Made by a program: the position numbers and the translations under genes. 64,000 nt of DNA from Leifsonia aquatica H1aii (lineage in GTDB: Bacteria > Actinomycetota > Actinomycetes > Actinomycetales > Microbacteriaceae). The stretch spans positions 1 through 64,000 of the forward strand of contig NZ_AYMR01000024.1 in the NCBI RefSeq assembly GCF_000633535.1, read 5' to 3'. This document shows positions 1-64,000 of the stretch, piece by piece (position 1 is the first letter of the stretch; the number at the start of each line of letters is the position of its first letter). The notes beneath the pieces were generated by a model. That model was not told where the DNA came from, ran no database searches, and worked only from the letters and a program-made list of their open reading frames with translations.

Positions 1-34
1 GGGCTTCGTCGTGCGTGACGCGTGGCGGAACGGG

Positions 35-949
35 TCAGGCTCCGGTCAGCCGCTCCAGCAGTTCGCGATAGCGTGCGGTCGTGCGCTCGACGATCTCGGC
101 GGGCAGCTCGGGAGGGGTGCCGGTCTTGTCCCAGTTCGCCGCGAGCCAGTCGCGGACGATCTGCTTGTCGAAGCTCGCCATCCGGGTCTCCGCCGTGGGT
201 GCGGTCGCGTAGACCTGGGCGTCCCAGTACCGGCTGGAATCGCTGGTGAGCACCTCGTCCGCGAGGGTGATCTCACCGGTGGCGCGGTCGGCGCCGAACT
301 CGAACTTCGTGTCGGCGATGATGACACCGCGCTGCTCGGCGATGGCGGAGGCGCGGGAGTAGACCTCGAGCGAGAGGCGGCGCAGCTCCTCCGCGATCTC
401 GGGCCCGACGAGCTCGACGGTGCGCTCGAAGCTGATGTTCTCGTCGTGCTCGCCGAGCGGCGCCTTCCACGCGGGCGTGTAGAGCGGCTCGGGCAGACGG
501 TCGCCGTTGCTCAGGCCGTCGGGCAGCGGGATGCCGCAGACGCTGCGGCTCGCCTGGTACTCGGCCCAGCCGCTGCCCGTCAGGTAACCGCGAACGACGC
601 ACTCGATCGGGAACATGTCCAGCGGCTTCACCAGCATCGAGCGTCCCGAGACGGCGGCGGGGATGCGCTCCACCACCCGGTCGTCGGCGCCCTCGTGGCG
701 CAGCTCGTGGTCGGGCACCAGGTGGTTCGGCCCGTCGGCCAGCTGGTCGAACCACCACAGGCTGAGCGCGGTGAGTAGCTCGCCCTTGCCGGGGATGCCC
801 GGCGAGAGCACATGGTCGAAGGCGCTGACGCGGTCGCTGGCGACCACCAGCACTGCCTCGGCGTCGTCGAGGCCGGTCGCGCCCTCCGGCACGTAGAGGT
901 CTCGGACCTTGCCCGAGTAGCTGTGGACCCATCCCGGCAGTTCGCTCAC
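35..949 (-). CDS. purC: SAICAR synthase (phosphoribosylaminoimidazole-succinocarboxamide synthase)
   Basis: Cytosolic purine enzyme that ligates aspartate to CAIR using ATP, giving SAICAR. The 304-residue product opens with the family's YSGKVRDLY segment and continues with SDRVSAFD and the later GKG/ECVVRGYLTGS motifs typical of SAICAR synthase; the length is normal for the longer bacterial-eukaryotic type. The start is a GTG that lies six bases after a TACGAT hexamer (956-961 on the minus strand) and has no Shine-Dalgarno sequence, so the message is probably leaderless. It heads a purine neighbourhood with purD, purF and purM on both strands. The identification is secure; only the start choice is inferred. 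Confidence 0.95.
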   Translation of the reverse strand: MSELPGWVHSYSGKVRDLYVPEGATGLDDAEAVLVVASDRVSAFDHVLSPGIPGKGELLTALSLWWFDQLADGPNHLVPDHELRHEGADDRVVERIPAAVSGRSMLVKPLDMFPIECVVRGYLTGSGWAEYQASRSVCGIPLPDGLSNGDRLPEPLYTPAWKAPLGEHDENISFERTVELVGPEIAEELRRLSLEVYSRASAIAEQRGVIIADTKFEFGADRATGEITLADEVLTSDSSRYWDAQVYATAPTAETRMASFDKQIVRDWLAANWDKTGTPPELPAEIVERTTARYRELLERLTGA

Positions 950-955
950 CCGTCC

Positions 956-961
956 ATCGTA
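956..961 (-). promoter_or_regulatory. -10 hexamer of purC (leaderless)
   Basis: On the minus strand TACGAT is followed by exactly six bases and then the purC GTG. The expected transcription start therefore coincides with the start codon. Confidence 0.6.
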
Positions 962-968
962 GGCGGCG

Positions 969-1703
969 TCACGCCGCCTTGCCGCCGTCGACCGGCAACA
1001 CGACGCCGGTCACGTAGGAGGCGGCGGGCGAGGCGAGCCAGCCGACGGCCGAGGCGACCTCCTCCGCACTGCCCATCCGCCCGAGCGGCATCAGACTGCC
1101 GACGTGGGCGCGGGTCTCCTCGCTCTGCGTGAGGATCGGGCCGGACGCGATCGGGCCCGGCGCGACGGCGTTGACGCGGATGTCGCCCGCCGCCTCATCG
1201 AGGGCCGCGGTGCGGGTCAACCCGACGACCGCGTGCTTGGCGGCGACGTAGGCCGACATCCCCGGCGCGGCGGAGGTGCCGGCGCTCGACGCCACGTTGA
1301 CGATCGCGCGCGGGCCGTCGGCGCGGTGGAGGGCGCGCAGCTCGGCCCGCATCGCCACGGCCACGCTGCGGAACGTCACCGCGACGACCGCGTCGAACTC
1401 GTCGGGGTCCAGGTCTGCCAGGGGCGCGGGCCGGTGGCCGCGGCCGACGTTGTTCACGCAGACGGCGAGCGGATGCTCCGCCGCCAGGCCTTCGATTCCG
1501 GCGGTCAGCCCGGCGTCGTCCGTCGCGTCGACGGCCACCGGCTCGGCGCAGTCGATGCCCTCGGCGCGGAGGGCATCGACCAGCCGGCGCAGGGCCGCCG
1601 CGTCGCGCGCGAGCGGGAGGATCGTGTGCCCGTCCGCGCCGAGCCGACGGCAGATCGCCTCGCCGATCCGGCCGTTCGCACCCACCACCAGTGCGGCACT
1701 CAC
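969..1703 (-). CDS. SDR-family oxidoreductase
   Basis: A 244-residue classical short-chain dehydrogenase/reductase. Seen directly: an N-terminal dinucleotide-binding glycine motif (VGANGRIGEAIC), an NNVG segment near residue 95, the catalytic Ser (NVASSAG) and YVAAKH Tyr-Lys pair near residues 150-155, and a C-terminal VTGVVLPVDGG typical of the family. The reading frame is open far upstream, but the GTG at 1703 overlaps the stop codon of the upstream membrane-protein gene by four bases (GTGA), which fixes the start and implies translational coupling. It is therefore probably under control of the MarR operator at 2465-2493. The substrate cannot be read from the sequence. Confidence 0.85.
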   Translation of the reverse strand: MSAALVVGANGRIGEAICRRLGADGHTILPLARDAAALRRLVDALRAEGIDCAEPVAVDATDDAGLTAGIEGLAAEHPLAVCVNNVGRGHRPAPLADLDPDEFDAVVAVTFRSVAVAMRAELRALHRADGPRAIVNVASSAGTSAAPGMSAYVAAKHAVVGLTRTAALDEAAGDIRVNAVAPGPIASGPILTQSEETRAHVGSLMPLGRMGSAEEVASAVGWLASPAASYVTGVVLPVDGGKAA

Positions 1704-2461
1704 GCGGCCGCTCGATCCCGGCCCCTGCGACGGAGCCGGTCGTGCTCGCGGACCTCGCGCCGGTCGAGCGGGAACAGGAAGCCGGCGGCGATCAGCCAGG
1801 CGATGCCGCCGAAGCGGCCGATCGGCAGCAGGAACTGCAGCGGCTCGATCGCCAGGGAGAGGAAGCTGAGCTCGGCCAGAGCGGCGACGACGAGACCCGC
1901 CCACGCCAGCCAGCGCGGGAGCAGGCCGAGGATGAGCGCCGGGACGGCCATGCCCGCGAGGAGCAGGCCGAGGCCGGTGACGTATCCCACGCCTCCGGTC
2001 ACGAACGCGGCGAACGAGAACGTCAGCGCCAATCGCGGATCGGAGGTCAGCTCGGGACGGGAGAGCAGGAAGGTCCCGAAGGCCGAGACCATGAGCAGGA
2101 TCGACGCGGTGAGTCCGCCCGCGAAGCCGATCGAGGGGCCGGGCACGCGCACGCCGAGGCGCTGGAGGCGCGCGAAGGCGGTGGCGGCCAGGATGCCGAG
2201 CGGGACGGCGGAGCCGAACTGGAGGAGGGCGACGACGCGGAGCGCGGTCGCGTCCTGTTGCGCGTGCTGGGCGACGGCGGTCGCCCCCGCGTATGGAGAG
2301 ACGAAGGCGTCCGGCCCGGCAGCGGCGAACCCGACGATCAGGGCGAGGAGCACGAGCGCGCCGTGGACGACGGCGAGGCCGCCGAGCGGGGGTCCGCCGG
2401 ATCCGCGCCGCGCGCCTGGCTGCGGCCCGGCGGTCGCACCCGTATCGAGTGAATCGTTCAT
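1700..2461 (-). CDS. hypothetical multi-pass membrane protein
   Basis: A 253-residue protein with about six or seven hydrophobic segments starting near residue 28, and a basic C-terminal tail rich in Arg/Asp. I do not recognise a named family with certainty; the pattern resembles the DUF4386-like membrane proteins. It is the first gene of a two-gene operon with the downstream SDR and is transcribed divergently from a MarR regulator. A MarR-type operator begins only three bases upstream of its ATG, leaving no room for a Shine-Dalgarno site, so it is probably leaderless and repressed by the neighbouring regulator. Confidence 0.7.
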   Translation of the reverse strand: MNDSLDTGATAGPQPGARRGSGGPPLGGLAVVHGALVLLALIVGFAAAGPDAFVSPYAGATAVAQHAQQDATALRVVALLQFGSAVPLGILAATAFARLQRLGVRVPGPSIGFAGGLTASILLMVSAFGTFLLSRPELTSDPRLALTFSFAAFVTGGVGYVTGLGLLLAGMAVPALILGLLPRWLAWAGLVVAALAELSFLSLAIEPLQFLLPIGRFGGIAWLIAAGFLFPLDRREVREHDRLRRRGRDRAAA

Positions 2462-2464
2462 GGC

Positions 2465-2493
2465 TGTAATCGTTACATAGTGTAATCGTTACG
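2465..2493. promoter_or_regulatory. paired palindromic operator for the adjacent MarR regulator
   Basis: Two copies of the same palindrome occur side by side: TGTAATCGTTACA (2465-2477) and TGTAATCGTTACG (2481-2493), 16 bp centre to centre. They fill the 53-bp gap between the divergent membrane-protein and MarR genes and overlap both predicted promoters, the expected arrangement for an autorepressing MarR protein. Confidence 0.75.
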
Positions 2494-2502
2494 CGCAACA
2501 GC

Positions 2503-2508
2503 TATTCT
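2503..2508 (+). promoter_or_regulatory. -10 hexamer of the marR gene (leaderless)
   Basis: TATTCT followed by six bases and the GTG start at 2515. The operator copies lie where the -35 region would be. Confidence 0.6.
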
Positions 2509-2514
2509 GGACTC

Positions 2515-2982
2515 GTGACCCGTCCCGACGCCGCCGTGCCCCCGCGCACCGCCTTCCTGCTGGCGCAGGTGGGCGCCTCCGCCGCCGACCGCTTCCAGGA
2601 GCGGGTGGCCGCGCTCGGACTCACCGCCCGCGCGGCGGGTGCGATCCGCATCATCGGCCAGCGTCCGGGGATCAGCCAGCGGGAGGTCGCGCACGCGCTG
2701 GGCGCCCCGCCGAGCCGCATCGTGTCCCTGCTGGACGAGCTCGCGTCCGCCGGCCTGGTCGATCGCGAGCGCAACGAGACCGATCGGCGCAACAATGCGC
2801 TCTCGCTCACCGGCGAGGGGCGAGCGATGCTCGGTCGGTTGCGCACGGTCGCCGAGGAACATCAGGCCGAGGTGCTCGACGTGCTCGCACCGGACGAGCG
2901 CGTCGCCCTCGCCGCACTCCTGCAGAAGCTCTCGACGGGCACGGGCCTCACGCCCGACGGTCACCCCGGCTACCGGGCCTGA
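2515..2982 (+). CDS. MarR-family transcriptional regulator
   Basis: A 155-residue winged-helix repressor. The DNA-binding part is visible around residues 50-95 (ISQREVAHALGAPPSRIVSLLDEL, here read as two helices, followed by the wing with DRERNETDRRNN), and the flanking helices form the dimerisation domain. It is divergent from a membrane-protein/SDR operon with two perfect operator-like palindromes in between, so it most likely represses both itself and that operon in response to a small ligand. The GTG at 2515 has no Shine-Dalgarno site but sits six bases after a TATTCT box, so the transcript is probably leaderless. The ligand is unknown. Confidence 0.88.
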   Translation: MTRPDAAVPPRTAFLLAQVGASAADRFQERVAALGLTARAAGAIRIIGQRPGISQREVAHALGAPPSRIVSLLDELASAGLVDRERNETDRRNNALSLTGEGRAMLGRLRTVAEEHQAEVLDVLAPDERVALAALLQKLSTGTGLTPDGHPGYRA

Positions 2983-2991
2983 CGCGCGGCC

Positions 2992-3345
2992 TCAGCCCAG
3001 CAGTTTCGCCTTCGCCGCGGCGAACTCGTCGTCGGAGAGCAGGCCCTGGGTGTGCATGCTCGCCAGTTGCTGCAACTGCGCCATGAGGTCGTCGGCTCCG
3101 GATGCGGGGGCCGCGACGGCCTGCGGCTGCTGCTGCTGCTGCGCCACCGCCTGCTGGGCGGCGGCCTGCATCTGAGCCTGCTGCTGCTGCGCCTCGTACT
3201 GCTGCTGCTCGTAGCTGTCCTGTGCGCGCTGCTGCTGGCGGCGTGCCATGCCTCCGCTGACCGCGGTGGCGGTGCCGGCGACGACCGCCGTGCGCGCGGC
3301 GAGCCCGATCAGTCCCGGGCGTCCGACCCGTCCGATGAACGGCAT
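2992..3345 (-). CDS. SHOCT-domain protein with Gln-rich middle
   Basis: A 117-residue small protein. The N-terminus (MPFIGRVGRPGLIG) continues into a short Ala/Thr hydrophobic stretch, the middle (about residues 35-85) is extremely rich in glutamine and is encoded by repeated CTG/CAG triplets, and the C-terminal 30 residues (DDLMAQLQQLASMHTQGLLSDDEF region) are a SHOCT short C-terminal domain. The ATG at 3345 was chosen because GAGGAGG stands nine bases upstream; the open frame extends farther but without a good site. It lies next to a DUF6325 gene on the same strand, a pairing common in actinobacteria. Function unknown. Confidence 0.75.
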   Translation of the reverse strand: MPFIGRVGRPGLIGLAARTAVVAGTATAVSGGMARRQQQRAQDSYEQQQYEAQQQQAQMQAAAQQAVAQQQQQPQAVAAPASGADDLMAQLQQLASMHTQGLLSDDEFAAAKAKLLG

Positions 3346-3355
3346 GATGTCCTCC

Positions 3356-3808
3356 TCAGCCTTCCGCGCCCGCGGGCGTCTCGTCGTCATAGTCGCCCGC
3401 GACGATCGCGTTGACGACCGGGGCGGGGATGCGCTCGGTGTGCACGACACTTCCCCCTGCCGCGAAGAACCGGCTGGCGAGCTCGGTGGCCCAGCGGTGC
3501 TCGATCACCAGCACGGCGCCGGCCCGCCCGGGCTCGATGAGGTCCGCGATCGCGGCCACGTCTTCGTCGCCGGCGAGCCCGCTCGCCTCGAGCTGCACAT
3601 CGGCCATCCCGATCTGGTCGCCGATCTCCTCCAGCTCGAGCAGTTCGACGCTCCCGTCGAGACCGCGGCGGACGATCAGCAGATCGAGCAGTCGCACGGT
3701 CCCGCTCGCCACGAGGTCCAGGATGGCCTCCACGACGGCGGGCGACGGCAGGTCGGTGTCGAACTGGGCGACGATGAACTCCGCGGGTCCGTACTCGAAA
3801 TCGGCCAC
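3356..3808 (-). CDS. DUF6325-family protein
   Basis: A 150-residue acidic cytosolic protein beginning MADFEYGPAEFIVAQF, with a predicted ferredoxin-like alternation of strands and helices and the VLVIEHRWA segment characteristic of the DUF6325 (formerly DUF1269-like) proteins. The GTG start has AGGAGGA at a good distance. It is followed after 10 bases by the SHOCT-domain gene on the same strand, so the two are probably one operon and may act together, for example in membrane or stress physiology; that role is inference from co-occurrence only. Confidence 0.7.
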   Translation of the reverse strand: MADFEYGPAEFIVAQFDTDLPSPAVVEAILDLVASGTVRLLDLLIVRRGLDGSVELLELEEIGDQIGMADVQLEASGLAGDEDVAAIADLIEPGRAGAVLVIEHRWATELASRFFAAGGSVVHTERIPAPVVNAIVAGDYDDETPAGAEG

Positions 3809-4003
3809 CGTGGTCCTCCTCCTGCGGCGGACGCCGCTCCTGCGCCTGACGCTACTCGCGGCGACGAGGCCCGCACAATGACCGATCGCGCGGCGGTTCC
3901 GCCCGATCCGTGGTCCCGACCGGGGTGATGCGCACGTTCACATCCCTAGACTGAGTGCGGTCGAGGTGGCGCGGGAGCCGCGCCCGGTGCGAAGGAGGAC
4001 CGC

Positions 4004-5254
4004 GTGGACGAATGGAACTGGGCAGGCAATCACCGGTACGCCGCGAGCCGTATCGCGGCGCCGCGGAGCGTGGACGAGCTGCGCGCCCTGATCGCCGACG
4101 CGCGTTCGGTGCGCGCGCTGGGGAGCAGGCATTCGTTCAACGACCTCGCCGACACCGACGACCTCCTCGTCAGCACGGCCGACCTCCCGGCACCGATCCG
4201 CATCGACCCGGATGCGCGTCTGGTGTCCGTGGGCGGGGGCGTGCGCTATGGCGACCTCGCCCGCGAGCTGGAGGCGGCGGGCTGGGCGCTGCACAACCTC
4301 GCCTCGCTCCCGCACATCTCGGTGGCCGGCGCGATCGCGACCTCCACCCACGGTTCGGGAGACCGCAACGGCACGCTCGCGACCGCCGTGGCGGGGCTGA
4401 CCATCCTGCGCGCCGACGGCGACGTCGTCGAACTGCGCCGCGGCGACGACGACTTCGACGGTGCGGTGGTGTCGCTCGGCGCACTCGGGGTCGTGCTGGA
4501 GGTCGCCCTCGACATCCGGCCCACCTTCGCCGTGCGCCAGCGGCTCTTCGGCGGAGTGCCGTGGGAGGCCGTGACCACCCGGTTCGACGAGGTCACCTCG
4601 GCGGCGTACAGCGTCTCCCTCTTCACCACCTGGGACGAGGAGGCCGTGAGTCTGGGCTGGATCAAGGAGCTCGCCGACGAGCCGTCCGCGATCGGCGACG
4701 ACTTCTTCGGCGCGCCGGCCCTGACGGAGGCGCGGCACATGATCGCGACGATGGACGTGCGCAACACCACCGAACAGCTGGGCGTCCCCGGCCCGTGGAG
4801 CGAGCGGCTCGCGCACTTCCGGTTCGAGTTCACGCCGTCGAACGGGGCCGAGATCCAGTCGGAGTACCTCGTCCCACGCGCCAACGCCGTCGCCGCGATC
4901 GAGGCGGTTCGGTCGATCGCGCCGCTGATCGCCCCGCTCCTGCAGATCAGCGAGATCCGCACCGCCGCCGCCGATGCGCTCTGGCTCTCGAGCGCCTACG
5001 GAACCGACGTGGTCGGCCTGCACTTCACCTGGCTGCGCGACCAGGACGGGGTGGAGGCGGTGCTCCCGGCGCTCGAGGATGCGCTGCTGCCCCTCGGCGC
5101 CCGCCCGCACTGGGGCAAGCTCTACCTCGACCGGGCCGGCGTCGTCCCGTCGCTCTACCCGCGCCTGGACGACTTCCGGGCCCTCGCCGATCGCTTCGAC
5201 CCCACGGGCCGCTTCCGCAACCCCTTCCTCACCCGCCTCCTCGCCCGCAGGTAG
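4004..5254 (+). CDS. FAD-dependent alditol (xylitol-type) oxidase
   Basis: A 416-residue flavoprotein of the vanillyl-alcohol-oxidase superfamily. The FAD-binding half contains ALGSRHSF, whose His43 corresponds to the residue that carries covalent FAD in Streptomyces alditol oxidase, and the SVAGAIATSTHGSG segment; the C-terminal half is an ALO-type substrate domain with HWGK at residues 369-372, which includes the active-site lysine of that family. The length matches the 418-residue Streptomyces enzyme. Such enzymes oxidise the terminal carbon of sugar alcohols with O2, releasing H2O2. The GTG start follows AAGGAGGA. A 70-bp palindrome overlaps its stop codon. Confidence 0.85.
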   Translation: MDEWNWAGNHRYAASRIAAPRSVDELRALIADARSVRALGSRHSFNDLADTDDLLVSTADLPAPIRIDPDARLVSVGGGVRYGDLARELEAAGWALHNLASLPHISVAGAIATSTHGSGDRNGTLATAVAGLTILRADGDVVELRRGDDDFDGAVVSLGALGVVLEVALDIRPTFAVRQRLFGGVPWEAVTTRFDEVTSAAYSVSLFTTWDEEAVSLGWIKELADEPSAIGDDFFGAPALTEARHMIATMDVRNTTEQLGVPGPWSERLAHFRFEFTPSNGAEIQSEYLVPRANAVAAIEAVRSIAPLIAPLLQISEIRTAAADALWLSSAYGTDVVGLHFTWLRDQDGVEAVLPALEDALLPLGARPHWGKLYLDRAGVVPSLYPRLDDFRALADRFDPTGRFRNPFLTRLLARR

Positions 5255-5322
5255 CCATCCGTTCCGGACTTTTGTACGCCGACACGCGCGTGTTGGCGTA
5301 CAAAAGTCCGGAAGCGATGGCT
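5253..5322. repeat. 70-bp near-perfect palindrome
   Basis: Arms TTCCGGACTTTTGTACGCC (5262-5280) and its exact complement (5295-5313) enclose ACACGCGCGTGT, itself a palindrome, and the symmetry resumes outside two mismatched pairs as AGCCATC/GATGGCT. The left edge overlaps the TAG of the alditol oxidase gene. It lies between convergent genes and could terminate both, but it lacks a flanking T run. Confidence 0.85.
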
Positions 5323-5330
5323 GGGGACGG

Positions 5331-6584
5331 TCAGGACACGCGGGCGGCGATGTCGGTGCGGTGCTGCGAGCCCTCGAGGTGGATGCGGCCGACGGCCTCG
5401 TACGCGCGCTCGCGCGCCTCGGCGAAGGTGGTGCCGCGGGCGACCACCGAGAGCACGCGGCCTCCGGTCGCCAGCAGGGTACCGGACGCGTCGCGTGCGG
5501 TCGCGGCGTGGGCGATGGTGACTTCGGGCACCTCGGCCGCGGCCTCCAGTCCGGTGATCGGTCGGCCGGTCAGCGGCGCCTCCGGGTAGCCCTCGCTCGC
5601 AACGACGACGGTCACGGCCGTGTCGAGCGCGAACTCGGGGCGCGGCATCCCGGACAGGGCGCCGGTCGCAGCGGCGAACAGCAGGGTCGACAGCGGGGTG
5701 ACCAGGCGCGGGAGCACGACCTGCGTCTCCGGGTCGCCGAAGCGGGCGTTGAACTCGATGACGCGGATACCGCGCTCGGTGACGATGAGCCCGCAGTAGA
5801 GGAGGCCGATGAAGGGCGTCTGCTCGACGGCCAGCTGGCGCACGGTCGGCAGCGCCACGGTGTCGATGACCTCGTCGACGAAGGTCTCCGGCAGCCAGGG
5901 CAGCGGGGAGTAGGCGCCCATGCCGCCGGTGTTGGGACCGGCGTCGCCGTCGAGCAGCCGCTTGTAGTCCTGCGCCGGGCTGAGCGGGAGCACGGTGTGG
6001 CCGTCGCTGACGAGGAAGAGGGAGACCTCCTGGCCGTCCAGGAACTCCTCGAGCAGCACGCCGCCCTGGGTGAGGTAGTGCTCGGCGTGGGAGAGCGCGG
6101 CGGCACGGTCCTCCGTCACGAGCACGCCCTTGCCGGCGGCGAGCCCGTCGGCCTTGACAACGTACGGGGCGCCGAGGTCGTCGAGCGCCTTCTCGACGTC
6201 GGCGAGCGTCGCCGCGCGCACCGCTCGGCCCGTCGGCACGCCCGCGGCCTCCATGATGCGCTTGGCGAACGTCTTGGAGCCCTCCAGCTGCGCGGCCGCC
6301 TTGCCCGGGCCGAAGACCGGGATGCCGCGGGTGCGCACCGGGTCGGCGACACCGGCGACGAGCGGGGCCTCCGGGCCGATCACGACGAGCTCGATGCCGT
6401 TCTCGATGACGTACTCGGCGACGGCCGCCCCGTCGAGGGGATCGAGGCCGGTCTCGACGGCCACGTCGGCCGCGATCCCCGCGTTCCCGGGCGCGACCAC
6501 GATCTCGTGCTCCGCCTCCTCCGCGAGGAGCGCAGTGGTGATGGCGTGCTCGCGGGCACCGGAACCGAGGACGAGAATCTTCAC
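5331..6584 (-). CDS. purD: phosphoribosylamine-glycine ligase (GAR synthetase)
   Basis: Cytosolic ATP-grasp enzyme joining phosphoribosylamine and glycine in purine synthesis. The 417-residue sequence begins with the family signature MKILVLGSGAREHA, has the GPEAPLVAG and PYVVKADGLAAGKGV ATP-grasp segments, and the FNARFGDPETQ motif near residue 285 that is diagnostic for PurD. Full length. The start is a GTG placed six bases downstream of TAGCAT (6591-6596, minus strand), with no Shine-Dalgarno site, so it appears leaderless. It is divergent from the SCP-like gene at 6642. Confidence 0.96.
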   Translation of the reverse strand: MKILVLGSGAREHAITTALLAEEAEHEIVVAPGNAGIAADVAVETGLDPLDGAAVAEYVIENGIELVVIGPEAPLVAGVADPVRTRGIPVFGPGKAAAQLEGSKTFAKRIMEAAGVPTGRAVRAATLADVEKALDDLGAPYVVKADGLAAGKGVLVTEDRAAALSHAEHYLTQGGVLLEEFLDGQEVSLFLVSDGHTVLPLSPAQDYKRLLDGDAGPNTGGMGAYSPLPWLPETFVDEVIDTVALPTVRQLAVEQTPFIGLLYCGLIVTERGIRVIEFNARFGDPETQVVLPRLVTPLSTLLFAAATGALSGMPRPEFALDTAVTVVVASEGYPEAPLTGRPITGLEAAAEVPEVTIAHAATARDASGTLLATGGRVLSVVARGTTFAEARERAYEAVGRIHLEGSQHRTDIAARVS

Positions 6585-6590
6585 GCGACC

Positions 6591-6596
6591 ATGCTA
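6591..6596 (-). promoter_or_regulatory. -10 hexamer of purD (leaderless)
   Basis: TAGCAT on the minus strand, then six bases, then the purD GTG. Confidence 0.6.
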
Positions 6597-6641
6597 GAGG
6601 GCCACGGCGAGTGCCCGCCGCCCCGGTGGGAGGATGGAGGC

Positions 6642-6998
6642 ATGGCCCGAGCGAAGATCCCCGACTCCGAGGGCGGTCCCGCCGTCCGCGCCGCGCTGGC
6701 CGACGGCGCCGACCGCCCCACCACCGCGATGGCCGTGCGTTACCTCCTGCAATTGCTCGCCGAGCGCGCGCCGGGCAACACCGTCGAGGTGCGCGTCCCG
6801 CCGTTCGGTGCGACCCAGTGCATCCCGGGCCCCCGCCACACTCGGGGGACCCCGCCCAACGTCATCGAGACCGATCCGGCGACGTGGCTCGCCCTCGCGT
6901 CCGGCGCGTTGAGCTGGGAGGACGGCCTCGCCTCGGGCTCCGTGCACGCCTCCGGCCAGCGCGCCTCCCTCGACGGGCTCCTCCCCCTCCGCTTCTGA
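6642..6998 (+). CDS. sterol-carrier (SCP-2-like) family protein
   Basis: A 118-residue small cytosolic protein with the conserved block TVEVRVPPFGATQCIPGP and a C-terminal TDPATWLALASG...GSVHASGQRASL segment, matching the actinobacterial proteins called sterol carrier family proteins that are found beside purF. The molecular function is not established; the conserved location suggests a link to purine synthesis but that is inference. The ATG at 6642 is preceded by GGGAGG eight bases upstream and also by GAGGAT six bases upstream, so either an SD-led or a leaderless message is possible. It is divergent from purD. Confidence 0.75.
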   Translation: MARAKIPDSEGGPAVRAALADGADRPTTAMAVRYLLQLLAERAPGNTVEVRVPPFGATQCIPGPRHTRGTPPNVIETDPATWLALASGALSWEDGLASGSVHASGQRASLDGLLPLRF

Positions 6999-7005
6999 TC
7001 GCAGC

Positions 7006-7107
7006 CCCATCCCGCATCCCGTCCCCGGCTGCCGAGTACACGGACAGTCGGGTCGAAGCGGTCGAGTACACAGAATTCGTGTACCCGGCGGCGGGATGCC
7101 GGATGGG
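7006..7107. repeat. long imperfect inverted repeat between SCP-like and 2-TM genes
   Basis: The left side CCCATCCCGCATCCCG...GTACACG (7006-7042) pairs imperfectly with CGTGTAC...GCGGGATGCCGGATGGG (7078-7107). A second CGAGTACAC (7064-7072) repeats the first (7034-7042), so GTGTAC at 7079-7084 could pair with either copy, giving two mutually exclusive hairpins. Confidence 0.6.
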
Positions 7108-7129
7108 CGTTCGCCCAGGCGCGGTAGGG

Positions 7130-7135
7130 GAGAAT
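7130..7135 (+). promoter_or_regulatory. -10-like hexamer of the 2-TM protein gene
   Basis: GAGAAT, six G bases, then ATG at 7142. Consistent with a leaderless start, though the first base deviates from consensus. Confidence 0.4.
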
Positions 7136-7141
7136 GGGGGG

Positions 7142-7567
7142 ATGAGCGATGATCCGGAGGAGCAGGCGTCCGTCACCGAGGCGGAGGTGCGCGTGCACCG
7201 TTCGCCGCGGTACTTCCGGTTCATGCTCACCGGCGCCATCCTGTTCGCGATCGTCGCGCTGGTGCTGACGTTCTCCTTCCCGGAGAACCCCACCTACGAC
7301 CGGGGCACCGTCTTCGGCTTCCTGCTCGCGATCTGCGTGGTGGTCGGCGTCGCCCTCGGCTCGCTCGTCGCACTGCTGATCGACCGTGCGACCACGCGGC
7401 GCGCGCGCCGGGTGCAGGCGGATAGAATCGACGTGCACATCCCCGCGGAGGAGCCCGAGGACGCCGAGCACGGCGCTGTCGAGCACGGCGCCGCCACCCC
7501 CGGCGACACCCAGCGCACCGGTGCCGAGCCGGACGGCGAACGGCCCGCCTCCCACCCCGAGAGCTGA
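7142..7567 (+). CDS. conserved two-TM membrane protein upstream of purF
   Basis: A 141-residue protein. Residues about 30-50 and 60-83 form two transmembrane helices separated by a short loop (FSFPENPTYDRGTVFG), followed by an Arg-rich stop-transfer region and an acidic, low-complexity cytosolic tail rich in Glu, His and Gly. No catalytic motif is visible. It is 32 bases upstream of purF and on the same strand, so it may be co-transcribed with it. The ATG has six G bases in front, preceded by GAGAAT. Function unknown. Confidence 0.65.
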   Translation: MSDDPEEQASVTEAEVRVHRSPRYFRFMLTGAILFAIVALVLTFSFPENPTYDRGTVFGFLLAICVVVGVALGSLVALLIDRATTRRARRVQADRIDVHIPAEEPEDAEHGAVEHGAATPGDTQRTGAEPDGERPASHPES

Positions 7568-7599
7568 ACACACGACACACCTCGAGAAAGGGGTCCGCT

Positions 7600-9183
7600 G
7601 TGGCCGGAGGCGACGGTCTTCTCAGCCATGATCTGCTGCCCGGTGAGAAAGGACCCCAGGACGCATGCGGCGTCTTCGGCGTCTGGGCTCCCGGTGAGGA
7701 GGTCGCCAAGCTCAGCTACTTCGGCCTCTACGCGCTGCAGCACCGCGGGCAGGAGTCGGCGGGCATCGCGACCAGCGACGGCGACAAGATCCTCATCTAC
7801 AAGGACATGGGCCTCGTCTCGCAGGTGTTCAACGAGAACGCGCTCAACTCGCTGACCGGGCACATCGCCGTCGGCCACACGCGCTACTCCACCACCGGCG
7901 CCTCCAGCTGGCAGAACGCGCAGCCGACGCTGGGCCGCACCTCCAGCGGCACGGTCGCCCTCGGCCACAACGGCAACCTGACCAACACCGCCCAGCTCAT
8001 GCAGCTCGTGCACGATCGCTACCCGGAGCTCGACGGCGAGCTGACCCGCGGCAACACGACCGACACGGCCGTCGTCACGGCGCTGCTCACCGGCGACCTC
8101 GACCACACGCTCGAGGCGACGGCGCTGGAGGTGCTCCCGCGGCTGCGCGGCGCCTTCTGCCTCGTCTTCATGGATGAGCACACCCTCTACGCCGCTCGCG
8201 ACCCGCAGGGGGTGCGCCCGCTGGTGCTCGGCCGGCTGGAACGCGGCTGGGTCGTCGCATCCGAGACCGCGGCGCTCGACATCGTCGGCGCGAGCTTCGT
8301 GCGCGAGGTGGAGCCGGGCGAGCTCATCGCCGTCGACGAGAACGGTCTGCGCACCACCCGTTTCGCCCCCGAGAAGCGCGCCGGCTGCGTCTTCGAGTAC
8401 GTCTACCTCGCGCGCCCCGACACGACGATCGCCGGCCGCGGCGTCTACGAGGCCCGGGTCGAGATGGGTCGTCAGCTGGCCCGTGAGCACGCGGTCGAGG
8501 CCGACCTCGTCATCCCGACCCCCGAGTCCGGCACTCCCGCGGCGATCGGCTACGCGCAGGCCTCCGGCATCCCGTTCGGGCAGGGCCTGGTCAAGAACTC
8601 GTACGTGGGCCGCACGTTCATCCAGCCCTCGCAGACCATCCGCCAGCGTGGCATCAAGCTCAAGCTGAACCCGCTCAAGGAGGTCATCAAGGGCAAACGT
8701 CTCGTGGTGGTCGACGACTCGATCGTGCGCGGCAACACCCAGCGCGCGCTCGTCTCGATGCTGCGGGAGGCCGGCGCGGCCGAGGTGCACGTGCGGATCT
8801 CCAGCCCGCCGATCACGTGGCCGTGCTTCTACGGCATCGACTTCGCGTCGCGCGCGGAGCTCATCGCGACCGGCCTCGGCGTCGAGGAGGTGCGCCAGTC
8901 CATCGGCGCTGACAGCCTCGGCTACCTGTCGGAGGACGGCATGATCGGCGCGACCGAGCAGCCGCGCGAGCTGCTCTGCACGGCCTGCTTCACGGGGACG
9001 TACCCGATCGAGCTGCCGGATGCGCACCACCTGGGCAAGAACCTCCTGGAGCGTCCCGAGGGCGCCGTCGTGGTCGCCGAGTCCGACACGGGCGCGGATG
9101 CCGCGTCGGACGGCTGCGAGCCCGGCCCGGACGCCGAATACGAGCGCCTGCTCTCGTTCGGCGACCCCGGCCGCCAGGAGTAG
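7600..9183 (+). CDS. purF: amidophosphoribosyltransferase
   Basis: First committed enzyme of purine synthesis: transfers the glutamine amide nitrogen to PRPP, giving phosphoribosylamine. The 527-residue product has a 22-residue propeptide followed by the catalytic nucleophile Cys23 (CGVFGVW), the Ntn glutaminase core (QHRGQESAGIA, GHNGNLTN, RGNTTDT), and the C-terminal phosphoribosyltransferase domain with the PRPP loop VVVDDSIVRGNT. Conserved cysteines in the second half (CVFEYVYLARPD, LLCTACFTGTYP) are consistent with the Fe-S cluster type. The GTG start is preceded by AAAGGGG. It is 25 bases from purM on the same strand. Confidence 0.96.
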   Translation: MAGGDGLLSHDLLPGEKGPQDACGVFGVWAPGEEVAKLSYFGLYALQHRGQESAGIATSDGDKILIYKDMGLVSQVFNENALNSLTGHIAVGHTRYSTTGASSWQNAQPTLGRTSSGTVALGHNGNLTNTAQLMQLVHDRYPELDGELTRGNTTDTAVVTALLTGDLDHTLEATALEVLPRLRGAFCLVFMDEHTLYAARDPQGVRPLVLGRLERGWVVASETAALDIVGASFVREVEPGELIAVDENGLRTTRFAPEKRAGCVFEYVYLARPDTTIAGRGVYEARVEMGRQLAREHAVEADLVIPTPESGTPAAIGYAQASGIPFGQGLVKNSYVGRTFIQPSQTIRQRGIKLKLNPLKEVIKGKRLVVVDDSIVRGNTQRALVSMLREAGAAEVHVRISSPPITWPCFYGIDFASRAELIATGLGVEEVRQSIGADSLGYLSEDGMIGATEQPRELLCTACFTGTYPIELPDAHHLGKNLLERPEGAVVVAESDTGADAASDGCEPGPDAEYERLLSFGDPGRQE

Positions 9184-9196
9184 CCGCCCGCCCGGG

Positions 9197-9202
9197 TACG
9201 AT
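9197..9202 (+). promoter_or_regulatory. -10 hexamer of purM (leaderless)
   Basis: TACGAT, six bases, then GTG at 9209. It gives purM its own leaderless start only 25 bases behind purF. Confidence 0.55.
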
Positions 9203-9208
9203 TGGCGG

Positions 9209-10330
9209 GTGAACGACTCCACCGCATCCTCGTCCTCCTCCTACGCCGCCGCCGGCGTCGACACGGCCGCCGGGGACCGCGCGGTCGAGCTCATGAAGGC
9301 CGCCGTCGCCCGCACCCAGGGCCCCGAGGTCTTCGGCGGAGTGGGTGGGTTCGCCGGGCTCTTCGACGTCTCGGTCCTGAAGGACTTCCGCCGCCCGCTG
9401 CTGGCGACCTCGACCGACGGCGTCGGCACCAAGGTCGCGATCGCGCAGGCGATCGACAAGCACGACACCATCGGCCAGGACCTCGTCGGCATGGTGGTGG
9501 ACGACATCGTCGTGGTGGGCGCCCGCCCGCTGTTCATGACCGACTACATCGCCTGCGGCAAAGTCGTTCCCGAGCGGATCGCGGCCATCGTCGCGGGCAT
9601 CGCGGGGGCGTGCGAGGCGACCGGCACGGCTCTGGTCGGTGGCGAGACCGCCGAGCACCCCGGTCTGCTGGGACCGGACGACTACGACGTGGCCGGTGCC
9701 GCGGTGGGCGCCGTGGAGGCGGACGACCTGCTCGGCGCCGAGCGCGTGCGCGACGGCGACGTGGTGCTGGCGCTGGCCTCCTCGGGGCTGCACTCCAACG
9801 GCTATTCGCTCGTGCGGCACATCCTCGCGCAGCGGGGCATCGGCTTCACCGACCACTCGGACGACTTCGGCGGGCTGGTGGGAGAGGCGCTCCTCGAGCC
9901 GACGCGGCTCTACACGTCCCCCCTGCTGCGCGTGCTGCAGGAGCCGTCGCTGCGCGGGTCCGTGCACTCGCTCAGTCATGTGACGGGCGGCGGCATCGCG
10001 GCGAACCTGGCGCGCGTGCTCCCGGTCGGCTCCTGGGTCGAGGTGGAGCGGTCGACGTGGTCGCCGAGCCCGGTGTTCCGCATCCTGAGCGACCTCGCCG
10101 GCAGCACGCTCGAGTCGTCCGAGGGCACCTGGAACCTCGGCATCGGGATGTTCGCCGTCGTCGCACCTGACGCGGCGGACGCCGTCGCAGCAGCGCTGGC
10201 GGCGGACGGGATCCCGACCTGGCCCGTCGGGGTCATCTCGACCTCTGCGCGCGACCTCTCGGGTTTCGAGCAGGGTGCCAAGGGTGTGGACGGCGGCGCG
10301 GTGCGACTGGTCGGCTCCTACGCCGGATAA
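9209..10330 (+). CDS. purM: phosphoribosylformylglycinamidine cyclo-ligase (AIR synthetase)
   Basis: ATP-dependent ring closure of FGAM to AIR. The 373-residue protein contains YAAAGVD at the N-terminus, the ATP-binding LLATSTDGVGTK segment, DLVGMVVDDIVV, LVGGETAEHPG, the substrate loop SSGLHSNGYSLVR and VTGGGIAANLARVLP, all characteristic of PurM. The GTG at 9209 starts six bases after TACGAT, suggesting an independent leaderless transcript in addition to any read-through from purF. In most actinobacteria a DUF3073 gene follows; here it lies 17 kb away at 27284-27496. Confidence 0.96.
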   Translation: MNDSTASSSSSYAAAGVDTAAGDRAVELMKAAVARTQGPEVFGGVGGFAGLFDVSVLKDFRRPLLATSTDGVGTKVAIAQAIDKHDTIGQDLVGMVVDDIVVVGARPLFMTDYIACGKVVPERIAAIVAGIAGACEATGTALVGGETAEHPGLLGPDDYDVAGAAVGAVEADDLLGAERVRDGDVVLALASSGLHSNGYSLVRHILAQRGIGFTDHSDDFGGLVGEALLEPTRLYTSPLLRVLQEPSLRGSVHSLSHVTGGGIAANLARVLPVGSWVEVERSTWSPSPVFRILSDLAGSTLESSEGTWNLGIGMFAVVAPDAADAVAAALAADGIPTWPVGVISTSARDLSGFEQGAKGVDGGAVRLVGSYAG

Positions 10331-10416
10331 CCGCGGCCCAGCGGGTTCTCGGGCTGGTGCGCGCGAAAGTGTAGCGCTTTAGCACCCGGCCATGTCAACA
10401 TCGATTTCCGGACGTG

Positions 10417-10476
10417 TGAACCTTTCCTGAACGGTTCCGGAACGGGCTGAACGTTCTCTCAGACGCTCCTTAGGCT
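10417..10476 (+). promoter_or_regulatory. PHO-box-like direct repeats and -10 of the phosphatase operon
   Basis: TGAAC, TGAAC and GGAAC start at 10417, 10428 and 10439, an exact 11-bp period, with another TGAAC at 10448; on the complementary strand these read GTTCA repeats as in Streptomyces PHO boxes. A TAGGCT hexamer at 10471-10476 gives a -10, so the repeats cover the -35 region, the position of a PhoP-activated promoter. Confidence 0.6.
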
Positions 10477-10553
10477 GACGATCGCTGCGCTCGCAGCACG
10501 CGGCCACGCCCTCGCGCGGCCGCCTACCCGACCGCCCGAAGGACCTCCCCAGG

Positions 10554-12605
10554 ATGAGATCTCCCGCGCTCTCACGCGCCCTCACGAAGTCGAAGACCCG
10601 AACGGTCCTGGCCGCAGCGGGGGTGGCCGCCGTCGTGGGCGCGGCCACCTTCGCGGGCGGCCTGGCCTTCGCTGCAGGCGGGCTCAACCCGCCCGCCGAG
10701 AACCCCGCTGTGATCTACGCGCCCAACGCCATCCCGGATCGCGTCATCCTCACGCCGAGCTCGACCCCCGCCGTCACCCAGAACGTCTCGTGGCGCACCG
10801 CGAAGGGCGTCGCCGCGAAGGTGCAGCTCTCGCCGCTGAGGAAGGGCCCGGTCACCCCCGCCGGGACATTCGACGCGACCACCACCGTCCAGTTCTCGAC
10901 CGACCTGGGCTACGACATCGCCTACCACACGGCGACGATGACCGGGCTGTCGCCCGCCACGGGCTACCTCTACCGCGTGGGCGACGGCGACACGTGGAGC
11001 GAGTGGTTCGAGTTCCAGACCGCAGCCGACGGCGCGCAGGACTTCTCGTTCCTCATCCAGGGCGATGCGCAGAACGACATCAAGGCCTACGCCTCCCGTG
11101 CCTTCCGCGCCGCGTTCGAGGCGCGCCCGTACGCGAAGGCCGTGGTGCACCTCGGCGACCTGATCGACACCGACGTCTCCGACGCCGAATGGGGCGGGTG
11201 GAACGAGGCGGCCGGCTTCCAGAACGGCTACCTGAACGTGCTCGCCGCCCCCGGCAACCACGAGTACTACCCGGGCCCGCAGCTCACCAAGTACTGGGGC
11301 GCGCAGTTCGAGTACCCGCGGAACGGGCCGACCGGCTCGACCGAGGTCACCAGCTACTTCGACGAGAACACGTACTACGTCGACTACCAGGGTGTGCGGT
11401 TCATCTCCCTCAACGCGAACGCCGCTCCCGGCGCCATGCTCGACGCCGAAACCGCATGGCTCGACCGGGTGCTCGCCGGCAACCCCAACCAGTGGACGGT
11501 CGCCTACATGCACCAGCCGCTGTTCTCGGTCACCAGCGGCCGCGACAACAAGACCGAGCGCGACGCCTGGCTTCCCCTCTTCGAGAAGTACGACACCGAC
11601 CTGGTGCTCGCCGGTCACGATCACGCCTACGGCCGCGGCAACCTCTTCGCCAACGAGAAGGACCTGCCCGCGGGCGCCGACGCGAAGTCCAGCCAGACCG
11701 GCCCGGTCTACCTGGTGACGGTCGCCGGTCCGAAGGCGTACGTCCCGGACCCGGTGGCGTCGAACAACTGGATCACCAACGGCGCCAACATGCGCAGCAT
11801 GAACCACGACGCGCAGATGTACCAGACGGTCGACGTCACGGACGGCGAGATGCACGTCGAGAGCCACTTGGTGACCGGTGAGCTGTTCGACGGCTTCACG
11901 ATCACCAAGAAGGATGGCGCGAAGCTCGTCACGGACGACACGAAGGCGCGCGCGTCGGGACCGGGCTCGGACCGCGCCGCGTACACCGCGCCGCAGCTGC
12001 CGATCCCGGCCACCCCGGGCGCGACGCCGCAGCCGACCTCGACCCCGGAACCGACCTCGACGCCGGAGCCGACGTCCACGCCGCAGCCCACGTCGACCCC
12101 GACGTCCACGCCGCAGCCCACGTCGACCCCGACCTCCACGCCGACCGGCCAGCCCACACCGCAGCCGACCCCGTCGGCCAGCCCCTCGACTCCTGAGCTC
12201 TCGGTGACCGGAGTGGCGGCGGGCGGCGCCCTGCAGATCAAGGGCGGCGGGTTCGCGGCGAACGAGGACCTCGAGGTCACGCTGCACAGCGACCCGGTCA
12301 CCCTCGGCAACTTCGCGGCGGAGGCCGACGGCAGCTACTTCGCCACGCTCCGCATCCCCGCCGACACGGCCCCGGGCCAGCACCGGATCGAGGTGCGCGG
12401 GCTGGAGTCCGGTGCCGTCGTCAGCGTGCCGCTCACGGTCCTCGCGGCCGGCTCGCCGAGCACCGGTGTCCGTGACCTCGCGGCCACCGGCTCGAATGCC
12501 CTCGCCATCGGCATCCCACTCGCCCTCGGCGGTGCGGCGCTCCTCGCCGGCGGCGTCATCGTGGTGCTCCGCACCCGACGCAAGCAGGACGGAGCCGAGG
12601 CCTGA
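10554..12605 (+). CDS. wall-anchored purple-acid-phosphatase-like metallophosphoesterase
   Basis: A 683-residue secreted protein. Residues 1-40 form a signal peptide ending near AFAAG; a fibronectin-III-like purple-acid-phosphatase N-terminal domain follows (about 45-155); the metallophosphoesterase core (about 160-440) shows GDAQND, GDLIDT, GNHEY, the MHQPLF histidine and GHDHAYGR metal ligands. Residues about 489-545 are a Pro/Thr/Ser stalk of repeated PTSTP units, then a beta-sandwich module, and the C-terminus has LAATG at 642-646, a transmembrane helix and an RTRRK tail, the layout of a class-E sortase substrate. It presumably releases phosphate from organic esters outside the cell. The upstream PHO-box-like repeats fit phosphate control. 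Confidence 0.88.
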   Translation: MRSPALSRALTKSKTRTVLAAAGVAAVVGAATFAGGLAFAAGGLNPPAENPAVIYAPNAIPDRVILTPSSTPAVTQNVSWRTAKGVAAKVQLSPLRKGPVTPAGTFDATTTVQFSTDLGYDIAYHTATMTGLSPATGYLYRVGDGDTWSEWFEFQTAADGAQDFSFLIQGDAQNDIKAYASRAFRAAFEARPYAKAVVHLGDLIDTDVSDAEWGGWNEAAGFQNGYLNVLAAPGNHEYYPGPQLTKYWGAQFEYPRNGPTGSTEVTSYFDENTYYVDYQGVRFISLNANAAPGAMLDAETAWLDRVLAGNPNQWTVAYMHQPLFSVTSGRDNKTERDAWLPLFEKYDTDLVLAGHDHAYGRGNLFANEKDLPAGADAKSSQTGPVYLVTVAGPKAYVPDPVASNNWITNGANMRSMNHDAQMYQTVDVTDGEMHVESHLVTGELFDGFTITKKDGAKLVTDDTKARASGPGSDRAAYTAPQLPIPATPGATPQPTSTPEPTSTPEPTSTPQPTSTPTSTPQPTSTPTSTPTGQPTPQPTPSASPSTPELSVTGVAAGGALQIKGGGFAANEDLEVTLHSDPVTLGNFAAEADGSYFATLRIPADTAPGQHRIEVRGLESGAVVSVPLTVLAAGSPSTGVRDLAATGSNALAIGIPLALGGAALLAGGVIVVLRTRRKQDGAEA

Positions 12606-12658
12606 TGCGTGTCACACCCACCCACCCGAGTACCCCTGACCCGAAAGGCCGTCACACG

Positions 12659-15600
12659 ATGACGAACTCGTCGCGGCACCGCCGCACGAAGCCGAGACTG
12701 CTCGGCGCCCTCGCCGCGGTCGCGGTGGCCTGCGGAATGCTCGCCCCCGTCGCCGGGGTCGCGCAGACCGCATCCGCCGCCACCGTCCCGGCCGCACAGC
12801 AATACGTCCCCACCCGCGTGCCCGACCGCGTCGTGCTCACCCCGGCCGCCGACGCCGCCACTGCGCAGTCGGTGACCTGGCGCACCTCCACGGCCGTCAC
12901 CTCCGGCCAGGCGCGGGCGGAGATCCGCGTCGCCGTCTCGCAGGCGTACCGCACGGACGTCACGACCGTTCCGGCGGCCGAGAACACGACGATCGACTCG
13001 GGCTTCGGCTACCAGACGAGCTATCACACGGTCCGGTTCACCGGGCTGTCGCCGAAGACGAAGTACCAGTACCGCGTCGGAGACGGCACGACGTGGAGCG
13101 AGTGGCAGCACTTCTCGACCGCGGCGAAGACCGCCGAGCCGTTCTCGTTCATCTACCTCGGCGACGTGCAGAACGGCATCAAGTCCGACGCCTCCCGCGT
13201 GATCCGCAACGCGTTCCGTGACCGACCCGACGCCAAGATGGTGCTGCAGGCGGGCGACCTGATCGACTCGGCGAACGACGACTCCCAGTGGGGCGAGGTC
13301 TTCAAGGCGGCCGGCTACCAGTTCGGCGAGCAGAACTACCTCGCCGCGGCGGGCAACCACGAGTACGAGGGCGACACCCTCTCCCGTCAGTGGCAGGCGC
13401 AGTTCGACTACCCCGCCAACGGCCCGAAGGACGCCGCGGCGGCCTCCGTCCTGGATGGCACCGTGCACTACAACGACTACCAGGGCGTACGGTTCGTCTC
13501 GCTGAACAGCAACATCACGGAGTCGAAGGCGCTCGCGGTGCAGACCGCGTGGCTCGAGTCGGTGCTGAAGGACAACCCGAACCAGTGGACCGTGGTGTAC
13601 TTCCACCACCCGGTCTTCTCGCTCGACGAGGGCCGCAACAACACGGCCATCCGTCAGGCGTGGGTGCCGCTGTTCGAGAAGTACAACGTCGACCTCGTGC
13701 TGCAGGGCCACGACCACAACTACGGTCGCGGCAACAGCAACGCCGCCGAGAAGGATCTCCCGGCCGGCTGGAACAACGAGCTGAATTACGACGGTCCCGT
13801 CTACGCGGTCTCGGTCGTCGGCAGCAAGATGTACTCCAACGCCGGTCCGCGCCTCTGGACCTCGAACGACGCGCATCTCCGCAAGCTCAAGGGCGACACG
13901 GAGCTGTACCAGCTGATCGACGTCTCCGGCGGCACGCTCCGCTACGAGGCACGCACGGCCGACGGCCAGTACTACGACGGCCTCACCATCGTGAAGAACG
14001 CGGCCGGCAAGGCTGTGACCGACGACAGCAAGCCGGACAAGATCGACGGCAACACGTCGCCCTGCCTCGGCTGCACGCCGAACCCGGATCCGGGCGGCGA
14101 GAACCCGGGGACGGAGAACCCGGACCAGACCGTCGACTACCGCGTCGTGAAGCAGCTCTCGAGCGTCAACAAGTCGAACGCCCAGCTGCCGGCCGGCTCC
14201 GCCTACTCGCAGTCGAAGAAGCGTCTGTACCTGGGCGACCAGAACGGCCGGAGCATCTTCGAGCTGGACCCCGACACCGATGCCGTGACCCGGTCGATGA
14301 CCCTGCCGGAGAACATCCGCGACCTGGGCATCGATGACGAGAAGCAGTTGCTCTACGTGGGTCAGCAGAACCGCAACTGGGTGGTCGTCTCCATCGCGGA
14401 CGCGAACTTCGGCCAGGTCGTCCGCGGCCCGTACACGTTCATCGAGTCGAACCGTTCGATCGATGTGGACCCGGTCGCCGGCCTCGTGTACGGCGCCATC
14501 CCGTCGCGCGGTGTCGAGGTGCTCAACGCATCCGACGGGAAGTCCCTCGGCGTCATCAACGGGACCGCGGACGCGTACTACGTCGCCGCCGACCCGAAGA
14601 CCGGCATCGTCACCACGGCGTACTTCCGCGACGCGGACGGCGCGGTGAACGTCGCCGCGTTCGACCCGAAGAAGGACTACGCGCAGGTGTGGGAGAAGGT
14701 CACCCGGCCGAACGCCCGCCAGCTCGACGTCGACTCGGCCCACGGTCTGGTCTACGTCGGCTACACGGGCACGGCGACCGGCAGCGGCGGCTTCTCCGTC
14801 CTGGACATCGCCACCGGCAAGCAGCTTGGCGATTTCGCCGACCCGAAGTACGGCAAGGACGGCTACGGCATCTCGGTCGACGAGGAGCGCCAGCGGGTGT
14901 TCGTCTCCAACCGTGACTTCCGCCTCAACCCGCCCGGGTCCGAGTCCACCGCGGTCGCGGTCACCATGAGCGAGCGCGTGCTGGACGACACGTTCGAGTA
15001 CACCCCGTCGGCCTCCATCGTCTCGGTGAACAAGTCGAACGCGCAGCTGCCGGCCGGCTCGGCCTATTCGCAGTCGAAGAAGCGTCTGTACCTGGGTGAC
15101 CAGAACAGCCGGAGCATCTTCGAGCTCGACCCGGACACCGACACGGTGACCCGGTCGATGACCCTGCCGGAGAACATCCGCGACCTGGGCATCGATGACG
15201 AGAAGCAGTTGCTCTACGTCGGGCAGCAGAACCGCAACTGGGTGGTCGTCTCCATCGCGGATGCGAACTTCGGTCAGGTCGTGCGTGGGCCGTACGCGTT
15301 CATCGAGTCCAATCGTTCGATCGATGTGGACCCGGTCGCCGGCCTCGTCTACGGCGCCATCCCGTCGCGCGGTGTCGAGGTGCTCAACGCGCTCGACGGG
15401 AAGTCCCTCGGCGTCATCAACGGGACGGTGGACTCCTACTACGTCGCCGCAGACCCGAAGTCCGGCATCATCGCCACGGCGTACTTCGAGGACGCGGACG
15501 GCGCGATCAACATCGCCGCGTTCGACCCGAAGAAGGACTACGCCCAGGTCTGGGAGAAGGTCACCCGGCCGAACGCCCGCCAGCTCGACATCGACTCCGC

Positions 15601-16777
15601 CCACGGGCTCGTCTACGTCGGCTACACGGGCACGGCGGCCGGAACGGGCGGATTCTCGGTGCACCGCATCGCGACCGGCGATAAGGTGGCCGACCTGGCG
15701 GATCCGAAGTTCGGCAAGGACGGCTACGGCATCTCGGTCGATGAGGAGCGCCAGCGGGTGTTCGTCTCCAACCGCGACTTCCGGCTCAACCCGCCCGGGT
15801 CCGAGTCGAAAGCAGTGGCGGTGACCATCAGCCAGCGCAACGGCGTGGCCCCGACGAATCCGGGCACCGACCCGGGAACGGACCCCGGCACGAATCCCGG
15901 AACCGGCACCCCGCCGGCCGGGACCGGCTACACGCCGACCGCGCTGAAGGCCGTGCCGTCGGCGACGGACAACGCGGACCTCGACGTCAAGCCGGTCGGC
16001 TCGGTCGTCGATCCCGTCTCGGGCCACCTGTTCGTCGGCAACGAGATGCGCCCGGCACGGGTGCTCGAGATCGATCCCGTCACCGACAAGCTCGTCGCCA
16101 CCCACGCCGTTCCCGGCGGTGAAGCGGAGGGCGTCCGCGACGTCGCGATCGACAGCGCGAAGGGCGAGCTCTACGTGGCCTATGGCGCGGCCTGGGCCGT
16201 GCTCGACACCAAGACGGACACGGTCAAGCGCGGGCCCTTCACCTTCGCGGCGAACGTGCGCGGGCTTGACGTCGACCTCGCCACCGGCCGCGTGTTCGGC
16301 GCCACCCGCCAGACCGGCTTCCAGGTGATGGACGCGTACACGGGCGCGGCCATCACGACCGTCGACACCGCGGGCGCCGCCAACTGGACGTCGCACGGCA
16401 TCGCCGTCGACACCGTGGCGAACCGTCTCTACGTCACGAACGACAATGCGGCGGGCACGGAGGGCGTGCGCGTCTACGACGCGACGACCTACGCACTGCT
16501 GCAGACCGTGTCCGTGGCGAAGCCGGACTACCGCTCCATCGCGGTGGACCCGGCCGCCGGTCGCCTCTACATCGGTCACTCGACCGACACGTTCGAGGCG
16601 AGCGGGGTGCGCGTCCTGAAGGCCGCCGATCTCACCGAGATCGCGAACTTCTCGGCACACGCCTACGGCAACAAGGTCTACGGCGTCTCAGTCGACGCGT
16701 CGAAGGGCGTCGTGTACGTCTCGGCACGCGACCGCTACCCGGCCGCCCTCATCGCCCTGCAGCGCGCGGCGAAGTAA
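12659..16777 (+). CDS. secreted purple-acid-phosphatase-like enzyme with YVTN beta-propeller
   Basis: A 1372-residue secreted paralogue of the preceding gene. A basic signal peptide (to about residue 42) leads into the same FN3-like and metallophosphoesterase domains, with GDVQNG, GDLIDS, GNHEYE, the YFHHPVF histidine and GHDHNYGR near residue 350. From about residue 500 on it carries three YVTN-type propeller regions; the first two are near-identical 287-residue copies. There is no sortase motif or C-terminal helix, so it is probably released. The ATG at 12659 has GAAAGG upstream and gives the better signal peptide; an ATG at 12605 overlapping the previous stop codon is the alternative. Cotranscribed with the first phosphatase. 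Confidence 0.85.
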   Translation: MTNSSRHRRTKPRLLGALAAVAVACGMLAPVAGVAQTASAATVPAAQQYVPTRVPDRVVLTPAADAATAQSVTWRTSTAVTSGQARAEIRVAVSQAYRTDVTTVPAAENTTIDSGFGYQTSYHTVRFTGLSPKTKYQYRVGDGTTWSEWQHFSTAAKTAEPFSFIYLGDVQNGIKSDASRVIRNAFRDRPDAKMVLQAGDLIDSANDDSQWGEVFKAAGYQFGEQNYLAAAGNHEYEGDTLSRQWQAQFDYPANGPKDAAAASVLDGTVHYNDYQGVRFVSLNSNITESKALAVQTAWLESVLKDNPNQWTVVYFHHPVFSLDEGRNNTAIRQAWVPLFEKYNVDLVLQGHDHNYGRGNSNAAEKDLPAGWNNELNYDGPVYAVSVVGSKMYSNAGPRLWTSNDAHLRKLKGDTELYQLIDVSGGTLRYEARTADGQYYDGLTIVKNAAGKAVTDDSKPDKIDGNTSPCLGCTPNPDPGGENPGTENPDQTVDYRVVKQLSSVNKSNAQLPAGSAYSQSKKRLYLGDQNGRSIFELDPDTDAVTRSMTLPENIRDLGIDDEKQLLYVGQQNRNWVVVSIADANFGQVVRGPYTFIESNRSIDVDPVAGLVYGAIPSRGVEVLNASDGKSLGVINGTADAYYVAADPKTGIVTTAYFRDADGAVNVAAFDPKKDYAQVWEKVTRPNARQLDVDSAHGLVYVGYTGTATGSGGFSVLDIATGKQLGDFADPKYGKDGYGISVDEERQRVFVSNRDFRLNPPGSESTAVAVTMSERVLDDTFEYTPSASIVSVNKSNAQLPAGSAYSQSKKRLYLGDQNSRSIFELDPDTDTVTRSMTLPENIRDLGIDDEKQLLYVGQQNRNWVVVSIADANFGQVVRGPYAFIESNRSIDVDPVAGLVYGAIPSRGVEVLNALDGKSLGVINGTVDSYYVAADPKSGIIATAYFEDADGAINIAAFDPKKDYAQVWEKVTRPNARQLDIDSAHGLVYVGYTGTAAGTGGFSVHRIATGDKVADLADPKFGKDGYGISVDEERQRVFVSNRDFRLNPPGSESKAVAVTISQRNGVAPTNPGTDPGTDPGTNPGTGTPPAGTGYTPTALKAVPSATDNADLDVKPVGSVVDPVSGHLFVGNEMRPARVLEIDPVTDKLVATHAVPGGEAEGVRDVAIDSAKGELYVAYGAAWAVLDTKTDTVKRGPFTFAANVRGLDVDLATGRVFGATRQTGFQVMDAYTGAAITTVDTAGAANWTSHGIAVDTVANRLYVTNDNAAGTEGVRVYDATTYALLQTVSVAKPDYRSIAVDPAAGRLYIGHSTDTFEASGVRVLKAADLTEIANFSAHAYGNKVYGVSVDASKGVVYVSARDRYPAALIALQRAAK
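14163..15839 (+). repeat. 861-bp in-frame tandem duplication inside the propeller phosphatase gene
   Basis: The DNA from about 14163 to 14978 recurs from about 15024 to 15839 at a constant offset of 861 bp (287 codons), with long blocks identical at nucleotide level, for example the segment around 14321-14350 and 15182-15211. Confidence 0.85.
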
Positions 16778-16793
16778 CGAGCCACGTTTCCTC

Positions 16794-16839
16794 GGAACGC
16801 CCGTCTCCCGGCCCGTGCGGCTCGGGAGACGGGCGTTCC
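16794..16839. terminator. bidirectional hairpin between convergent genes
   Basis: Seventeen-base perfect arms (16794-16810 and 16823-16839, GGAACGCCCGTCTCCCG and complement) with a 12-base loop, 17 bases after the phosphatase stop codon and 14 bases beyond the stop of the convergent DUF1648 gene. Confidence 0.8.
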
Positions 16840-16852
16840 GTCGTGCTCGGTC

Positions 16853-17824
16853 TCAGGCGGGAGGCGCGTCTGCCGCGGCGACACCCAGGAGGACGCGGGC
16901 CGGGGTGTCGGGTTCGTCGAGTGTGATCGCGAACTGCCGCTGATCGGCCAGCGTGATCACGAGGCCCGGCCCTCTGCGCAGGATGATCGCCGACCGCCCT
17001 GGCATGATCCGGTATCCCCAGCCGCCCCACTGCCGTGGTTCCAGGACGACGACGTCGACGGCGGCGATCATCGCGGGTGGGATCCGTTTGAGCGGGATGC
17101 CTGCGATGGCCGACGTGACCCGGAATCCCCGATGGTCGACTGTCACCCGGAACGCGCAGAACATCAGCACCAGTACCACGGCGGCGAGGTACACGATCGC
17201 GGAGATGCCGACCGATGCGATCCCGTCCTGGACGACGGCAGGCGCGAAGAGGGCGACCCCGAGGGCGACCATGACCCCGGAGGCGACGAGGAGCAGCGGG
17301 GACGATACCGTGCGGTTCCAGGTGCCGGCGTGATCGATCGCGGCCGCCGCCCGCACCTCCTCGGTCGTGCCCGGCATCTCGATCGGCGCGGCCGACCCAC
17401 GGGGGAGGAGTGCGAGCTGCACCAGGGCATAGGCCGGGGCGGCGAGCGTCGGCAGGACCCATCCGCCGATCTCCACGGTGAACGGGTCGGCCGCATCCAG
17501 CGACGGGACGGTGCTGCCGAGCCACATGCCCAGCACGAGCGCGGAGGCCGCGCCGGTGAACGCGGCGGTGGCGCGCGGCCCCCACTCCCCGGAGGCGCCG
17601 ACGAGGACGACGATCGTCCCGACGAGAGCGGACACGGTGCTCACACCGACGAGCCAGCCGAGGAAGACCGGTGCGCTGGTGACCGCGTCCGCCGGACCTC
17701 CGGCACCCCAATGCGTCGGAAGACTGGGCGGGAGGCGGGCCTGCCACTGCCTCCAGGTCAGCAGGATCAGGACGGCGGGCACCCAGAGCGAGACGATGGC
17801 CAGGGCTTTGCGGAGGCCGAGCAT
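16853..17824 (-). CDS. DUF1648-domain membrane protein
   Basis: A 323-residue integral membrane protein. The N-terminal part (MLGLRKALAIVSLWVPAVLI, then PPSLPTHWGAGGPAD) is a DUF1648 domain as in SdpI-like proteins; four to six further hydrophobic segments follow, and the C-terminal about 100 residues form a soluble PH-like region (FRVTVDHRGFRV, RIMPGRSAIILRRGPGLVIT). The ATG at 17824 was chosen because GGAAGGA is at proper distance; the frame stays open far upstream in GC-rich antisense DNA. It is convergent with the phosphatases and divergent from the Calx-beta gene. Function unknown; immunity or envelope roles are known for SdpI relatives but not shown here. Confidence 0.75.
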   Translation of the reverse strand: MLGLRKALAIVSLWVPAVLILLTWRQWQARLPPSLPTHWGAGGPADAVTSAPVFLGWLVGVSTVSALVGTIVVLVGASGEWGPRATAAFTGAASALVLGMWLGSTVPSLDAADPFTVEIGGWVLPTLAAPAYALVQLALLPRGSAAPIEMPGTTEEVRAAAAIDHAGTWNRTVSSPLLLVASGVMVALGVALFAPAVVQDGIASVGISAIVYLAAVVLVLMFCAFRVTVDHRGFRVTSAIAGIPLKRIPPAMIAAVDVVVLEPRQWGGWGYRIMPGRSAIILRRGPGLVITLADQRQFAITLDEPDTPARVLLGVAAADAPPA

Positions 17825-17944
17825 GCGATCCTTCCCATCAACATCGACAGTATGAGCAATTTTACATGCAACGGGCGAGCGGTCCACCTCCTGTGCCCGC
17901 GGCGTGCCCTGTTCTGGTCGGAGCGACGGCCGCGCATCGGTGGA

Positions 17945-17950
17945 TAGAGT
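17945..17950 (+). promoter_or_regulatory. -10 hexamer of the Calx-beta gene (leaderless)
   Basis: TAGAGT, six bases, then GTG at 17957. Confidence 0.55.
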
Positions 17951-17956
17951 GGCGGG

Positions 17957-19228
17957 GTGACCCGCTCGTCTGCCCACCTTCGCGTGGCGTGCGCGGTGGG
18001 TATCGCCGCCCTGGCGGGGCTCCTCGGTGCGGCGCCGGCCGCTCTGGCGCAACCGACCCCGGTGCCGGTCGACTCCGGAGTCGTCACCCCCTTCGTCGAC
18101 TGCGTGCAGGACGCGCCGCTCGGCGCGGTCACGGCGCGCACTGTCGTGCTCGGCTACCGCTCGACGGCCGCCGCGCCCCTCACCCTCCCGGCGGGCGCCG
18201 GCGACAACGACCTGACCTCCGGTCCGGCCGACCGCGGCCAGCCGAGCACGTTCCTGCCCGGCGAGCACCACGGCGTCACCCTGCTCACCGTCGACGCGCA
18301 GGCCGAGCCCTCCCTGGGATGGCGGGTGCGGGACGCGATCGCGACGATCGCTCCGTCCGCGCCGTCGTGCACCGATGCCACAGCGGTGACGGTCAGCGCG
18401 CCCACCAGCACGGAGGCCGGGCGGTCGTTCGTCGTGACCGCCGCCGTCACCCGCCTGCTGCTGGGGACCGTCGATGCGGGTGCCGTCGGATTCTCGGTCG
18501 ACGGCGGTGCCGAGACCGTCGTCCCGATCGCGGCCGGTTCGGCCCGCGCCGAGCTGACCGCCCCTGCCGCAGGATCCCACACCCTGGTGGCGCGTTATCT
18601 TCCGGCCGACGGCGCGACGGTGAGGCCGGCCTCGGCCTCCACCGCGCTCTCGACGGTGGCGGTGAGCGGACCGCTCTCGGTCGCCGCGAACAGCGTGGTC
18701 GCCGGCAGCACCTCGGCCGTCCTCGTGGTGACGCGCGCGGCGGGCACAGGCGAGGCCACGGTCGACTACGCGACCGCCGACGGAACGGCCACGGCCGGCA
18801 TCGACTACACCGCGACCTCCGGGACCGTCGTGCTCGCGGACGGAGTGCGGCAGGCGACCATCCGCATCCCGATCCCTGCGCGGGCGCCCGGTGCCTCCGC
18901 AGCGACCTTCTTCGTCCTGCTGCAGCGAGCCTCCACCTCGGTCGGCTCCGCCTCCGCGGCGGTGCTGCTCCCGCCGGTGCCCGTGACGACCCCCGCCTCG
19001 GCCGGGGACGGCATCGGCCCGACCGGTGCGCTCACGGCGGCGGGGTCGCGGCACGACACGGCGGGCCCGGCGTCCGCGCTTCCACTCGCCGACCCGACCG
19101 CCGCAGGCGAGCGCGGCACAGGTCAGGACCTGCTGCTGCTGATCGTGGGGGCCATCCTCACCGTGGGCGGCATCGCCGGCGTGATCAGCGTCGTGCGCGG
19201 GGTGACCCTCAGCCACGCGAGCAGCTGA
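17957..19228 (+). CDS. secreted, membrane-anchored Calx-beta/Ig-like protein
   Basis: A 423-residue surface protein. A signal peptide ends near PAALAQP (residue 32); residues about 130-235 look like a bacterial Ig-like repeat (VSAPTSTEAGRSFVVTAAV); residues about 240-335 are a Calx-beta domain with the typical VDYATADGTATAGIDYT motif; a linker rich in Gly/Ala/Thr leads to one C-terminal transmembrane helix near residues 393-415 and a short cytosolic tail. There is no clear LPxTG-like motif before the helix. Such domains mediate protein interaction or calcium binding; the partner is unknown. The GTG has no Shine-Dalgarno site and follows TAGAGT by six bases. Confidence 0.75.
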   Translation: MTRSSAHLRVACAVGIAALAGLLGAAPAALAQPTPVPVDSGVVTPFVDCVQDAPLGAVTARTVVLGYRSTAAAPLTLPAGAGDNDLTSGPADRGQPSTFLPGEHHGVTLLTVDAQAEPSLGWRVRDAIATIAPSAPSCTDATAVTVSAPTSTEAGRSFVVTAAVTRLLLGTVDAGAVGFSVDGGAETVVPIAAGSARAELTAPAAGSHTLVARYLPADGATVRPASASTALSTVAVSGPLSVAANSVVAGSTSAVLVVTRAAGTGEATVDYATADGTATAGIDYTATSGTVVLADGVRQATIRIPIPARAPGASAATFFVLLQRASTSVGSASAAVLLPPVPVTTPASAGDGIGPTGALTAAGSRHDTAGPASALPLADPTAAGERGTGQDLLLLIVGAILTVGGIAGVISVVRGVTLSHASS

Positions 19229-19232
19229 CGCG

Positions 19233-19766
19233 CTAGCGGAACGTGGAGACCACCCCGCCCACCAGCAGGGCGACGGCCACCGTCCAGCCCACGATCGCGA
19301 TGCCCTGCCAGACGAGGATGCGTGCCCGCCCCACCCCGGCGGCGGCGAGCATCGTCGCCGTGATCTGGGTCGGCAGCAGCAGTGGTCCGAGCAGGCTCAC
19401 GCCGGGGACGCCGTAGCGCTCGAAGGCCCGCTGGAACTTGGCCCTGCGCGGCGACACCGTCGCGGTCGTCAGGGCGGCCGGGTCGGCGCCCGCCGCGACG
19501 GCGGCCTCCTGCGTCCGCGCCCGCCGCGCCGAGACGACGGCCCGGCGGGCGCCGGAGCCGAGGAGCACCAGCACCGCGACACAGGCGAAGTTGCCCACGA
19601 TCGCGGCGATGATCGCGATCGCCGGAGCGATGCCGCCGATGATCCCGATGGTCGCGGCGCCCTCGCCTTCGACGAACGGAATGGCCCCCGCCGCGGCCAC
19701 GATGAGCGGCTGCACGACGTCCGGCACCTGCGCCACGAGGTCCTGGAGGGTGTCGATCAGTGTCAT
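19233..19766 (-). CDS. small multidrug efflux-type membrane protein (COG2426-like)
   Basis: A 177-residue integral membrane protein with a helix-break motif VPFVEGEGA-type segment (AIPFVEGEGAATIGI), further hydrophobic helices and RAFERYGVPGVSLLGPLLLPTQITA, matching the family annotated in actinobacteria as small multidrug efflux protein, distantly related to DedA. The ATG at 19766 follows AGGAGCAGGAC; the open frame extends farther upstream but without a comparable ribosome site. It is convergent with the Calx-beta gene and divergent from the sensor kinase. Transport activity is inferred from the family name only. Confidence 0.7.
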   Translation of the reverse strand: MTLIDTLQDLVAQVPDVVQPLIVAAAGAIPFVEGEGAATIGIIGGIAPAIAIIAAIVGNFACVAVLVLLGSGARRAVVSARRARTQEAAVAAGADPAALTTATVSPRRAKFQRAFERYGVPGVSLLGPLLLPTQITATMLAAAGVGRARILVWQGIAIVGWTVAVALLVGGVVSTFR

Positions 19767-19878
19767 GTCCTGCTCCTGTCCGGTGGTGAACCGATGTCTG
19801 CATCGAGTCCATCGGGTCGCGCCACGACGGGGAAGTGTGCGGGCGTCATCGGCCGCCGGGTGTTCCGCCCGTCCCAGA

Positions 19879-19894
19879 CGTGACATTCGTCACG
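19879..19894. promoter_or_regulatory. palindrome upstream of sensor-kinase operon, likely response-regulator site
   Basis: CGTGACATTCGTCACG has perfect CGTGAC/GTCACG arms and ends five bases before the -10 TACGAT. A close copy (ATGACATTCCTCAC) precedes the ABC transporter genes at 23131. Confidence 0.55.
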
Positions 19895-19898
19895 GCCC

Positions 19899-19904
19899 TA
19901 CGAT
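19899..19904 (+). promoter_or_regulatory. -10 hexamer of the sensor-kinase operon (leaderless)
   Basis: TACGAT, six bases, then GTG at 19911; identical box and spacing to purM and purC. Confidence 0.6.
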
Positions 19905-19910
19905 GAACGG

Positions 19911-21149
19911 GTGGGATACCCGACCGAGGCCGAGCCGACCGCCGCGGCCGATCCGACGGCTGAGGAAGCGGTGACCGAGCGGGTCGCCCTCCGGCTGGCG
20001 CGCGATGTCACGGTCACCTGGTGGTACACGTTCTCGACCGTCCTCTTCTTCATCGTCATGCTCGTGCCGTTGTGGGCGGTGACTGCACTCGTGGTGGGGC
20101 GTGGCGACGGGCCGGCGATCGCGATCGGTGTCGGCGGCACGGCGTGGGTGGCGGCGACGGTCGTTCTGCTGCTCGACTACCGCACGCGCGACGAGGACGC
20201 CCCGCTGCTGCGGCGTCGGCGGATGCTTGTCCCGCTCGCGCTGTCGGCCGGGTACTCGGTGGTGGTGGCGCTCGCGTCCGGGATCTGGGTCGCCGCCGCC
20301 GTCCCGGTGCTCGAGGCGCTGGTGCTGCTCAACTGGGGGCCGGGCATCCGGCGCCGGGTGGTGCTCGGTGCGACGGTGCTGCTCGGAGCGCTCTGGGCGA
20401 TCGACGTGCGATTCACGTTCCCGGTCGACGGCTTCTCCACCTGGTTCCTGATCGGCTTCTACTCGGCATCCCTCCCCGCCCTCACCGTCCTGACGCTGTG
20501 GTGGTGGGACATCGTCGTCGCCCTCGACCGTGCCCGCGCCTCGGAGGCCAGGCTGGCGGCCACCCAGGAGCGGTTGCGCGTGGCGACGGACGTGCACGAC
20601 CTCCAGGGGCATCACCTGCAGGTCATCGCCTTGCAGCTCGAGCTCGCCGAACGGCTGATGGAGCATGACCCCGCTCAGGCACTCGAGCAGGTGCGTGCCG
20701 CGCGCTCCAGCGTCGACGAGGCGCGACAGGGGACGCGGGATCTGGCGCTGCGGTTCCGCTCGGTACCGCTGCGCGACGAGCTCGCGAACGCCGTCGACCT
20801 GCTCCGCGCGGCCGGCGTGGTGGCCGACGCGACAGTCGACCCGGCCGCCGATCACGCCCCCGCGGCGGTTCTCGGTCCGGTGATCCGGGAGGCGACCACC
20901 AATGCCCTGCGCCACGGCGGCGGGCGATGGGCGCGGCTGGTGCTCACCCGGGAGGCGGGGTCGTGGCGACTGGAGGTCGCGAACGACGCCGACCTCGACG
21001 CGGCCACGGAGAGCGGGGCCGGCGGCGGGGCAGGTCTGGACGGGATCGCCCGCCGAGCGGCGGACGCGGGCGGGGCGGTCGAGGTGCGGCCACGCGACGA
21101 CTCCTTCGTCATCGTCGTGACCGTCCCGGAACGGACGGGTCGGTCATGA
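19911..21149 (+). CDS. DesK-like sensor histidine kinase
   Basis: A 412-residue membrane kinase. About five or six transmembrane helices occupy residues 35-190 with no large extracellular domain, suggesting sensing within the membrane. A short coiled coil (RASEARLAATQERLR) leads to the HisKA_3 motif with His229 in TDVHDLQGHHLQ, and the HATPase region includes IREATTNALRHG and GGGAGLDGIARRA. It phosphorylates the response regulator whose ATG overlaps its stop codon by four bases. The GTG at 19911 is preceded by a -10 box six bases away and by a palindrome at the -35 position, so autoregulation is likely. The stimulus is unknown. Confidence 0.88.
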   Translation: MGYPTEAEPTAAADPTAEEAVTERVALRLARDVTVTWWYTFSTVLFFIVMLVPLWAVTALVVGRGDGPAIAIGVGGTAWVAATVVLLLDYRTRDEDAPLLRRRRMLVPLALSAGYSVVVALASGIWVAAAVPVLEALVLLNWGPGIRRRVVLGATVLLGALWAIDVRFTFPVDGFSTWFLIGFYSASLPALTVLTLWWWDIVVALDRARASEARLAATQERLRVATDVHDLQGHHLQVIALQLELAERLMEHDPAQALEQVRAARSSVDEARQGTRDLALRFRSVPLRDELANAVDLLRAAGVVADATVDPAADHAPAAVLGPVIREATTNALRHGGGRWARLVLTREAGSWRLEVANDADLDAATESGAGGGAGLDGIARRAADAGGAVEVRPRDDSFVIVVTVPERTGRS

Positions 21150-21748
21150 TCCGCGTCCTGATCGCCGATGACGAGGCGATGATCCGGTCCGCGCTCGCCG
21201 CCCTGCTGCGCCTGGAGGTGGACATCGAGGTCGTCGCCGAGTGCTCGGACGGCGCGCAGGCCGTCACGGAAGCCCTGCGCCTGGCGCCGGACGTGTGTCT
21301 CCTCGACCTCGAGATGCCCGGACTCGACGGGGTGGAGGTCGCGGTGCGGCTGACGCGCGCCATCCCCACGCGCTGTGTCGTGATCACCCGGCACGCCCGA
21401 CCCGGGGTGCTGCGGCGGGCCTTGGCCGCGGGCGTCTCCGGCTTCCTCCCCAAGTCCCGCGACGCCGCGGAGGTCGCGGCCGTCATCCGCAGCGTCGCCG
21501 CAGGCCGCCGCTACGTCGACCCGGAGGTGGCTGCCGATGCCCTGAGCGACGAGCGGTCCCCGCTCACCGATCGCGAACTCGACGTCCTGCGGGCGGGGCG
21601 GCGGGGGGAGACGACCGGTCAGATCGCGCGCACGCTGTCGTTGGCCCCGGGGACGGTGCGCAACCACGTCTCGGCCGTCCTCGGCAAGCTCGCCGTCGGT
21701 ACCCGGCAGCAGGCCGTCCTCATCGCGGAGGAGCGTGGCTGGATCTGA
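21146..21748 (+). CDS. NarL/LuxR-type response regulator
   Basis: A 200-residue two-domain regulator. The receiver has the acidic pair in IADDEAM, phospho-acceptor Asp54 in LLDLEMPGLDG and Lys in FLPKSRD; the C-terminal LuxR-type helix-turn-helix is LTDRELDVLRAGRRG...GTVRNHVSAVLGKL. The ATG overlaps the kinase TGA (ATGA), so translation is coupled. Its probable DNA targets are the palindromes at 19879-19894 and 23131-23144, which would connect it to its own operon and to the downstream ABC transporter; this is inference from the shared motif. Confidence 0.9.
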   Translation: MIRVLIADDEAMIRSALAALLRLEVDIEVVAECSDGAQAVTEALRLAPDVCLLDLEMPGLDGVEVAVRLTRAIPTRCVVITRHARPGVLRRALAAGVSGFLPKSRDAAEVAAVIRSVAAGRRYVDPEVAADALSDERSPLTDRELDVLRAGRRGETTGQIARTLSLAPGTVRNHVSAVLGKLAVGTRQQAVLIAEERGWI

Positions 21749-21757
21749 GGCGGATCG

Positions 21758-22450
21758 TCAGTCGTCCACCGGAACGATGATGCGTCCCGCGAGGGCCGCT
21801 TCGCGGTACATCCGCACCGAGACGACCGTCAGCCAGGCCCACGCGAGCACGACGACGACCGTCAGCCCGATGGTGGCGACGGCCGAGCCTCCGGAGGCCG
21901 CGATCGCCACGAAGCCCAGGATCAGGAGGACTCCCACGGCCACGCTCACGGCGGCGGCGGATCCCGACGCGCCCGCACGCAGCCGTCGGGCCATCGCGAA
22001 CGACCAGACGGCGAAGGCGATGAAGCCGAGGCCACCCGCCAGCAGGTGCAGCATCCCGTGCACGCTGAAGCCCGCCCCGGCGGCGTCGGGGAGGGCGATC
22101 CCCGCCGCGATCAGCAGGATCCCGTAGAGCAGCAGGAAGAGCCAGGCGCGGCGACCCGTTCCGCTCCGGAGGTGACGACGGTACCCGATCGCCGCCGCCG
22201 CCGTCATCAGGCCGGTCAGGATGAAGACCACGACGTGTACCCAGCCGGCCACTCCGAGGGAGAGCAGGCTCCAGCTGTCGGTCGCGAAGGAGAATCCCGG
22301 CGTCACGAGGCCCTGAACGACGGAGCAGAGGACGTAGAAGGGTCCTGCCACGATGCCGTAGCCGAGGAGGGATTTGGTCACCCGGGCCTCGGGGGTGCAG
22401 TCGATACGGGAGGCGGACGACTCGCCCGGCACGGTGCGCGACATGATCAT
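21758..22450 (-). CDS. DUF998-family membrane protein
   Basis: A 230-residue multi-pass membrane protein with about six helices, beginning after a short hydrophilic N-terminus at LLGYGIVAGPFYVLCSVVQG, followed by the DUF998-typical TPGFSFATDSWSLLSLG segment and a conserved HGMLHLLAGGLGF motif. Start alternatives are the ATGs at 22450 and 22444. It is divergent from a TetR gene with an operator-like palindrome between them, 9 bases from its start, so it is the likely repression target. It is convergent with the response regulator. Function unknown. Confidence 0.75.
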   Translation of the reverse strand: MIMSRTVPGESSASRIDCTPEARVTKSLLGYGIVAGPFYVLCSVVQGLVTPGFSFATDSWSLLSLGVAGWVHVVVFILTGLMTAAAAIGYRRHLRSGTGRRAWLFLLLYGILLIAAGIALPDAAGAGFSVHGMLHLLAGGLGFIAFAVWSFAMARRLRAGASGSAAAVSVAVGVLLILGFVAIAASGGSAVATIGLTVVVVLAWAWLTVVSVRMYREAALAGRIIVPVDD

Positions 22451-22458
22451 CCAATCTG

Positions 22459-22475
22459 AACTGAACCGTTTAGTT
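22459..22475. promoter_or_regulatory. TetR operator-like palindrome
   Basis: AACTGAAC-C-GTTTAGTT matches its reverse complement at 7 of 8 arm positions. It lies in the 72-bp gap between the divergent DUF998 and TetR genes, upstream of a TAGGCT hexamer at 22486-22491. Confidence 0.55.
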
Positions 22476-22522
22476 TCAATCAGGATAGGCTGGCCGGGAC
22501 GGGCGGGTCAAGGGAGGATCGG

Positions 22523-23134
22523 ATGCGCGAACGCAAGACGGCGGAGATCATGGCGGCGGCGCGCGAGCTGTTCCTCCGCGACGGGTACGCGGGCACCACC
22601 ATCGACGCCATCGCCTCCTCCGCGGGTGTCTCCAAGGCGACCGTCTACAGCAACTTCGCCGACAAGGACGCCCTGTTCGTCGAACTGCTCGACGTCGTCA
22701 CCGCCGAGGCCGGCGACATCCTGCGCTCGGCGACCGCGGGTCTGGAGGGTGACGGACCTCTGCGCGACCGCTTCGTCGCCGTCGCCCGCACCCTCGTGCG
22801 AGGAGTGCTCCGGCCGGAGGTCGTCAGCCTCCGCCGCCTCGCCATCTCCCAGGCCGTGCGGTTCCCGGAGGCGTCCGCGCGGTACTGGCGCGCCGGGCCG
22901 GGTGCCACCATCGACCTGCTCGCCGACCGCTTCGGTGCACTGGCCCACGCGGGCGCCCTCGTCGTCGACGACGCGACGGAGGCGGCGGCGCAGTTCGCCT
23001 ACGTGCTCGTGGGTCCCCTGCAGGACCGCGCCCTTCTCGACCCCGGCCAGGCCGTCCCGGACGGGGAGGTCGAGGCGCACCTCCAGGCGACGGTCGACGC
23101 GTTCCTCCGTGCGCACGCCCATCCCCACCCATGA
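22523..23134 (+). CDS. TetR-family transcriptional regulator
   Basis: A 203-residue repressor. The N-terminal helix-turn-helix is clear (IMAAARELFLRDGYAGTTIDAIA, SAGVSKATVYSNFADKDALF, residues about 8-55) and the rest is the helical ligand-binding domain of the AcrR C-terminal type. The ATG at 22523 follows AGGGAGGA. Divergent DUF998 gene and intervening palindrome suggest that it represses that gene and itself. Its stop codon lies inside the ATGACATTCCTCAC motif that precedes the ABC transporter. Ligand unknown. Confidence 0.88.
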   Translation: MRERKTAEIMAAARELFLRDGYAGTTIDAIASSAGVSKATVYSNFADKDALFVELLDVVTAEAGDILRSATAGLEGDGPLRDRFVAVARTLVRGVLRPEVVSLRRLAISQAVRFPEASARYWRAGPGATIDLLADRFGALAHAGALVVDDATEAAAQFAYVLVGPLQDRALLDPGQAVPDGEVEAHLQATVDAFLRAHAHPHP

Positions 23135-23144
23135 CATTCCTCAC
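23131..23144. promoter_or_regulatory. response-regulator-site-like motif before the ABC exporter
   Basis: ATGACATTCCTCAC matches GTGACATTCGTCAC (19880-19893) at 12 of 14 positions. It lies about 60 bases upstream of the ABC ATPase start. Confidence 0.4.
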
Positions 23145-23202
23145 CCTCGGCTCCTGACACCCGCACTGCGTCCGCGCATCGGCACCGCGGCACGCTGAGA
23201 GG

Positions 23203-24126
23203 GTGAATCAGACACCTGCCATCCGCCTCGACGGCCTGCGCAAGTCCTTCGGCCCGCTCACCGCCGTCGACGGCGTCGACCTCACCATCCGCCCCGGCGA
23301 GGTGGTCGCCCTGCTCGGCCCGAACGGGGCCGGCAAGTCCACGACCATCGACCTCGCCCTCGGCCTCGCGCGCCCCAGCGCAGGCACCGCAGAGCTGTTC
23401 GGCGCCGAACCGATCCGCGCCATCCGCGACGGGCGCGTCGGCGCCATGCTGCAGGGCGGGGCACTGCTGCCCACCCTGACCGTCGGCGAGTGCGTCGCGC
23501 TCGTCGCCGCCGCACATCGGCATCCCCTCAGCGTCGCCGAGGCCCTCGAGCGCGCCCGCTGCACCGAGATCGCGAAGCAGCGGGTCGCCAAGCTGTCCGG
23601 CGGCCAGATGCAGCGGGCACGGTTCGCCGTCGCCGTCGTCTCCGACCCGGACCTCCTCTTCCTCGACGAGCCGACGGCCGCGATGGACGTGGAGGCGCGG
23701 CGCACCTTCTGGCAGTCGATGCGGGAGTTCACGGAGGAGGGCCGCACGGTCGTCTTCGCCACCCACTACCTCGACGAAGCGGATACCTACGCCGACCGCA
23801 TCGTGATGCTCGCCCGTGGCCGGGTCGTCGCCGACGGGACGCCCGCCGAGGTCAAGGCGGTGGTGTCCGGCCGCCGCATCCGGGCGAACGTCGGCTTCGC
23901 CTGGAGTCCTGCCGCCGAGGCCGCGCTCGCCGCGCTCCCCGGCGTGCGCAGCGTCGAGCACCGCGCGGGAAGCGTCGCCCTCGTGAGCGACGACTCCGAC
24001 GCCACCCTCCGCGCGCTGCTCGCGGCGCACGACGACATCCACGACATCGAAGTGACCGCGCACACGATGGACGAGGCCTTCCTCGCCCTCACCGAGGCGC
24101 GCGAGACGGAAGGAGCGACGCGATGA
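23203..24126 (+). CDS. ABC transporter ATP-binding protein (ABC-2 exporter type)
   Basis: A 307-residue ATPase. Walker A is GPNGAGKST near residue 45, the Q loop follows in AMLQGGALLPTL, the signature is LSGGQMQR and Walker B is LLFLDEPT with the H-loop in FATHYLDEA. The C-terminal 80 residues are the DUF4162-like extension seen in drug and lipid exporters. The GTG has no Shine-Dalgarno site; CACGCT stands six bases upstream. The stop overlaps the permease ATG (ATGA), so the two form one exporter, probably with the following kinase-regulator pair as its control system. Confidence 0.9.
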   Translation: MNQTPAIRLDGLRKSFGPLTAVDGVDLTIRPGEVVALLGPNGAGKSTTIDLALGLARPSAGTAELFGAEPIRAIRDGRVGAMLQGGALLPTLTVGECVALVAAAHRHPLSVAEALERARCTEIAKQRVAKLSGGQMQRARFAVAVVSDPDLLFLDEPTAAMDVEARRTFWQSMREFTEEGRTVVFATHYLDEADTYADRIVMLARGRVVADGTPAEVKAVVSGRRIRANVGFAWSPAAEAALAALPGVRSVEHRAGSVALVSDDSDATLRALLAAHDDIHDIEVTAHTMDEAFLALTEARETEGATR

Positions 24127-24866
24127 GCATCGCCTACCTGGGGCGCGAGTCGCTCCGCCAGCTGAAGAACATGCGCTCGATGGTGTTCACCCTCGCTGTT
24201 CCGCTCGTCATGCTGATCGCGTTCGGCGGCACGTTCGGAGGCCGCGGCCAGGTGGACGCGGTGACGCATCTGCCGTGGATCGTCGTCACCACCATCCAGG
24301 TGGCGGCCTACGGCGGCATGATGGCGGCCCTCTCGCAGGCGTTCGGGATCGTCACCGAGCGGTCGATCGGCTGGAACCGCCAGCTCCGGGTCACCCCGCT
24401 CTCCGGCACCGGCTATCTCGTGTCCAAGCTGGTCGCCGCCCTGGCGCTCGCCTTGGTCAGCGTGGTGGTCATCATCGGCGTGTCCCTGGCGCTCTACCAC
24501 CCGACGCTCTCGGCGGGCAGCTGGATGCTCGCCGCGCTCGGGATCTGGTGCGGCGTCATCCCGTTCGCATTGCTCGGCATCCTGATCGGCCAGTTCGCGA
24601 AGCCCGAGTTCGCCCAGCCGCTCTTCATGGCGGTCTTCATGGGGATGGCCGTGCTCGGCGGCCTGTGGATCCCGCTGCAGATCTTCCCCGCGTGGGTCGC
24701 GAACGTCGCGCAGGCCGTGCCGTCGTACTGGCTCAACCGGGTCGGACAGCTCGGCGCCCTGCAGAGCGGCGACGCGCTCACGCCCGCGCTGGTGCTCACC
24801 GCCTGGACCGTCGCTCTCGGCGCACTCATCGTCTGGCGCTACCGTCGCGACGCGGCGCGCGGCTGA
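24123..24866 (+). CDS. ABC-2 type permease
   Basis: A 247-residue membrane protein with six hydrophobic segments, starting MSIAYLGRESLRQLKNMRSM and showing the ABC-2 hallmark of a conserved loop (TERSIGWNRQLRVTPLSG) and a late GGLWIPLQIFPAWVANVAQ segment. It pairs with the overlapping ATPase gene. The downstream sensor kinase begins 25 bases later on the same strand. Exporters with this gene order often remove antimicrobial peptides or linear polyketides; no substrate can be read here. Confidence 0.88.
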   Translation: MSIAYLGRESLRQLKNMRSMVFTLAVPLVMLIAFGGTFGGRGQVDAVTHLPWIVVTTIQVAAYGGMMAALSQAFGIVTERSIGWNRQLRVTPLSGTGYLVSKLVAALALALVSVVVIIGVSLALYHPTLSAGSWMLAALGIWCGVIPFALLGILIGQFAKPEFAQPLFMAVFMGMAVLGGLWIPLQIFPAWVANVAQAVPSYWLNRVGQLGALQSGDALTPALVLTAWTVALGALIVWRYRRDAARG

Positions 24867-24879
24867 CCGACGCGCTGAT

Positions 24880-24885
24880 TAGGGT
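24880..24885 (+). promoter_or_regulatory. -10 hexamer of the second sensor-kinase gene (leaderless)
   Basis: TAGGGT, six bases, then GTG at 24892. It lies just 14 bases after the permease stop codon. Confidence 0.5.
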
Positions 24886-24891
24886 AGGGAC

Positions 24892-26037
24892 GTGCTCAGC
24901 AACGAGGTCGACGTGCGGCGGCCGGCCGGCTTCGGCAGCCGGCTGACGCACAAGGCGGCACTGCGGTGGTACCCGGGCGCCGTGATCGGCCTGGTGTACC
25001 AGGTGTCGGTCGTGTACGGGCTCTGGTCCTCCGACGGCTCGATCGCGTCGAAGACCGTCGCCACCCTCCTCCTCGTCCTCGTCTACGCGGGCTTCCTCGC
25101 CCTCCCGCCCCTGCTGTGGTGGGAACCCGAGCGCACCCGGTTCGTCGCGATCGCCGCATACTTCGCGCTGACCCTGCTGCTCGTCCCATTCCTCGGCATC
25201 ATCACCTGCTGGACGTGGGTCTACGTCGCCTGCGTCATCGGGATGGTCATCGCGCGCCCGGTGCTCCCCACTGTGCTGATCGTGGGGCTCGGCGTCACCC
25301 AGCTCGTGGTCTTCCTGATCGCGGGCGGCTTCGACGACTACTGGTACATCGCCCTCGTCACCGTCTCCATCGGCATAATGATGAGCGCGTTCGCCCGCCA
25401 GATCGATGCGCTGCGCCGTCTGCGCGCCGCCCAGGGCGAGATCGCCCGGTTGGCCGTCATCGAGGAACGGTCCCGTTTCTCCCGGGACATGCACGACGTG
25501 CTCGGCCACTCGCTGACGGTCGTGACCGTCAAATCGGAGCTCGCCCGTCGGCTCGTCGCGGTGGACCCGGCGCGCGCGGAAGCGGAGCTGGCGGACATCG
25601 AGCGCCTCACCCGGTCGGCCCTCGCCGACCTCCGCGCGGCCGTCGCCGGCTACCGCGAGATGAGCATCTCGACCGAGCTCGCCGCCGTGCAGGCGAGCCT
25701 CGCGGCCGCCGACATCACCGCCCATCTGCCGCGCAGCGGGGAGGAGGTGGCGCCCGACCTCCGCGAGCTCTTCGGCTGGGTGCTGCGCGAGGGTGTGACC
25801 AACGTCATCCGGCATTCCGGCTCCCGCAACTGCTGGGTCACCGTCGGACCCGAGACGCTCACCATCGAGGACGACGGTCAGGGCCCCGCGCCCGTCGGAT
25901 CGACGACCGCGGCCGCCGAGGTTCGCGGCTCCGGTCTCGCCGGTCTGTCCGAGCGCGCGCGCGACGCCGGCGCCGTTGTCGAGGTCTCCGCGGGCGCCCG
26001 CGGGGGCACCCTGCTGACCGTCCGGAGGACCGCATGA
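24892..26037 (+). CDS. DesK-like sensor histidine kinase
   Basis: A 381-residue kinase with about five or six membrane helices in residues 25-165, lacking an extracellular sensor. The phosphorylated His is His201 in SRDMHDVLGHSLTVV; the ATPase domain shows LREGVTNVIRHS, EDDGQGPAP and GSGLAGLSERA. Its start is a GTG six bases after TAGGGT. The 3' end overlaps the response regulator by four bases. Placement directly behind an ABC-2 exporter matches the known pattern in which a DesKR-like pair senses the exported compound or the transporter state; this role is inferred. Confidence 0.88.
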   Translation: MLSNEVDVRRPAGFGSRLTHKAALRWYPGAVIGLVYQVSVVYGLWSSDGSIASKTVATLLLVLVYAGFLALPPLLWWEPERTRFVAIAAYFALTLLLVPFLGIITCWTWVYVACVIGMVIARPVLPTVLIVGLGVTQLVVFLIAGGFDDYWYIALVTVSIGIMMSAFARQIDALRRLRAAQGEIARLAVIEERSRFSRDMHDVLGHSLTVVTVKSELARRLVAVDPARAEAELADIERLTRSALADLRAAVAGYREMSISTELAAVQASLAAADITAHLPRSGEEVAPDLRELFGWVLREGVTNVIRHSGSRNCWVTVGPETLTIEDDGQGPAPVGSTTAAAEVRGSGLAGLSERARDAGAVVEVSAGARGGTLLTVRRTA

Positions 26038-26642
26038 CCATCCGCCTGCTGCTCGCCGACGACCAGGCGCTCGTGCGCGGTGCGCTCGCCGCGCTGCTCG
26101 ATCTCGAGCCCGACCTCGACGTCGTCGCTCAGATCGGGCGCGGCGACGAGGTCGTCGAAGCCGCGCGCGCCTCCGCGGCCGACGTCGCTCTGCTCGATGT
26201 CGAGATGCCCGGCCTCGACGGCATCCAGGCCGCGGCGGCGCTCCGCGCAGAGCTCCCGCGCTGCCGGTCGCTCATCGTGACGACCTTCGGGCGGCCCGGA
26301 TATCTGCGACGGGCGATGGAGGCGGGCGCGTCCGGGTTCATCGTCAAGGACACGCCGTCCGGTCAGCTCGCCGACGCGGTGCGCCGGGTCGCGTCGGGGC
26401 TGCGCGTGGTGGACCCCACGCTCGCCGCCGAGTCGCTCGCCTCCGGGGTCTCGCCGCTGACCGCACGCGAAGCGGAGGTGCTGGCGCTCGCGGGCGATGG
26501 CGGGACGATCGCGGACATCGCCCGCCGACTGCACCTCAGCGAGGGAACGGTGCGGAACCACCTGTCGAGCGCGATCGGCAAGACCGCGGCGCGCAACCGT
26601 TCGGACGCCGTGCTGATCGCCACACGGCAGGGCTGGCTGTAG
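26034..26642 (+). CDS. NarL/LuxR-type response regulator
   Basis: A 202-residue DNA-binding regulator with receiver motifs LADDQALV, phospho-acceptor Asp55 in LLDVEMPGLDG, Lys in FIVKDTPSG, and a LuxR-type helix-turn-helix (LTAREAEVLALAG...GTVRNHLSSAIGKT). Its ATG overlaps the kinase TGA. It closely resembles the regulator at 21146 in both domains, suggesting an old duplication of the two-component pair. Confidence 0.9.
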   Translation: MTIRLLLADDQALVRGALAALLDLEPDLDVVAQIGRGDEVVEAARASAADVALLDVEMPGLDGIQAAAALRAELPRCRSLIVTTFGRPGYLRRAMEAGASGFIVKDTPSGQLADAVRRVASGLRVVDPTLAAESLASGVSPLTAREAEVLALAGDGGTIADIARRLHLSEGTVRNHLSSAIGKTAARNRSDAVLIATRQGWL

Positions 26643-26674
26643 CCGGTCGGCCGGCCACGGAAGCCCGGCCCTCG

Positions 26675-27265
26675 CTACGCCGTCGGCGCGGCCAGGGTCA
26701 GCCATTCCTCGTCGCGCACATACCCGAGAGCGGTGTTCGCGGCGAGGATCGCTGCGTTCTCGGCAGACCCTCCCGTGCGGAAGCGGCGCACCCCGTCCGC
26801 GTCGAGCGCGAGGAGCGAGGCGGCCTTCACGGCGACGCCGATGCCACGCCGGCGCCATTCCGCATGGACGACGGTGAAGTCCGTCTCCGCCGTCTCGCCG
26901 TTGAGGTCGACGACGGTCATCGCGACGAGGTCGCCGTCCGGTGCGACCGCGCCGAACGCGCGCCGCGCGGGGCCCGGTGTCGCGGTCGTGCGGTCCAGCG
27001 GGGCGTGACGGGTCGCGACCCCTCCCGGATAGTCCGCTCCGGTCGCCGCGTCGAGGGCCAGCATCGCATCGACGTCGGCCGACGTGAGCTCATGGAGTGC
27101 GACGTGTTCGCGTGCGTGCGCGATCAGCGCGCCGAGCCGATCCCGATCGAGACGATCGTGGTCGAGACCGGCGCCGAACGAGCGCGCGACGACGATCCAC
27201 CCGGCCGCCTCCAGCTCCGCACGGCGGGGCTGGTCGGCTCGCACGATGGCGAGGCCGTCACGCAC
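26675..27265 (-). CDS. GNAT-family N-acetyltransferase
   Basis: A 196-residue protein with the acetyl-CoA loop RRRGIGVAVK and a C-terminal ENAAILAANTALGYVRDEEW, typical for the GNAT fold; the N-terminal third is a less conserved extension. The start is a GTG. It stands 18 bases downstream of the DUF3073 gene on the same strand, so the two may be co-transcribed. Substrate unknown. Confidence 0.8.
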   Translation of the reverse strand: MRDGLAIVRADQPRRAELEAAGWIVVARSFGAGLDHDRLDRDRLGALIAHAREHVALHELTSADVDAMLALDAATGADYPGGVATRHAPLDRTTATPGPARRAFGAVAPDGDLVAMTVVDLNGETAETDFTVVHAEWRRRGIGVAVKAASLLALDADGVRRFRTGGSAENAAILAANTALGYVRDEEWLTLAAPTA

Positions 27266-27283
27266 AGCGAGGAACCGGACCGG

Positions 27284-27496
27284 TCAGGCGCGCTTCGGCG
27301 TCTCGGTCTCTTCGTCCTCGTACCCGTCGCCGGAGTCCTCGGGCTCGTAGTCGGCCCACGCGGCGTACTGGTCGTCCTCGTGGTGTGAATGTCCGGTCAG
27401 CTCGCGCTCGAGAGCGTCGTAGTTGACAGTCGGGCTGAACGACTTCAACTCACGCGCGATCTTGGTGTGCTTTGCCTTCTGACGGCCGCGCCCCAT
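27284..27496 (-). CDS. DUF3073-family protein
   Basis: A 70-residue small protein with the invariant basic N-terminus MGRGRQKAKHTKIARELK, the SPTVNYDALERELTG block and an acidic Asp/Glu/Tyr-rich tail. DUF3073 proteins are conserved across actinobacteria; the usual neighbour is purM, as in Mycobacterium and Streptomyces, but here purM is 17 kb away. The open frame extends upstream, but the ATG at 27496 has AAAGGGGG at the right place and begins the conserved block. A leader of about 100 bases with AT-rich -10 candidates (TAAACT, TAGTTT on the minus strand near 27560-27582) precedes it. Function unknown; the basic head suggests nucleic-acid contact. Confidence 0.9.
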   Translation of the reverse strand: MGRGRQKAKHTKIARELKSFSPTVNYDALERELTGHSHHEDDQYAAWADYEPEDSGDGYEDEETETPKRA

Positions 27497-27637
27497 GCGT
27501 GACCCCCTTTTGGTCCCAGCCCGGGGGCGAGGCTCCCGGGGATCCGAACAGAAACAATCAAAACTAGCATCGAGTTTAGCATGCGGGCCCCCATGGACCC
27601 CGAGTATGCGCACAGCCGGACATGATGGGATGACACC

Positions 27638-28711
27638 GTGACCACGACCAGGACCGAGACCCAGGTGGTCGTCATCGGTGCGGGCCAAGCCGGGCTCGCG
27701 GTCGCCTACTATCTGCGACGTTTCGAGCTTACTCCTGGCGAGGATTTCGTCCTCTTCGACCGGGGTCCGGTGACCGGAGGCGCGTGGCAGCACCGGTGGG
27801 ATGCGCTCAAGCTGGGCAGTGCCCATCACGTCAATGATCTGCCGGGGATGGCCGAGGTCGGGCTCAGTTTCGAGACCGCCGACCGGTCCCTCCCGGCGAA
27901 GGACATCGTCGCCGGTTACTACCGCCGCTACGAGGACCACTTCGGGCTGCAGGTCCAGCGCCCGATCGCCGTGTCCAGCGTCTTCGACCGCGGCGCCGAT
28001 CTCGTCGTGCGTCATTCCGCCGGGGAGACCGCCACCCGGGTCGTGGTGAACGCGTCCGGGACCTGGGGAGCGCCGTTCGTGCCGTGGTACCCGGGCATGA
28101 ACACATTCTCCGGGCGGCATGTGCACACGTCGAACTACGTCTCGGCCGCCGAGTTCGCCGGCCAGTCGGTCGTCGTGGTCGGCGGCGGGACGAGCGCGAT
28201 CGGCTTCCTGCTCGAACTGGAGGGCGTCGCCGCCGAACTCGCATGGGCGACCCGCCGTCCGGTCGACTTCCGCGACGAGTCCGAGCTCACCATCGAGGGT
28301 GGCGTCGCGGCGGTCCAGCAGCAGGATGCGGCGGCGCGGGCGGGCGCGGCCCTGCCGAGCATTGTCAGCGGGACCGGCGTTCCGCGCACGCGCCGCATCG
28401 CGGCCGGGATCGAACGCGGTGTGCTCGTCGAGCGCCCGATGTTCGCCGCCGTCGAGCCCGATGGCGTGCGCTGGAGCGACGGCTCGTTCACCCGGGCCGA
28501 CGCGATCGTCTGGGCGACCGGCTTCCGCCCCGAGCTCCGCCACCTCGCGCCGCTCAAGCTGCGCGAGAAGGAGGGGGGACTGACGGTCGCCTCCGGAGCG
28601 TCCTGGCAGGACGGCCGCATCTTCCTGGCCGGGTACGGACCGCAGGCGAGCACCATCGGCGCGAACCGCGCAGGCCGCGTCATCGCCCGCCAGATCATGG
28701 CCCAGCTCTAA
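27638..28711 (+). CDS. FAD/NAD(P)-dependent oxidoreductase (flavin monooxygenase-like)
   Basis: A 357-residue flavoprotein. The N-terminal FAD-binding motif is VVVIGAGQAGLAVAYYL; a second dinucleotide fold is VVVVGGGTSAIGF near residue 180, and WATGFRP near residue 290 is the typical ATG motif of two-dinucleotide flavoproteins. The GGAWQHRWD segment is usual in the putative flavoprotein K+-transport/monooxygenase group. It probably oxidises a small molecule with NAD(P)H and O2, substrate unknown. The start is a GTG. It is convergent with the carbohydrate operon. Confidence 0.8.
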   Translation: MTTTRTETQVVVIGAGQAGLAVAYYLRRFELTPGEDFVLFDRGPVTGGAWQHRWDALKLGSAHHVNDLPGMAEVGLSFETADRSLPAKDIVAGYYRRYEDHFGLQVQRPIAVSSVFDRGADLVVRHSAGETATRVVVNASGTWGAPFVPWYPGMNTFSGRHVHTSNYVSAAEFAGQSVVVVGGGTSAIGFLLELEGVAAELAWATRRPVDFRDESELTIEGGVAAVQQQDAAARAGAALPSIVSGTGVPRTRRIAAGIERGVLVERPMFAAVEPDGVRWSDGSFTRADAIVWATGFRPELRHLAPLKLREKEGGLTVASGASWQDGRIFLAGYGPQASTIGANRAGRVIARQIMAQL

Positions 28712-28754
28712 CTCTCCCCCTTCCCCCTCGCCCGCAGCTCCTCGGGCCTTCGAA

Positions 28755-28803
28755 GTTCACGTCGTTGCTCCCATTTCGCGGGAATGAGCGCAACGACGTG
28801 AAC
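28755..28803. repeat. intergenic inverted repeat
   Basis: Fourteen-base perfect arms GTTCACGTCGTTGC (28755-28768) and complement (28790-28803) around a 21-base loop, between the convergent flavoprotein and debranching-enzyme genes. Confidence 0.8.
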
Positions 28804-28822
28804 CTCGGCGGTCGAGAACGAC

Positions 28823-28859
28823 GGAAGGGCCCGGCGCGGAGTGCGCGCCGGGCCCTTCC
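28823..28859. terminator. hairpin terminator of the sugar operon
   Basis: Fifteen-base perfect arms GGAAGGGCCCGGCGC (28823-28837) and complement (28845-28859) with a seven-base loop, 13 bases beyond the debranching-enzyme stop codon. Confidence 0.75.
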
Positions 28860-28872
28860 GAGGGGGTGTGCT

Positions 28873-30870
28873 CTACGGCACGTCGATGTCGCGCGGCTCG
28901 CCGGCGAAGCGCACGCCGCGCACGTGGGTGTTCGCGGCGGCGGCCCCGGGAGCCACATCGAAGCGGCCGGCGGGCGCGTCCGCGCTCAGGCCCAGACGAG
29001 CGCTCAGCACGGCGACGGCCGCGGCCGCCGACCATGCCTGCGGGCGGCAGGCGGCCGGGTAGGGGATGGGCGCGGCGGTCTCGGCCGCACTGTCGCCGGA
29101 GTGCAGCTCGGGCATCCGGTAGCCGAAGCCGTCCGCGGCGGCGAGCAGGCCGTCCGAGAGCTGCTCCGCCTCGTCGGCGAAGCCCTCGCGCGCCAGGCCG
29201 GTGATGACGATGGCCGTGTCGTGTGCCCACACGCTGCCGCCGTGGTAGCTGAGCGGCCAGTAGCCGCCCGCCGCACTCGACATGGTGCGCAGGCCGTAGC
29301 CGGAGGAGAGCTCCGACGACGCGAGCCGGCGGGCGATCAGCTCGGCCTGGCCGGGCTGGAGGATCCCGGTGCCGAGCAGGTGCCCGATGTTGCTGGTCAC
29401 CGTGTCGACCGCACGCTTGGAGGCGTCCAGGGCGATCGCCGGGTAGGCGCCGGCCGGGTCGTCGATCCAGAACGACTCGGCGAAGCGCGCCTTGAGCGCA
29501 GCCGCCCAGTCGCGCCACTCCGCCGCGCCCTCGCGTCCGAAGGCCTCCAGCAGGGCGGCGCCGCCGATCGCGGCCTCGTAGGCGTATCCCTGCACCTCGC
29601 ACAGCGCGATCGGGCCGTCGGCGAGGGTGCCGTCGTTCCACTGGATCGAGTCGCCGGAGTCCTTCCAGCCCTGGTTCGCGAGCCCGTGACCGGTGGTGTC
29701 GCGGTACTCCAGGAAGCCGTCGCCGTCGCTGTCGCCGTGATCGCGCATCCAGAGGAGGGCGGCCTCCAGCGCGGGCAGGAGGGCCTCGACCTCGTCGGCC
29801 GGCAGGCCCCAGCGCCACGCGTCGTGCAGCAGCCCGATCCAGAGGGCGGTCGCGTCGACGGTGCCGAAGTAGAGCGGAGGCAGCACGACGCCCTCGCCCG
29901 GGATGGTGAGCGCCGACGGGCGCAGCTCGTGCATGATCTTGCCGGGCTGCTCGGCGGTCTCGCCCACCGTCTCCGTGCCCTGCAGCGAGGCGAGCACGCG
30001 GAGGGTGGAGCCGGCGATGTCGGTGCCCAGGGGGAGCAGCATCCGCGCCGCCCAGATCGAGTCGCGGCCGAAGAGCGTGAAGAACCACGGGGCGCCCGCG
30101 GCGAGGAAGACGTCGTCGGGGCGCGCGGTGGTGGTCATGCGCAGCGACTGCAGGTCGGCCAGCGCGCGGTCCAGCCACGAGGCCAGGCGCGAATCTCCCG
30201 TGGACGCGGTGAAGGCCGCCCACTCCGCGGACGGTCCGGCCCCGGCGACCACGGCGGTCGGGTCGTCGACGGCGATCTCCCACGCGACGGAGACGGCGCT
30301 GTGCGCGGCGATCTCGACGTCCCACGCGAGCGTCGCTGCGGTGCCCTCGGCCGAGACCTGCGCCCCGTCGGCGGACAGCACGGCGGTGACCGGTCCGGAC
30401 GTGTACGTGACGGTGGAGCCCTCCACGGTCGCCAGGACCGGGTGCTCGGCGCCCGTGAGCCCGGCCTTCACGACCTGCATCGGGCTGAAGTCTCCGCGGG
30501 CGGCGACGGAGACCGTCGTCGCGATCGGCTCGCGCAACGCGTTGCGGACCACGATGGTCTCGCGCAGCACCCCGGCACGCACCTCACGGGTGCGCTCGAC
30601 CCGGACGCGCGGGTCCGCGGTGGAGTCGTCGAGCCCGCGGGCGAGGGAGGTGAAGACCGCGGTGGCCGCGTCGGGACCGGCGGTCGCGATGTGCTCGAGG
30701 CTCGAGGCGGAGACCGTGAGGCCGACGCGGTCGAGCACGCGCAGATCGGAGTGGAAGAACCCGTGGATGCCGGCGCCGTCGATGTCGCCGTCGGCGGTCG
30801 ACCACGCCTGGCTGGGCGCGGTCAGGACCACGACGCTGTCGTGCAGCAGGGGTTGGAGCGGGTGGGTCAT
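28873..30870 (-). CDS. amylo-alpha-1,6-glucosidase / glycogen-debranching-domain protein
   Basis: A 665-residue cytosolic glycoside-hydrolase-like protein. Residues about 10-210 form the glycogen debranching N-terminal domain (GIHGFFHSDLRVLDRV), and about 250-650 an (alpha/alpha)6 barrel with APWFFTLFGRDSIW, WMRDHGDSDGDGFLEY and GYWPLSYHGGSVWAHDT, as in GH63/GH133-like enzymes. It is the last gene of a LacI-controlled sugar ABC operon; its ATG overlaps the peptidase E stop codon (ATGA). It probably cleaves glucosidic bonds of the imported oligosaccharide; the exact substrate is unknown. No signal peptide, so it acts inside the cell. Confidence 0.85.
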   Translation of the reverse strand: MTHPLQPLLHDSVVVLTAPSQAWSTADGDIDGAGIHGFFHSDLRVLDRVGLTVSASSLEHIATAGPDAATAVFTSLARGLDDSTADPRVRVERTREVRAGVLRETIVVRNALREPIATTVSVAARGDFSPMQVVKAGLTGAEHPVLATVEGSTVTYTSGPVTAVLSADGAQVSAEGTAATLAWDVEIAAHSAVSVAWEIAVDDPTAVVAGAGPSAEWAAFTASTGDSRLASWLDRALADLQSLRMTTTARPDDVFLAAGAPWFFTLFGRDSIWAARMLLPLGTDIAGSTLRVLASLQGTETVGETAEQPGKIMHELRPSALTIPGEGVVLPPLYFGTVDATALWIGLLHDAWRWGLPADEVEALLPALEAALLWMRDHGDSDGDGFLEYRDTTGHGLANQGWKDSGDSIQWNDGTLADGPIALCEVQGYAYEAAIGGAALLEAFGREGAAEWRDWAAALKARFAESFWIDDPAGAYPAIALDASKRAVDTVTSNIGHLLGTGILQPGQAELIARRLASSELSSGYGLRTMSSAAGGYWPLSYHGGSVWAHDTAIVITGLAREGFADEAEQLSDGLLAAADGFGYRMPELHSGDSAAETAAPIPYPAACRPQAWSAAAAVAVLSARLGLSADAPAGRFDVAPGAAAANTHVRGVRFAGEPRDIDVP

Positions 30871-31664
30871 CGTGGCTGTCGCGCCTCCTCGATAGGGCGT
30901 GTGAGTGTGGTTCGGTGGGAAGGATCGGGGGATCGGTGGGGCAGGACGCGAGGGTTCAGCCGCGACTCCGCGACGGTCGTCCCGTCGCGGTGCAGTCGCC
31001 AGGCGGAGGCGTCCTCGCGCTCGGCGATCACGTCGACGAGGTCACGGCCGCGGTAGACGAGGCCGACGCCCTCCTCGAGCGCGTAGCCGTCGCCGAGGGT
31101 GCCGTCGGCGATCGCCGCGAGGTGCGCGGGCCGCCGGTTCGGGTCGGAGTCCCAGTGCACGCCGAGCGAGCCGGCAAGCAGCCCGAGACCGTCCGGGACC
31201 GCGCTGATCCCGGGGCCGTACGAGGCGGTGGTGCCGCCCTCGTGCCAGCACAGCGCACCGGCGGAGCCGCCGGCCAGGACGACGCCGGCCTCCCACGCCT
31301 CGGTGAGCAGCCGGTCGAGGCCGTGGGCGCGCCAGACCGCGAGCAGGTTGACGAGGCTCCCGCCGCTCACCCACACGACGTCCTGGCGCAGCAGGTGCTC
31401 GCGCAGGTCGGCGACGTTCGGATGCGGGAAGAACCGCACATGGCTGGCATCGACCCCGGCGGCGCGCGCGGCTTCGAGCTCGCCGCCTTCGACGTGCCGC
31501 TGGTCGCCGCCCGCCGTGTTGATGTGCGTGACGCGCGGTGCGCGTCCGCTCACCTCGGCGAGCTCGATCGCGTGGAGCAGGAGCGGGCCGTACACGGAGT
31601 CGGTCCACTCGCCGCCGTTCAGGCCGCCGCAGGTCGCGACGATGGTCGGGGCGGTGGCGGTCAC
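30867..31664 (-). CDS. peptidase E (S51 family)
   Basis: A 265-residue class-I-amidotransferase-fold serine peptidase. The nucleophile elbow is LAGGSAGAL with Ser134; TCGGLNGGEW at the N-terminus, WVSGGSLVNLL near residue 100 and DGLGLLAGSLGVHWDSD are conserved in this family, which contains Asp-specific dipeptidases and cyanophycinase relatives. The frame is open upstream, but the GTG at 31664 overlaps the permease stop codon (GTGA) and starts the conserved region. Its place inside a sugar-uptake operon, overlapping genes on both sides, is unusual for a peptidase. Confidence 0.82.
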   Translation of the reverse strand: MTATAPTIVATCGGLNGGEWTDSVYGPLLLHAIELAEVSGRAPRVTHINTAGGDQRHVEGGELEAARAAGVDASHVRFFPHPNVADLREHLLRQDVVWVSGGSLVNLLAVWRAHGLDRLLTEAWEAGVVLAGGSAGALCWHEGGTTASYGPGISAVPDGLGLLAGSLGVHWDSDPNRRPAHLAAIADGTLGDGYALEEGVGLVYRGRDLVDVIAEREDASAWRLHRDGTTVAESRLNPRVLPHRSPDPSHRTTLTRPIEEARQPR

Positions 31665-32572
31665 TCCTTCACCGCGCCCTCGCTCGAGTTCATGATGCGC
31701 CGCTGGAAGATGAAGAACATCACGGCCACCGGGATGGTCATGAGGGCCGCAGCCGCGAGCTTGAGCGGGAACTGGTTGCCCTGGCTCAGCTGGCCGCTGG
31801 CGAGGCCGGCGACGCCCTTGGTGAGAGTGGTGAGGGCGGGATCCTGCGTCGAGACGATGAAGTGCGCGAGCTCGTTCCACGACCCCTGGAACGACAGGAT
31901 CACGATGGTGATGAGCGCCGGCCGCGCCATCGGCAGCACGATCGACCAGAACACCCGGAAGGTGCTGGCGCCGTCGATCCGCGCCTGCTCCTCCACGCTG
32001 GCGGGGATCGACTCGAAGAAGTTCTTCATGATGAACACGCCGGCCGCGTCGGTCAGCAGCGGCAGGATCATGCCGGCGTAGGAGTCGTAGATGCCCAGCT
32101 GGTTGATCACGAGGAACTTCGGGATGAGCAGCACGACCATCGGCACCGACATCACGGCGACGAGGGCGGCGAAGATGACGCCGCGGCCGCGGAAGTGCAG
32201 GCGGGCGAGGGCGTAGCCGGCCAGGGAGTTGAAGAAGACGCGCCCGAGGGTCACGAAGATCGTCACGATCGCCGAGTTCGCGAACCAGGTGGGGAAGTCG
32301 GAGTTCAGGAAGAGCTTCGTGTACGCGGCCGTCGTCCACACCTGGGGGATCAGGGAGACCGGGTGGGCGGTGGCGTCCGCGTCCGTCTTGAACGAGGTCG
32401 CCAGCTGGATGAGGAACGGCAGGATGTAGACGACCGCCAGGACCACCAGGATGGCGTAGCTGACCGAGGTCGCGGCGATGGTGCCGTTGGAACGACGGCG
32501 CGGCGGCCGCGCGGGTGCGGTCGTGGCCGTGTTCTCGGCGCCGGACGGCGCTGCAGGCAGGGTCGCGGTCAT
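31661..32572 (-). CDS. carbohydrate ABC transporter permease (MalG-like)
   Basis: A 303-residue inner permease with six helices and the EAA loop EQARIDGAS...PMARPAL near residue 200 that contacts the ATPase. The C-terminal VMFFIFQRRIM is typical for the MalG/CUT1 family. Its ATG overlaps the preceding permease stop codon and its own stop overlaps peptidase E, so the operon is tightly coupled. No ATPase is encoded in the operon; a shared MsiK-like ATPase elsewhere would be expected. Confidence 0.9.
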   Translation of the reverse strand: MTATLPAAPSGAENTATTAPARPPRRRSNGTIAATSVSYAILVVLAVVYILPFLIQLATSFKTDADATAHPVSLIPQVWTTAAYTKLFLNSDFPTWFANSAIVTIFVTLGRVFFNSLAGYALARLHFRGRGVIFAALVAVMSVPMVVLLIPKFLVINQLGIYDSYAGMILPLLTDAAGVFIMKNFFESIPASVEEQARIDGASTFRVFWSIVLPMARPALITIVILSFQGSWNELAHFIVSTQDPALTTLTKGVAGLASGQLSQGNQFPLKLAAAALMTIPVAVMFFIFQRRIMNSSEGAVKE

Positions 32573-33705
32573 CGCTTCGGCTCCTTCTCTGCCGCGGCGG
32601 CGACGCCGTCGGGCACCGCGGTGCTCGCCGTGACGGCGGGCTGGTAGAGGCGCATCCGCCGCTTGGACACCGCGCGCTCACGCAGCACCCAGCGCTGGAA
32701 GATCGTGAACAGGACGATGATGACGAACAGGATGAACGCGATCGCCGCGCCCTGTCCCCAGTTCTGATCGACGAACGAGGTCTTGTAGGACTGGTAGGCC
32801 GGCGTCAGCGTTGTCTTGCCCGGTGCACCCTTGGTGCCCGTGTAGATGGCGTCGAAGACCTGCCAGCAGCCGATGAGGCCGAGGGTGAGCACCGTGAAGA
32901 GGGTGGGGCGCAGCTGGGGGAGGGTGATGCGCCAGAAGCGCTGCCAGCCGTTGGCGCCGTCCATCATCGCGGCCTCGGTGATGTCGCCGCCGAGGTTCTG
33001 CAGGGCGGCGATGAAGAGCAGCATGAAGGTGCCGCTGGTGGTGAAGACGGCCATGATGATGTAGGCCGTCATGGCGACGGAGGGACCGCCCAGCCAGTCC
33101 CACCAGGAGACGCCGAGCAGGGTGTTCTGCGTGAGCGCGCTCGGGCCCTGCGTGACGCCGAAGACCCGCAGCAGGTTGTGGACGAGGCCGTCGGGGTCGT
33201 TGAACCAGTTCGGGCCGTTGATCCCGATCCAGGACAGCATCTGGTTGACGGCGCCGGTGGTGCTGAAGAGGAAGAGCCACAGCACGGTGATGGCCACCGA
33301 GCTGGTCACGGAGGGGAAGTAGAACGCGGTGCGGAAGAAGCCGCGCCCGCGCAGCACCGCCCGGTTGACGAGGACCGCGAGGCCGAGGGCGACGGCGGTC
33401 TGGATCGGCACGACGAGGACGACGTACCAGGCGTTGTTCTTGAGGGAGATGCCGAAGTCCTGCTCGGCCAGCCCGCCGCCGGCGAGGATGGAGCTGTAGT
33501 TCTTGAGGCCGATGAAGTTGACGTCGGAGGAGAAGGGGCTGCCACGGCCGCCCCAGTCCGAGAAACTCACCCACAGTGCCATGAGCACCGGGACGACGAG
33601 GAACACGCCGAGCAGAATGATGACCGGGGCGGTGAACAACCACCCCGAGGCGGCCTCGCCGCGCCGGATTCCGGAACGGCGAGACCGACTCGTGGTTTGC
33701 GACAT
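32569..33705 (-). CDS. carbohydrate ABC transporter permease (MalF-like)
   Basis: A 378-residue permease of the CUT1 type, with a cytosolic N-terminus, first helix near residues 22-45, and the EAA loop EAAMMDGANGWQRFWRITL near residue 255. It pairs with the MalG-like permease. It begins 14 bases after the stop codon of the binding-protein gene and has no visible Shine-Dalgarno site, so it may depend on coupling. Confidence 0.9.
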   Translation of the reverse strand: MSQTTSRSRRSGIRRGEAASGWLFTAPVIILLGVFLVVPVLMALWVSFSDWGGRGSPFSSDVNFIGLKNYSSILAGGGLAEQDFGISLKNNAWYVVLVVPIQTAVALGLAVLVNRAVLRGRGFFRTAFYFPSVTSSVAITVLWLFLFSTTGAVNQMLSWIGINGPNWFNDPDGLVHNLLRVFGVTQGPSALTQNTLLGVSWWDWLGGPSVAMTAYIIMAVFTTSGTFMLLFIAALQNLGGDITEAAMMDGANGWQRFWRITLPQLRPTLFTVLTLGLIGCWQVFDAIYTGTKGAPGKTTLTPAYQSYKTSFVDQNWGQGAAIAFILFVIIVLFTIFQRWVLRERAVSKRRMRLYQPAVTASTAVPDGVAAAAEKEPKR

Positions 33706-33719
33706 GGGAGGGTTCGTTC

Positions 33720-34970
33720 CTACTTCAGCAGCGCTTCGAGGTTCTTCTGGGTCGCGTCGAGGATGGCCTTCGGGTCACCCGTGGCCAGCGACTCCAGCTT
33801 GCTGTTGAGGTCGGTGACGACGTCGGCCGAGCCCTTCGCGGTCGGGACGCCCTTGGCGTAGTCCGCGGCGGAGAGGAACGGGACGAGGGTCGGGTTGGCC
33901 TTCTTCCAGTCGGCGGCGGCCGACTTGATCGACGGCATCGGGCCGAAGGCCTCCGAGAAGGCGAGCTGGTCGTCCTTGCTGGTCAGCTGCTCGACGAGCT
34001 TGAGCGCGGCGGCCTGGTTGGGGCTGTCCGCGGCGATGCCCCAGCAGTTGGTGAACTGCAGCGTGCCCTGGCCGGCCGGGCCGGCGGGGAGCTCGGCGAC
34101 GGTGTACTTGATGCCCGGGTAGTCGGACTTCATCGCGCCGGTGATCCAGTTGCCCTCGATGGTCATCGCGGCCAGGCCCTTGCCGAACGCCTCGCCGCCC
34201 CAGCCCGCGCCGACGTCCTTGGCGTACTTCAGCTCGCCGCCGTTGAGGAGCGTCTTGACGTAGTCGAGCGCCTTCACGTTGGCGTCGCTGTTCGCGGTGG
34301 CCTTGGTGGAGTCGTCGTTCATGAGGTTGCCGCCGGCCTGGACCATGAAGGAGCCGATGCGGGCGTACTCACCGGAGATGCCGAGGCCGACGTGGTCGGC
34401 GGTGGTCAGCTTCTTGCTGACCGACTCGAGCTGGTCCCAGGTCTTCGGGATGTCGGCGTCGGTCAGACCGGCCGCGCTCCACATGTCGTTGTTGATGATG
34501 AGCTGCAGGGTCGAGAAGTCCTTCGGCGCGCAGTAGAACTTGCCGTCGTAGGTGAAGGACTTGACCAGGCTCGGGTAGAAGTCGTCCTTGTTGCTCAGCT
34601 GGTCGCCGTAGGCGAGGAGCGAGCCGTTGGACGCGTAGCCGGCGAGGGCGTCGGTCGACAGGTAGAACACGTCGGCCGGCTTCTTCGCCGCGAAGCCCTG
34701 CGAGAGCTGCTGGTTGAGGTCGGTGGCCGCGACGACGGAGGCCTTGGTGCCCGAGCTCTTCGACCAGTCGGCGACGGCCGACTTGACGGCGGTGGTCTCC
34801 GCGTCGCCCGACGAGCCGATCATGACCGTGAGGGCCTTGTCGGACGACGTGAGCTTGCCCGAGTCGGTGCTGCTGCTGCCGCTGAAGCCGGAGCCGCAGG
34901 CCGACAGCGCCAGGGCGGTCGCGACGGCGACGGCGCCGCTCGCGATCCACCTGTTGGTGTTCTTGCGCAT
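33720..34970 (-). CDS. extracellular sugar-binding lipoprotein
   Basis: A 416-residue solute-binding protein of the CUT1 class. A lipoprotein signal peptide ends at the lipobox LSAC with Cys25, followed by a Ser/Gly linker and the two-lobe periplasmic-binding-protein fold (IKYTVAELPAGPAGQGTLQF and GGEAFGKGLAAMTIEGNW are typical family segments). The ATG at 34970 has AAGGAGAG upstream; the open frame farther out is chance. It is the first gene of the operon and is downstream of four LacI-type operators. Confidence 0.92.
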   Translation of the reverse strand: MRKNTNRWIASGAVAVATALALSACGSGFSGSSSTDSGKLTSSDKALTVMIGSSGDAETTAVKSAVADWSKSSGTKASVVAATDLNQQLSQGFAAKKPADVFYLSTDALAGYASNGSLLAYGDQLSNKDDFYPSLVKSFTYDGKFYCAPKDFSTLQLIINNDMWSAAGLTDADIPKTWDQLESVSKKLTTADHVGLGISGEYARIGSFMVQAGGNLMNDDSTKATANSDANVKALDYVKTLLNGGELKYAKDVGAGWGGEAFGKGLAAMTIEGNWITGAMKSDYPGIKYTVAELPAGPAGQGTLQFTNCWGIAADSPNQAAALKLVEQLTSKDDQLAFSEAFGPMPSIKSAAADWKKANPTLVPFLSAADYAKGVPTAKGSADVVTDLNSKLESLATGDPKAILDATQKNLEALLK

Positions 34971-35407
34971 GTGTTTCTCTCCTTGGTGTGTGCGTGTCCA
35001 ACGGGTGGACACGCTGAGGGTGGGGTCGGGAAAGTGTGGACGGGTCAGGTCGGCGGGGAGGCTGTGGTGCGCGCCGGGCGCGGTGTCTCCGCGCCGCCGA
35101 CAGTAGACCAGCGAACCTGCGAGGAGGCCGCCGGGGAGCGACGGTCCAGGGGAGGGACGCTGCGCATCGGTGCGGGCATCCGACCTCCTCTGGTCCGTCG
35201 TGCGATCAGTTCTCGTTCGCCCATCGTCTTGAACGATCAATCGTCTTGAACGATCAATCGTCTTGAACGATCAAATCGCAACGTGCTAGCGTCGCATTTG
35301 AACGATCAAATGGGAATGCAGTCACCATAACCATGGCCCTCCCGGCCTGTCAAGCAGGCAGACGGTAGGGTCTAGGTCAGTCCGCACCGAGCCGAGAGGA
35401 GTCCGCC
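34971..35407. promoter_or_regulatory. 437-bp divergent control region of the sugar operon and lacI gene
   Basis: It holds the operator cluster (35229-35309), a small hairpin GCCTG-TCAAG-CAGGC (35345-35359) and a TAGGGT hexamer (35366-35371) that may be the -10 of the lacI gene. The part from 34990 to 35220 would be an untranslated leader of the sugar operon; I see no conserved RNA element or gene in it. Confidence 0.6.
35229..35309. promoter_or_regulatory. four LacI-type operators, three in a 17-bp tandem array
   Basis: The palindromic 12-mer TTGAACGATCAA occurs at 35229, 35246, 35263 (exact 17-bp period) and 35298; the last is extended to CATTTGAACGATCAAATG. The AT content and position between the binding-protein and lacI genes mark it as the binding site of that LacI protein. 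Confidence 0.85.
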
Positions 35408-36460
35408 ATGGGTGCACAGCCCACCGTCAGTGATGTCGCCGACGCCGCCGGCGTCTCCCGGCAGACGGTCTCCAACGTGCTCAACGCCCCCGAGCTGGTG
35501 CGCCCGGCGACCCGCGAGCGCGTGCAGGACGCGATCGTGCGCCTCGGCTACCGCCCGCACGCCTCCGCCCGCCGGTTGCGCACGCAGAAGAGCTCCACGA
35601 TCGGCATCCGGCTCGATCCGATCACCCGGGACGGCATCTCGGGAAGCATCCTCGACCGCTTCCTGCACGCCCTCACCGAGCAGGCCGACCGACAGGGCCT
35701 GCGCGTCCTGCTCTTCACCGCGGACGACCCGGACGACGAGATCGCGCAGTTCCAGCGCCTGTCCGACGCGGCGGACGTGGACGGCTTCGTGCTCACGTCC
35801 ACCTTCCACGGCGACCCCCGGACGGAGTGGCTGATCGAGCACGGCCAGTCGTTCGTGACCTTCGGCCGCCCGTGGGGGATCGACGACATGACCGACCCCG
35901 AGCACCTCTGGGTCGACGTCGACGGACGCTCGGGCCTCCGTGACGCCACCGCTCATCTGCTGGCGCAGGGTGCGCGACGCATTGGCTTCCTCGGCTGGCC
36001 CAGCGGATCCGGGACCGGCGACGACCGCCGAGAGGGCTGGCTGGAGGCCATGCGGGCGGTGGGCGCCGTCCCCGAGGCCGACCTCGCTGCCCTGCAGGCC
36101 ACCGCCGAGGACGGTGTCACGTTCGGTGCCGAGGGCATGCGGCGGCTGGAGGCCACGGCCGGCCCCGAGGGCGTCGACGCGGTCGTCTGCACCTCCGACT
36201 CGCTCGCCCTCGGCGCGCTGACGGTGGTCGGCAGCCGGGTGCCGGTGATCGGCTACGACAACACCCCGGTCGCGGCCTCCCTCGGCTACTCGAGCGTCGA
36301 GCAGCCGCTCGATGCCGTCGCGGCGGGCGTGCTCGAACTGCTCACCGGCGCGCACGGCGGCCGGGTGCGTGCGGACGACGACCTCACCGATCCACGGCAC
36401 CGACTGGTCGCCCCGCGGCTCGTCGTGCGCGACGGTCCCGCGATCTTCGCCCAGCGCTGA
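35408..36460 (+). CDS. LacI-family transcriptional regulator
   Basis: A 350-residue repressor. The N-terminal helix-turn-helix with hinge is VSDVADAAGVSRQTVSNVLN, followed by YRPHASARRLRTQKSSTIGI; the rest is the sugar-binding core with the usual VCTSDSLALGAL and IGYDNTPVAASL motifs. Start ATG follows GAGAGGAG. It is divergent from the sugar ABC operon with four identical operators between them and presumably represses that operon until the imported sugar binds. Confidence 0.93.
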   Translation: MGAQPTVSDVADAAGVSRQTVSNVLNAPELVRPATRERVQDAIVRLGYRPHASARRLRTQKSSTIGIRLDPITRDGISGSILDRFLHALTEQADRQGLRVLLFTADDPDDEIAQFQRLSDAADVDGFVLTSTFHGDPRTEWLIEHGQSFVTFGRPWGIDDMTDPEHLWVDVDGRSGLRDATAHLLAQGARRIGFLGWPSGSGTGDDRREGWLEAMRAVGAVPEADLAALQATAEDGVTFGAEGMRRLEATAGPEGVDAVVCTSDSLALGALTVVGSRVPVIGYDNTPVAASLGYSSVEQPLDAVAAGVLELLTGAHGGRVRADDDLTDPRHRLVAPRLVVRDGPAIFAQR

Positions 36461-36493
36461 GGCGGACGAAACACCGGTGTAACGCGCGGCCGC

Positions 36494-36499
36494 GACAAT
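36494..36499 (+). promoter_or_regulatory. -10 hexamer of the ABM-like membrane protein gene (leaderless)
   Basis: GACAAT, six bases, then ATG at 36506. Confidence 0.5.
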
Positions 36500-36505
36500 G
36501 GAGGC

Positions 36506-37087
36506 ATGTCTCCACAAGAGTCGTTGCAGGATGCGCCACAAGCGCACCGCCTCCCGATCACCGTGTCCATCACCCGCCGCGTCGACGGCAGCCGTCTGCC
36601 CGAAGTGACCCGTTGGGTCCAGTCCGGCGTGAATCTCGCGAACACGTACGAGGGCTTCCTCGGTTCGGGCTGGGTGCGCGCCCGCGCCGACTCCGACGAG
36701 TGGCACATGCTCTACCGCTTCGCGGACTCCGAGACGCTCGAGGCATGGGAGGGGTCGGACGACCGCGCGACCTGGCTGTACGACGGGCGCGAGCTCGTCG
36801 AGGTGTCGCGTGTGGAGCGCCGCACCGGCATCGAGGGCTGGTTCGACGCGCCGCAGCCGGGGCTGCCCGTCGCGCCGCCGCGATGGAAGCAGGCCGTCAC
36901 GATCTGGCTCGGCTTCTTCCCGCTGTCGCTGTTGTTCACCTGGGCGACGGTCACCTTCGTGCCGGGCTGGCACGCGCTCTGGCCGCTGGCGACCGTGCTG
37001 ATCAGCACGCTCTGCCTCACGCCGACCATGACGTATCTGCTGCTCCCGTTCGTCACGAGACTCCTGCAGCCGTGGCTGCGCCGATGA
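36506..37087 (+). CDS. antibiotic-biosynthesis-monooxygenase-like protein with C-terminal membrane helices
   Basis: A 193-residue protein. Residues about 15-105 look like an ABM-type ferredoxin fold (ITVSITRRVDGSRLPEVTRW ... EGFLGSGWVRA ... WHMLYRFADSETLEAWEGS), and residues about 130-185 form two transmembrane helices. The combination matches COG3224-type proteins, annotated as antibiotic biosynthesis monooxygenases, whose activity is unproven. ATG six bases after GACAAT; the GGAGG next to the ATG is too close to serve as ribosome site. Confidence 0.7.
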   Translation: MSPQESLQDAPQAHRLPITVSITRRVDGSRLPEVTRWVQSGVNLANTYEGFLGSGWVRARADSDEWHMLYRFADSETLEAWEGSDDRATWLYDGRELVEVSRVERRTGIEGWFDAPQPGLPVAPPRWKQAVTIWLGFFPLSLLFTWATVTFVPGWHALWPLATVLISTLCLTPTMTYLLLPFVTRLLQPWLRR

Positions 37088-37167
37088 TCCTCGGCGGCCC
37101 GGCACGGTGATCAGCAGGCTCTGACCGGATCCTTGCGACGTTTGGCGAGGAATCTCGCATATCGAAC

Positions 37168-37185
37168 TTCTACAGCTTGTAGAAT
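37168..37185. promoter_or_regulatory. palindrome overlapping a -10 box
   Basis: TTCTACA-GCT-TGTAGAA (37168-37184) has perfect seven-base arms and overlaps TAGAAT (37180-37185). Six bases later stands GTG at 37192, another possible leaderless start. A repressor at this site would block the promoter. Confidence 0.5.
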
Positions 37186-37251
37186 TTGAGCGTGCGGCAC
37201 CCGCCGCACGAATGCGAAGCGGCGGAACGTCCGCTGCCGGAAGGACTCATC

Positions 37252-37731
37252 GTGACCGTTGCAACCGAAGCGCGACCCGCAACCTCCACCTGGGCGAACC
37301 GGTTGGTACGCCCCGTCGGCATCCTGGCCATCGTGGCCGGACTCGTCATGATCATCGCCGGCGGCGTCGTCTGGGGCGTGGTGAGCAGCCAGCTCCAGGA
37401 TCAGAAGATCACCGTCAGCGAGGACGCCGCCGCGTTCGGCGGCCAGACGGTCGCGGGGCCGTTCACCGCGCTGGCGCAGGCCGACATCATCAACACCCAC
37501 GCGGAGAAACTCTCGGGCGGCAAGACCTACGCCGAGCTCGAGCAGGACGATCCGCTGCGCCCGATGGTCATGAATGCATCGTTCCTGCGGGCCTCGCTGT
37601 TCACGTCGGTGGTCTCGTTCGGCGTGGCGGCCTTCGCCATGGGCGCCGGCCTGATCGTCGCACTGCTGGGCTGGGCCGTCTGGATGGTCGCTCCGAAGCG
37701 CCGGGGTGCGAGCCCCGCCGTCGCGGAGTAG
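37252..37731 (+). CDS. hypothetical two-TM membrane protein
   Basis: A 159-residue protein with helices near residues 20-45 and 115-142 enclosing an extracellular segment (KITVSEDAAAFGGQTVAGPF). Homologues in actinobacteria are often called aromatic ring-opening dioxygenase LigA, a name without functional support. The GTG at 37252 is chosen because GGAAGGA lies at good distance; an alternative GTG at 37192 lies six bases after TAGAAT and would add 20 residues in the same frame. A palindrome overlaps the promoter. Function unknown. Confidence 0.6.
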   Translation: MTVATEARPATSTWANRLVRPVGILAIVAGLVMIIAGGVVWGVVSSQLQDQKITVSEDAAAFGGQTVAGPFTALAQADIINTHAEKLSGGKTYAELEQDDPLRPMVMNASFLRASLFTSVVSFGVAAFAMGAGLIVALLGWAVWMVAPKRRGASPAVAE

Positions 37732-37848
37732 GTGCCGGCGGGGGCGGTTCAGCGTCGATCCGAAAGACGCCGCCGCGTCACCCGCGACCGCTGGGCCGCC
37801 CTCAAGAGGGCGACCCGGGAGCGCCTCGCGGCCCGCACGGCGGGCTAG
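37732..37848 (+). CDS. possible 38-residue Arg-rich ORF directly after the stop codon
   Basis: GTG immediately follows the TAG of the preceding gene and opens a frame of 38 codons in the same register, ending with TAG four bases before a terminator hairpin. The product (ERRRRVTRDRWAALKRATRE segment) is strongly basic and helical. It could be a coupled small gene, a stop-codon read-through extension, or a chance frame. Confidence 0.3.
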   Translation: MPAGAVQRRSERRRRVTRDRWAALKRATRERLAARTAG

Positions 37849-37851
37849 ATC

Positions 37852-37883
37852 AGGGGCGGTGCGTCGACACACGCACCGCCCCT
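37852..37883 (+). terminator. hairpin terminator
   Basis: Thirteen-base perfect arms AGGGGCGGTGCGT and complement with loop CGACAC, followed by TCT. Confidence 0.7.
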
Positions 37884-37973
37884 TCTGCGCGTCCGGGCCG
37901 GGTCCCCGTCCGACCCTGACCGGACCCTGAGCCGACCCTGATTCCGGGCCGAGGGGGTTGCGATGACCGCAAC

Positions 37974-38017
37974 TCGCGATATATCGTGACTCTCGTCAAC
38001 ATCGCGATATATCGCGA
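37974..38017. promoter_or_regulatory. double palindromic operator for the PadR regulator
   Basis: TCGCGATATATCGTGA (37974-37989) and the perfect palindrome TCGCGATATATCGCGA (38002-38017) stand 28 bp apart centre to centre, upstream of the DUF4097-padR operon. Probable PadR binding sites. Confidence 0.7.
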
Positions 38018-38023
38018 GTCACC

Positions 38024-38052
38024 GAGGGTCCGGGCATCCGGCCCGGACCCTC
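38024..38052 (+). other. leader hairpin upstream of DUF4097 gene
   Basis: Twelve-base perfect arms GAGGGTCCGGGC and complement with loop ATCCG, between the operators and the ribosome-binding site of the DUF4097 gene. No T run follows. Confidence 0.55.
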
Positions 38053-38101
38053 CTCGGAATCAGCGCCGCACGGCAGCGGCGGAACAGGAGAGGTCAGGAC
38101 G

Positions 38102-38953
38102 ATGGCACAGGAGAAGTGGCTGATCCAGCCGGGCGAGAGCCGCACGATCGACGTGGAGCTGGTCCGCACGCTCAAGGTGGGCTTCATCGGCGGGCAGATC
38201 GACATCATCGGGCACGACGAGCCCGGCGCACGGATCGAGGTCCACACGGTCCAGGGGCGCGACCTCAAGGTCACCATCGACGGCGACCGGCTGGAGATCG
38301 ATCACCCGCAGCTGCGCTGGGACAACTTCATCGAGGTGTTCAAGTCGATGCGCTCCAACGCGAAGGCCGACGTCAGCGTCCTCGTGCCCCGCGATGTCGC
38401 GCTCAAGTTCGGCGTCGTCTCGGCGACGGCCCTCATCTCGGGCCTGCGCAGCGACGCACGACTCAGCACCGTCTCCGGCGACGTCGTCGCCGACGGGCTG
38501 GTGGGGGACATCGAGCTGAACTCGGTCAGCGGCGAGCTCTCGGTGCGCGGCCACACCGGTCGCATCAACGCGCACACCGTGTCCGGCGATGTGACCGTCA
38601 GCGGTACCATCCCGAAGCTGTCGGTCGACGGCGTCTCGGGCGACGTGATGGCCGACATCTCCGGCACTCCGGACGAGATCGCCATCAACACGGTCTCGGG
38701 CGACTCGACGATCCGGATCCCGGAGGCGATCGGCGCCCGGTACCGCGCCAACACCGTCTCCGGACGCGTTCAGCTCGACAACGTCGTGGTCGTCGGTTCG
38801 GTCGGCAAGGGGTACAGCGGCACCACCGGCTCCCTCGACGGATCGTGGGTCGACATCAACGTGAACTCGGTCTCCGGAGCCGTCTCGGTGCTGCGCAGCA
38901 CGCGCACCACCACGGAGGATGCGCGGCAGGGCGGCGAGGGGGCGTCGGCGTGA
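38102..38953 (+). CDS. DUF4097-family beta-strand repeat protein
   Basis: A 283-residue protein dominated by repeated beta-strand turns of the form TVSGDV, VSGELSV, TVSGDSTI, SVSGAVSV, the DUF4097 (adhesin-like/LiaX-like) beta-solenoid pattern. There is no signal peptide or membrane helix, so it is probably cytosolic. The ATG follows AGGAGAGG. The padR gene overlaps its end (GTGA). DUF4097 genes are often regulated by an adjacent PadR protein and induced by envelope stress; the exact job is unknown. Confidence 0.85.
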   Translation: MAQEKWLIQPGESRTIDVELVRTLKVGFIGGQIDIIGHDEPGARIEVHTVQGRDLKVTIDGDRLEIDHPQLRWDNFIEVFKSMRSNAKADVSVLVPRDVALKFGVVSATALISGLRSDARLSTVSGDVVADGLVGDIELNSVSGELSVRGHTGRINAHTVSGDVTVSGTIPKLSVDGVSGDVMADISGTPDEIAINTVSGDSTIRIPEAIGARYRANTVSGRVQLDNVVVVGSVGKGYSGTTGSLDGSWVDINVNSVSGAVSVLRSTRTTTEDARQGGEGASA

Positions 38954-39591
38954 CCCCCGTCTTCGCCCACGGCAGCCTCCGCCTCTACCTGCTGAGCCTG
39001 CTCGACGAGTCGCCGCGCCACGGGTACGAGCTGATCCAGGCGCTGTCCGACCGCTTCGGCGGCACCTACACCCCGAGCGCCGGCACCATCTACCCGCGGC
39101 TGGCCAAGCTCGAGGAGGAGGGCCTGGTCACCAAGCAGGCCGACGGCCGCAAGACGGTCTACGCGATCACCGACGCGGGACGTCGCGAACTCGCCGAGCG
39201 CGAGCACGAGCTCGGCGCGATCGAGGACGAGGTGACCGACTCCGTGCGCCGCCTCGCCGACGAGGTGCGCGCCGGGGTGGACGATGCGATGCGCACCCTC
39301 CGTGCCGAACTCGCCTCGGCCGCCCGGGAGAACCGGCGCGACGCGACCCGGGTCGATCCGCGTCGGGAGGCGCGCGATGCGGCCCGCGAGGCGTCGCGCG
39401 ACGCGCGGTCCGCCGCCTCCGCCGCGATCCGCGACGCCGATGTGGCGATCAACGACTTCCGCCAGCAGGTGCGCACCGAGCTGCGGCTGCAGGCCTCGCG
39501 CGGCACCCTCCCGGACGGGGCGGTGACGCTGCTGAAGGACGAACTCGTGCGTGTGCGCCGTGCCGTCCTGGAGGCGCTCGGCCGGCGCTGA
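38950..39591 (+). CDS. PadR-family transcriptional regulator
   Basis: A 213-residue regulator. Residues about 8-85 are the PadR winged helix (LRLYLLSLLDESPRHGYELI, GGTYTPSAGTIYPRLAKLEEEGLV), followed by an unusually long, Arg/Ala/Asp-rich helical region with repeats of EARDAAREASRDARSAAS that may form a coiled coil for dimerisation. GTG overlaps the DUF4097 stop codon. Two palindromes at 37974-38017 are its probable operators, so the operon is likely autorepressed. Confidence 0.9.
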   Translation: MTPVFAHGSLRLYLLSLLDESPRHGYELIQALSDRFGGTYTPSAGTIYPRLAKLEEEGLVTKQADGRKTVYAITDAGRRELAEREHELGAIEDEVTDSVRRLADEVRAGVDDAMRTLRAELASAARENRRDATRVDPRREARDAAREASRDARSAASAAIRDADVAINDFRQQVRTELRLQASRGTLPDGAVTLLKDELVRVRRAVLEALGRR

Positions 39592-39816
39592 CGGGAGGGT
39601 CGATGTCGTCGTTGCGCTTCTATCTGCGCTCGGTGCCGCCGGCGGGTCGGACGGTGGGAGCGGAATGCACAGCAACTCCCGGCGAACGTTCTGAGAGATC
39701 TCAGAGAGAGCGGCCGACCCCCGTTCCGCCGCGTCCTACCGCGGATCCGGCGGTGTGGGAGGGCCGAGGCACGAGCCTTGCGGAATCGCAACAGCCCACC
39801 CCCTCGACGCGCCGAC

Positions 39817-39844
39817 TTGACAGGGTATTGGCAGCGAGTAGTCT
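39817..39844 (+). promoter_or_regulatory. consensus-like promoter of the KimA-like gene
   Basis: A perfect -35 TTGACA (39817-39822), a 16-bp spacer and TAGTCT (39839-39844) precede the GTG at 39853 by eight bases, so the transcript begins at or next to the start codon. Confidence 0.7.
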
Positions 39845-39852
39845 CATCCCTC

Positions 39853-42030
39853 GTGACAAATGAGGGGAGATCCCCGAAGCGCTGGTTGATCGGCGACCCG
39901 CTTCCGAGCGAAAAGCTCGAAGGACAGCTGCTCCCGAAGCACCTCGCCCTACCCATCTTCGCCTCCGACGCGCTGTCGAGCGTGGCCTATGCGCCGCAGG
40001 AGCTCCTGATGATCCTGCTGCTCGGCGGGCTCTCGTTCCTCACCTTCGCCCCGTGGGTCGCCGCGGCCGTGGTCGTTCTTCTCGTCACCGTCGTCCTCAG
40101 CTACCGCCAGCTCGTCAAGGCGTACCCCTCGGGAGGCGGCGACTACGAGGTCGCCCACAAGAACCTCGGCGAGAAGGCCGGGCTCATCGTGGCGTCGGCG
40201 CTCCTGGTGGACTACGTGCTCACCGTGGCCGTGTCGGTCGCCTCCGGCGTCGACAACGTGATCTCCGCCCTCCCGTTCCTGGCTCCCTGGCGGGTGGAGC
40301 TGGCCGTGGTCTGCGTCGTGCTCATCGCCGCCGTCAACCTCCGCGGGGTCCGCGAGTCGAGCAAGGCCTTCGCGCTGCCGACCTACATCTTCATCGGCAG
40401 CGTCTTCCTGATGATCGTGACCGCGCTGATCCGCACCGTGTTCGGCAACGCCCCGGTCGCGGAGTCCGCCGGCTACCAGGTGCACGCCGGCAGCCTCACC
40501 CAGGCGGCGATGGTCCTGCTGCTGCTGCGCGCCTTCTCCTCCGGCTGCTCCGCTCTGACCGGGGTCGAGGCGGTCGCCAACGGCGTCCCCGCCTTCCGCA
40601 CCCCGAAGATCCGCAACGCCCGCGTGACGCTCGGGCTCATGGGCGGCATCGCGATCGTGCTGTTCGCCGGACTGACCGCGACCGCGCTGATCAGCGGCGT
40701 GCACTACGCCGAGAATCCGTGCGACCTCCAGGGCTGGGCGCAGTGCGCGACCTCCCCGCAGCGCAGCCTCATCGCCCAGATCGCCTCCGCGACGTTCGGC
40801 AACAACACGTTCTTCTTCTTCCTCATCCAGGCCGCCACCGCGATCGTCCTGCTGCTCGCGGCGAACACCGCCTTCAACGGCTTCCCGCTGCTCGGATCGG
40901 TGCTCGCCCGCGACTCCTACGCCCCCAAGGCGCTCAACACCCGCGGCGACCGCCTCGTCTACTCCAACGGCATGATCGTCCTGGCACTGGCCGCGACCGC
41001 CCTGCTGCTCGTCTACCAGGCGAACCTGACCCAGCTCATCCAGCTCTACATCATCGGCGTCTTCGTCTCGTTCACCCTCGGCCAGTCCGGGATGGTGAAG
41101 CACTGGATCACGCTGCTGCGCGAGGGCGGCCAGACCGGTCGCGAGCGCAGCAGCATCATCCGGTCCCTGTGCATCAACGCCTTCGGCGCCTGCCTGACCG
41201 CGATCGTGCTCATCGTCGTCACGATCACGAAGTTCACCCACGGCGCCTACCTCGTCTTCATCTTCATGCCGATCCTGTGGTTCCTCATGCTCGGCGTGAA
41301 CCGGTACTACCGGGACGTCGAGAAGGAGATCGAGGTCGACCCGATCACGACGTTCGGCTCGGTCGGCGACCACGCGATCGTGCTGGTCGGCAAGATGCAG
41401 AAGCCGGCGCTCAAGGCGCTCGACTACGCCATCGCGGCTCGCCACGACTCGATCGAGGCGATCCACGTCTCCATCGAGGAGGAGGCGACCGAGGAGCTGC
41501 AGAAGCAGTGGATCGAGCAGAACATCCATGTGCCGCTGACCATCATCGAGTCGCCGTATCGCGAGTTCGGCGTGCCGCTGGTGAAGTACCTCAAGCACCG
41601 GCGTGAGGAACACGGCTCCGAAGTGACGACCGTCTACCTGCCGCAGTACATCGTCGGCCATTGGTGGGAGGGCATCCTGCACAACCATCGGGCACGGCGG
41701 CTCGCCAAGATGCTGATGCTGTGCCACGGCGTCACCGTCGCTCTCGTGCCTTGGCTGCTCGACTCCTCGTCGCTCATCTACGGTCGACGTTCGCGCCCGC
41801 TGCCCGGCCAGGATCGTCGCGGAGAGCCCGTGCGCGCGATCGCCCGGCGACCGCTGGTGCCCGCGTCGAAGCCGCACGCCCGCATCCACATCCACTCCAC
41901 GCCGCTCGCCGTCGGACAGCCGGACTCCGTGCCGGAGGCTCCCACGGTCGCCACGGCTCCGGAGGCGCCCGCCGCGCCGGCCGGAGAGGCCCCGGCCGCC
42001 CCGAAGGAACCGGCGCCCACCAAGCGCTGA
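39853..42030 (+). CDS. KimA-like APC/KUP-type potassium permease
   Basis: A 725-residue transporter with about 12 helices. The N-terminal LPKHLALPIFASDALSSVAYA, SYRQLVKAYPSGGGDYEVA, NLGEKAGLI, LLRAFSSGCSALTGVEAVAN and the late VYLPQYIVGHWWEGILHN motifs are those of Bacillus KimA, a high-affinity K+ importer controlled by c-di-AMP. After the membrane part comes a cytosolic USP-like domain (about 490-620), and unlike KimA the protein ends with an about 90-residue Pro/Ala-rich tail. GTG start without Shine-Dalgarno site, eight bases behind a -10 box. K+ as substrate is inferred from homology; amino acids are the alternative. Confidence 0.78.
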   Translation: MTNEGRSPKRWLIGDPLPSEKLEGQLLPKHLALPIFASDALSSVAYAPQELLMILLLGGLSFLTFAPWVAAAVVVLLVTVVLSYRQLVKAYPSGGGDYEVAHKNLGEKAGLIVASALLVDYVLTVAVSVASGVDNVISALPFLAPWRVELAVVCVVLIAAVNLRGVRESSKAFALPTYIFIGSVFLMIVTALIRTVFGNAPVAESAGYQVHAGSLTQAAMVLLLLRAFSSGCSALTGVEAVANGVPAFRTPKIRNARVTLGLMGGIAIVLFAGLTATALISGVHYAENPCDLQGWAQCATSPQRSLIAQIASATFGNNTFFFFLIQAATAIVLLLAANTAFNGFPLLGSVLARDSYAPKALNTRGDRLVYSNGMIVLALAATALLLVYQANLTQLIQLYIIGVFVSFTLGQSGMVKHWITLLREGGQTGRERSSIIRSLCINAFGACLTAIVLIVVTITKFTHGAYLVFIFMPILWFLMLGVNRYYRDVEKEIEVDPITTFGSVGDHAIVLVGKMQKPALKALDYAIAARHDSIEAIHVSIEEEATEELQKQWIEQNIHVPLTIIESPYREFGVPLVKYLKHRREEHGSEVTTVYLPQYIVGHWWEGILHNHRARRLAKMLMLCHGVTVALVPWLLDSSSLIYGRRSRPLPGQDRRGEPVRAIARRPLVPASKPHARIHIHSTPLAVGQPDSVPEAPTVATAPEAPAAPAGEAPAAPKEPAPTKR

Positions 42031-42159
42031 GCCCGTCGCGCTCTGTACACTGTGTCGGTCCCGGTCTGAGAACTCGGACGTCGTGTCGAGGCGATCCGCG
42101 CGGATGACGCGTAGGGTCGCAAGAGGGCCTGACGCCATTCATCGCAGAAGAGGAGTGCC

Positions 42160-43524
42160 ATGAGCTACGCCGTGACCAATCCCGCCACCGGCGAGACCGT
42201 GAAGACCTTCGAGCCCATCGGCGACGCCGAGCTCGAGGCCGCCATCACCGCCGCCAGCGACGCCTACCGCGGCTGGTCGAAGTCGTCCACCGTCGAGGAG
42301 CGCGCCGCCCTCGTCCGCCGCGTCGGCGAACTGCATGTCGAGCGCCGCCAGGAGCTGGCCGACATCATCGTCCGCGAGATGGGCAAGCCGGTCGAGCAGG
42401 CGCTCGGCGAGGTCGACTTCGCCGGAGCGATCTACGAGTACTACGCCGACCACGCCTCCGAGTTCCTGCAGGACGAGCCGATCGCACTGCTCGACGGCGA
42501 GGGATCCGCGGTCGTGCGCCGGTCGGCGCTCGGCGTGCTGCTCGGCATCATGCCGTGGAACTTCCCGTACTACCAGGTGGCCCGCTTCGCCGGCCCGAAC
42601 CTGGTGATCGGCAACACCATCCTGCTCAAGCACGCCGAGCAGTGCCCGGAGTCGGCCGCGGCGATCGAGAAGATCTTCCTCGACGCGGGCTTCCCCGTCG
42701 GCGCGTACGTGAACATCTACGCAGGCCACGACCAGATCGAGAAGGTCATCGCCGACCGCCGCGTGCAGGGCGTCTCCCTCACCGGGTCGGAGCGCGCCGG
42801 AGCCGCCGTCGCCGAGATCGCCGGCCGCAACCTGAAGAAGGTCGTGCTGGAGCTCGGCGGCTCGGACCCCTTCATCCTGCTCTCGACCGACGACCTCGAC
42901 GCCACGGTGCAGAATGCCGTCGACGCCCGTCTCGACAACAGCGGGCAGTCGTGCAACGCGGCCAAGCGGTTCGTGATCGCGGACGACCTGTACGAGTCGT
43001 TCCTGGAGAAGTTCACCGCCAAGCTCGCCGAGGTGGAGGCCACGGACCCCACCAGCGAGGATTCGGCCCTCGGGCCGCTCTCGTCTCTTCGTGCGGCCGA
43101 GAACCTCGAGGACCAGGTGAAGCGCGCGGTCGAGCACGGCGCCACCCTGGTGCGCGGCGGCGGTCGCGACGGCGCCTTCTTCCAGACCACGGTGCTCACC
43201 GACGTCACACCGGAGAACCCGGCCTCGCAGGAGGAGTTCTTCGGCCCGGTCGCACAGGTGTTCCGCGCGAAGGACGAGGCGGACGCGGTCCGCATCGCCA
43301 ACGACACTCCGTTCGGCCTCGGCTCCTACCTGTTCACCACCGATGAGGAGCAGGCGCACCGCGTCGCCGACCAGATCGAGGCCGGCATGGTCTTCGTCAA
43401 CCTGGTCCTCGCCGACGGCGCCGAGCTGCCCTTCGGCGGCGTCAAGCGCTCCGGCTCGGGCCGCGAGCTCGGCCGCTTCGGCGCCGACGAGTTCGTCAAC
43501 AAGAAGCTCATCCGCATCGGCTGA
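42160..43524 (+). CDS. NAD(P)-dependent succinate-semialdehyde dehydrogenase
   Basis: A 454-residue aldehyde dehydrogenase with the Asn of MPWNFPYYQ, LTGSERAG cofactor turn, general base Glu231 in LELGGSDPF and nucleophile Cys265 in GQSCNAAKRF. The short N-terminus and the VRREMGKP-like block match the GabD2/SSADH group. It would oxidise succinate semialdehyde to succinate, finishing GABA breakdown. ATG follows AGAGGAG. Candidate -10 boxes TACACT (42046-42051) and TAGGGT (42113-42118) stand upstream. A strong terminator follows. Confidence 0.85.
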   Translation: MSYAVTNPATGETVKTFEPIGDAELEAAITAASDAYRGWSKSSTVEERAALVRRVGELHVERRQELADIIVREMGKPVEQALGEVDFAGAIYEYYADHASEFLQDEPIALLDGEGSAVVRRSALGVLLGIMPWNFPYYQVARFAGPNLVIGNTILLKHAEQCPESAAAIEKIFLDAGFPVGAYVNIYAGHDQIEKVIADRRVQGVSLTGSERAGAAVAEIAGRNLKKVVLELGGSDPFILLSTDDLDATVQNAVDARLDNSGQSCNAAKRFVIADDLYESFLEKFTAKLAEVEATDPTSEDSALGPLSSLRAAENLEDQVKRAVEHGATLVRGGGRDGAFFQTTVLTDVTPENPASQEEFFGPVAQVFRAKDEADAVRIANDTPFGLGSYLFTTDEEQAHRVADQIEAGMVFVNLVLADGAELPFGGVKRSGSGRELGRFGADEFVNKKLIRIG

Positions 43525-43541
43525 TCCGTCAGACGGCAGCA

Positions 43542-43577
43542 GAAGGCCCCGCGCACGCAATCGTGCGCGGGGCCTTC
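43542..43577 (+). terminator. hairpin terminator of the semialdehyde dehydrogenase gene
   Basis: Fifteen-base perfect arms GAAGGCCCCGCGCAC and complement around GCAATC, 17 bases after the stop codon. Confidence 0.8.
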
Positions 43578-43732
43578 CGCGTCTCCGTCGGGCATCCGTC
43601 GGGCATTCGTCGGCATTCGCCCGCTGCTCGCCACCGTGTCTAATCAGGCCCCTCGGATTCGACACCACGTCGACCGCGAAAGTCTCCGCTCCTCCGTACC
43701 GTGGCTTCCACACAAGTGCTTGAGGAGGAGCC

Positions 43733-44998
43733 GTGGCCCTGACGTTGGATCGGACGGAAGCGAACCCGCTGGATGAGGCGATCGCCCAATTGGACAGCGC
43801 GATCGCGACGCTCGGCTACGACCGGGGGATCCGCGACATGCTCGCCACCCCGCGCCGCGAGATGACGGTCGCCGTGCCCCTGCGGGCGGACGACGGCACG
43901 GTGACGGTGTTCACCGGTCACCGGGTGCAGCACAACTTCTCGCGCGGGCCGGCCAAGGGCGGACTGCGGTTCAGCCCGAACGTCACCCTGGAAGAGGTGC
44001 GGGCACTGGCGATGTGGATGACCTGGAAGTGCGCGCTCGTCGACATCCCCTACGGCGGCGCCAAGGGCGGTGTGCGGATCGACCCGCGCCTGCACAGCGA
44101 GGCGGAGCTCGAGCGGGTGACCCGCCGCTACACCAGTGAGATCCTGCCCATCCTCGGCCCGGAGCGCGACATCCCGGCGCCCGACATCGGCACGTCCGAG
44201 AAGACCATGGCCTGGATCATGGACACCTACTCCGTCGTCTCGGGCTACACCGTCCCGGGCGTCGTCACCGGCAAGCCGCTCAGCCTCGGCGGCTCCCTCG
44301 GACGCGCCAGCGCCACCTCCCGCGGGGTCGTGCACATCGCGCTCGCCGCGCTCCGCCACCGCGGGATCACCCCGGCCGGTGCGACCGCGGTCGTGCAGGG
44401 CTTCGGCAAGGTCGGCCGCGACGCGGTCTTCTTCCTGCACGAGGCAGGCGTGCGCGTCGTCGCCATCGCGGACCAGTACGGCGCGGTGCACAACCCCGCC
44501 GGCATCGACCCGGAGAGGCTGGCCGCCCACGTCGACGCCACCGGCTCCGTGGTCGGCTACATCGGAGCGGACGCCGCGGACAGCGGAGACGTGCTGGAGC
44601 TGGACGTCGACCTGCTCGTCCCCGCCGCCGTCGAGGGCGTGCTCAACGAGGAGAACGCGCACCGGGTGACCGCGCGCGTGATCGTCGAGGGCGCGAACGG
44701 TCCGACGACCGCCGCCGCCGACGCCGTGTTCGCCGCCAACGGCCAGCTCGTCGTCCCCGACATCCTCGCCAACTCCGGGGGCGTGATCGTCTCGTACTTC
44801 GAGTGGGTGCAGGCCAACCAGGCGTACTGGTGGCGCGTCGACGAGGTGGAGGCGCGGCTGGAGGAGCGCATGCTCGCCACTTGGCGGGACGTGCTCGAGT
44901 CCGCTCGTTCCCGCGACCTCACGCTGCGCGCCGCCGCGACGGCACTGGCTGTAGAGCGCGTCGCCGAAGCGCACCGGCTGCGCGGGCTGTACCCGTAG
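43733..44998 (+). CDS. Glu/Leu/Phe/Val dehydrogenase (glutamate dehydrogenase)
   Basis: A 421-residue hexameric-type amino acid dehydrogenase. Substrate-binding GPAKGGLRF, MTWKCALVDIPYGGAKGGV with the catalytic lysine, PAPDIGTSEKTMAWIMD and the Rossmann motif VQGFGKVGRDA are all present; the length fits NAD-dependent glutamate dehydrogenases. It converts glutamate to 2-oxoglutarate and ammonia or the reverse. GTG start with GAGGAGG. With the hut genes and the semialdehyde dehydrogenase it forms part of glutamate catabolism, though not in one operon. Confidence 0.9.
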   Translation: MALTLDRTEANPLDEAIAQLDSAIATLGYDRGIRDMLATPRREMTVAVPLRADDGTVTVFTGHRVQHNFSRGPAKGGLRFSPNVTLEEVRALAMWMTWKCALVDIPYGGAKGGVRIDPRLHSEAELERVTRRYTSEILPILGPERDIPAPDIGTSEKTMAWIMDTYSVVSGYTVPGVVTGKPLSLGGSLGRASATSRGVVHIALAALRHRGITPAGATAVVQGFGKVGRDAVFFLHEAGVRVVAIADQYGAVHNPAGIDPERLAAHVDATGSVVGYIGADAADSGDVLELDVDLLVPAAVEGVLNEENAHRVTARVIVEGANGPTTAAADAVFAANGQLVVPDILANSGGVIVSYFEWVQANQAYWWRVDEVEARLEERMLATWRDVLESARSRDLTLRAAATALAVERVAEAHRLRGLYP

Positions 44999-45037
44999 GC
45001 CGCCGGATCGGGCGTCCAGCCCGTCGGAGGGTCGGAA

Positions 45038-45104
45038 CGCCCGGGTGTTCAGAGCGCCCGGGTGTTCAGACAGGCCGGGTGTTCAGACCGCCCGGGTGAA
45101 CAGG
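45038..45104. repeat. four tandem copies of a 17-bp unit
   Basis: CGCCCGGGTGTTCAGAG and variants start at 45038, 45055, 45072 and 45089, exact 17-bp period; the last copy is CGCCCGGGTGAACAGG and codes for the end of the GNAT protein. Located between convergent genes. Confidence 0.8.
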
Positions 45105-45622
45105 TGGACGGTGATCGGCTGGTCGCCGTCGTGGATGTGGATGTCGCGCTCGGGGTCGGCGACGAAGCCGAGACTGCGGTACAGGGCGTGGGCCCCGGTC
45201 ATGTGCTCGCCGCTGTTGAGGGCCACGACCCCGTAGCCGCGGCTCCGCGCCTCGTCGAGGGTGAACGCGGTGAGGCGCGCTCCGATGCCGCGCCGGCGGG
45301 CGTCCGGGCTGACCGCCAGCAGGCGGAAGTAGAGCTCGCCCTCGCGGAGCGCGCCACCCAGATCGAATCCGGCGCGGAGGATGGAGACCGTGCCGACGAG
45401 CGTGCCGTCGGAATCGGCCGCGACCCACACCTCGTACTCGTCGGTGCGGCCTGCGGTGTCGAGAAGCTGAGCCCGGTATCCGTCGCTGATCGTGTAGTCG
45501 TGCTGGTACGCGGCGAAGCTGAGCTCGCCGATCGCCGCGTACTCCGTCGGGTCGGCCAATCGGATGACGAGGCCGTCATCCGGTGCTGTCGTCGGTGATC
45601 CCGTGGTCTCGGTCGTGCTCAT
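45083..45622 (-). CDS. GNAT-family N-acetyltransferase
   Basis: A 179-residue acetyltransferase with LAVSPDARRRGIGARL as the acetyl-CoA motif A and ALNSGEHMTGAHALYRSLGF at the C-terminus. The ATG at 45622 is chosen for its GAGGG spacing; the frame is open 14 codons farther. The stop region lies in a 17-bp tandem repeat. Substrate unknown. Confidence 0.8.
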   Translation of the reverse strand: MSTTETTGSPTTAPDDGLVIRLADPTEYAAIGELSFAAYQHDYTISDGYRAQLLDTAGRTDEYEVWVAADSDGTLVGTVSILRAGFDLGGALREGELYFRLLAVSPDARRRGIGARLTAFTLDEARSRGYGVVALNSGEHMTGAHALYRSLGFVADPERDIHIHDGDQPITVHLFTRAV

Positions 45623-45727
45623 CGGTGCCCTCGCGTCCTTCTCGTGCCGTGTCGCGCGGATCACGCTCCCACCGCCGACAAGAGCTCCAACAGCCGCGCG
45701 CCTCCCTCTCTTCCCTCCACTCGCTCG

Positions 45728-45785
45728 CGAGACGTGAGTCGTTGCGGGTGAACGAGGCCGCTCACCCGCAACGACTCACGTCTCG
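45728..45785. repeat. 58-bp palindrome with 24-base perfect arms
   Basis: Arms 45728-45751 and 45762-45785 are exact complements (begin CGAGACGTGAGTCGTTGC), with a 10-base loop. It lies between two minus-strand genes and ends six bases before the stop codon of the upstream one, so it could be its terminator, though without T run. Confidence 0.85.
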
Positions 45786-45791
45786 GCGTCG

Positions 45792-46835
45792 CTAGCGGTA
45801 GAGGGGGGTGCCGTCGGGGGCGGCGGGGACGGGGGTGCCGTCCACGTGGAGCGGCCAGGCGAGCTGCTTTCCGGCCGGGACGGCACCGAAGTCCGGGCGT
45901 CCGTCGGGGCCGCCCGCCAGGGGCGAGCCGTCCGTGAGGTGCGGCCAGGCGAGTGCGCGCTGCGGCACCGCGGGCGCCCCGGGCGCGGGAGCCGCGGACG
46001 AGGCCGGCGCAGCGGGCGCCGCAGGAGCCGCGGCCTGCACGGGCGGTTCCGGCGCCGGCGCCGGAACCGGCGCGGGCGCGGGGGCAGCGGGGAAGGCCGC
46101 GGGGGCGGGGGCCGGGGCCGTGAAGGACGGAGCAGCCGGGAACGGCTGCCCGTACCCGGGCTGCGGGTTCCCGGAGGGAGCATAGCCCGCCGCCGCGTAG
46201 CCGGGTGTGGCGTGCGTCGCGGCGCGCTGCTCGCGCGATCCGAGCAGGCCCCACAGCGGTACCAGGACGAAGCAGACACCCGCGACGATGCTGATCGCCC
46301 CGATGACGCGCCCGTAGAACTCGTAGTCCCACAGCGTGTTCAGCGAGTACGGCGCCGGCAGGGTCACGAGCACCGCGATGAGGGCCAGGGCGACGAGTGC
46401 GACGACGGCGAAGATGTCGGTGGGACGGCTGCGCCAGCGGTTCCAGATCAGGCGCAGCAGGTCGCCGAGGCCGAGCATCGCACGCACCCAGAGCAGGGTG
46501 GCGATGCCGAGGAAGAAGGCGGCGAACTGGTCGCCGACCGAGAACGGGCTGAGCCAGATGATCCCGATCCAGAGCAGGAGCAGATAGGCGTCGGCACCGA
46601 GCGAGGACAGCTCGAACCAGGAGGGTCGGAACCGGCCGATGAGGGAGTCCAGCCAGACCAGGAGGGCGAAGACGACCAGGGTGATGTTCGTCGCGATCAC
46701 ACGTCCCAGGGTCGCGCCGCTGACGCCGAACAGCACGAATCCGATGGAGAGCAGGGCTGCGATGATCACCGCCCCGATGAGCACGCGCGGGGCCCACCCG
46801 CCGATCGCACTGTTCCGGATGCCAGGTGTCGTCAC
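45792..46835 (-). CDS. hypothetical membrane protein with Pro/Ala-rich tail
   Basis: A 347-residue protein. About five hydrophobic helices occupy residues 15-195 (VLIGAVIIAALLSIGFVLFG and others), followed by about 100 residues of Pro/Ala/Tyr-rich low complexity and a C-terminal region with two similar short motifs, LAWPHLTDGSPLAGGPDGRP and LAWPLHVDGTPVPAAPDGTP. This double motif may be a small peptide-binding or surface unit. GTG at 46835 follows GGAAAGG. No function is recognised. Confidence 0.65.
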   Translation of the reverse strand: MTTPGIRNSAIGGWAPRVLIGAVIIAALLSIGFVLFGVSGATLGRVIATNITLVVFALLVWLDSLIGRFRPSWFELSSLGADAYLLLLWIGIIWLSPFSVGDQFAAFFLGIATLLWVRAMLGLGDLLRLIWNRWRSRPTDIFAVVALVALALIAVLVTLPAPYSLNTLWDYEFYGRVIGAISIVAGVCFVLVPLWGLLGSREQRAATHATPGYAAAGYAPSGNPQPGYGQPFPAAPSFTAPAPAPAAFPAAPAPAPVPAPAPEPPVQAAAPAAPAAPASSAAPAPGAPAVPQRALAWPHLTDGSPLAGGPDGRPDFGAVPAGKQLAWPLHVDGTPVPAAPDGTPLYR

Positions 46836-47023
46836 GTCGCACGCCTTTCCACGGGTTGCGGGGGCGCGATCGCCCCCGCCAGTCACGCTAACAGAACGGT
46901 GCGGAGCCGCATCCGGGCGGGCACCGACATTCTGATCCGGGTCGGCCACGCCTGCCGGCGCGGTCGGACCACGCGGAGGACGGCAGCCGCCGCCCGCGCG
47001 GCGGGACCGGGGTATCCGACCGC

Positions 47024-47054
47024 TTGACCTTGACGTAACGTCAAGATCTAGCGT
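47024..47054 (+). promoter_or_regulatory. MerR-type promoter: 19-bp spacer with operator
   Basis: TTGACC (47024-47029) and TAGCGT (47049-47054) are separated by 19 bp, and the perfect palindrome CTTGACGT-A-ACGTCAAG (47029-47045) fills the spacer. This is the classical layout of a promoter activated by MerR proteins through DNA distortion. Confidence 0.8.
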
Positions 47055-47093
47055 GGTGATCGCACCGCACGACGGAGACGGGAGGAGGAGCGC

Positions 47094-47855
47094 ATGGACT
47101 GGTCGATCCAGGACATCGCCCGCATGGCCGGCACGACGAGCCGCACCCTGCGGCACTACGACGGCATCGGTCTGCTGCCGCCGAGCCGGGTCGGAGGCAA
47201 CGGGTACCGCTACTACGACCGGGACGCGCTCGTGCGGCTGCAGCGCATCCTGCTGCTGCGCGACCTCGGGCTCGGCCTGCCGGCCATCGCCCGGGTCCTC
47301 GCCGATCGGGAGGATGCGGTGCCGGCGCTGCGCGACCATCTGGGGTGGTTGCGCGGCGAGCAGGAGCGGCTGGCGCGGCAGATCGCGTCGGTCGAGACCA
47401 CGATCCACGCGGTGGAGGAAGGAGAGCAGATCATGCCAGAGGACATGTTCGACGGGTTCGATCACACGAAGTACAAGGACGAGGTCGAGGAGCGCTGGGG
47501 GCGGGAGGCCTACGCGGCCTCCGACCGATGGTGGCGTGGGATGACGCCGACCCAGCGCCAGGGGTGGAAGGAGCGGCAGGAGCAGCTCGCCGCCGACTGG
47601 ATCGCCGCGGCGGGCAGCGGCGTCGCCGCCGACTCCGCCGAGGCGCAGGACCTCGCCCGCCGGCACGCCGAGTGGCTGGCGGACATCCCGGGCACTCCCG
47701 GCCACGGCGCGGGCGGTCCTCCGGCCGCCTACCTGACCGGCCTGGGCGACATGTACGTCGCCGACCCGCGGTTCGGCGCCACCTACGGCGGCGTCGAGGG
47801 CGCGACGTTCGTGCGCGACGCGCTCCGCGTCTACGCCGCCGCCCACCTCGGGTAG
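47094..47855 (+). CDS. MerR-family regulator with TipAS-like ligand domain
   Basis: A 253-residue regulator. Residues 1-70 are the MerR winged helix (SIQDIARMAGTTSRTLRHYD, YRYYDRDALVRLQRILLLR), 75-110 the coiled coil, and 115-250 a TipAS antibiotic-recognition domain (MFDGFDHTKYKDEVEERWG, then W-rich helices). In Streptomyces TipA this domain binds thiopeptides; here the ligand is unknown. Its own promoter has the MerR spacer architecture, so it is probably self-activating. No other gene follows in the same direction. Confidence 0.88.
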   Translation: MDWSIQDIARMAGTTSRTLRHYDGIGLLPPSRVGGNGYRYYDRDALVRLQRILLLRDLGLGLPAIARVLADREDAVPALRDHLGWLRGEQERLARQIASVETTIHAVEEGEQIMPEDMFDGFDHTKYKDEVEERWGREAYAASDRWWRGMTPTQRQGWKERQEQLAADWIAAAGSGVAADSAEAQDLARRHAEWLADIPGTPGHGAGGPPAAYLTGLGDMYVADPRFGATYGGVEGATFVRDALRVYAAAHLG

Positions 47856-47857
47856 GC

Positions 47858-47900
47858 CACGGCGTCGAGACGGCGGACCCTCCGCCGTCTCGACGCCGTG
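47858..47900. terminator. hairpin between convergent genes
   Basis: Twenty-base perfect arms (47858-47877 and 47881-47900, CACGGCGTCGAGACGGCGGA and complement) around CCC, beginning three bases after the MerR stop codon. Confidence 0.8.
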
Positions 47901-47947
47901 CGTGCGAGATCGAGCCGTCTCGGCGACGGGCCGGGAGCGCGCGCGGG

Positions 47948-48850
47948 TCAGGCGCGGCGGGCGCGGGTGCGGCCGCTGAGACGGTCGTCGAGCCAGTGCG
48001 CGGCGATCAGGCGCGACGGGCGCGACTCCCGCTCCGGTGTCGTGGCCGTCTCGGCCGGAGCCCGGTCGGGCTGCGTGCGGCGCACGAAGGGGCCGTCGGC
48101 GTGATCGGCGAAGCGGCCGCGGGCGGCCGCGTCCGATTCGAGCAGGATGCCGTCGCGCACGTCGACACGCGCGGCATCCTGCTCGTCGCGAAGGCCGACC
48201 GACTGCTCGGCCGTGCCTTCGAGTTCGCCCTCCAGCTCCGCAGCCCTTGCAACGTGCGGGAGCCGGATGGCGAAGAACGGGATGGTGAGGGCGCACAGCG
48301 GCCCGATCAGCAGGGCCTCGGCCAGCGTGCCGATGCCGACGTTGCCGCCGAGGAACCAGCCGATGATCAGCACCACGACCTCGATGCCGGTCCGCACCGC
48401 CCAGATCGGCCAGCCGGTTCGGGCGTGCAGCCCGGTCATCAGGCCATCGCGCGGGCCCGGCCCGAGCTGGGCGCCGATGTAGAGGCCGGTGGCGACGGCG
48501 AGCAGCGCGAGTCCGGCGACGAAGACCAGGACCTGGGCCCAGAGCTGCGTCTGCTGCGGGATGACCCACAATCCGAACTGGGCGCTCGGCCCGACCAGCA
48601 GCACGTTGAGCACGGTTCCGAGGCCCGGGCGCTGCCGCAGCGGGATCCAGAGCAGCAGCACCGCGAGGCCGACGACATTCGTGATCAGCCCGAACGCCCA
48701 TCCCGAGTGGATCGACAGCCCTTGGGCGAGCACATCCCACGGCGACACCCCGATCGCGGCGCGGATCATCAGCGCGATGGCCATCCCGTAGAGGAATAGG
48801 CCGATCAGCAGCTGGATGAGGCGCCGGGTGAGGAGGAGTCGCGGGGTCAC
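47948..48850 (-). CDS. YczE/YitT-like membrane protein
   Basis: A 300-residue membrane protein with five to six helices in residues 8-205, the conserved AAIGVSPWDVLAQGL and GAQLGPGPRDGLMTGL segments of the YczE family, and an about 90-residue hydrophilic tail. The GTG at 48850 is chosen because it directly precedes the conserved part; ATGs at 48883 and 48886 are possible. The pair of YczE-like gene divergent from a MocR regulator is common in bacteria, and the membrane protein is thought to move a vitamin B6-related or amino-acid-related compound, unproven. Confidence 0.8.
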   Translation of the reverse strand: MTPRLLLTRRLIQLLIGLFLYGMAIALMIRAAIGVSPWDVLAQGLSIHSGWAFGLITNVVGLAVLLLWIPLRQRPGLGTVLNVLLVGPSAQFGLWVIPQQTQLWAQVLVFVAGLALLAVATGLYIGAQLGPGPRDGLMTGLHARTGWPIWAVRTGIEVVVLIIGWFLGGNVGIGTLAEALLIGPLCALTIPFFAIRLPHVARAAELEGELEGTAEQSVGLRDEQDAARVDVRDGILLESDAAARGRFADHADGPFVRRTQPDRAPAETATTPERESRPSRLIAAHWLDDRLSGRTRARRA

Positions 48851-48859
48851 GATGACAAT

Positions 48860-48875
48860 CCAATCGCCCGATTGG
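48860..48875. promoter_or_regulatory. palindrome between YczE-like and MocR genes
   Basis: CCAATCG-CC-CGATTGG has perfect seven-base arms, with partial extra copies (CAATC at 48857, CCAATTC at 48891). Likely site for the MocR regulator. Confidence 0.6.
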
Positions 48876-48900
48876 CCTTCCATCAAGATGCCAATTCAGT

Positions 48901-48906
48901 TAAAGT
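48901..48906 (+). promoter_or_regulatory. -10 hexamer of the mocR gene (leaderless)
   Basis: TAAAGT, seven bases, then ATG at 48914, with no Shine-Dalgarno sequence. Confidence 0.55.
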
Positions 48907-48913
48907 GGCATGC

Positions 48914-50392
48914 ATGTCGGACCCTCAGCTCACCGCCCGCGCCCTCGAAGGGCTGCTCGGCCAGTGGCGGGGAGCCGGCTCCCAGTACCAGGAGCTCGCC
49001 GACCGCGTCCGGCTCCTGATCCTCGACGGGCGAGTCCCGATCGGCACCCGTCTGCCCGCCGAGCGCGACCTCGCCGGCCGGCTCGGGCTCAGCCGCACGA
49101 CGGTCGCCGCCGCCTATCGGCAGCTGCGTGAGGGCGGCTACGTCGACAGTGTGCGCGGCTCGGGAAGCGTCGCCCGCCTTCCCGGTCCGGCTCTCGCCCT
49201 CCCGGTCGGCGGCGGCGAGGGGATGCTCGACTTCACCAAGGCCGCGCTGCCCGCGGCTCTCGCCCTCCCCGCTGCGGCGCGCGCCGCCGCCGAGGAGCTG
49301 CCGCACTTCCTCCCGGACTCGGGGTACGACCCGGTCGGACTGCCGCATCTGCGCGAGGCCATCGCGGCGCGCTACACGGCGCGCGGTCTGCCGACCGATC
49401 CCGACCAGGTGCTGGTGACCGTCGGCGCGCAGCAGGCCATCGCGCTCATCGCGCGCACCTTCCTCGGTCGAGGGGACCGCGCCCTGGTGGAGATGCCGAC
49501 CTATCCGCATGCGACGGAGGCGCTGCGGCTGGCGGGGGCGCGGCTCGTCCCCATCACCGTGACGCCACCGGCGGAGGGGCCGCATCCCCTCGGGGCCGAA
49601 CCGGACGGCTGGGACGTGGACGCGATCGAGCAGACGATCCGTCGTGCGAGTCCCGCGCTGGCCTATCTCATCCCCGACTTCCACAACCCGACCGGCGCCT
49701 CGATGTCCCCGGCCACGCGCGAGCGCGTCCTGGCCGCGGCCGCGGATCACGGCACGATCGTCGTCGGCGACGAGACCACCGGCGAGCTCGACATCGACCG
49801 TGCCGGTGAGCACCTCCCGCTGCCGGTCTACGCCGAGCGGGCGGCCGGCGGTGCTCCGGTGCTCCTCATCGGGTCGGCGAGCAAGAGCCTGTGGGGCGGC
49901 CTGCGGATCGGCTGGATCCGCGCCGACAGGCCGCTCGTGCAGCGCCTGATCGCGGCCAAGCCGTCGACCGATCTGGGCACACCGATGATCGAGCAGCTGG
50001 TCGTCGCACGGATGCTGCCTCAGATCCCCGAGATCGTGGAGGAGCGGCGCGTCCAGCTACGCGAGGGGCGCGCCACGGTGCAGCGGCTGATCGCGTCCAC
50101 GTTCCCCGACTGGACGATGCCTCCGCTCCACGGCGGCCTCGCGGCATGGATCGGGATCGGCGCGCCGGTGAGCTCGGCCCTCGCCCTCGCGGCCCGCAAC
50201 CACGGGCTGCTGATCGCCGCCGGCCCGCGGTTCGGGCTGGACGGCGCCTTCGAGCGCTTCCTGCGCATCCCGATCACCTACTCGGTGGAGGAGACGGAGC
50301 GGGCGTTCGTCGCGCTGGAGCGCGCGTGGGCGGTCGCCGTGAACGAGCCCGCGCCCTACTTCGAGGCTGCGGCGCTGCCCAACGTGGTCTGA
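48914..50392 (+). CDS. MocR-type (GntR/aminotransferase) regulator
   Basis: A 492-residue fusion of a GntR winged helix (residues about 20-90: LADRVRLLILDGRVPIGTRL, ERDLAGRLGLSRTTVAAAYR) and a fold-type-I aminotransferase domain. The PLP lysine stands in GSASKSLWGGLRIGW, and LIPDFHNPTGASM is the conserved Asn-Pro motif. MocR proteins sense PLP or amino-acid adducts and regulate vitamin B6, GABA or taurine genes. The ATG at 48914 starts the conserved domain; an open frame upstream was ignored. The divergent YczE-like gene is the presumed target. The 3' end overlaps the convergent SDR gene by 37 bases. Confidence 0.9.
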   Translation: MSDPQLTARALEGLLGQWRGAGSQYQELADRVRLLILDGRVPIGTRLPAERDLAGRLGLSRTTVAAAYRQLREGGYVDSVRGSGSVARLPGPALALPVGGGEGMLDFTKAALPAALALPAAARAAAEELPHFLPDSGYDPVGLPHLREAIAARYTARGLPTDPDQVLVTVGAQQAIALIARTFLGRGDRALVEMPTYPHATEALRLAGARLVPITVTPPAEGPHPLGAEPDGWDVDAIEQTIRRASPALAYLIPDFHNPTGASMSPATRERVLAAAADHGTIVVGDETTGELDIDRAGEHLPLPVYAERAAGGAPVLLIGSASKSLWGGLRIGWIRADRPLVQRLIAAKPSTDLGTPMIEQLVVARMLPQIPEIVEERRVQLREGRATVQRLIASTFPDWTMPPLHGGLAAWIGIGAPVSSALALAARNHGLLIAAGPRFGLDGAFERFLRIPITYSVEETERAFVALERAWAVAVNEPAPYFEAAALPNVV

Positions 50393-51294
50393 GCGTCGAC
50401 TCCGACGATGCCGGCGGCGACAGCCCACAGAGAGGTGGGGAAATCGTGCCCGCGGGCGCTGCGGGGGAGCGTGGCCCGGTGGGTGGGGCCGACCAGGGCC
50501 CAGCGGTCGGGGCCGTAGTACGCCCCCTGCTCGGCGGCGGGGTCGACGGCCGCGAAGAGCAGCGGCTCGGCACCCTGTTCGACGCCCTGGGAGGGCAGAA
50601 GGGTGCGGCGTGAGGGCTGCAGCGCCTTGTCGTCGCTCCGGGCGAGGTTGCGGCCCGCCGTCTGCAGGTTCGTCCGGGTGTAGCCGGGGTGCGCCGCGGT
50701 GCTGAGGAGCCCCCAGCCGCGCGCGTCCGACAGCGCAGCGAGACGCAGGGTCATCAGGAGGTCGGCCAGTTTGGACTGCGCGTACGCGCGACCGGCGCGG
50801 TAGCGGCGCTCGGAGTCGAGGTCGGCGAAGTGGATGCCGCCGAAGTTCGCCGTGCCGCTCGACATCGTCGCGACTCGGGGCGCGGGCGATTCGAGGAGAC
50901 GCGGAAGCAGCAGGTTCGTCAGGAGGAACGGGCCGAGGAAGTTGCTCTGCCACTGCAGCTCGTGCCCGTCCACCGTGACCGTGCGCTTCGGCGGGACCAT
51001 GACGCCCGCGTTGTTCACCAGGGTGTCGATGCGCTCGCCGTCCGTCAGCACGCCGTCGGCGAAAGCGCGCACGCTGGCGAAGTCGGCCAGGTCGATGCGG
51101 CGGAGCTCGAGCTGCGCGCCGGGCACGCGGTTCAGGAGGTCGCGGCGCGCCGCCTCCCCCTTCTCCGGTGAGCGCACGGCCATGATGACGCGCGCGCCGG
51201 CGCCGGCGAGCCGGGCCGTGGCCTCCTTGCCGGTGCCGCTGTTGGCACCGGTCACGATGATGGTGCGTCCGGTCTGGTCGGGAACGGTGTACAT
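50356..51294 (-). CDS. SDR-family oxidoreductase (retinol-dehydrogenase-like)
   Basis: A 312-residue short-chain dehydrogenase. VTGANSGTGKEAT is the cofactor motif, LVNNAGVM follows near residue 92, and the catalytic Tyr-Lys is in YAQSKLADLL near residue 170. The C-terminal extension fits the group including retinol dehydrogenase-like and protochlorophyllide-reductase-like SDRs. It is divergent from a TetR gene with an operator between them. Its 3' end overlaps the end of the mocR gene antisense for 37 bases, which may produce interference. Substrate unknown. Confidence 0.85.
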   Translation of the reverse strand: MYTVPDQTGRTIIVTGANSGTGKEATARLAGAGARVIMAVRSPEKGEAARRDLLNRVPGAQLELRRIDLADFASVRAFADGVLTDGERIDTLVNNAGVMVPPKRTVTVDGHELQWQSNFLGPFLLTNLLLPRLLESPAPRVATMSSGTANFGGIHFADLDSERRYRAGRAYAQSKLADLLMTLRLAALSDARGWGLLSTAAHPGYTRTNLQTAGRNLARSDDKALQPSRRTLLPSQGVEQGAEPLLFAAVDPAAEQGAYYGPDRWALVGPTHRATLPRSARGHDFPTSLWAVAAGIVGVDAQTTLGSAAASK

Positions 51295-51359
51295 GGGCTC
51301 CTCCGTCGGGCAGCGGGTGTCCGGATGGGTCGGGGATCGGTCCGGTCGTGAAATAATGA

Positions 51360-51403
51360 ACCGGTGGTCTGTTACGGACAGTAATAGACCGATGGTCTGT
51401 TAG
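51360..51403. promoter_or_regulatory. TetR operator region (inverted and direct repeats)
   Basis: ACCGGTGGTCTGTTAC (51360-51375) and ACCGATGGTCTGTTAG (51388-51403) are direct repeats 28 bp apart, and GTCTGTTAC-GGACA-GTAATAGAC (51367-51389) is an inverted repeat between them. It sits between the divergent SDR and TetR genes. Confidence 0.7.
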
Positions 51404-51417
51404 CAAGGGGGTACCCG

Positions 51418-52107
51418 ATGTCTCAGGCGACGTTCAGCCGAGCGCGCAGCACGGAGCAGCGCGCGCAACGCCGCGAGGACATCCTGACGGCGGCACGCAC
51501 GATGCTGGCCGACACCCGCGTCGCCGAGCTGAGCCTCAACGGGCTGGCGAGGGAGGTCGGACTCGCCAAGTCGAACGTGCTGCGCTACTTCGAGTCGCGC
51601 GAGGCCGTGCTGCTCGAGCTCTACGACCGCGAGTTCCGCGACTGGCTCGACGCGCTCGAAGCGCGGCTCGCGGCGACGCCGGAGCGCACGACCGGATCCC
51701 TCGCGGCAGCGGTGTCCGCGACGGTCGCCGCGCGGCCGGTCCTCGCCGAGCTCTGCGCGAGCGCACCGGGGATCCTCGAGCACAACATCTCGGGCGAGGT
51801 CGCGCGCGCCTACAAACGGGGCATGCTCGCGTCGGCGGCACGGCTCGCAGCCTTGGCCGCGCCCTGGATCGGCACCGACGAATCCGACGCCCTCGTGTTC
51901 GTCGGAGCGGTCACGCTCGCCATCGGGGGAGTCTGGTCGAGCTGTCGGGTCTCGCCCGGCATGGCAGAGGCGTATGCGCTCGATCCCGACCTCGCGCGCT
52001 ACCGGCTCGACTTCGCGACGAGCCTCCGGACGGGGGTCGCGGTCGTGATCAGAGGCCTGCGCGCCGGCCGGGTGGAGACGCCGGGTGGAGTCCCCACCCC
52101 GAAGTAG
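51418..52107 (+). CDS. TetR-family transcriptional regulator
   Basis: A 229-residue regulator with N-terminal helix-turn-helix (RREDILTAARTMLADTRVAE, LAREVGLAKSNVLRYFESRE, residues about 20-70) and a TetR-C-like helical domain. ATG follows AAGGGGG. It is divergent from an SDR and 99 bases upstream of a codirectional RND exporter gene, so it may control both. Ligand unknown. Confidence 0.9.
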   Translation: MSQATFSRARSTEQRAQRREDILTAARTMLADTRVAELSLNGLAREVGLAKSNVLRYFESREAVLLELYDREFRDWLDALEARLAATPERTTGSLAAAVSATVAARPVLAELCASAPGILEHNISGEVARAYKRGMLASAARLAALAAPWIGTDESDALVFVGAVTLAIGGVWSSCRVSPGMAEAYALDPDLARYRLDFATSLRTGVAVVIRGLRAGRVETPGGVPTPK

Positions 52108-52206
52108 TACCACGGCATGAGGAAGTTGCACCGTCTGCAATGAGATGCTGGACCTGCGTCATCGCTGCCGCGCGTCCTGCAACCACACCCGCTGAGGGGA
52201 ACATCC

Positions 52207-55200
52207 GTGCACTTTCTCGCTGTGCTCAGCATGAAGAACCGCGCGCTGATCGCGCTCGTCACCATCGTGGCGGCCGTGTTCGGCGGTCTCGCGCTCACCA
52301 ACCTGAAGCAGGAGCTGATCCCCTCGATCTCGTTCCCGCAGCTCGCGGTCGTGTCGACCTATCCCGGCGCGTCGCCGGAGGTCGTGAACAACGACGTCAG
52401 CACGCCGGTCGAGGCGGCCATCCAGGGGGTGCCCGACCTCGAGAGCACCTCCGCCGTCAGCAGCACGAACACGTCGATCATCACGGCGAAGTTCACCTAC
52501 GGCACGGACCTCGCCACCGCGGAGCAGAAGATCGACCGCGCGATCAACCAGATCAAGTCCACTCTGCCGTCGGGCGTGGAGCCCCAGGTCGTCTCGGGCA
52601 GCATCGACGACCTGCCCGTCATCCAGCTGGCGGTCACCAGCAACGGCGACCAGCGGACCCTCGCGGACGACATCACCAAGCTCGCCCTGCCGGACATCAA
52701 GGACGTCACCGGCGTCAACGACGCGCAGCTGGTCGGCGAGGTCGGCCGCCGCATCACCATCACCCCCGACCCCGCGAAGCTGGCCGCGGCCGGCGTCAGC
52801 AGCTCGGCCGTGAAGGACGCGCTGCAGCAGAACGGCGTGCTGCTCCCGGGCGGCTCGATCACCGAAGACGGCAAGACCCTCTCCATCCAGTCGGGCAAGC
52901 AGCTCGCATCGGTCGACGACATCGCGGCCCTGCCGCTCGTGCGCAGTGCGACCGCCGGTGCGGGCTCGTCGGGTGCGACGGGCTCCGGAGCGTCTGCCGG
53001 CGCGGGCGCCTCGGGCGCGACCGGTGCCACGGGCGCCTCTGGTGCCGCCGGTGCGACCGGCACGTCCGGATCCGCCGCCGCGGAGGCCGCCGCTGCCGCG
53101 TCGGCCACGCCGCCGACGATCGGCGATGTGGCCACGGTCGCCGAGACCGACGACCCGATCACCTCCATCTCGCGGGTGGACGGCAAGCCGGCGCTGACGA
53201 TCGCGGTCACCAAGCTCCCCTCGGCCAACACCGTCGAGGTCTCGCACGGAACCACCACGCTCATCCCGGAGCTCGAGAAGAAGCTCGGCTCCGACGCGAA
53301 GATCACGGTCGTCTTCGACCAGGCGCCGTTCATCACCCAGTCGATCAACTCGCTCACCGAGGAGGGCCTGCTCGGCCTCGTGATGGCGGTCATCGTCATC
53401 CTGGTGTTCCTGCTGTCGGTGCGCTCGACGCTGGTGACGGCGATCTCCATCCCGACCAGCGTGCTCATCACGTTCGTCGTGATGTGGGCGACCGGCTACA
53501 CCCTCAACATCATCACTCTCGGCGCGCTGACGATCGCGATCGGGCGCGTGGTGGACGACTCCATCGTCGTCATCGAGAACATCAAGAGACAGCTGGTGCC
53601 CGGCGCCGACCGGGCGGTCACGATCGTGCGCGCGGTCCGGGAGGTCGCGGGTGCGATCACCGCCTCCACGATCACGACCGTGGCGGTGTTCCTTCCGCTG
53701 GCCTTCGTCGGGGACGTGACCGGCGAGCTGTTCCGGCCGTTCGCGCTCACCGTGACGATCGCGCTGCTGTCGTCCCTGCTCGTCGCGCTGACCATCGTCC
53801 CCGTGCTCGCCTACTGGTTCCTGCGCGCCCCGAAGGCCCGCAAGCACGAGGGCGGCGAGCACGACGACGAGGCGGCGCACCTGACCGTCGAGGAGGCCGC
53901 CGCCTCGGGCCACGACGAGCTCGAGCACCCGTCGCGCCTGCAGAAGGGCTACCTGCCGATCATCCGCTGGACGCTGAAGCATTCGGCGATCACGGTGATC
54001 CTCTCGATCCTGGTGCTCGTCGGGACGGTCGCGCTGGCTCCTCTGATGAAGACGAACTTCCTCGGCGCGAGCGGCCAGAACTCGCTCACGATCACCCAGA
54101 CCCTCGAGCCGGGCGCGAGCCTGCAGGCGAAGGACGACGCCGCCAAGGCGGTCGAGCAGAAGCTCCTCGACACCAAGGGCGTCGAGACCGTGCAGGTGTC
54201 GATCGGGTCCAGCGGCTCCTCCCTGCGCGACGCCTTCGCGGGCGGCGGCGGAGGCAGCTCGACGTTCTCGATCACCACCGACCCCGATGTCGACCAGGAG
54301 AAGCTGCAGAACACCATCGAGAGCGAGCTCGGATCGCTGAACGGCCAGGGCACCATCCAGGTGTCCTCGCAGAGCGGCTTCGGCGGCTCGAGCGACATCG
54401 AGGTCGACATCACGGCCAGCACGAGCGCCGACCTGCAGAAGGCCACCGACTCGGTCGTCGCCGAGCTGAAGAAGCACTCGTCGCTCAAGCAGGTCACCGA
54501 CAACCTCAGCGCGTCGCTGCCGTACATCGCCGTGACCGTCGACCGTACGAAGGCCGCGGAGGCGGGCCTCAGCGAGGTCGCCGTCGGAACGATCGTCTCC
54601 CAGGCGATGCAGCCGACCCAGGCCGGCACAGTCGCGATCGACAACACCACGCTGACGATCTACATCCAGAACGCGGACGCGCCCACCACGGTGGCCGGCC
54701 TCGCCGACCTGCAGATCCCGACGGCGACCGGCCTGGTGCCGCTCGACTCGCTCGCCACGGTCGAGGAGTCGAAGGGGCCGTCGACGGTGACCACGGAGCG
54801 CGGGCTGCGCACCTCCACCGTCACCGCGACGCCCGCGACGGACAACCTGTCGGTCGCGAGCGCGGACGTGACCAAGGCCCTCGCGAAGGCGGACCTGCCG
54901 CAGGGCGCGACGGCCAAGGTCGGCGGCGTCTCGTCGAGCCAGACCGACGCCTTCGCCCAGCTGGGGCTCGCGCTGCTGGCGGCCATCCTGATCGTCTACA
55001 TCGTGATGGTGGCGACGTTCCGCTCGCTGCGCCAGCCGCTGCTGCTGCTGGTCTCGGTGCCGTTCGCCGCGACCGGCGCCATCCTGCTGCAGCTGGCCTC
55101 CGGCATCCCCCTCGGCGTCGCCTCCCTGATCGGTGTGCTGATGCTGATCGGCATCGTGGTGACGAACGCGATCGTGCTCATCGACCTGGTGAACCAGTAC

Positions 55201-55581
55201 CGCCGACGCGGGCTCTCGGTTGCCGAGGCCGTCGTGCACGGCGCCTCCCGCCGTCTGCGCCCGATCCTGATGACGGCGGTCGCGACCATCGCGGCGCTCT
55301 TCCCGATGGCCATCGGTCTGACCGGGCACGGCGGCTTCATCTCGCAGCCGCTGGCGATCGTCGTGATCGGCGGCCTGGTGTCGTCCACGGTGCTCACGCT
55401 CGTGGTGCTGCCGACCCTGTTCAACCTCGTCGAGGGCGCCCGCGAGCGTCGGCAGGCGAAGAAGGCGGCGGCGTCCGGCGGTGGAGACGGCGACGGCGGT
55501 CCGGGAGCCGCGGGAGACGCGCCGACGACCGACCCGCAGCCTCCGGTGTTCACGGCTCCGGCGGGCGGACAGCAGCTCTGA
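52207..55581 (+). CDS. RND-family efflux transporter permease
   Basis: A 1124-residue RND protein of the HAE1/AcrB-like type. It begins MHFLAVLSMKNRALIALVTI and has two repeats, each with an N-terminal helix, a large extracytoplasmic region and a five-helix bundle; the proton-relay segment TIAIGRVVDDSIVVIENIKR is in the first half and IVVTNAIVLIDLVNQYRRRG in the second. Residues about 248-300 are an unusual Gly/Ala/Ser/Thr insertion. No adaptor or outer-membrane partner is encoded nearby, as expected for a monoderm. GTG follows GAGGGGA. A likely exporter of hydrophobic drugs or lipids under the upstream TetR; substrate unknown. Confidence 0.9.
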   Translation: MHFLAVLSMKNRALIALVTIVAAVFGGLALTNLKQELIPSISFPQLAVVSTYPGASPEVVNNDVSTPVEAAIQGVPDLESTSAVSSTNTSIITAKFTYGTDLATAEQKIDRAINQIKSTLPSGVEPQVVSGSIDDLPVIQLAVTSNGDQRTLADDITKLALPDIKDVTGVNDAQLVGEVGRRITITPDPAKLAAAGVSSSAVKDALQQNGVLLPGGSITEDGKTLSIQSGKQLASVDDIAALPLVRSATAGAGSSGATGSGASAGAGASGATGATGASGAAGATGTSGSAAAEAAAAASATPPTIGDVATVAETDDPITSISRVDGKPALTIAVTKLPSANTVEVSHGTTTLIPELEKKLGSDAKITVVFDQAPFITQSINSLTEEGLLGLVMAVIVILVFLLSVRSTLVTAISIPTSVLITFVVMWATGYTLNIITLGALTIAIGRVVDDSIVVIENIKRQLVPGADRAVTIVRAVREVAGAITASTITTVAVFLPLAFVGDVTGELFRPFALTVTIALLSSLLVALTIVPVLAYWFLRAPKARKHEGGEHDDEAAHLTVEEAAASGHDELEHPSRLQKGYLPIIRWTLKHSAITVILSILVLVGTVALAPLMKTNFLGASGQNSLTITQTLEPGASLQAKDDAAKAVEQKLLDTKGVETVQVSIGSSGSSLRDAFAGGGGGSSTFSITTDPDVDQEKLQNTIESELGSLNGQGTIQVSSQSGFGGSSDIEVDITASTSADLQKATDSVVAELKKHSSLKQVTDNLSASLPYIAVTVDRTKAAEAGLSEVAVGTIVSQAMQPTQAGTVAIDNTTLTIYIQNADAPTTVAGLADLQIPTATGLVPLDSLATVEESKGPSTVTTERGLRTSTVTATPATDNLSVASADVTKALAKADLPQGATAKVGGVSSSQTDAFAQLGLALLAAILIVYIVMVATFRSLRQPLLLLVSVPFAATGAILLQLASGIPLGVASLIGVLMLIGIVVTNAIVLIDLVNQYRRRGLSVAEAVVHGASRRLRPILMTAVATIAALFPMAIGLTGHGGFISQPLAIVVIGGLVSSTVLTLVVLPTLFNLVEGARERRQAKKAAASGGGDGDGGPGAAGDAPTTDPQPPVFTAPAGGQQL

Positions 55582-55606
55582 GAGCGTCCCGGGCGATCGA
55601 CACGTC

Positions 55607-55622
55607 GTCCGGGATCCCAGAC
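55607..55622. promoter_or_regulatory. HutR/IclR operator copy 1, upstream of hutG
   Basis: GTCCGGGATCCCAGAC, an almost perfect palindrome, identical to the one at 61300-61315 between hutH and the IclR gene. It is centred about 62 bp before the expected hutG transcription start. Confidence 0.75.
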
Positions 55623-55658
55623 GGGGGATGCGCGGCCGCAGCGGCTCGGGCATCCCCC
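55623..55658 (+). terminator. hairpin after the RND gene, within the hutG promoter region
   Basis: GGGGGATGC (55623-55631) pairs with GCATCCCCC (55650-55658). It starts 42 bases after the RND stop codon; there is no T run. Confidence 0.5.
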
Positions 55659-55664
55659 GCTTGG

Positions 55665-55670
55665 TACCGT
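55665..55670 (+). promoter_or_regulatory. -10 hexamer of hutG (leaderless)
   Basis: TACCGT, six bases, then ATG at 55677. Confidence 0.5.
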
Positions 55671-55676
55671 CGCGCT

Positions 55677-56606
55677 ATGAGCACGCGCGCGCTGTCCGTC
55701 GATCCGCTGTGGCCCCGTGCGGGGGACTGGCCCGGGCTCGCGGCACTCCCAGCAGAGCAGCGCGCCGACCTGACCGTGCTCGGCATCCCGACCTGGCGCA
55801 CGTCGCTCTCGCCGACCGGAGCGCACGCGACGCCTGCGGCGGTCCGCGGAGCGCTCCGACGCTACGCCGCGCACGCGGACGGACCGGACCTCGACCGGTT
55901 GCGGTTCGCCGACGCGGGCGACGTGACGGAGCCCGACGGTGCGGATGGCGAAGCGCGCGCCATCGCCGCGATGCGTGCCGCCGTCGCGCGTTCCACCCTG
56001 ACCGTGGCCGTCGGCGGCGACAACGCGCTCACCGTGCCGGCCGCGCTGGGGTCGTACGGGGACGACCTCCCCACCGCCGGACTGATCACGCTGGACGCGC
56101 ATCACGACCTGCGGGACGGGGTCTCGAACGGCTCCCCGGTGCGGCGACTGGTCGACGCGGGGCTGTCCGGAACGCGCATCGTGCAGATCGGCATCGCCGA
56201 CTTCGCCAACTCGGCGGCCTACACCCGCCGCGCGGCCGACCTCGGGATCACGGTGGTCGCCCGGGACGCCCTGCATCGGCGACCCCTGGACGACGTGATG
56301 GCCGAGGCCCTCGAGATCGCCGGGGCCGCGGGCGGCCCGATCCACGTCGATCTCGACGTGGACGTCTGCGACCGCTCCGTCGCACCGGGCTGCCCGGCGT
56401 CGGTGCCGGGAGGCCTCGCCGCGTGGGAGCTGCGACGTCTGGCGCGACGGGCGGCGGCGTCCCCGCTGGTGCGATCGATCGACATCGCCGAGGTGGACGC
56501 GACCGCCGACGCCCCCGACGAGCGCACGGTGCGTCTCGCCGCGCTCCTCGTGCTGGAGGCCGCCGCCGGGGTCGCCGCGCGCAGCGTCCCGGGGAACGAC
56601 AGCTAA
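55677..56606 (+). CDS. hutG: formimidoylglutamase
   Basis: A 309-residue ureohydrolase of the arginase fold that splits N-formimidoyl-glutamate to glutamate and formamide, the last step of histidine degradation. Metal-binding motifs GGDNAL, LDAHHDLRDG and HVDLDVDVCDR are present with the Asp/His ligands of the dimanganese site. The assignment to formimidoylglutamase rather than agmatinase rests on the hut neighbours. No Shine-Dalgarno site; the ATG follows TACCGT by six bases. Separated from the hutHUI operon on the other strand and convergent with hutI, but sharing an operator with it. Confidence 0.88.
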   Translation: MSTRALSVDPLWPRAGDWPGLAALPAEQRADLTVLGIPTWRTSLSPTGAHATPAAVRGALRRYAAHADGPDLDRLRFADAGDVTEPDGADGEARAIAAMRAAVARSTLTVAVGGDNALTVPAALGSYGDDLPTAGLITLDAHHDLRDGVSNGSPVRRLVDAGLSGTRIVQIGIADFANSAAYTRRAADLGITVVARDALHRRPLDDVMAEALEIAGAAGGPIHVDLDVDVCDRSVAPGCPASVPGGLAAWELRRLARRAAASPLVRSIDIAEVDATADAPDERTVRLAALLVLEAAAGVAARSVPGNDS

Positions 56607-56679
56607 TGGTCACGGCACGCCGCGGACGGCGCCCACCGCGCGGCGGGTCCCGCCGACCGGACCCCGAGGGCGTGCGGGA

Positions 56680-57846
56680 TCAGACGCCGCCGACGACGGT
56701 GCGGGAGACCAGGGGAACGCCGGGGCGGTAGGCGAGGTGCACGGACGACGGCGCGTCGAGCACGACGTAGTCGGCGCGCGCCCCCACGCGCAGGTGCCCC
56801 ACGTCGTCCCGGCGCAGCGATTCGGCGCCGCCGAGGGTCGCGGCTCGCAGCGCCTCGCCCACGGTCATGCCCATGTCACGCACCGCGACCGCGATGCAGA
56901 ACGCCATCGACGATGTGAACGACGATCCGGGGTTGCAATCGCTCGCGAGGGCGACGCGCACGCCGGCGTCGATCAGGCGCCGCGCGTCGGGATACGGGTG
57001 ACGCGTCGAGAACTCGACGCCCGGCAGCAGGCCGGCGACGGTGTCGGAGCCGGCGAGCAGCTCGATGTCCCGCTCGGTCGGATACGTGCAGTGGTCCACG
57101 GCGGCGGCGCCGAGCTCGACCGCGAGAGCGATCCCGTCGCCCGGGCCGAGCTGGCTGGCGTGCAGCCGGAGCCCGAGACCGCGCGCGGCGCCGGCGGTGA
57201 GGATGCGCCGCGACTGGTCCGGATCGAACGCCCCGGTCTCGCAGAACACGTCGATCCACCGCGCGTGCGGAGCGCACGCGTCGAGCATCGGGCCGGTCAC
57301 CAGGTCCACGTAGCCGTCGGGGTCGTCGGCGAACTCCGGCGGGATCACATGCGCGCCGAGGAATGTGGTCTCGGCCGTGACCTCCCGCGCCAGCCGGAGC
57401 GAGCGCTCCTCGTCGTTGACGGTCAGCCCGTAGCCGCTCTTCACTTCGAACGTCGTCGTGCCCTGCGCGCGCAACTCGGCCGAGAACCTGTCGATGTGGT
57501 TACGCAGTCGGTCGTCGCTCGCGGCGCGTGTGGCAGCCACGGTGCTGCGTATGCCGCCCGCAGAATACGGGCGCCCGGCCATCCGCGCCTCGAACTCCCC
57601 CGAACGGTCCCCGGCGAAGACGAGGTGTGTATGGCTGTCCACGAAGCCCGGCAGCACGGCGGCCCCGCCCGCGTCCCGCACCTCGTCCGCATCGGCGTGC
57701 GGTGCGTCGCCGGCGGGACCGGTCCACGCGATCCGCCCGTCCACGCTCAGCAGCGCGGCGTCGTGCACGATGCCGAGCGGGCCGTCGTGCACGGGATCGA
57801 AGGTGACCAGCTCGCCGATCCCGGTGAGCAGGGACGCGCGCGTCAT
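56680..57846 (-). CDS. hutI: imidazolonepropionase
   Basis: A 388-residue amidohydrolase opening imidazolone-propionate to formimidoylglutamate. Motifs: [12 protein letters not shown] (metal HxH), [30 protein letters not shown] and [13 protein letters not shown], all standard for HutI. The open frame extends upstream, but the ATG at 57846 overlaps the urocanase stop codon (ATGA) and begins the normal N-terminus. Last gene of the hutH-hutU-hutI operon. Confidence 0.93.
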
Positions 57847-59585
57847 CAGGCGCCCTCGGACTCCGGGCCGGTGGATCCGCCGGTGCGGGAGGCGCGGTCG
57901 GCGTGCTCGCGCATCGGCACGCGCAGACCGCGCTCGGCGGCGACCTCCACCGCCCGCTCGTAGCCTGCGTCGACGTGCCGCATGACGCCCGTCCCCGGGT
58001 CGTTCACCAGTACGCGCTCGATCTTCTCTGCGGCGAGCGGCGTGCCGTCGGCCACCACGACCTGGCCCGCGTGGATGCTGCGGCCGATACCCACCCCGCC
58101 GCCGTGGTGCAGCGACACCCAGGTCGCTCCCGAGGCCGTGTTGAGCAGCGCGTTCAGCAGCGGCCAGTCGGCGATCGCGTCGGAGCCGTCGGCCATCGCC
58201 TCCGTCTCCCGGTACGGGGACGCGACGGAGCCGGAGTCGAGGTGGTCGCGGCCGATGACGATCGGGGCGCTCAACTCGCCGTTCGCGACCATCTCGTTGA
58301 ACTTCAGTCCGGCACGGTGCCGCTCCTGGTAGCCCAGCCAGCAGATCCGCGCCGGGAGGCCTTCGAACGGCACCTTCTCGCCGGCCTGCGTGATCCAGCG
58401 GCGGAGGTGCTCGTTCTCGGGGAAGAGCTCGAGGATCGCGCGGTCGGTCGCGGCGATGTCGGCCGGGTCGCCGGAGAGCGCCGCCCACCGGAACGGCCCC
58501 TTGCCCTCGGCGAAGAGCGGGCGGATGTAGGCGGGGACGAACCCGGGGAACGCGAAGGCCCGGTCGTACCCGCCGAGCTGGGCTTCGATGCGGATCGAGT
58601 TGCCGTAGTCGAAGACTTCCGCGCCCGCGTCGAGGAAGCCGACCATCGCCTCCACCTGGGCGGCCATCGACGATCGTGCCGCGTCGGTGAACCACTCCGG
58701 GTCTGCGGCCGCGCGGTCGTGCCACTCCTCGACGGAGACCCCGATCGGCAGGTAGCTGAGCGGATCGTGGGCGCTGGTCTGGTCTGTCACGATGTCGATC
58801 GGGACGCCGCGGCGCAGGAGCTCGGGGAAGACCTCGGCGGCATTGCCCACGAGGCCGACCGAGAGGGCGCGCCCCTCGTCCTTCGCTGTGACGGCGCGGG
58901 TGACGGCGTCGTCGATGTCGTCGGCCAGCTCGTCGAGGTAGCCGTGGTCGACCCGGCGCTGCAGGCGCGCGCGGTCGACATCGACGATCAGGACGGCACC
59001 CCCGTTGAGGGTGACCGCGAGCGGCTGCGCCCCGCCCATCCCGCCGCACCCGCCGGTCAGGGTCAGTGTGCCGGCGAGGGAGGCGTCACTCTGCCCGTCG
59101 CGCCCGCCCCGCCGGGCGGCGAGCGTGCGGGCGACGGCGCCGAACGTCTCGTAGGTGCCCTGCAGGATGCCCTGCGAGCCGATGTAGATCCACGACCCGG
59201 CGGTCATCTGGCCATACATGGTCAGGCCGAGCGCCTCCAGCCGGCGGAACTCGGGCCAGGTGGCCCAGTCGCCGACGAGGTTCGAGTTGGCGATGAGCAC
59301 CCGCGGCGCCCACTCGTGGGTGCGGAACACCCCGACCGGCTTGCCGGACTGGACGAGAAGGGTCTCGTCCGCTTCGAGGTCCCGGAGGGTCTCGACGATG
59401 GCGTCGAAGGCCTCCCAGCTGCGGGCCGCGCGGCCGGTGCCGCCGTAGACGACGAGGTCGTCGGGGCGCTCGGCCACCTCCGGGTCGAGGTTGTTCATCA
59501 GCATGCGCAGCGGGGCCTCCGTCTGCCAGCTCTTCGCGGTCAGCTGCGTTCCGTGCGCGGCGCGCACCGCTCTCGCTCCGTCCAT
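57846..59585 (-). CDS. hutU: urocanate hydratase
   Basis: A 579-residue NAD-dependent hydratase converting urocanate to imidazolonepropionate. Recognised by the N-terminal [30 protein letters not shown], the NAD-binding [13 protein letters not shown] and [13 protein letters not shown] near residue 425. The ATG at 59585 follows GAAGGAG; the frame is open a further 23 codons. It sits 109 bases after hutH with a hairpin in the gap. Confidence 0.95.
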
Positions 59586-59610
59586 GGGTCTCGACTCCTT
59601 CGGGGTCCCG

Positions 59611-59639
59611 CCGAGAAGGCGAACTCTTCGCCCTCTCGG
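59611..59639 (-). other. hairpin between hutH and hutU
   Basis: CCGAGAAGGCGAA pairs with TTCGCCCTCTCGG at 12 of 13 positions with a three-base loop. It may be an attenuator or an RNA-processing/stability element in the hut transcript. Confidence 0.5.
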
Positions 59640-59694
59640 CTGATTTCTGTGCATTTTCTGCCCACTCGGTGAGCAGGAGGTGGAGGGATGGTGG

Positions 59695-61245
59695 TCAGGT
59701 GAGGGGTGTGGGGAGGGCGGCGTCGGCGGCGTCGAGCAGGGTGCCGGAGGCGACGAGCGCGACGGCGGCCTCGATCTCGGGGGAGAGGTAGCGGTCCGGG
59801 CCGGGCCCGGCCACCGACTCTCGCAGCGCAGCGGTCACGGCACCGGTGGCAGGGCCCTGCACGAGAGGTGCGCGCAGATCGGCGCCGCGCGAGGCGGTGA
59901 GCACCTCGATCGCGAGCACCCGGGTCAGCCCATCGACGGCACGGCGGAGCTTGCGGCCGGCGGCCCAGCCCATCGACACGTGATCCTCCTGCATGGCGGA
60001 GGACGGGATGGAGTCTGCCGATGCCGGAGTCGCGAGCCGCTTCAGCTCCGAGACGATGCCCGCCGCGGTGTACTGCGCGATCATCAGTCCGGAGTCGACC
60101 CCCACCTCGTGGGCGAGGAACGGCGGCAGCCCCTGGTTGCGGGCCGGGTCGAGGAAGCGGTCGGTGCGGCGCTCGGACATGCTCGCCACGTCCGCCACCA
60201 CGATCGCCAGGAAGTCGAGCACGTACGCGACGGGCGCGCCGTGGAAGTTGCCGTTCGACTCGACCCGGCCGTCGAGGGTCAGCACCGGGTTGTCGATCGC
60301 CGCGGCCAGCTCGCGATCGGCGACGGTGGTCGCGTGGGCGACGGTGTCTCGTGCTCCGCCGTGCACCTGGGGAGCGCAGCGCAACGAGTAGGCGTCCTGA
60401 ACCCGGGTGCACTCCGGCCCCTTGTGACTGGCGACGAGCGGGGAGCCGGCGAGCAGCGCGCGCAGGTTGCCGGCCGAGATCGCCTGGCCGGCCTGGGGGC
60501 GCAGCCGCTGCAGGTCGTCGGCGAAGACCGCATCGGTGCCGAGCAGCGCCTCGACGCTGAGGGCGGCCGCGATGTCGGCGGTGGTCAGCAGGCGCTGGAG
60601 GTCGTGCAGGGCGAGGGAGAGCATCCCCAGCATCCCGTCGGTGCCGTTGATGAGCGCCAGGCCCTCCTTCTCGGCGAGCACCAGCGGCTCGATCCCGGCC
60701 GCGGCCAGCGCGTCAGCGGCGTCGACCAGGTCGCCGTCGACGCGCACCTGGCCCTCGCCCATGGCCGCGAGGGCGCAATGGGCGAGTGGGGCGAGGTCCC
60801 CGGAGCAGCCGAGCGAGCCGTACTCCCGGACGATCGGGGTGATCCCGGCGTTCAGGACGGCGGCGTACGTCTCCACGGTGCGGCGGGTGGCGCCGGCGCG
60901 CCCCGTCGCGAGTGTGGCCAGCCGCAGCAGCATGAGGGCGCGCACGACCTCCCGCTCGACCTCCGGCCCGCTCCCGGCCGCGTGCGAGCGCACGAGGCTC
61001 GCCTGCAGCTGGGCGCGGCGCTCGGCGGGGATGAACGTGGTCGCGAGCGCACCGAACCCGGTCGAGATGCCGTAGTGCGGCGCCACGTCGTCGGCGAGGG
61101 CTTCGACGATGGCGCGGGAGGCGCTCACGGCGTCGAGCGCGCCCGGGTCGAGCTCGATGCGCGCGTCATGGCGGGCGACGGCGACGACGTCCGCGACGGT
61201 GAGCGGGGCCGCGCCGACGGTGATGGAGACGGTGGTGGTGGGCAT
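59695..61245 (-). CDS. hutH: histidine ammonia-lyase
   Basis: A 516-residue lyase converting histidine to urocanate and ammonia. The self-forming MIO cofactor tripeptide is Cys147-Ser148-Gly149 in [14 protein letters not shown], where many HutH have Ala-Ser-Gly; [11 protein letters not shown] near residue 55, RNQGLPPFL, and [10 protein letters not shown]-type QEDHVSMGW are conserved active-site segments. The ATG at 61245 follows GAGGATCGGAG. First gene of the operon and divergent from the IclR regulator, with a palindromic operator between them. Confidence 0.95.
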
Positions 61246-61286
61246 GCTCCGATCCTCGTCGCGGTCGCCTCCCGCCGCGTCGGCTG

Positions 61287-61315
61287 TACACTCTTCGGTG
61301 TCCGGGATCCCAGAC
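61287..61315. promoter_or_regulatory. iclR promoter and HutR/IclR operator copy 2
   Basis: TACACT (61287-61292) forms the iclR -10, and GTCCGGGATCCCAGAC (61300-61315, extended to TGT...ACA) lies at its transcription start, also upstream of hutH. Identical to the site at 55607-55622. Confidence 0.75.
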
Positions 61316-61337
61316 ACGAGTCGAGCGAGGAGGCCCG

Positions 61338-62096
61338 ATGAGCAAAGTGCCCGCCGCCGAGAACACGCTGCGCATCCTGGGCCATCTGGCCGCGCAGCGC
61401 GGTCCCATCCCCGCCGCGAGCATCGCGGGCGCCCTCGGGCTGCCACGCTCCACGGTCTACCACCTCCTCGCGGTGCTGGGGGATCACGGTTTCGTCCTGC
61501 ACTTCCCCGAGGCCGGCCGCTTCGGTCTGGGCGTCGCCGCATACGAGCTCTCGAGCGCCTTCTCCCGGCAGGAACCGCTCAGCCGGCTGGGCCGGCCGAT
61601 CGTCGCCGGGCTGGTCGATGCGATCGGCGAGTCCGGGCACGTCGCGGTGCTCCACGGTCGCGATGTCGTCTACATCGTGGAGGAGCGCGCGCCCCGACGT
61701 CCTCGGCTGGTCACCGACGTCGGCGTCCGGCTGCCCGCGCACCTGACCGCGAGCGGCCGGGCCCTGCTCGCGACCCTGCCCGCCGGTCAGCTGCGCGCGC
61801 TCTACCCCGACCGCGACGCCTTCGAGGAGCGGACCGGGGCCGGCCCGCACAGCTACGCGGAGCTGCGCCGCGTGCTGGCCGAGGTGCGCGAGCGCGGCTA
61901 CGCGACGGAGGACGGCGAGGTCACGCCGGGCTTCGCGTCGGTCGCGGTCTCGGTGCGCGATCATGCCGGGTGGCCGGCGGCCGGGATCGCCGTGACCTTC
62001 CCGCGCGAGAACGTGCGTCCCGACGAGTGGGACGCACTCGCCGGACGGGTCCGGGACGCCGCCGCCGAGCTGTCCCGGCGCATCCGCGGCAGCTGA
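61338..62096 (+). CDS. IclR-family regulator, probably of histidine utilisation
   Basis: A 252-residue regulator. Residues about 5-65 are the winged helix (AENTLRILGHLAAQRGPIPA, LGLPRSTVYHLLAVLGDHGF), and residues 75-250 the IclR effector domain (HLTASGRALLATLPAGQL). ATG follows GAGGAGG. Divergent from hutHUI; the shared palindrome at the two hut promoters is its probable binding site, with urocanate or histidine as a likely effector by analogy with other hut regulators. Confidence 0.9.
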   Translation: MSKVPAAENTLRILGHLAAQRGPIPAASIAGALGLPRSTVYHLLAVLGDHGFVLHFPEAGRFGLGVAAYELSSAFSRQEPLSRLGRPIVAGLVDAIGESGHVAVLHGRDVVYIVEERAPRRPRLVTDVGVRLPAHLTASGRALLATLPAGQLRALYPDRDAFEERTGAGPHSYAELRRVLAEVRERGYATEDGEVTPGFASVAVSVRDHAGWPAAGIAVTFPRENVRPDEWDALAGRVRDAAAELSRRIRGS

Positions 62097-62120
62097 GCGC
62101 CCGCGACGCGCAACCCGCTT

Positions 62121-62166
62121 GTCACGACACGCCGCCCCGCCCGGGGCGGAGGCGGCGTGTCGTGAC
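62121..62166. repeat. intergenic palindrome
   Basis: GTCACGACACGCCGCC (62121-62136) pairs perfectly with 62151-62166; the 14-base loop contains its own CCGCC/GGCGG stem. It begins 24 bases after the iclR stop codon and may end that transcript. Confidence 0.8.
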
Positions 62167-62226
62167 GAATGGATTGCGGGAGGGCTGAGGGTGCACGTGC
62201 AGTGAGGGAGGCGGGCATGCATAGAT

Positions 62227-62256
62227 TTGGCATTTCACACGACAGTCGTCTACATT
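62227..62256 (+). promoter_or_regulatory. promoter of the small-peptide/TOMM unit
   Basis: TTGGCA (62227-62232), 18-bp spacer and TACATT (62251-62256); the spacer contains the perfect palindrome ACGAC-A-GTCGT (62239-62249). The region 62215-62270 is clearly more AT-rich than its surroundings. Confidence 0.6.
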
Positions 62257-62345
62257 CTGTGCATATCCGATGATGGAGCCCGATCTCGAAGGCGAGTCAC
62301 GCTCCGGATTCGAACGAACCGCCAGGGCGGTCAGCGGGAGGCGTC

Positions 62346-62447
62346 ATGGAGACGGGTGCGAGTTTCGAGCTGGTCGGCACGACCTGTCGAGACATGCGCG
62401 CGGTGGGACGATGGTCCTCGCCGAGAGCGTCCTCGTGCGCCACGTGA
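62346..62447 (+). CDS. 33-residue small ORF, possible RiPP precursor
   Basis: ATG follows GGGAGG by four bases. The product is METGASFELVGTTCRDMRAV followed by GRWSSPRASSCAT, i.e. an N-terminal part with acidic and hydrophobic residues and a C-terminal part rich in Ser, Cys, Thr and Pro. That is the composition of a leader/core precursor for azol(in)e formation, and the next gene encodes a TOMM leader-binding/E1-like protein. It is below the usual gene-calling size. The alternative is that it is a chance frame and the overlapping ORF 62411-62491 is the translated one. Confidence 0.4.
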   Translation: METGASFELVGTTCRDMRAVGRWSSPRASSCAT

Positions 62448-62491
62448 AGCCCGTCGTCCCTGACCGAGAGCCCACGGAGGCTGCAACGTGA
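62411..62491 (+). CDS. 26-residue small ORF overlapping the next start codon
   Basis: ATG-initiated frame giving MVLAESVLVRHVKPVVPDRE plus PTEAAT, with strongly coding-like third positions and a TGA that overlaps the GTG of the TOMM protein (GTGA). No good ribosome site; the frame is open upstream to 62270. It lies in a different frame from the 33-residue ORF, so at most one of them is likely to be a main product. Confidence 0.3.
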   Translation: MVLAESVLVRHVKPVVPDREPTEAAT

Positions 62492-63489
62492 CTGCACAGA
62501 TGCGGTATTCGATATCGCCACAGGTTCATCTCGGGACCGCGCGCGACGCGGTCTTCGTGTTCGACGCGGAGTCCGCGACTCGGATGAGCGCTCCCGGGCT
62601 GGTTCCGTTCGTGTCGCGCCTGAATGAGACGCTCGGGGCGTCATCCGACGGATTCGACGTTCATGAGATCGCCGAACGCTTCGGCCTATCCGCGGATGAA
62701 CTGGCACCGCTGCTCGACCGCCTGGTCACAGTGAAGATGCTGGTCCGCCACACGGCCGCCACCTCGGCATTCGCGAAGCTCGCCGAGGCGAGTGCCGGCG
62801 GGCTGCTGACGGCTCAGCAGATACAGGCGAACATCGACGCGTGCCGGATCGGAATCGCGGCGCCGGAAGGATCGGTGCTCTCCCGCACGATCACCACCGC
62901 GCTCCTCGGACTCGGGCTCTCCGTCGGAGAGCCGGCCCACGCGGATCTCGTGGTCGTCGTCGGCGACTCACCGATCGATCCGGCGCTGTTCGAGTTCAAT
63001 CGGCGCGCCCTGGAAACGGAGGGGCCACCGTGGCTCGCGGTGACCCCGTTCGACGGGGGGAACGCCTGGGTGGGTCCTCTCCACATTCCGATGCGGTCGG
63101 CGTGCTACACCTGCTTCCACCTGCGGCGGTCCGCGGACTTTCCGGACGAGGTCATCCGCGACGAGCTCCCCGAGCTCCGGGGCCTCGGTTCCGGTCGCGC
63201 GACCGCGACGGAACACCCGATCGACCTCATCGCGGCGGGGGTGGCCGTCACCATCGTGAGCGAATGGGCGGCGTTGCGTCAGCACGCCCCATCGGCGGCG
63301 CCGGGAGCAGTGACCACGATCAGCGTGGAGAGGTCGGGCGTCTCCCTCCGGTGGCACCGAACGCTCCGGGTCCCTCGCTGTCCGGACTGCTCACCCGCCG
63401 CTGGGTCGAGCGTGCCGCGGACCGTGTTCCCCGACGAGTTCGCATCGTGGGCGCGCAGCGGCGATCCGTCGGGCCCCTTGCATGAGTAG
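62488..63489 (+). CDS. TOMM cyclodehydratase-like (E1/ocin-ThiF-like) protein
   Basis: A 333-residue cytosolic protein. Residues about 10-100 look like a winged-helix leader-binding region (VFVFDAESATRMSAPGLVPF, DVHEIAERFGLSADELAPLL), residues 110-300 a degenerate E1/ThiF fold, with the GP..P...C..C block characteristic of bacteriocin cyclodehydratase proteins: Cys206-x-x-Cys209 (CYTC) and Cys298-x-x-Cys301 (CPDC) should bind zinc. Such proteins present the precursor peptide to a YcaO enzyme. No YcaO or dehydrogenase gene is in the window. GTG at 62488 follows GGAGG. It is preceded by its own promoter and small ORFs. Confidence 0.7.
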   Translation: MTAQMRYSISPQVHLGTARDAVFVFDAESATRMSAPGLVPFVSRLNETLGASSDGFDVHEIAERFGLSADELAPLLDRLVTVKMLVRHTAATSAFAKLAEASAGGLLTAQQIQANIDACRIGIAAPEGSVLSRTITTALLGLGLSVGEPAHADLVVVVGDSPIDPALFEFNRRALETEGPPWLAVTPFDGGNAWVGPLHIPMRSACYTCFHLRRSADFPDEVIRDELPELRGLGSGRATATEHPIDLIAAGVAVTIVSEWAALRQHAPSAAPGAVTTISVERSGVSLRWHRTLRVPRCPDCSPAAGSSVPRTVFPDEFASWARSGDPSGPLHE

Positions 63490-63526
63490 CTGACGACGAG
63501 AAGAAGCGGGGCGGAGCGATTCGCGC

Positions 63527-64000
63527 TCATCCCTCGGCGAGCGTGAGGGTCGCCTCCTGTTCGCGGCCGCCGCGGACGAAGGTGACGTGCACCTCGTCGC
63601 CGGCCTTCGAGGTGATCTGCAGGGCGGTGAGCACGTCGACGCTGCTCGCCGGAGTGCCGTTCAGCCGGGTGAGCACGTCTCCTGCACGCAGGCCGGCGCT
63701 CGCCGCGGGGCCGCCCGCGTCGACCGCCGACACGAAGAGGCCGTCGGTGATCCCGTAGGCCGCGGCGACGCCCGGCGGGATGGGCAGGACGTCGAGGCCC
63801 GCCGTCGGGTAGGAGACCTGGCCGTTCTCGATCAGCTCGTGCGCGATGCGCATCGCCGACGACTCCGGCACCGCGAACCCGATGCCGACGCTGCCGGTGC
63901 TGCTCTGGCCCGCGCTGCCCGGGACCGTCGCGATCGCCGTGTTGACCCCGATCAGCCGGCCGCGGCAGTCGACGAGCGCGCCTCCCGAGTTGCCCGGGTT
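63527..64000 (-). CDS. HtrA/DegP-like trypsin-type serine protease with PDZ domain (5' end outside the window)
   Basis: The visible 157 C-terminal residues start in the catalytic region with NPGNSGGALVDCRGRLIGVN (Ser of GNSGG), continue through IGFAVPESSAMRIAHELIENG and end with a PDZ domain (GPAASAGLRAGDVLTRLNGTP ... DEVHVTFVRGGRE). Such proteins are membrane-anchored or exported quality-control proteases. The upstream half with His and Asp lies beyond position 64000. It is convergent with the TOMM protein gene. Confidence 0.9.
   Translation of the reverse strand, partial: NPGNSGGALVDCRGRLIGVNTAIATVPGSAGQSSTGSVGIGFAVPESSAMRIAHELIENGQVSYPTAGLDVLPIPPGVAAAYGITDGLFVSAVDAGGPAASAGLRAGDVLTRLNGTPASSVDVLTALQITSKAGDEVHVTFVRGGREQEATLTLAEG

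Follow-up and report, generated by a model that had tools for sequence, protein, structure and literature searches.

A lone E1-like gene in Leifsonia aquatica H1aii as the very probable in-place remnant of a plantazolicin-type gene cluster

A predicted E1-like gene between IclR and HtrA genes

The window analyzed here, the first 64,000 nucleotides of contig NZ_AYMR01000024.1 from Leifsonia aquatica H1aii (assembly GCF_000633535.1), closes on a site located between an IclR-family regulator gene and an HtrA-type serine protease gene. The gene names hut, IclR, and HtrA were assigned by eye and are presumptive. Two loci from close relatives, L002 (Leifsonia sp. 71-9) and L003 (Arthrobacter sp. H35-MC1), serve as the main points of comparison. 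The site comprises the following features:

61338..62096, + strand: IclR-family regulator gene, which follows the hut genes and forms the left flank; 94% amino acid identity to its counterpart on the left of the L002 cluster
62123..62164, no strand: strong G+C-rich inverted repeat, read directly from the sequence; may serve as the IclR terminator
62217..62345, + strand: promoter TTGGCA-18-TACATT and 5′ leader of the putative lost operon, aligned to L002 7504-7630
62346..62402, + strand: start of a 33-codon ORF, predicted from the alignment to L002 to be the first 19 codons of an ABC-transporter ATPase gene
62403..62487, + strand: junction DNA, whose position fits the 3′ end of an approximately 235-aa J gene; the similarity is not significant
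62488..63489, + strand: intact ORF for a predicted TOMM E1-like (leader peptide-binding, C) protein, from TIGR03882 and the identity to L002 and L003
63482..63492, + strand: ATGAGTAGCTG, which overlaps the E1 stop codon and is the putative beginning of the lost ycaO gene; L002 and L003 have the same overlap
63527..64000, − strand: HtrA-type serine protease gene, the right flank, which continues beyond the window end; 84% nucleotide identity from 63526 to L002 14947-15421

The first-pass annotation of this DNA had described a promoter in AT-rich DNA, a 33-codon ORF with a GGGAGG site and a product ending in WSSPRASSCAT, and a cyclodehydratase-like protein with two CxxC pairs; each of these elements was borne out. 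The TTGGCA hexamer starts at 62227 and TACATT at 62251, with a spacer of 18, and the leader at 62217-62275 has a GC content of 42%, a value equaled or undercut by a fraction of 0.00016 of the 59-bp stretches taken every 10 bases across the window. The 33-codon ORF begins with the ATG at 62346. Short ORFs are plentiful in this region, where 72 of at least 25 aa overlap positions 56000-64000.

In intact TOMM clusters, an E1-like protein binds the leader of the precursor peptide and helps a YcaO protein to cyclize Cys, Ser, and Thr residues. The 333-codon ORF, which has a GTG start behind GGAGG, encodes a protein that scores 55.3 bits against the TOMM precursor leader peptide-binding protein model TIGR03882 (cut-off, 36.9) and matches LynD (4.9e-12) and TruD (1.3e-8) in a sequence search of solved structures. 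The protein falls below the cut-off of the SagC-family model TIGR03603 (27.5 of 187.65), and a Pfam scan returned no match at the gathering score. A profile built from eight E1 rows matches LynD from profile position 71 onward and weakly matches MccB as well (E 0.008). Cys206/209 and Cys298/301 are invariant in all eight E1 proteins aligned, and we take these two CxxC pairs to be a zinc site. Amino acid identity is 68% to the L002 E1 protein and 44 to 46% to that of L003. By these sequence criteria, the product is predicted to be a TOMM E1-like (leader-binding, C) protein, the partner of a cyclodehydratase.

Full clusters in related bacteria

The E1 genes of L002 and L003 are embedded in an operon that encodes an ABC ATPase, an ABC-2 permease, the approximately 235-aa J protein, E1, YcaO, a SagB-family dehydrogenase, a CPBP/Rce1-like protease, a SAM-type methyltransferase, and short precursors, one in L002 and two in L003. 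The J protein has no family match. The L002 protease, which has no NCBIfam match, was named from its 32% identity to the L003 protease, and the L003 methyltransferase has matches of about 1e-23 to 1e-22 to BpumL and BamL, two plantazolicin methyltransferases. Five further loci (L072-L076) were picked from genomes, other than the window's own, with matches at the order level (14 of 396 searched), the family level (5 of 398), and the class level (5 of 394). A YcaO and a SagB gene lie beside the E1 gene in all seven relatives' loci examined (L002, L003, and L072-L076), and a J-like gene of about 235 aa directly precedes the E1 gene in five of the seven (L002, L003, L072, L075, and L076).

A precursor with an Arg followed by a Cys/Ser/Thr core is present in L002, L003, L072, L073, and L074, and the precursor motif scan found none in L075 and L076. 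The cores RCSCTTIACCCCSWG (L002), RCTTTTLISTTCTWA (L003), and RCTCSTVISTTCTWG (L072) follow one pattern of an Arg, five Cys/Ser/Thr, two nonpolar residues, and five more Cys/Ser/Thr. This pattern agrees with the plantazolicin-type precursors described by Cox et al. 2015 (PMC4603692), who also place Clavibacter, Brevibacterium, and Corynebacterium among the actinomycetes with plantazolicin-type clusters. The L002 precursor sits at the end of the cluster opposite the ATPase and promoter.

Several other observations were made in these loci. The precursor-like peptides of L073 (11344-11580, stop to stop; core RCSCTTLPCCCCSGG) and L074 (11181-11345, stop to stop; core RCSCTTVPCCCCCGG) are located near E1, YcaO, and SagB genes in two genomes of the same taxonomic order as the window. 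Two tandem plantazolicin-type precursor ORFs occur in L003 (14663-14788 and 14891-15031, stop to stop), with cores ending in STTCTWA and STTSCWG, and the L003 cluster lies near transposase pieces and a ParA-like gene, both named by eye. In L002, ycaO (near 11906) and HtrA (near 15730-15780) are each split over two frames. These splits are likely sequencing errors in a metagenome-assembled genome, with a run of G near the HtrA break, although the L002 ycaO may really be decaying.

One site in three states

The L002 cluster occupies the same place, between hut/IclR genes and HtrA, as the lone E1 gene of the window. Three strong blocks of similarity connect the two sequences: the IclR gene at 86% nucleotide identity, ending at 62089; the E1 gene at 73%; and, starting at 63526, the right flank at 84%. 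The distance from the IclR stop to the E1 start is 392 bp in the window versus 2731 bp in L002, and the distance from the E1 stop to HtrA is 37 bp versus 3948 bp. Of the approximately nine genes in the L002 cluster, E1 is the sole one left whole at the window site. HtrA homologs were found in all 28 genomes of the genus, and in 13 of the 27 other than the window's own, the IclR and HtrA genes stand side by side, 3 to 238 bp apart, as an empty site. The remaining 14 comprise G012, which carries the full cluster, and 13 uninformative genomes that have no IclR gene within the approximately 1.5 kb fetched at the best HtrA match. E1 matches were confined to 2 of the 28 genomes, the window's own and the one with the full cluster.

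In a tree of the concatenated IclR and HtrA genes (15 sequences), L002 groups with the empty-site locus L027 with 99% support and the window lies outside this pair; a grouping with the empty-site locus L028 has a support of only 67%. Because of this topology, either the cluster was gained before the lineages split and was then lost wholly in some and partly in the window, or it moved together with its flanks.

The first-pass annotation had noted the lack of a YcaO gene nearby and had proposed a search of the rest of the genome. None of the 76 contigs of this assembly, rated 99.96% complete, contains a YcaO match, and a search with the L002 precursor gave no significant match in the genome (best E 3.05). 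The 7.3-kb L002 cluster, used as a DNA query, recovered from the genome the E1 gene and four pieces of 30 to 110 bases among the 40 of 145 candidates that were scored, and the L002 methyltransferase gene had no DNA match in the genome among these 40. The single SagB-type dehydrogenase match in the genome lies elsewhere and below the cut-off (73.4 bits versus 78.4). This SagB-like oxidoreductase gene (L077; G000 contig 11, 139068-139514), whose product shares about 31% identity with the SagB proteins of the clusters, adjoins what appears by eye to be a dihydrolipoamide acyltransferase gene and bears no sign of past membership in this cluster. Across the genus, YcaO proteins above the family cut-off occur in 4 of the 28 genomes, namely, G009 (L059), G012, G022 (L058), and G026 (L057).

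The 33-codon ORF and the two junctions

Similarity to L002 extends from the promoter into the 33-codon ORF. Positions 62139-62402 align with L002 7417-7690, a segment that runs from upstream DNA through the promoter and leader of the cluster into the first ABC ATPase codons, with a score of 94; shuffled sequences scored 30.6 ± 4.8 and none of 1000 reached the observed value. L002 carries CTGGTA-18-TAGATT at the place that matches the window promoter, which is thus conserved between the two. Taken separately, the promoter and leader (62217..62345 versus L002 7504-7630) scored 59, where the best of 500 shuffles, compared against the whole cluster, scored 57; for the ORF start (62332-62402 versus L002 7620-7690), 0 of 500 shuffles reached the score. 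When the first 21 codons were compared with the N terminus of the L002 ATPase in the register anchored at the start codons, there were 8 identities, a count that none of 20,000 shuffles attained. A free local alignment of the same two termini was weaker, being reached by 14 of 2000 shuffles. Of the three ATPase starts compared, the putative stump resembles that of L002 and neither that of L003 nor that of L072.

Because of this alignment and the in-register match, the 33-codon ORF is predicted to start as the stump of an ABC-transporter ATPase gene cut off beyond its promoter-proximal end. The first-pass annotation had read the Ser/Cys/Thr-rich tail as the core of a modified peptide. This tail falls past the stretch aligned to the ATPase, and we rejected the ORF as a precursor peptide gene because it aligns with the promoter-proximal L002 ATPase gene. 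In L002, some 2.4 kb separate the E1 gene from the upstream DNA that matches the small ORF, where the ATPase gene starts. The annotation had further suggested asking whether a small ORF is conserved upstream of E1 homologs; in five of the seven loci examined, the J-like gene stands there instead.

The junction DNA at 62403..62487 may be what is left of the J gene's 3′ end, in diverged form. A 26-codon ORF in this segment (ATG at 62411) was compared with the J gene 3′ end, and the similarity was not significant (198 of 1000 shuffles reached it). At the other side of the E1 gene, the stop codon overlaps the ycaO start in L002 (ATGAATAGCTGG) and L003 (ATGAGTAGTTGG) in the manner of the window overlap. 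The bases after AGCTG gave no convincing alignment to ycaO (89 of 2000 shuffles reached the score) or to the whole L002 cluster (43 of 500).

Selection on the E1 gene

Pairwise comparison of the window and L002 E1 genes yielded a dN of 0.225, a dS of 1.01, and an omega of 0.22; the flanks had omega values of 0.07 in IclR and 0.14 in the final 250 codons of HtrA. The omega of 0.22, together with the whole ORF and both CxxC pairs, implies that selection constrained E1 over most of its past and perhaps still does.

Amino acid replacements were then assigned to the window and L002 branches with six choices of outgroup, and the outcome depended on the choice. The excess on the window branch was significant with two (L003+L072, 17 versus 5, P = 0.017; L003+L072+L075+L076, 7 versus 0, P = 0.016), borderline with two (L003, 31 versus 17, P = 0.06; L072, 30 versus 16, P = 0.054), and absent with two (L075+L076, 13 versus 11; L073+L074+L003, 5 versus 6). 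An excess of first- and second-position changes followed the same two outgroup sets (Fisher P = 0.009 with L003+L072 and 0.008 with L003+L072+L075+L076), with P values of 0.15 to 0.50 for the other four. For the flanks, the replacement counts (window versus L002) were 8 versus 4 (L028), 7 versus 5 (L035), 7 versus 5 (L032), 7 versus 5 (L039), and 2 versus 7 (L037) in IclR and 11 versus 10, 5 versus 2, 6 versus 3, 9 versus 6, and 10 versus 6, with the outgroups in the same order, in the last 250 codons of HtrA. Counts with L027 as the flank outgroup (IclR, 14 versus 0; HtrA, 17 versus 7, toward the window side) were disregarded, since L027 is the sister of L002 in the flank-gene tree.

A C-terminal G-x-P-Q-x-W motif, invariant in all seven orthologs, is broken in the window E1 protein by G308S, Q311R, and W313V. 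The window protein departs at 3 of 35 sites that are invariant in all others, the same number as L072 and L074 and hence not unusual, and at 3 of 47 sites common to at least six of the seven others, which is among the fewest. These data are moderate evidence, dependent on the choice of outgroup, that the constraint on E1 was relaxed after a fairly recent loss, and the protein may still function.

At 1.0, the dS between the two E1 genes (window 62488-63489 and L002 10001-10999) is roughly double the values of the flanks (0.55 and 0.44), and GC3 differs (0.83 versus 0.68). Because of the doubled dS and the GC3 difference at a single site, the two E1 copies may lack a single simple history, having had different residence times or donors.

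Origin of the locus

Very probably, a plantazolicin-type cluster for a thiazole/oxazole peptide antibiotic once occupied the locus, and large deletions left the present remnant in place. We infer the number, order, and time of these deletions as follows. In the ancestor, the cluster would have stood between IclR and HtrA. One deletion would have started near codon 20 of the ABC ATPase gene and ended a short way upstream of E1; another would have started near the fourth codon of ycaO and ended just short of HtrA. What remained would be the promoter of the cluster, the ATPase stump, E1, and the initial bases of ycaO. An E1 protein devoid of YcaO and precursor would have neither partner nor substrate. 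Because both are missing, we infer that the window E1 gene is most likely functionless and decaying, perhaps while still being transcribed from the old promoter.

An E1 protein retained under the old promoter for another job, as a leader-binding protein that captures the precursor or related peptides in immunity or as a decoy, would account for the whole ORF with its GTG behind GGAGG, the low pairwise omega, the few broken conserved sites, and the lack of a replacement excess with two of the six outgroup choices; we nevertheless regard it as improbable given that the conserved C-terminal motif is lost, that the excess on the window branch is significant with two other choices, and that the only other E1 match among the 28 genomes belongs to a full cluster. 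The minimal or split RiPP system proposed in the first-pass annotation, in which the 33-codon product would be a precursor processed by E1 with a YcaO from elsewhere, would fit the good ribosome-binding site and the Ser/Cys/Thr tail but is scarcely credible for an ORF that appears to begin as an ATPase gene, in a nearly complete genome that lacks YcaO, when the relatives' precursors look different and sit elsewhere in the cluster, at the opposite end in L002.

As a remnant, the site would provide a clear case of the disappearance of a RiPP cluster, with one chromosomal site found full, partly deleted, or empty within a single genus. It also calls for caution, as a small ORF beside an orphan RiPP enzyme can turn out to be a stump of another gene. 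Plantazolicin-type clusters are seen here in Leifsonia and Arthrobacter records; none of the literature matches listed names both plantazolicin and Leifsonia, which is no proof that the association is unreported.

Among known systems, the window E1 protein resembles the TOMM E1-like and leader-binding proteins (TIGR03882, the N-terminal parts of LynD and TruD, and MccB) in its family score, its two CxxC pairs, and its match to LynD and TruD. LynD and TruD are fused to YcaO, whereas the window E1 is a discrete protein in a genome without YcaO. Its closest counterparts are plantazolicin-type TOMM clusters, which produce linear azole-containing peptides: the window E1 is orthologous to the C proteins of L002, L003, and L072, and while the YcaO, dehydrogenase, protease, methyltransferase, transporter, and precursor of such clusters are missing from the window site, the cluster promoter, the apparent ATPase start, and the ycaO start are retained.
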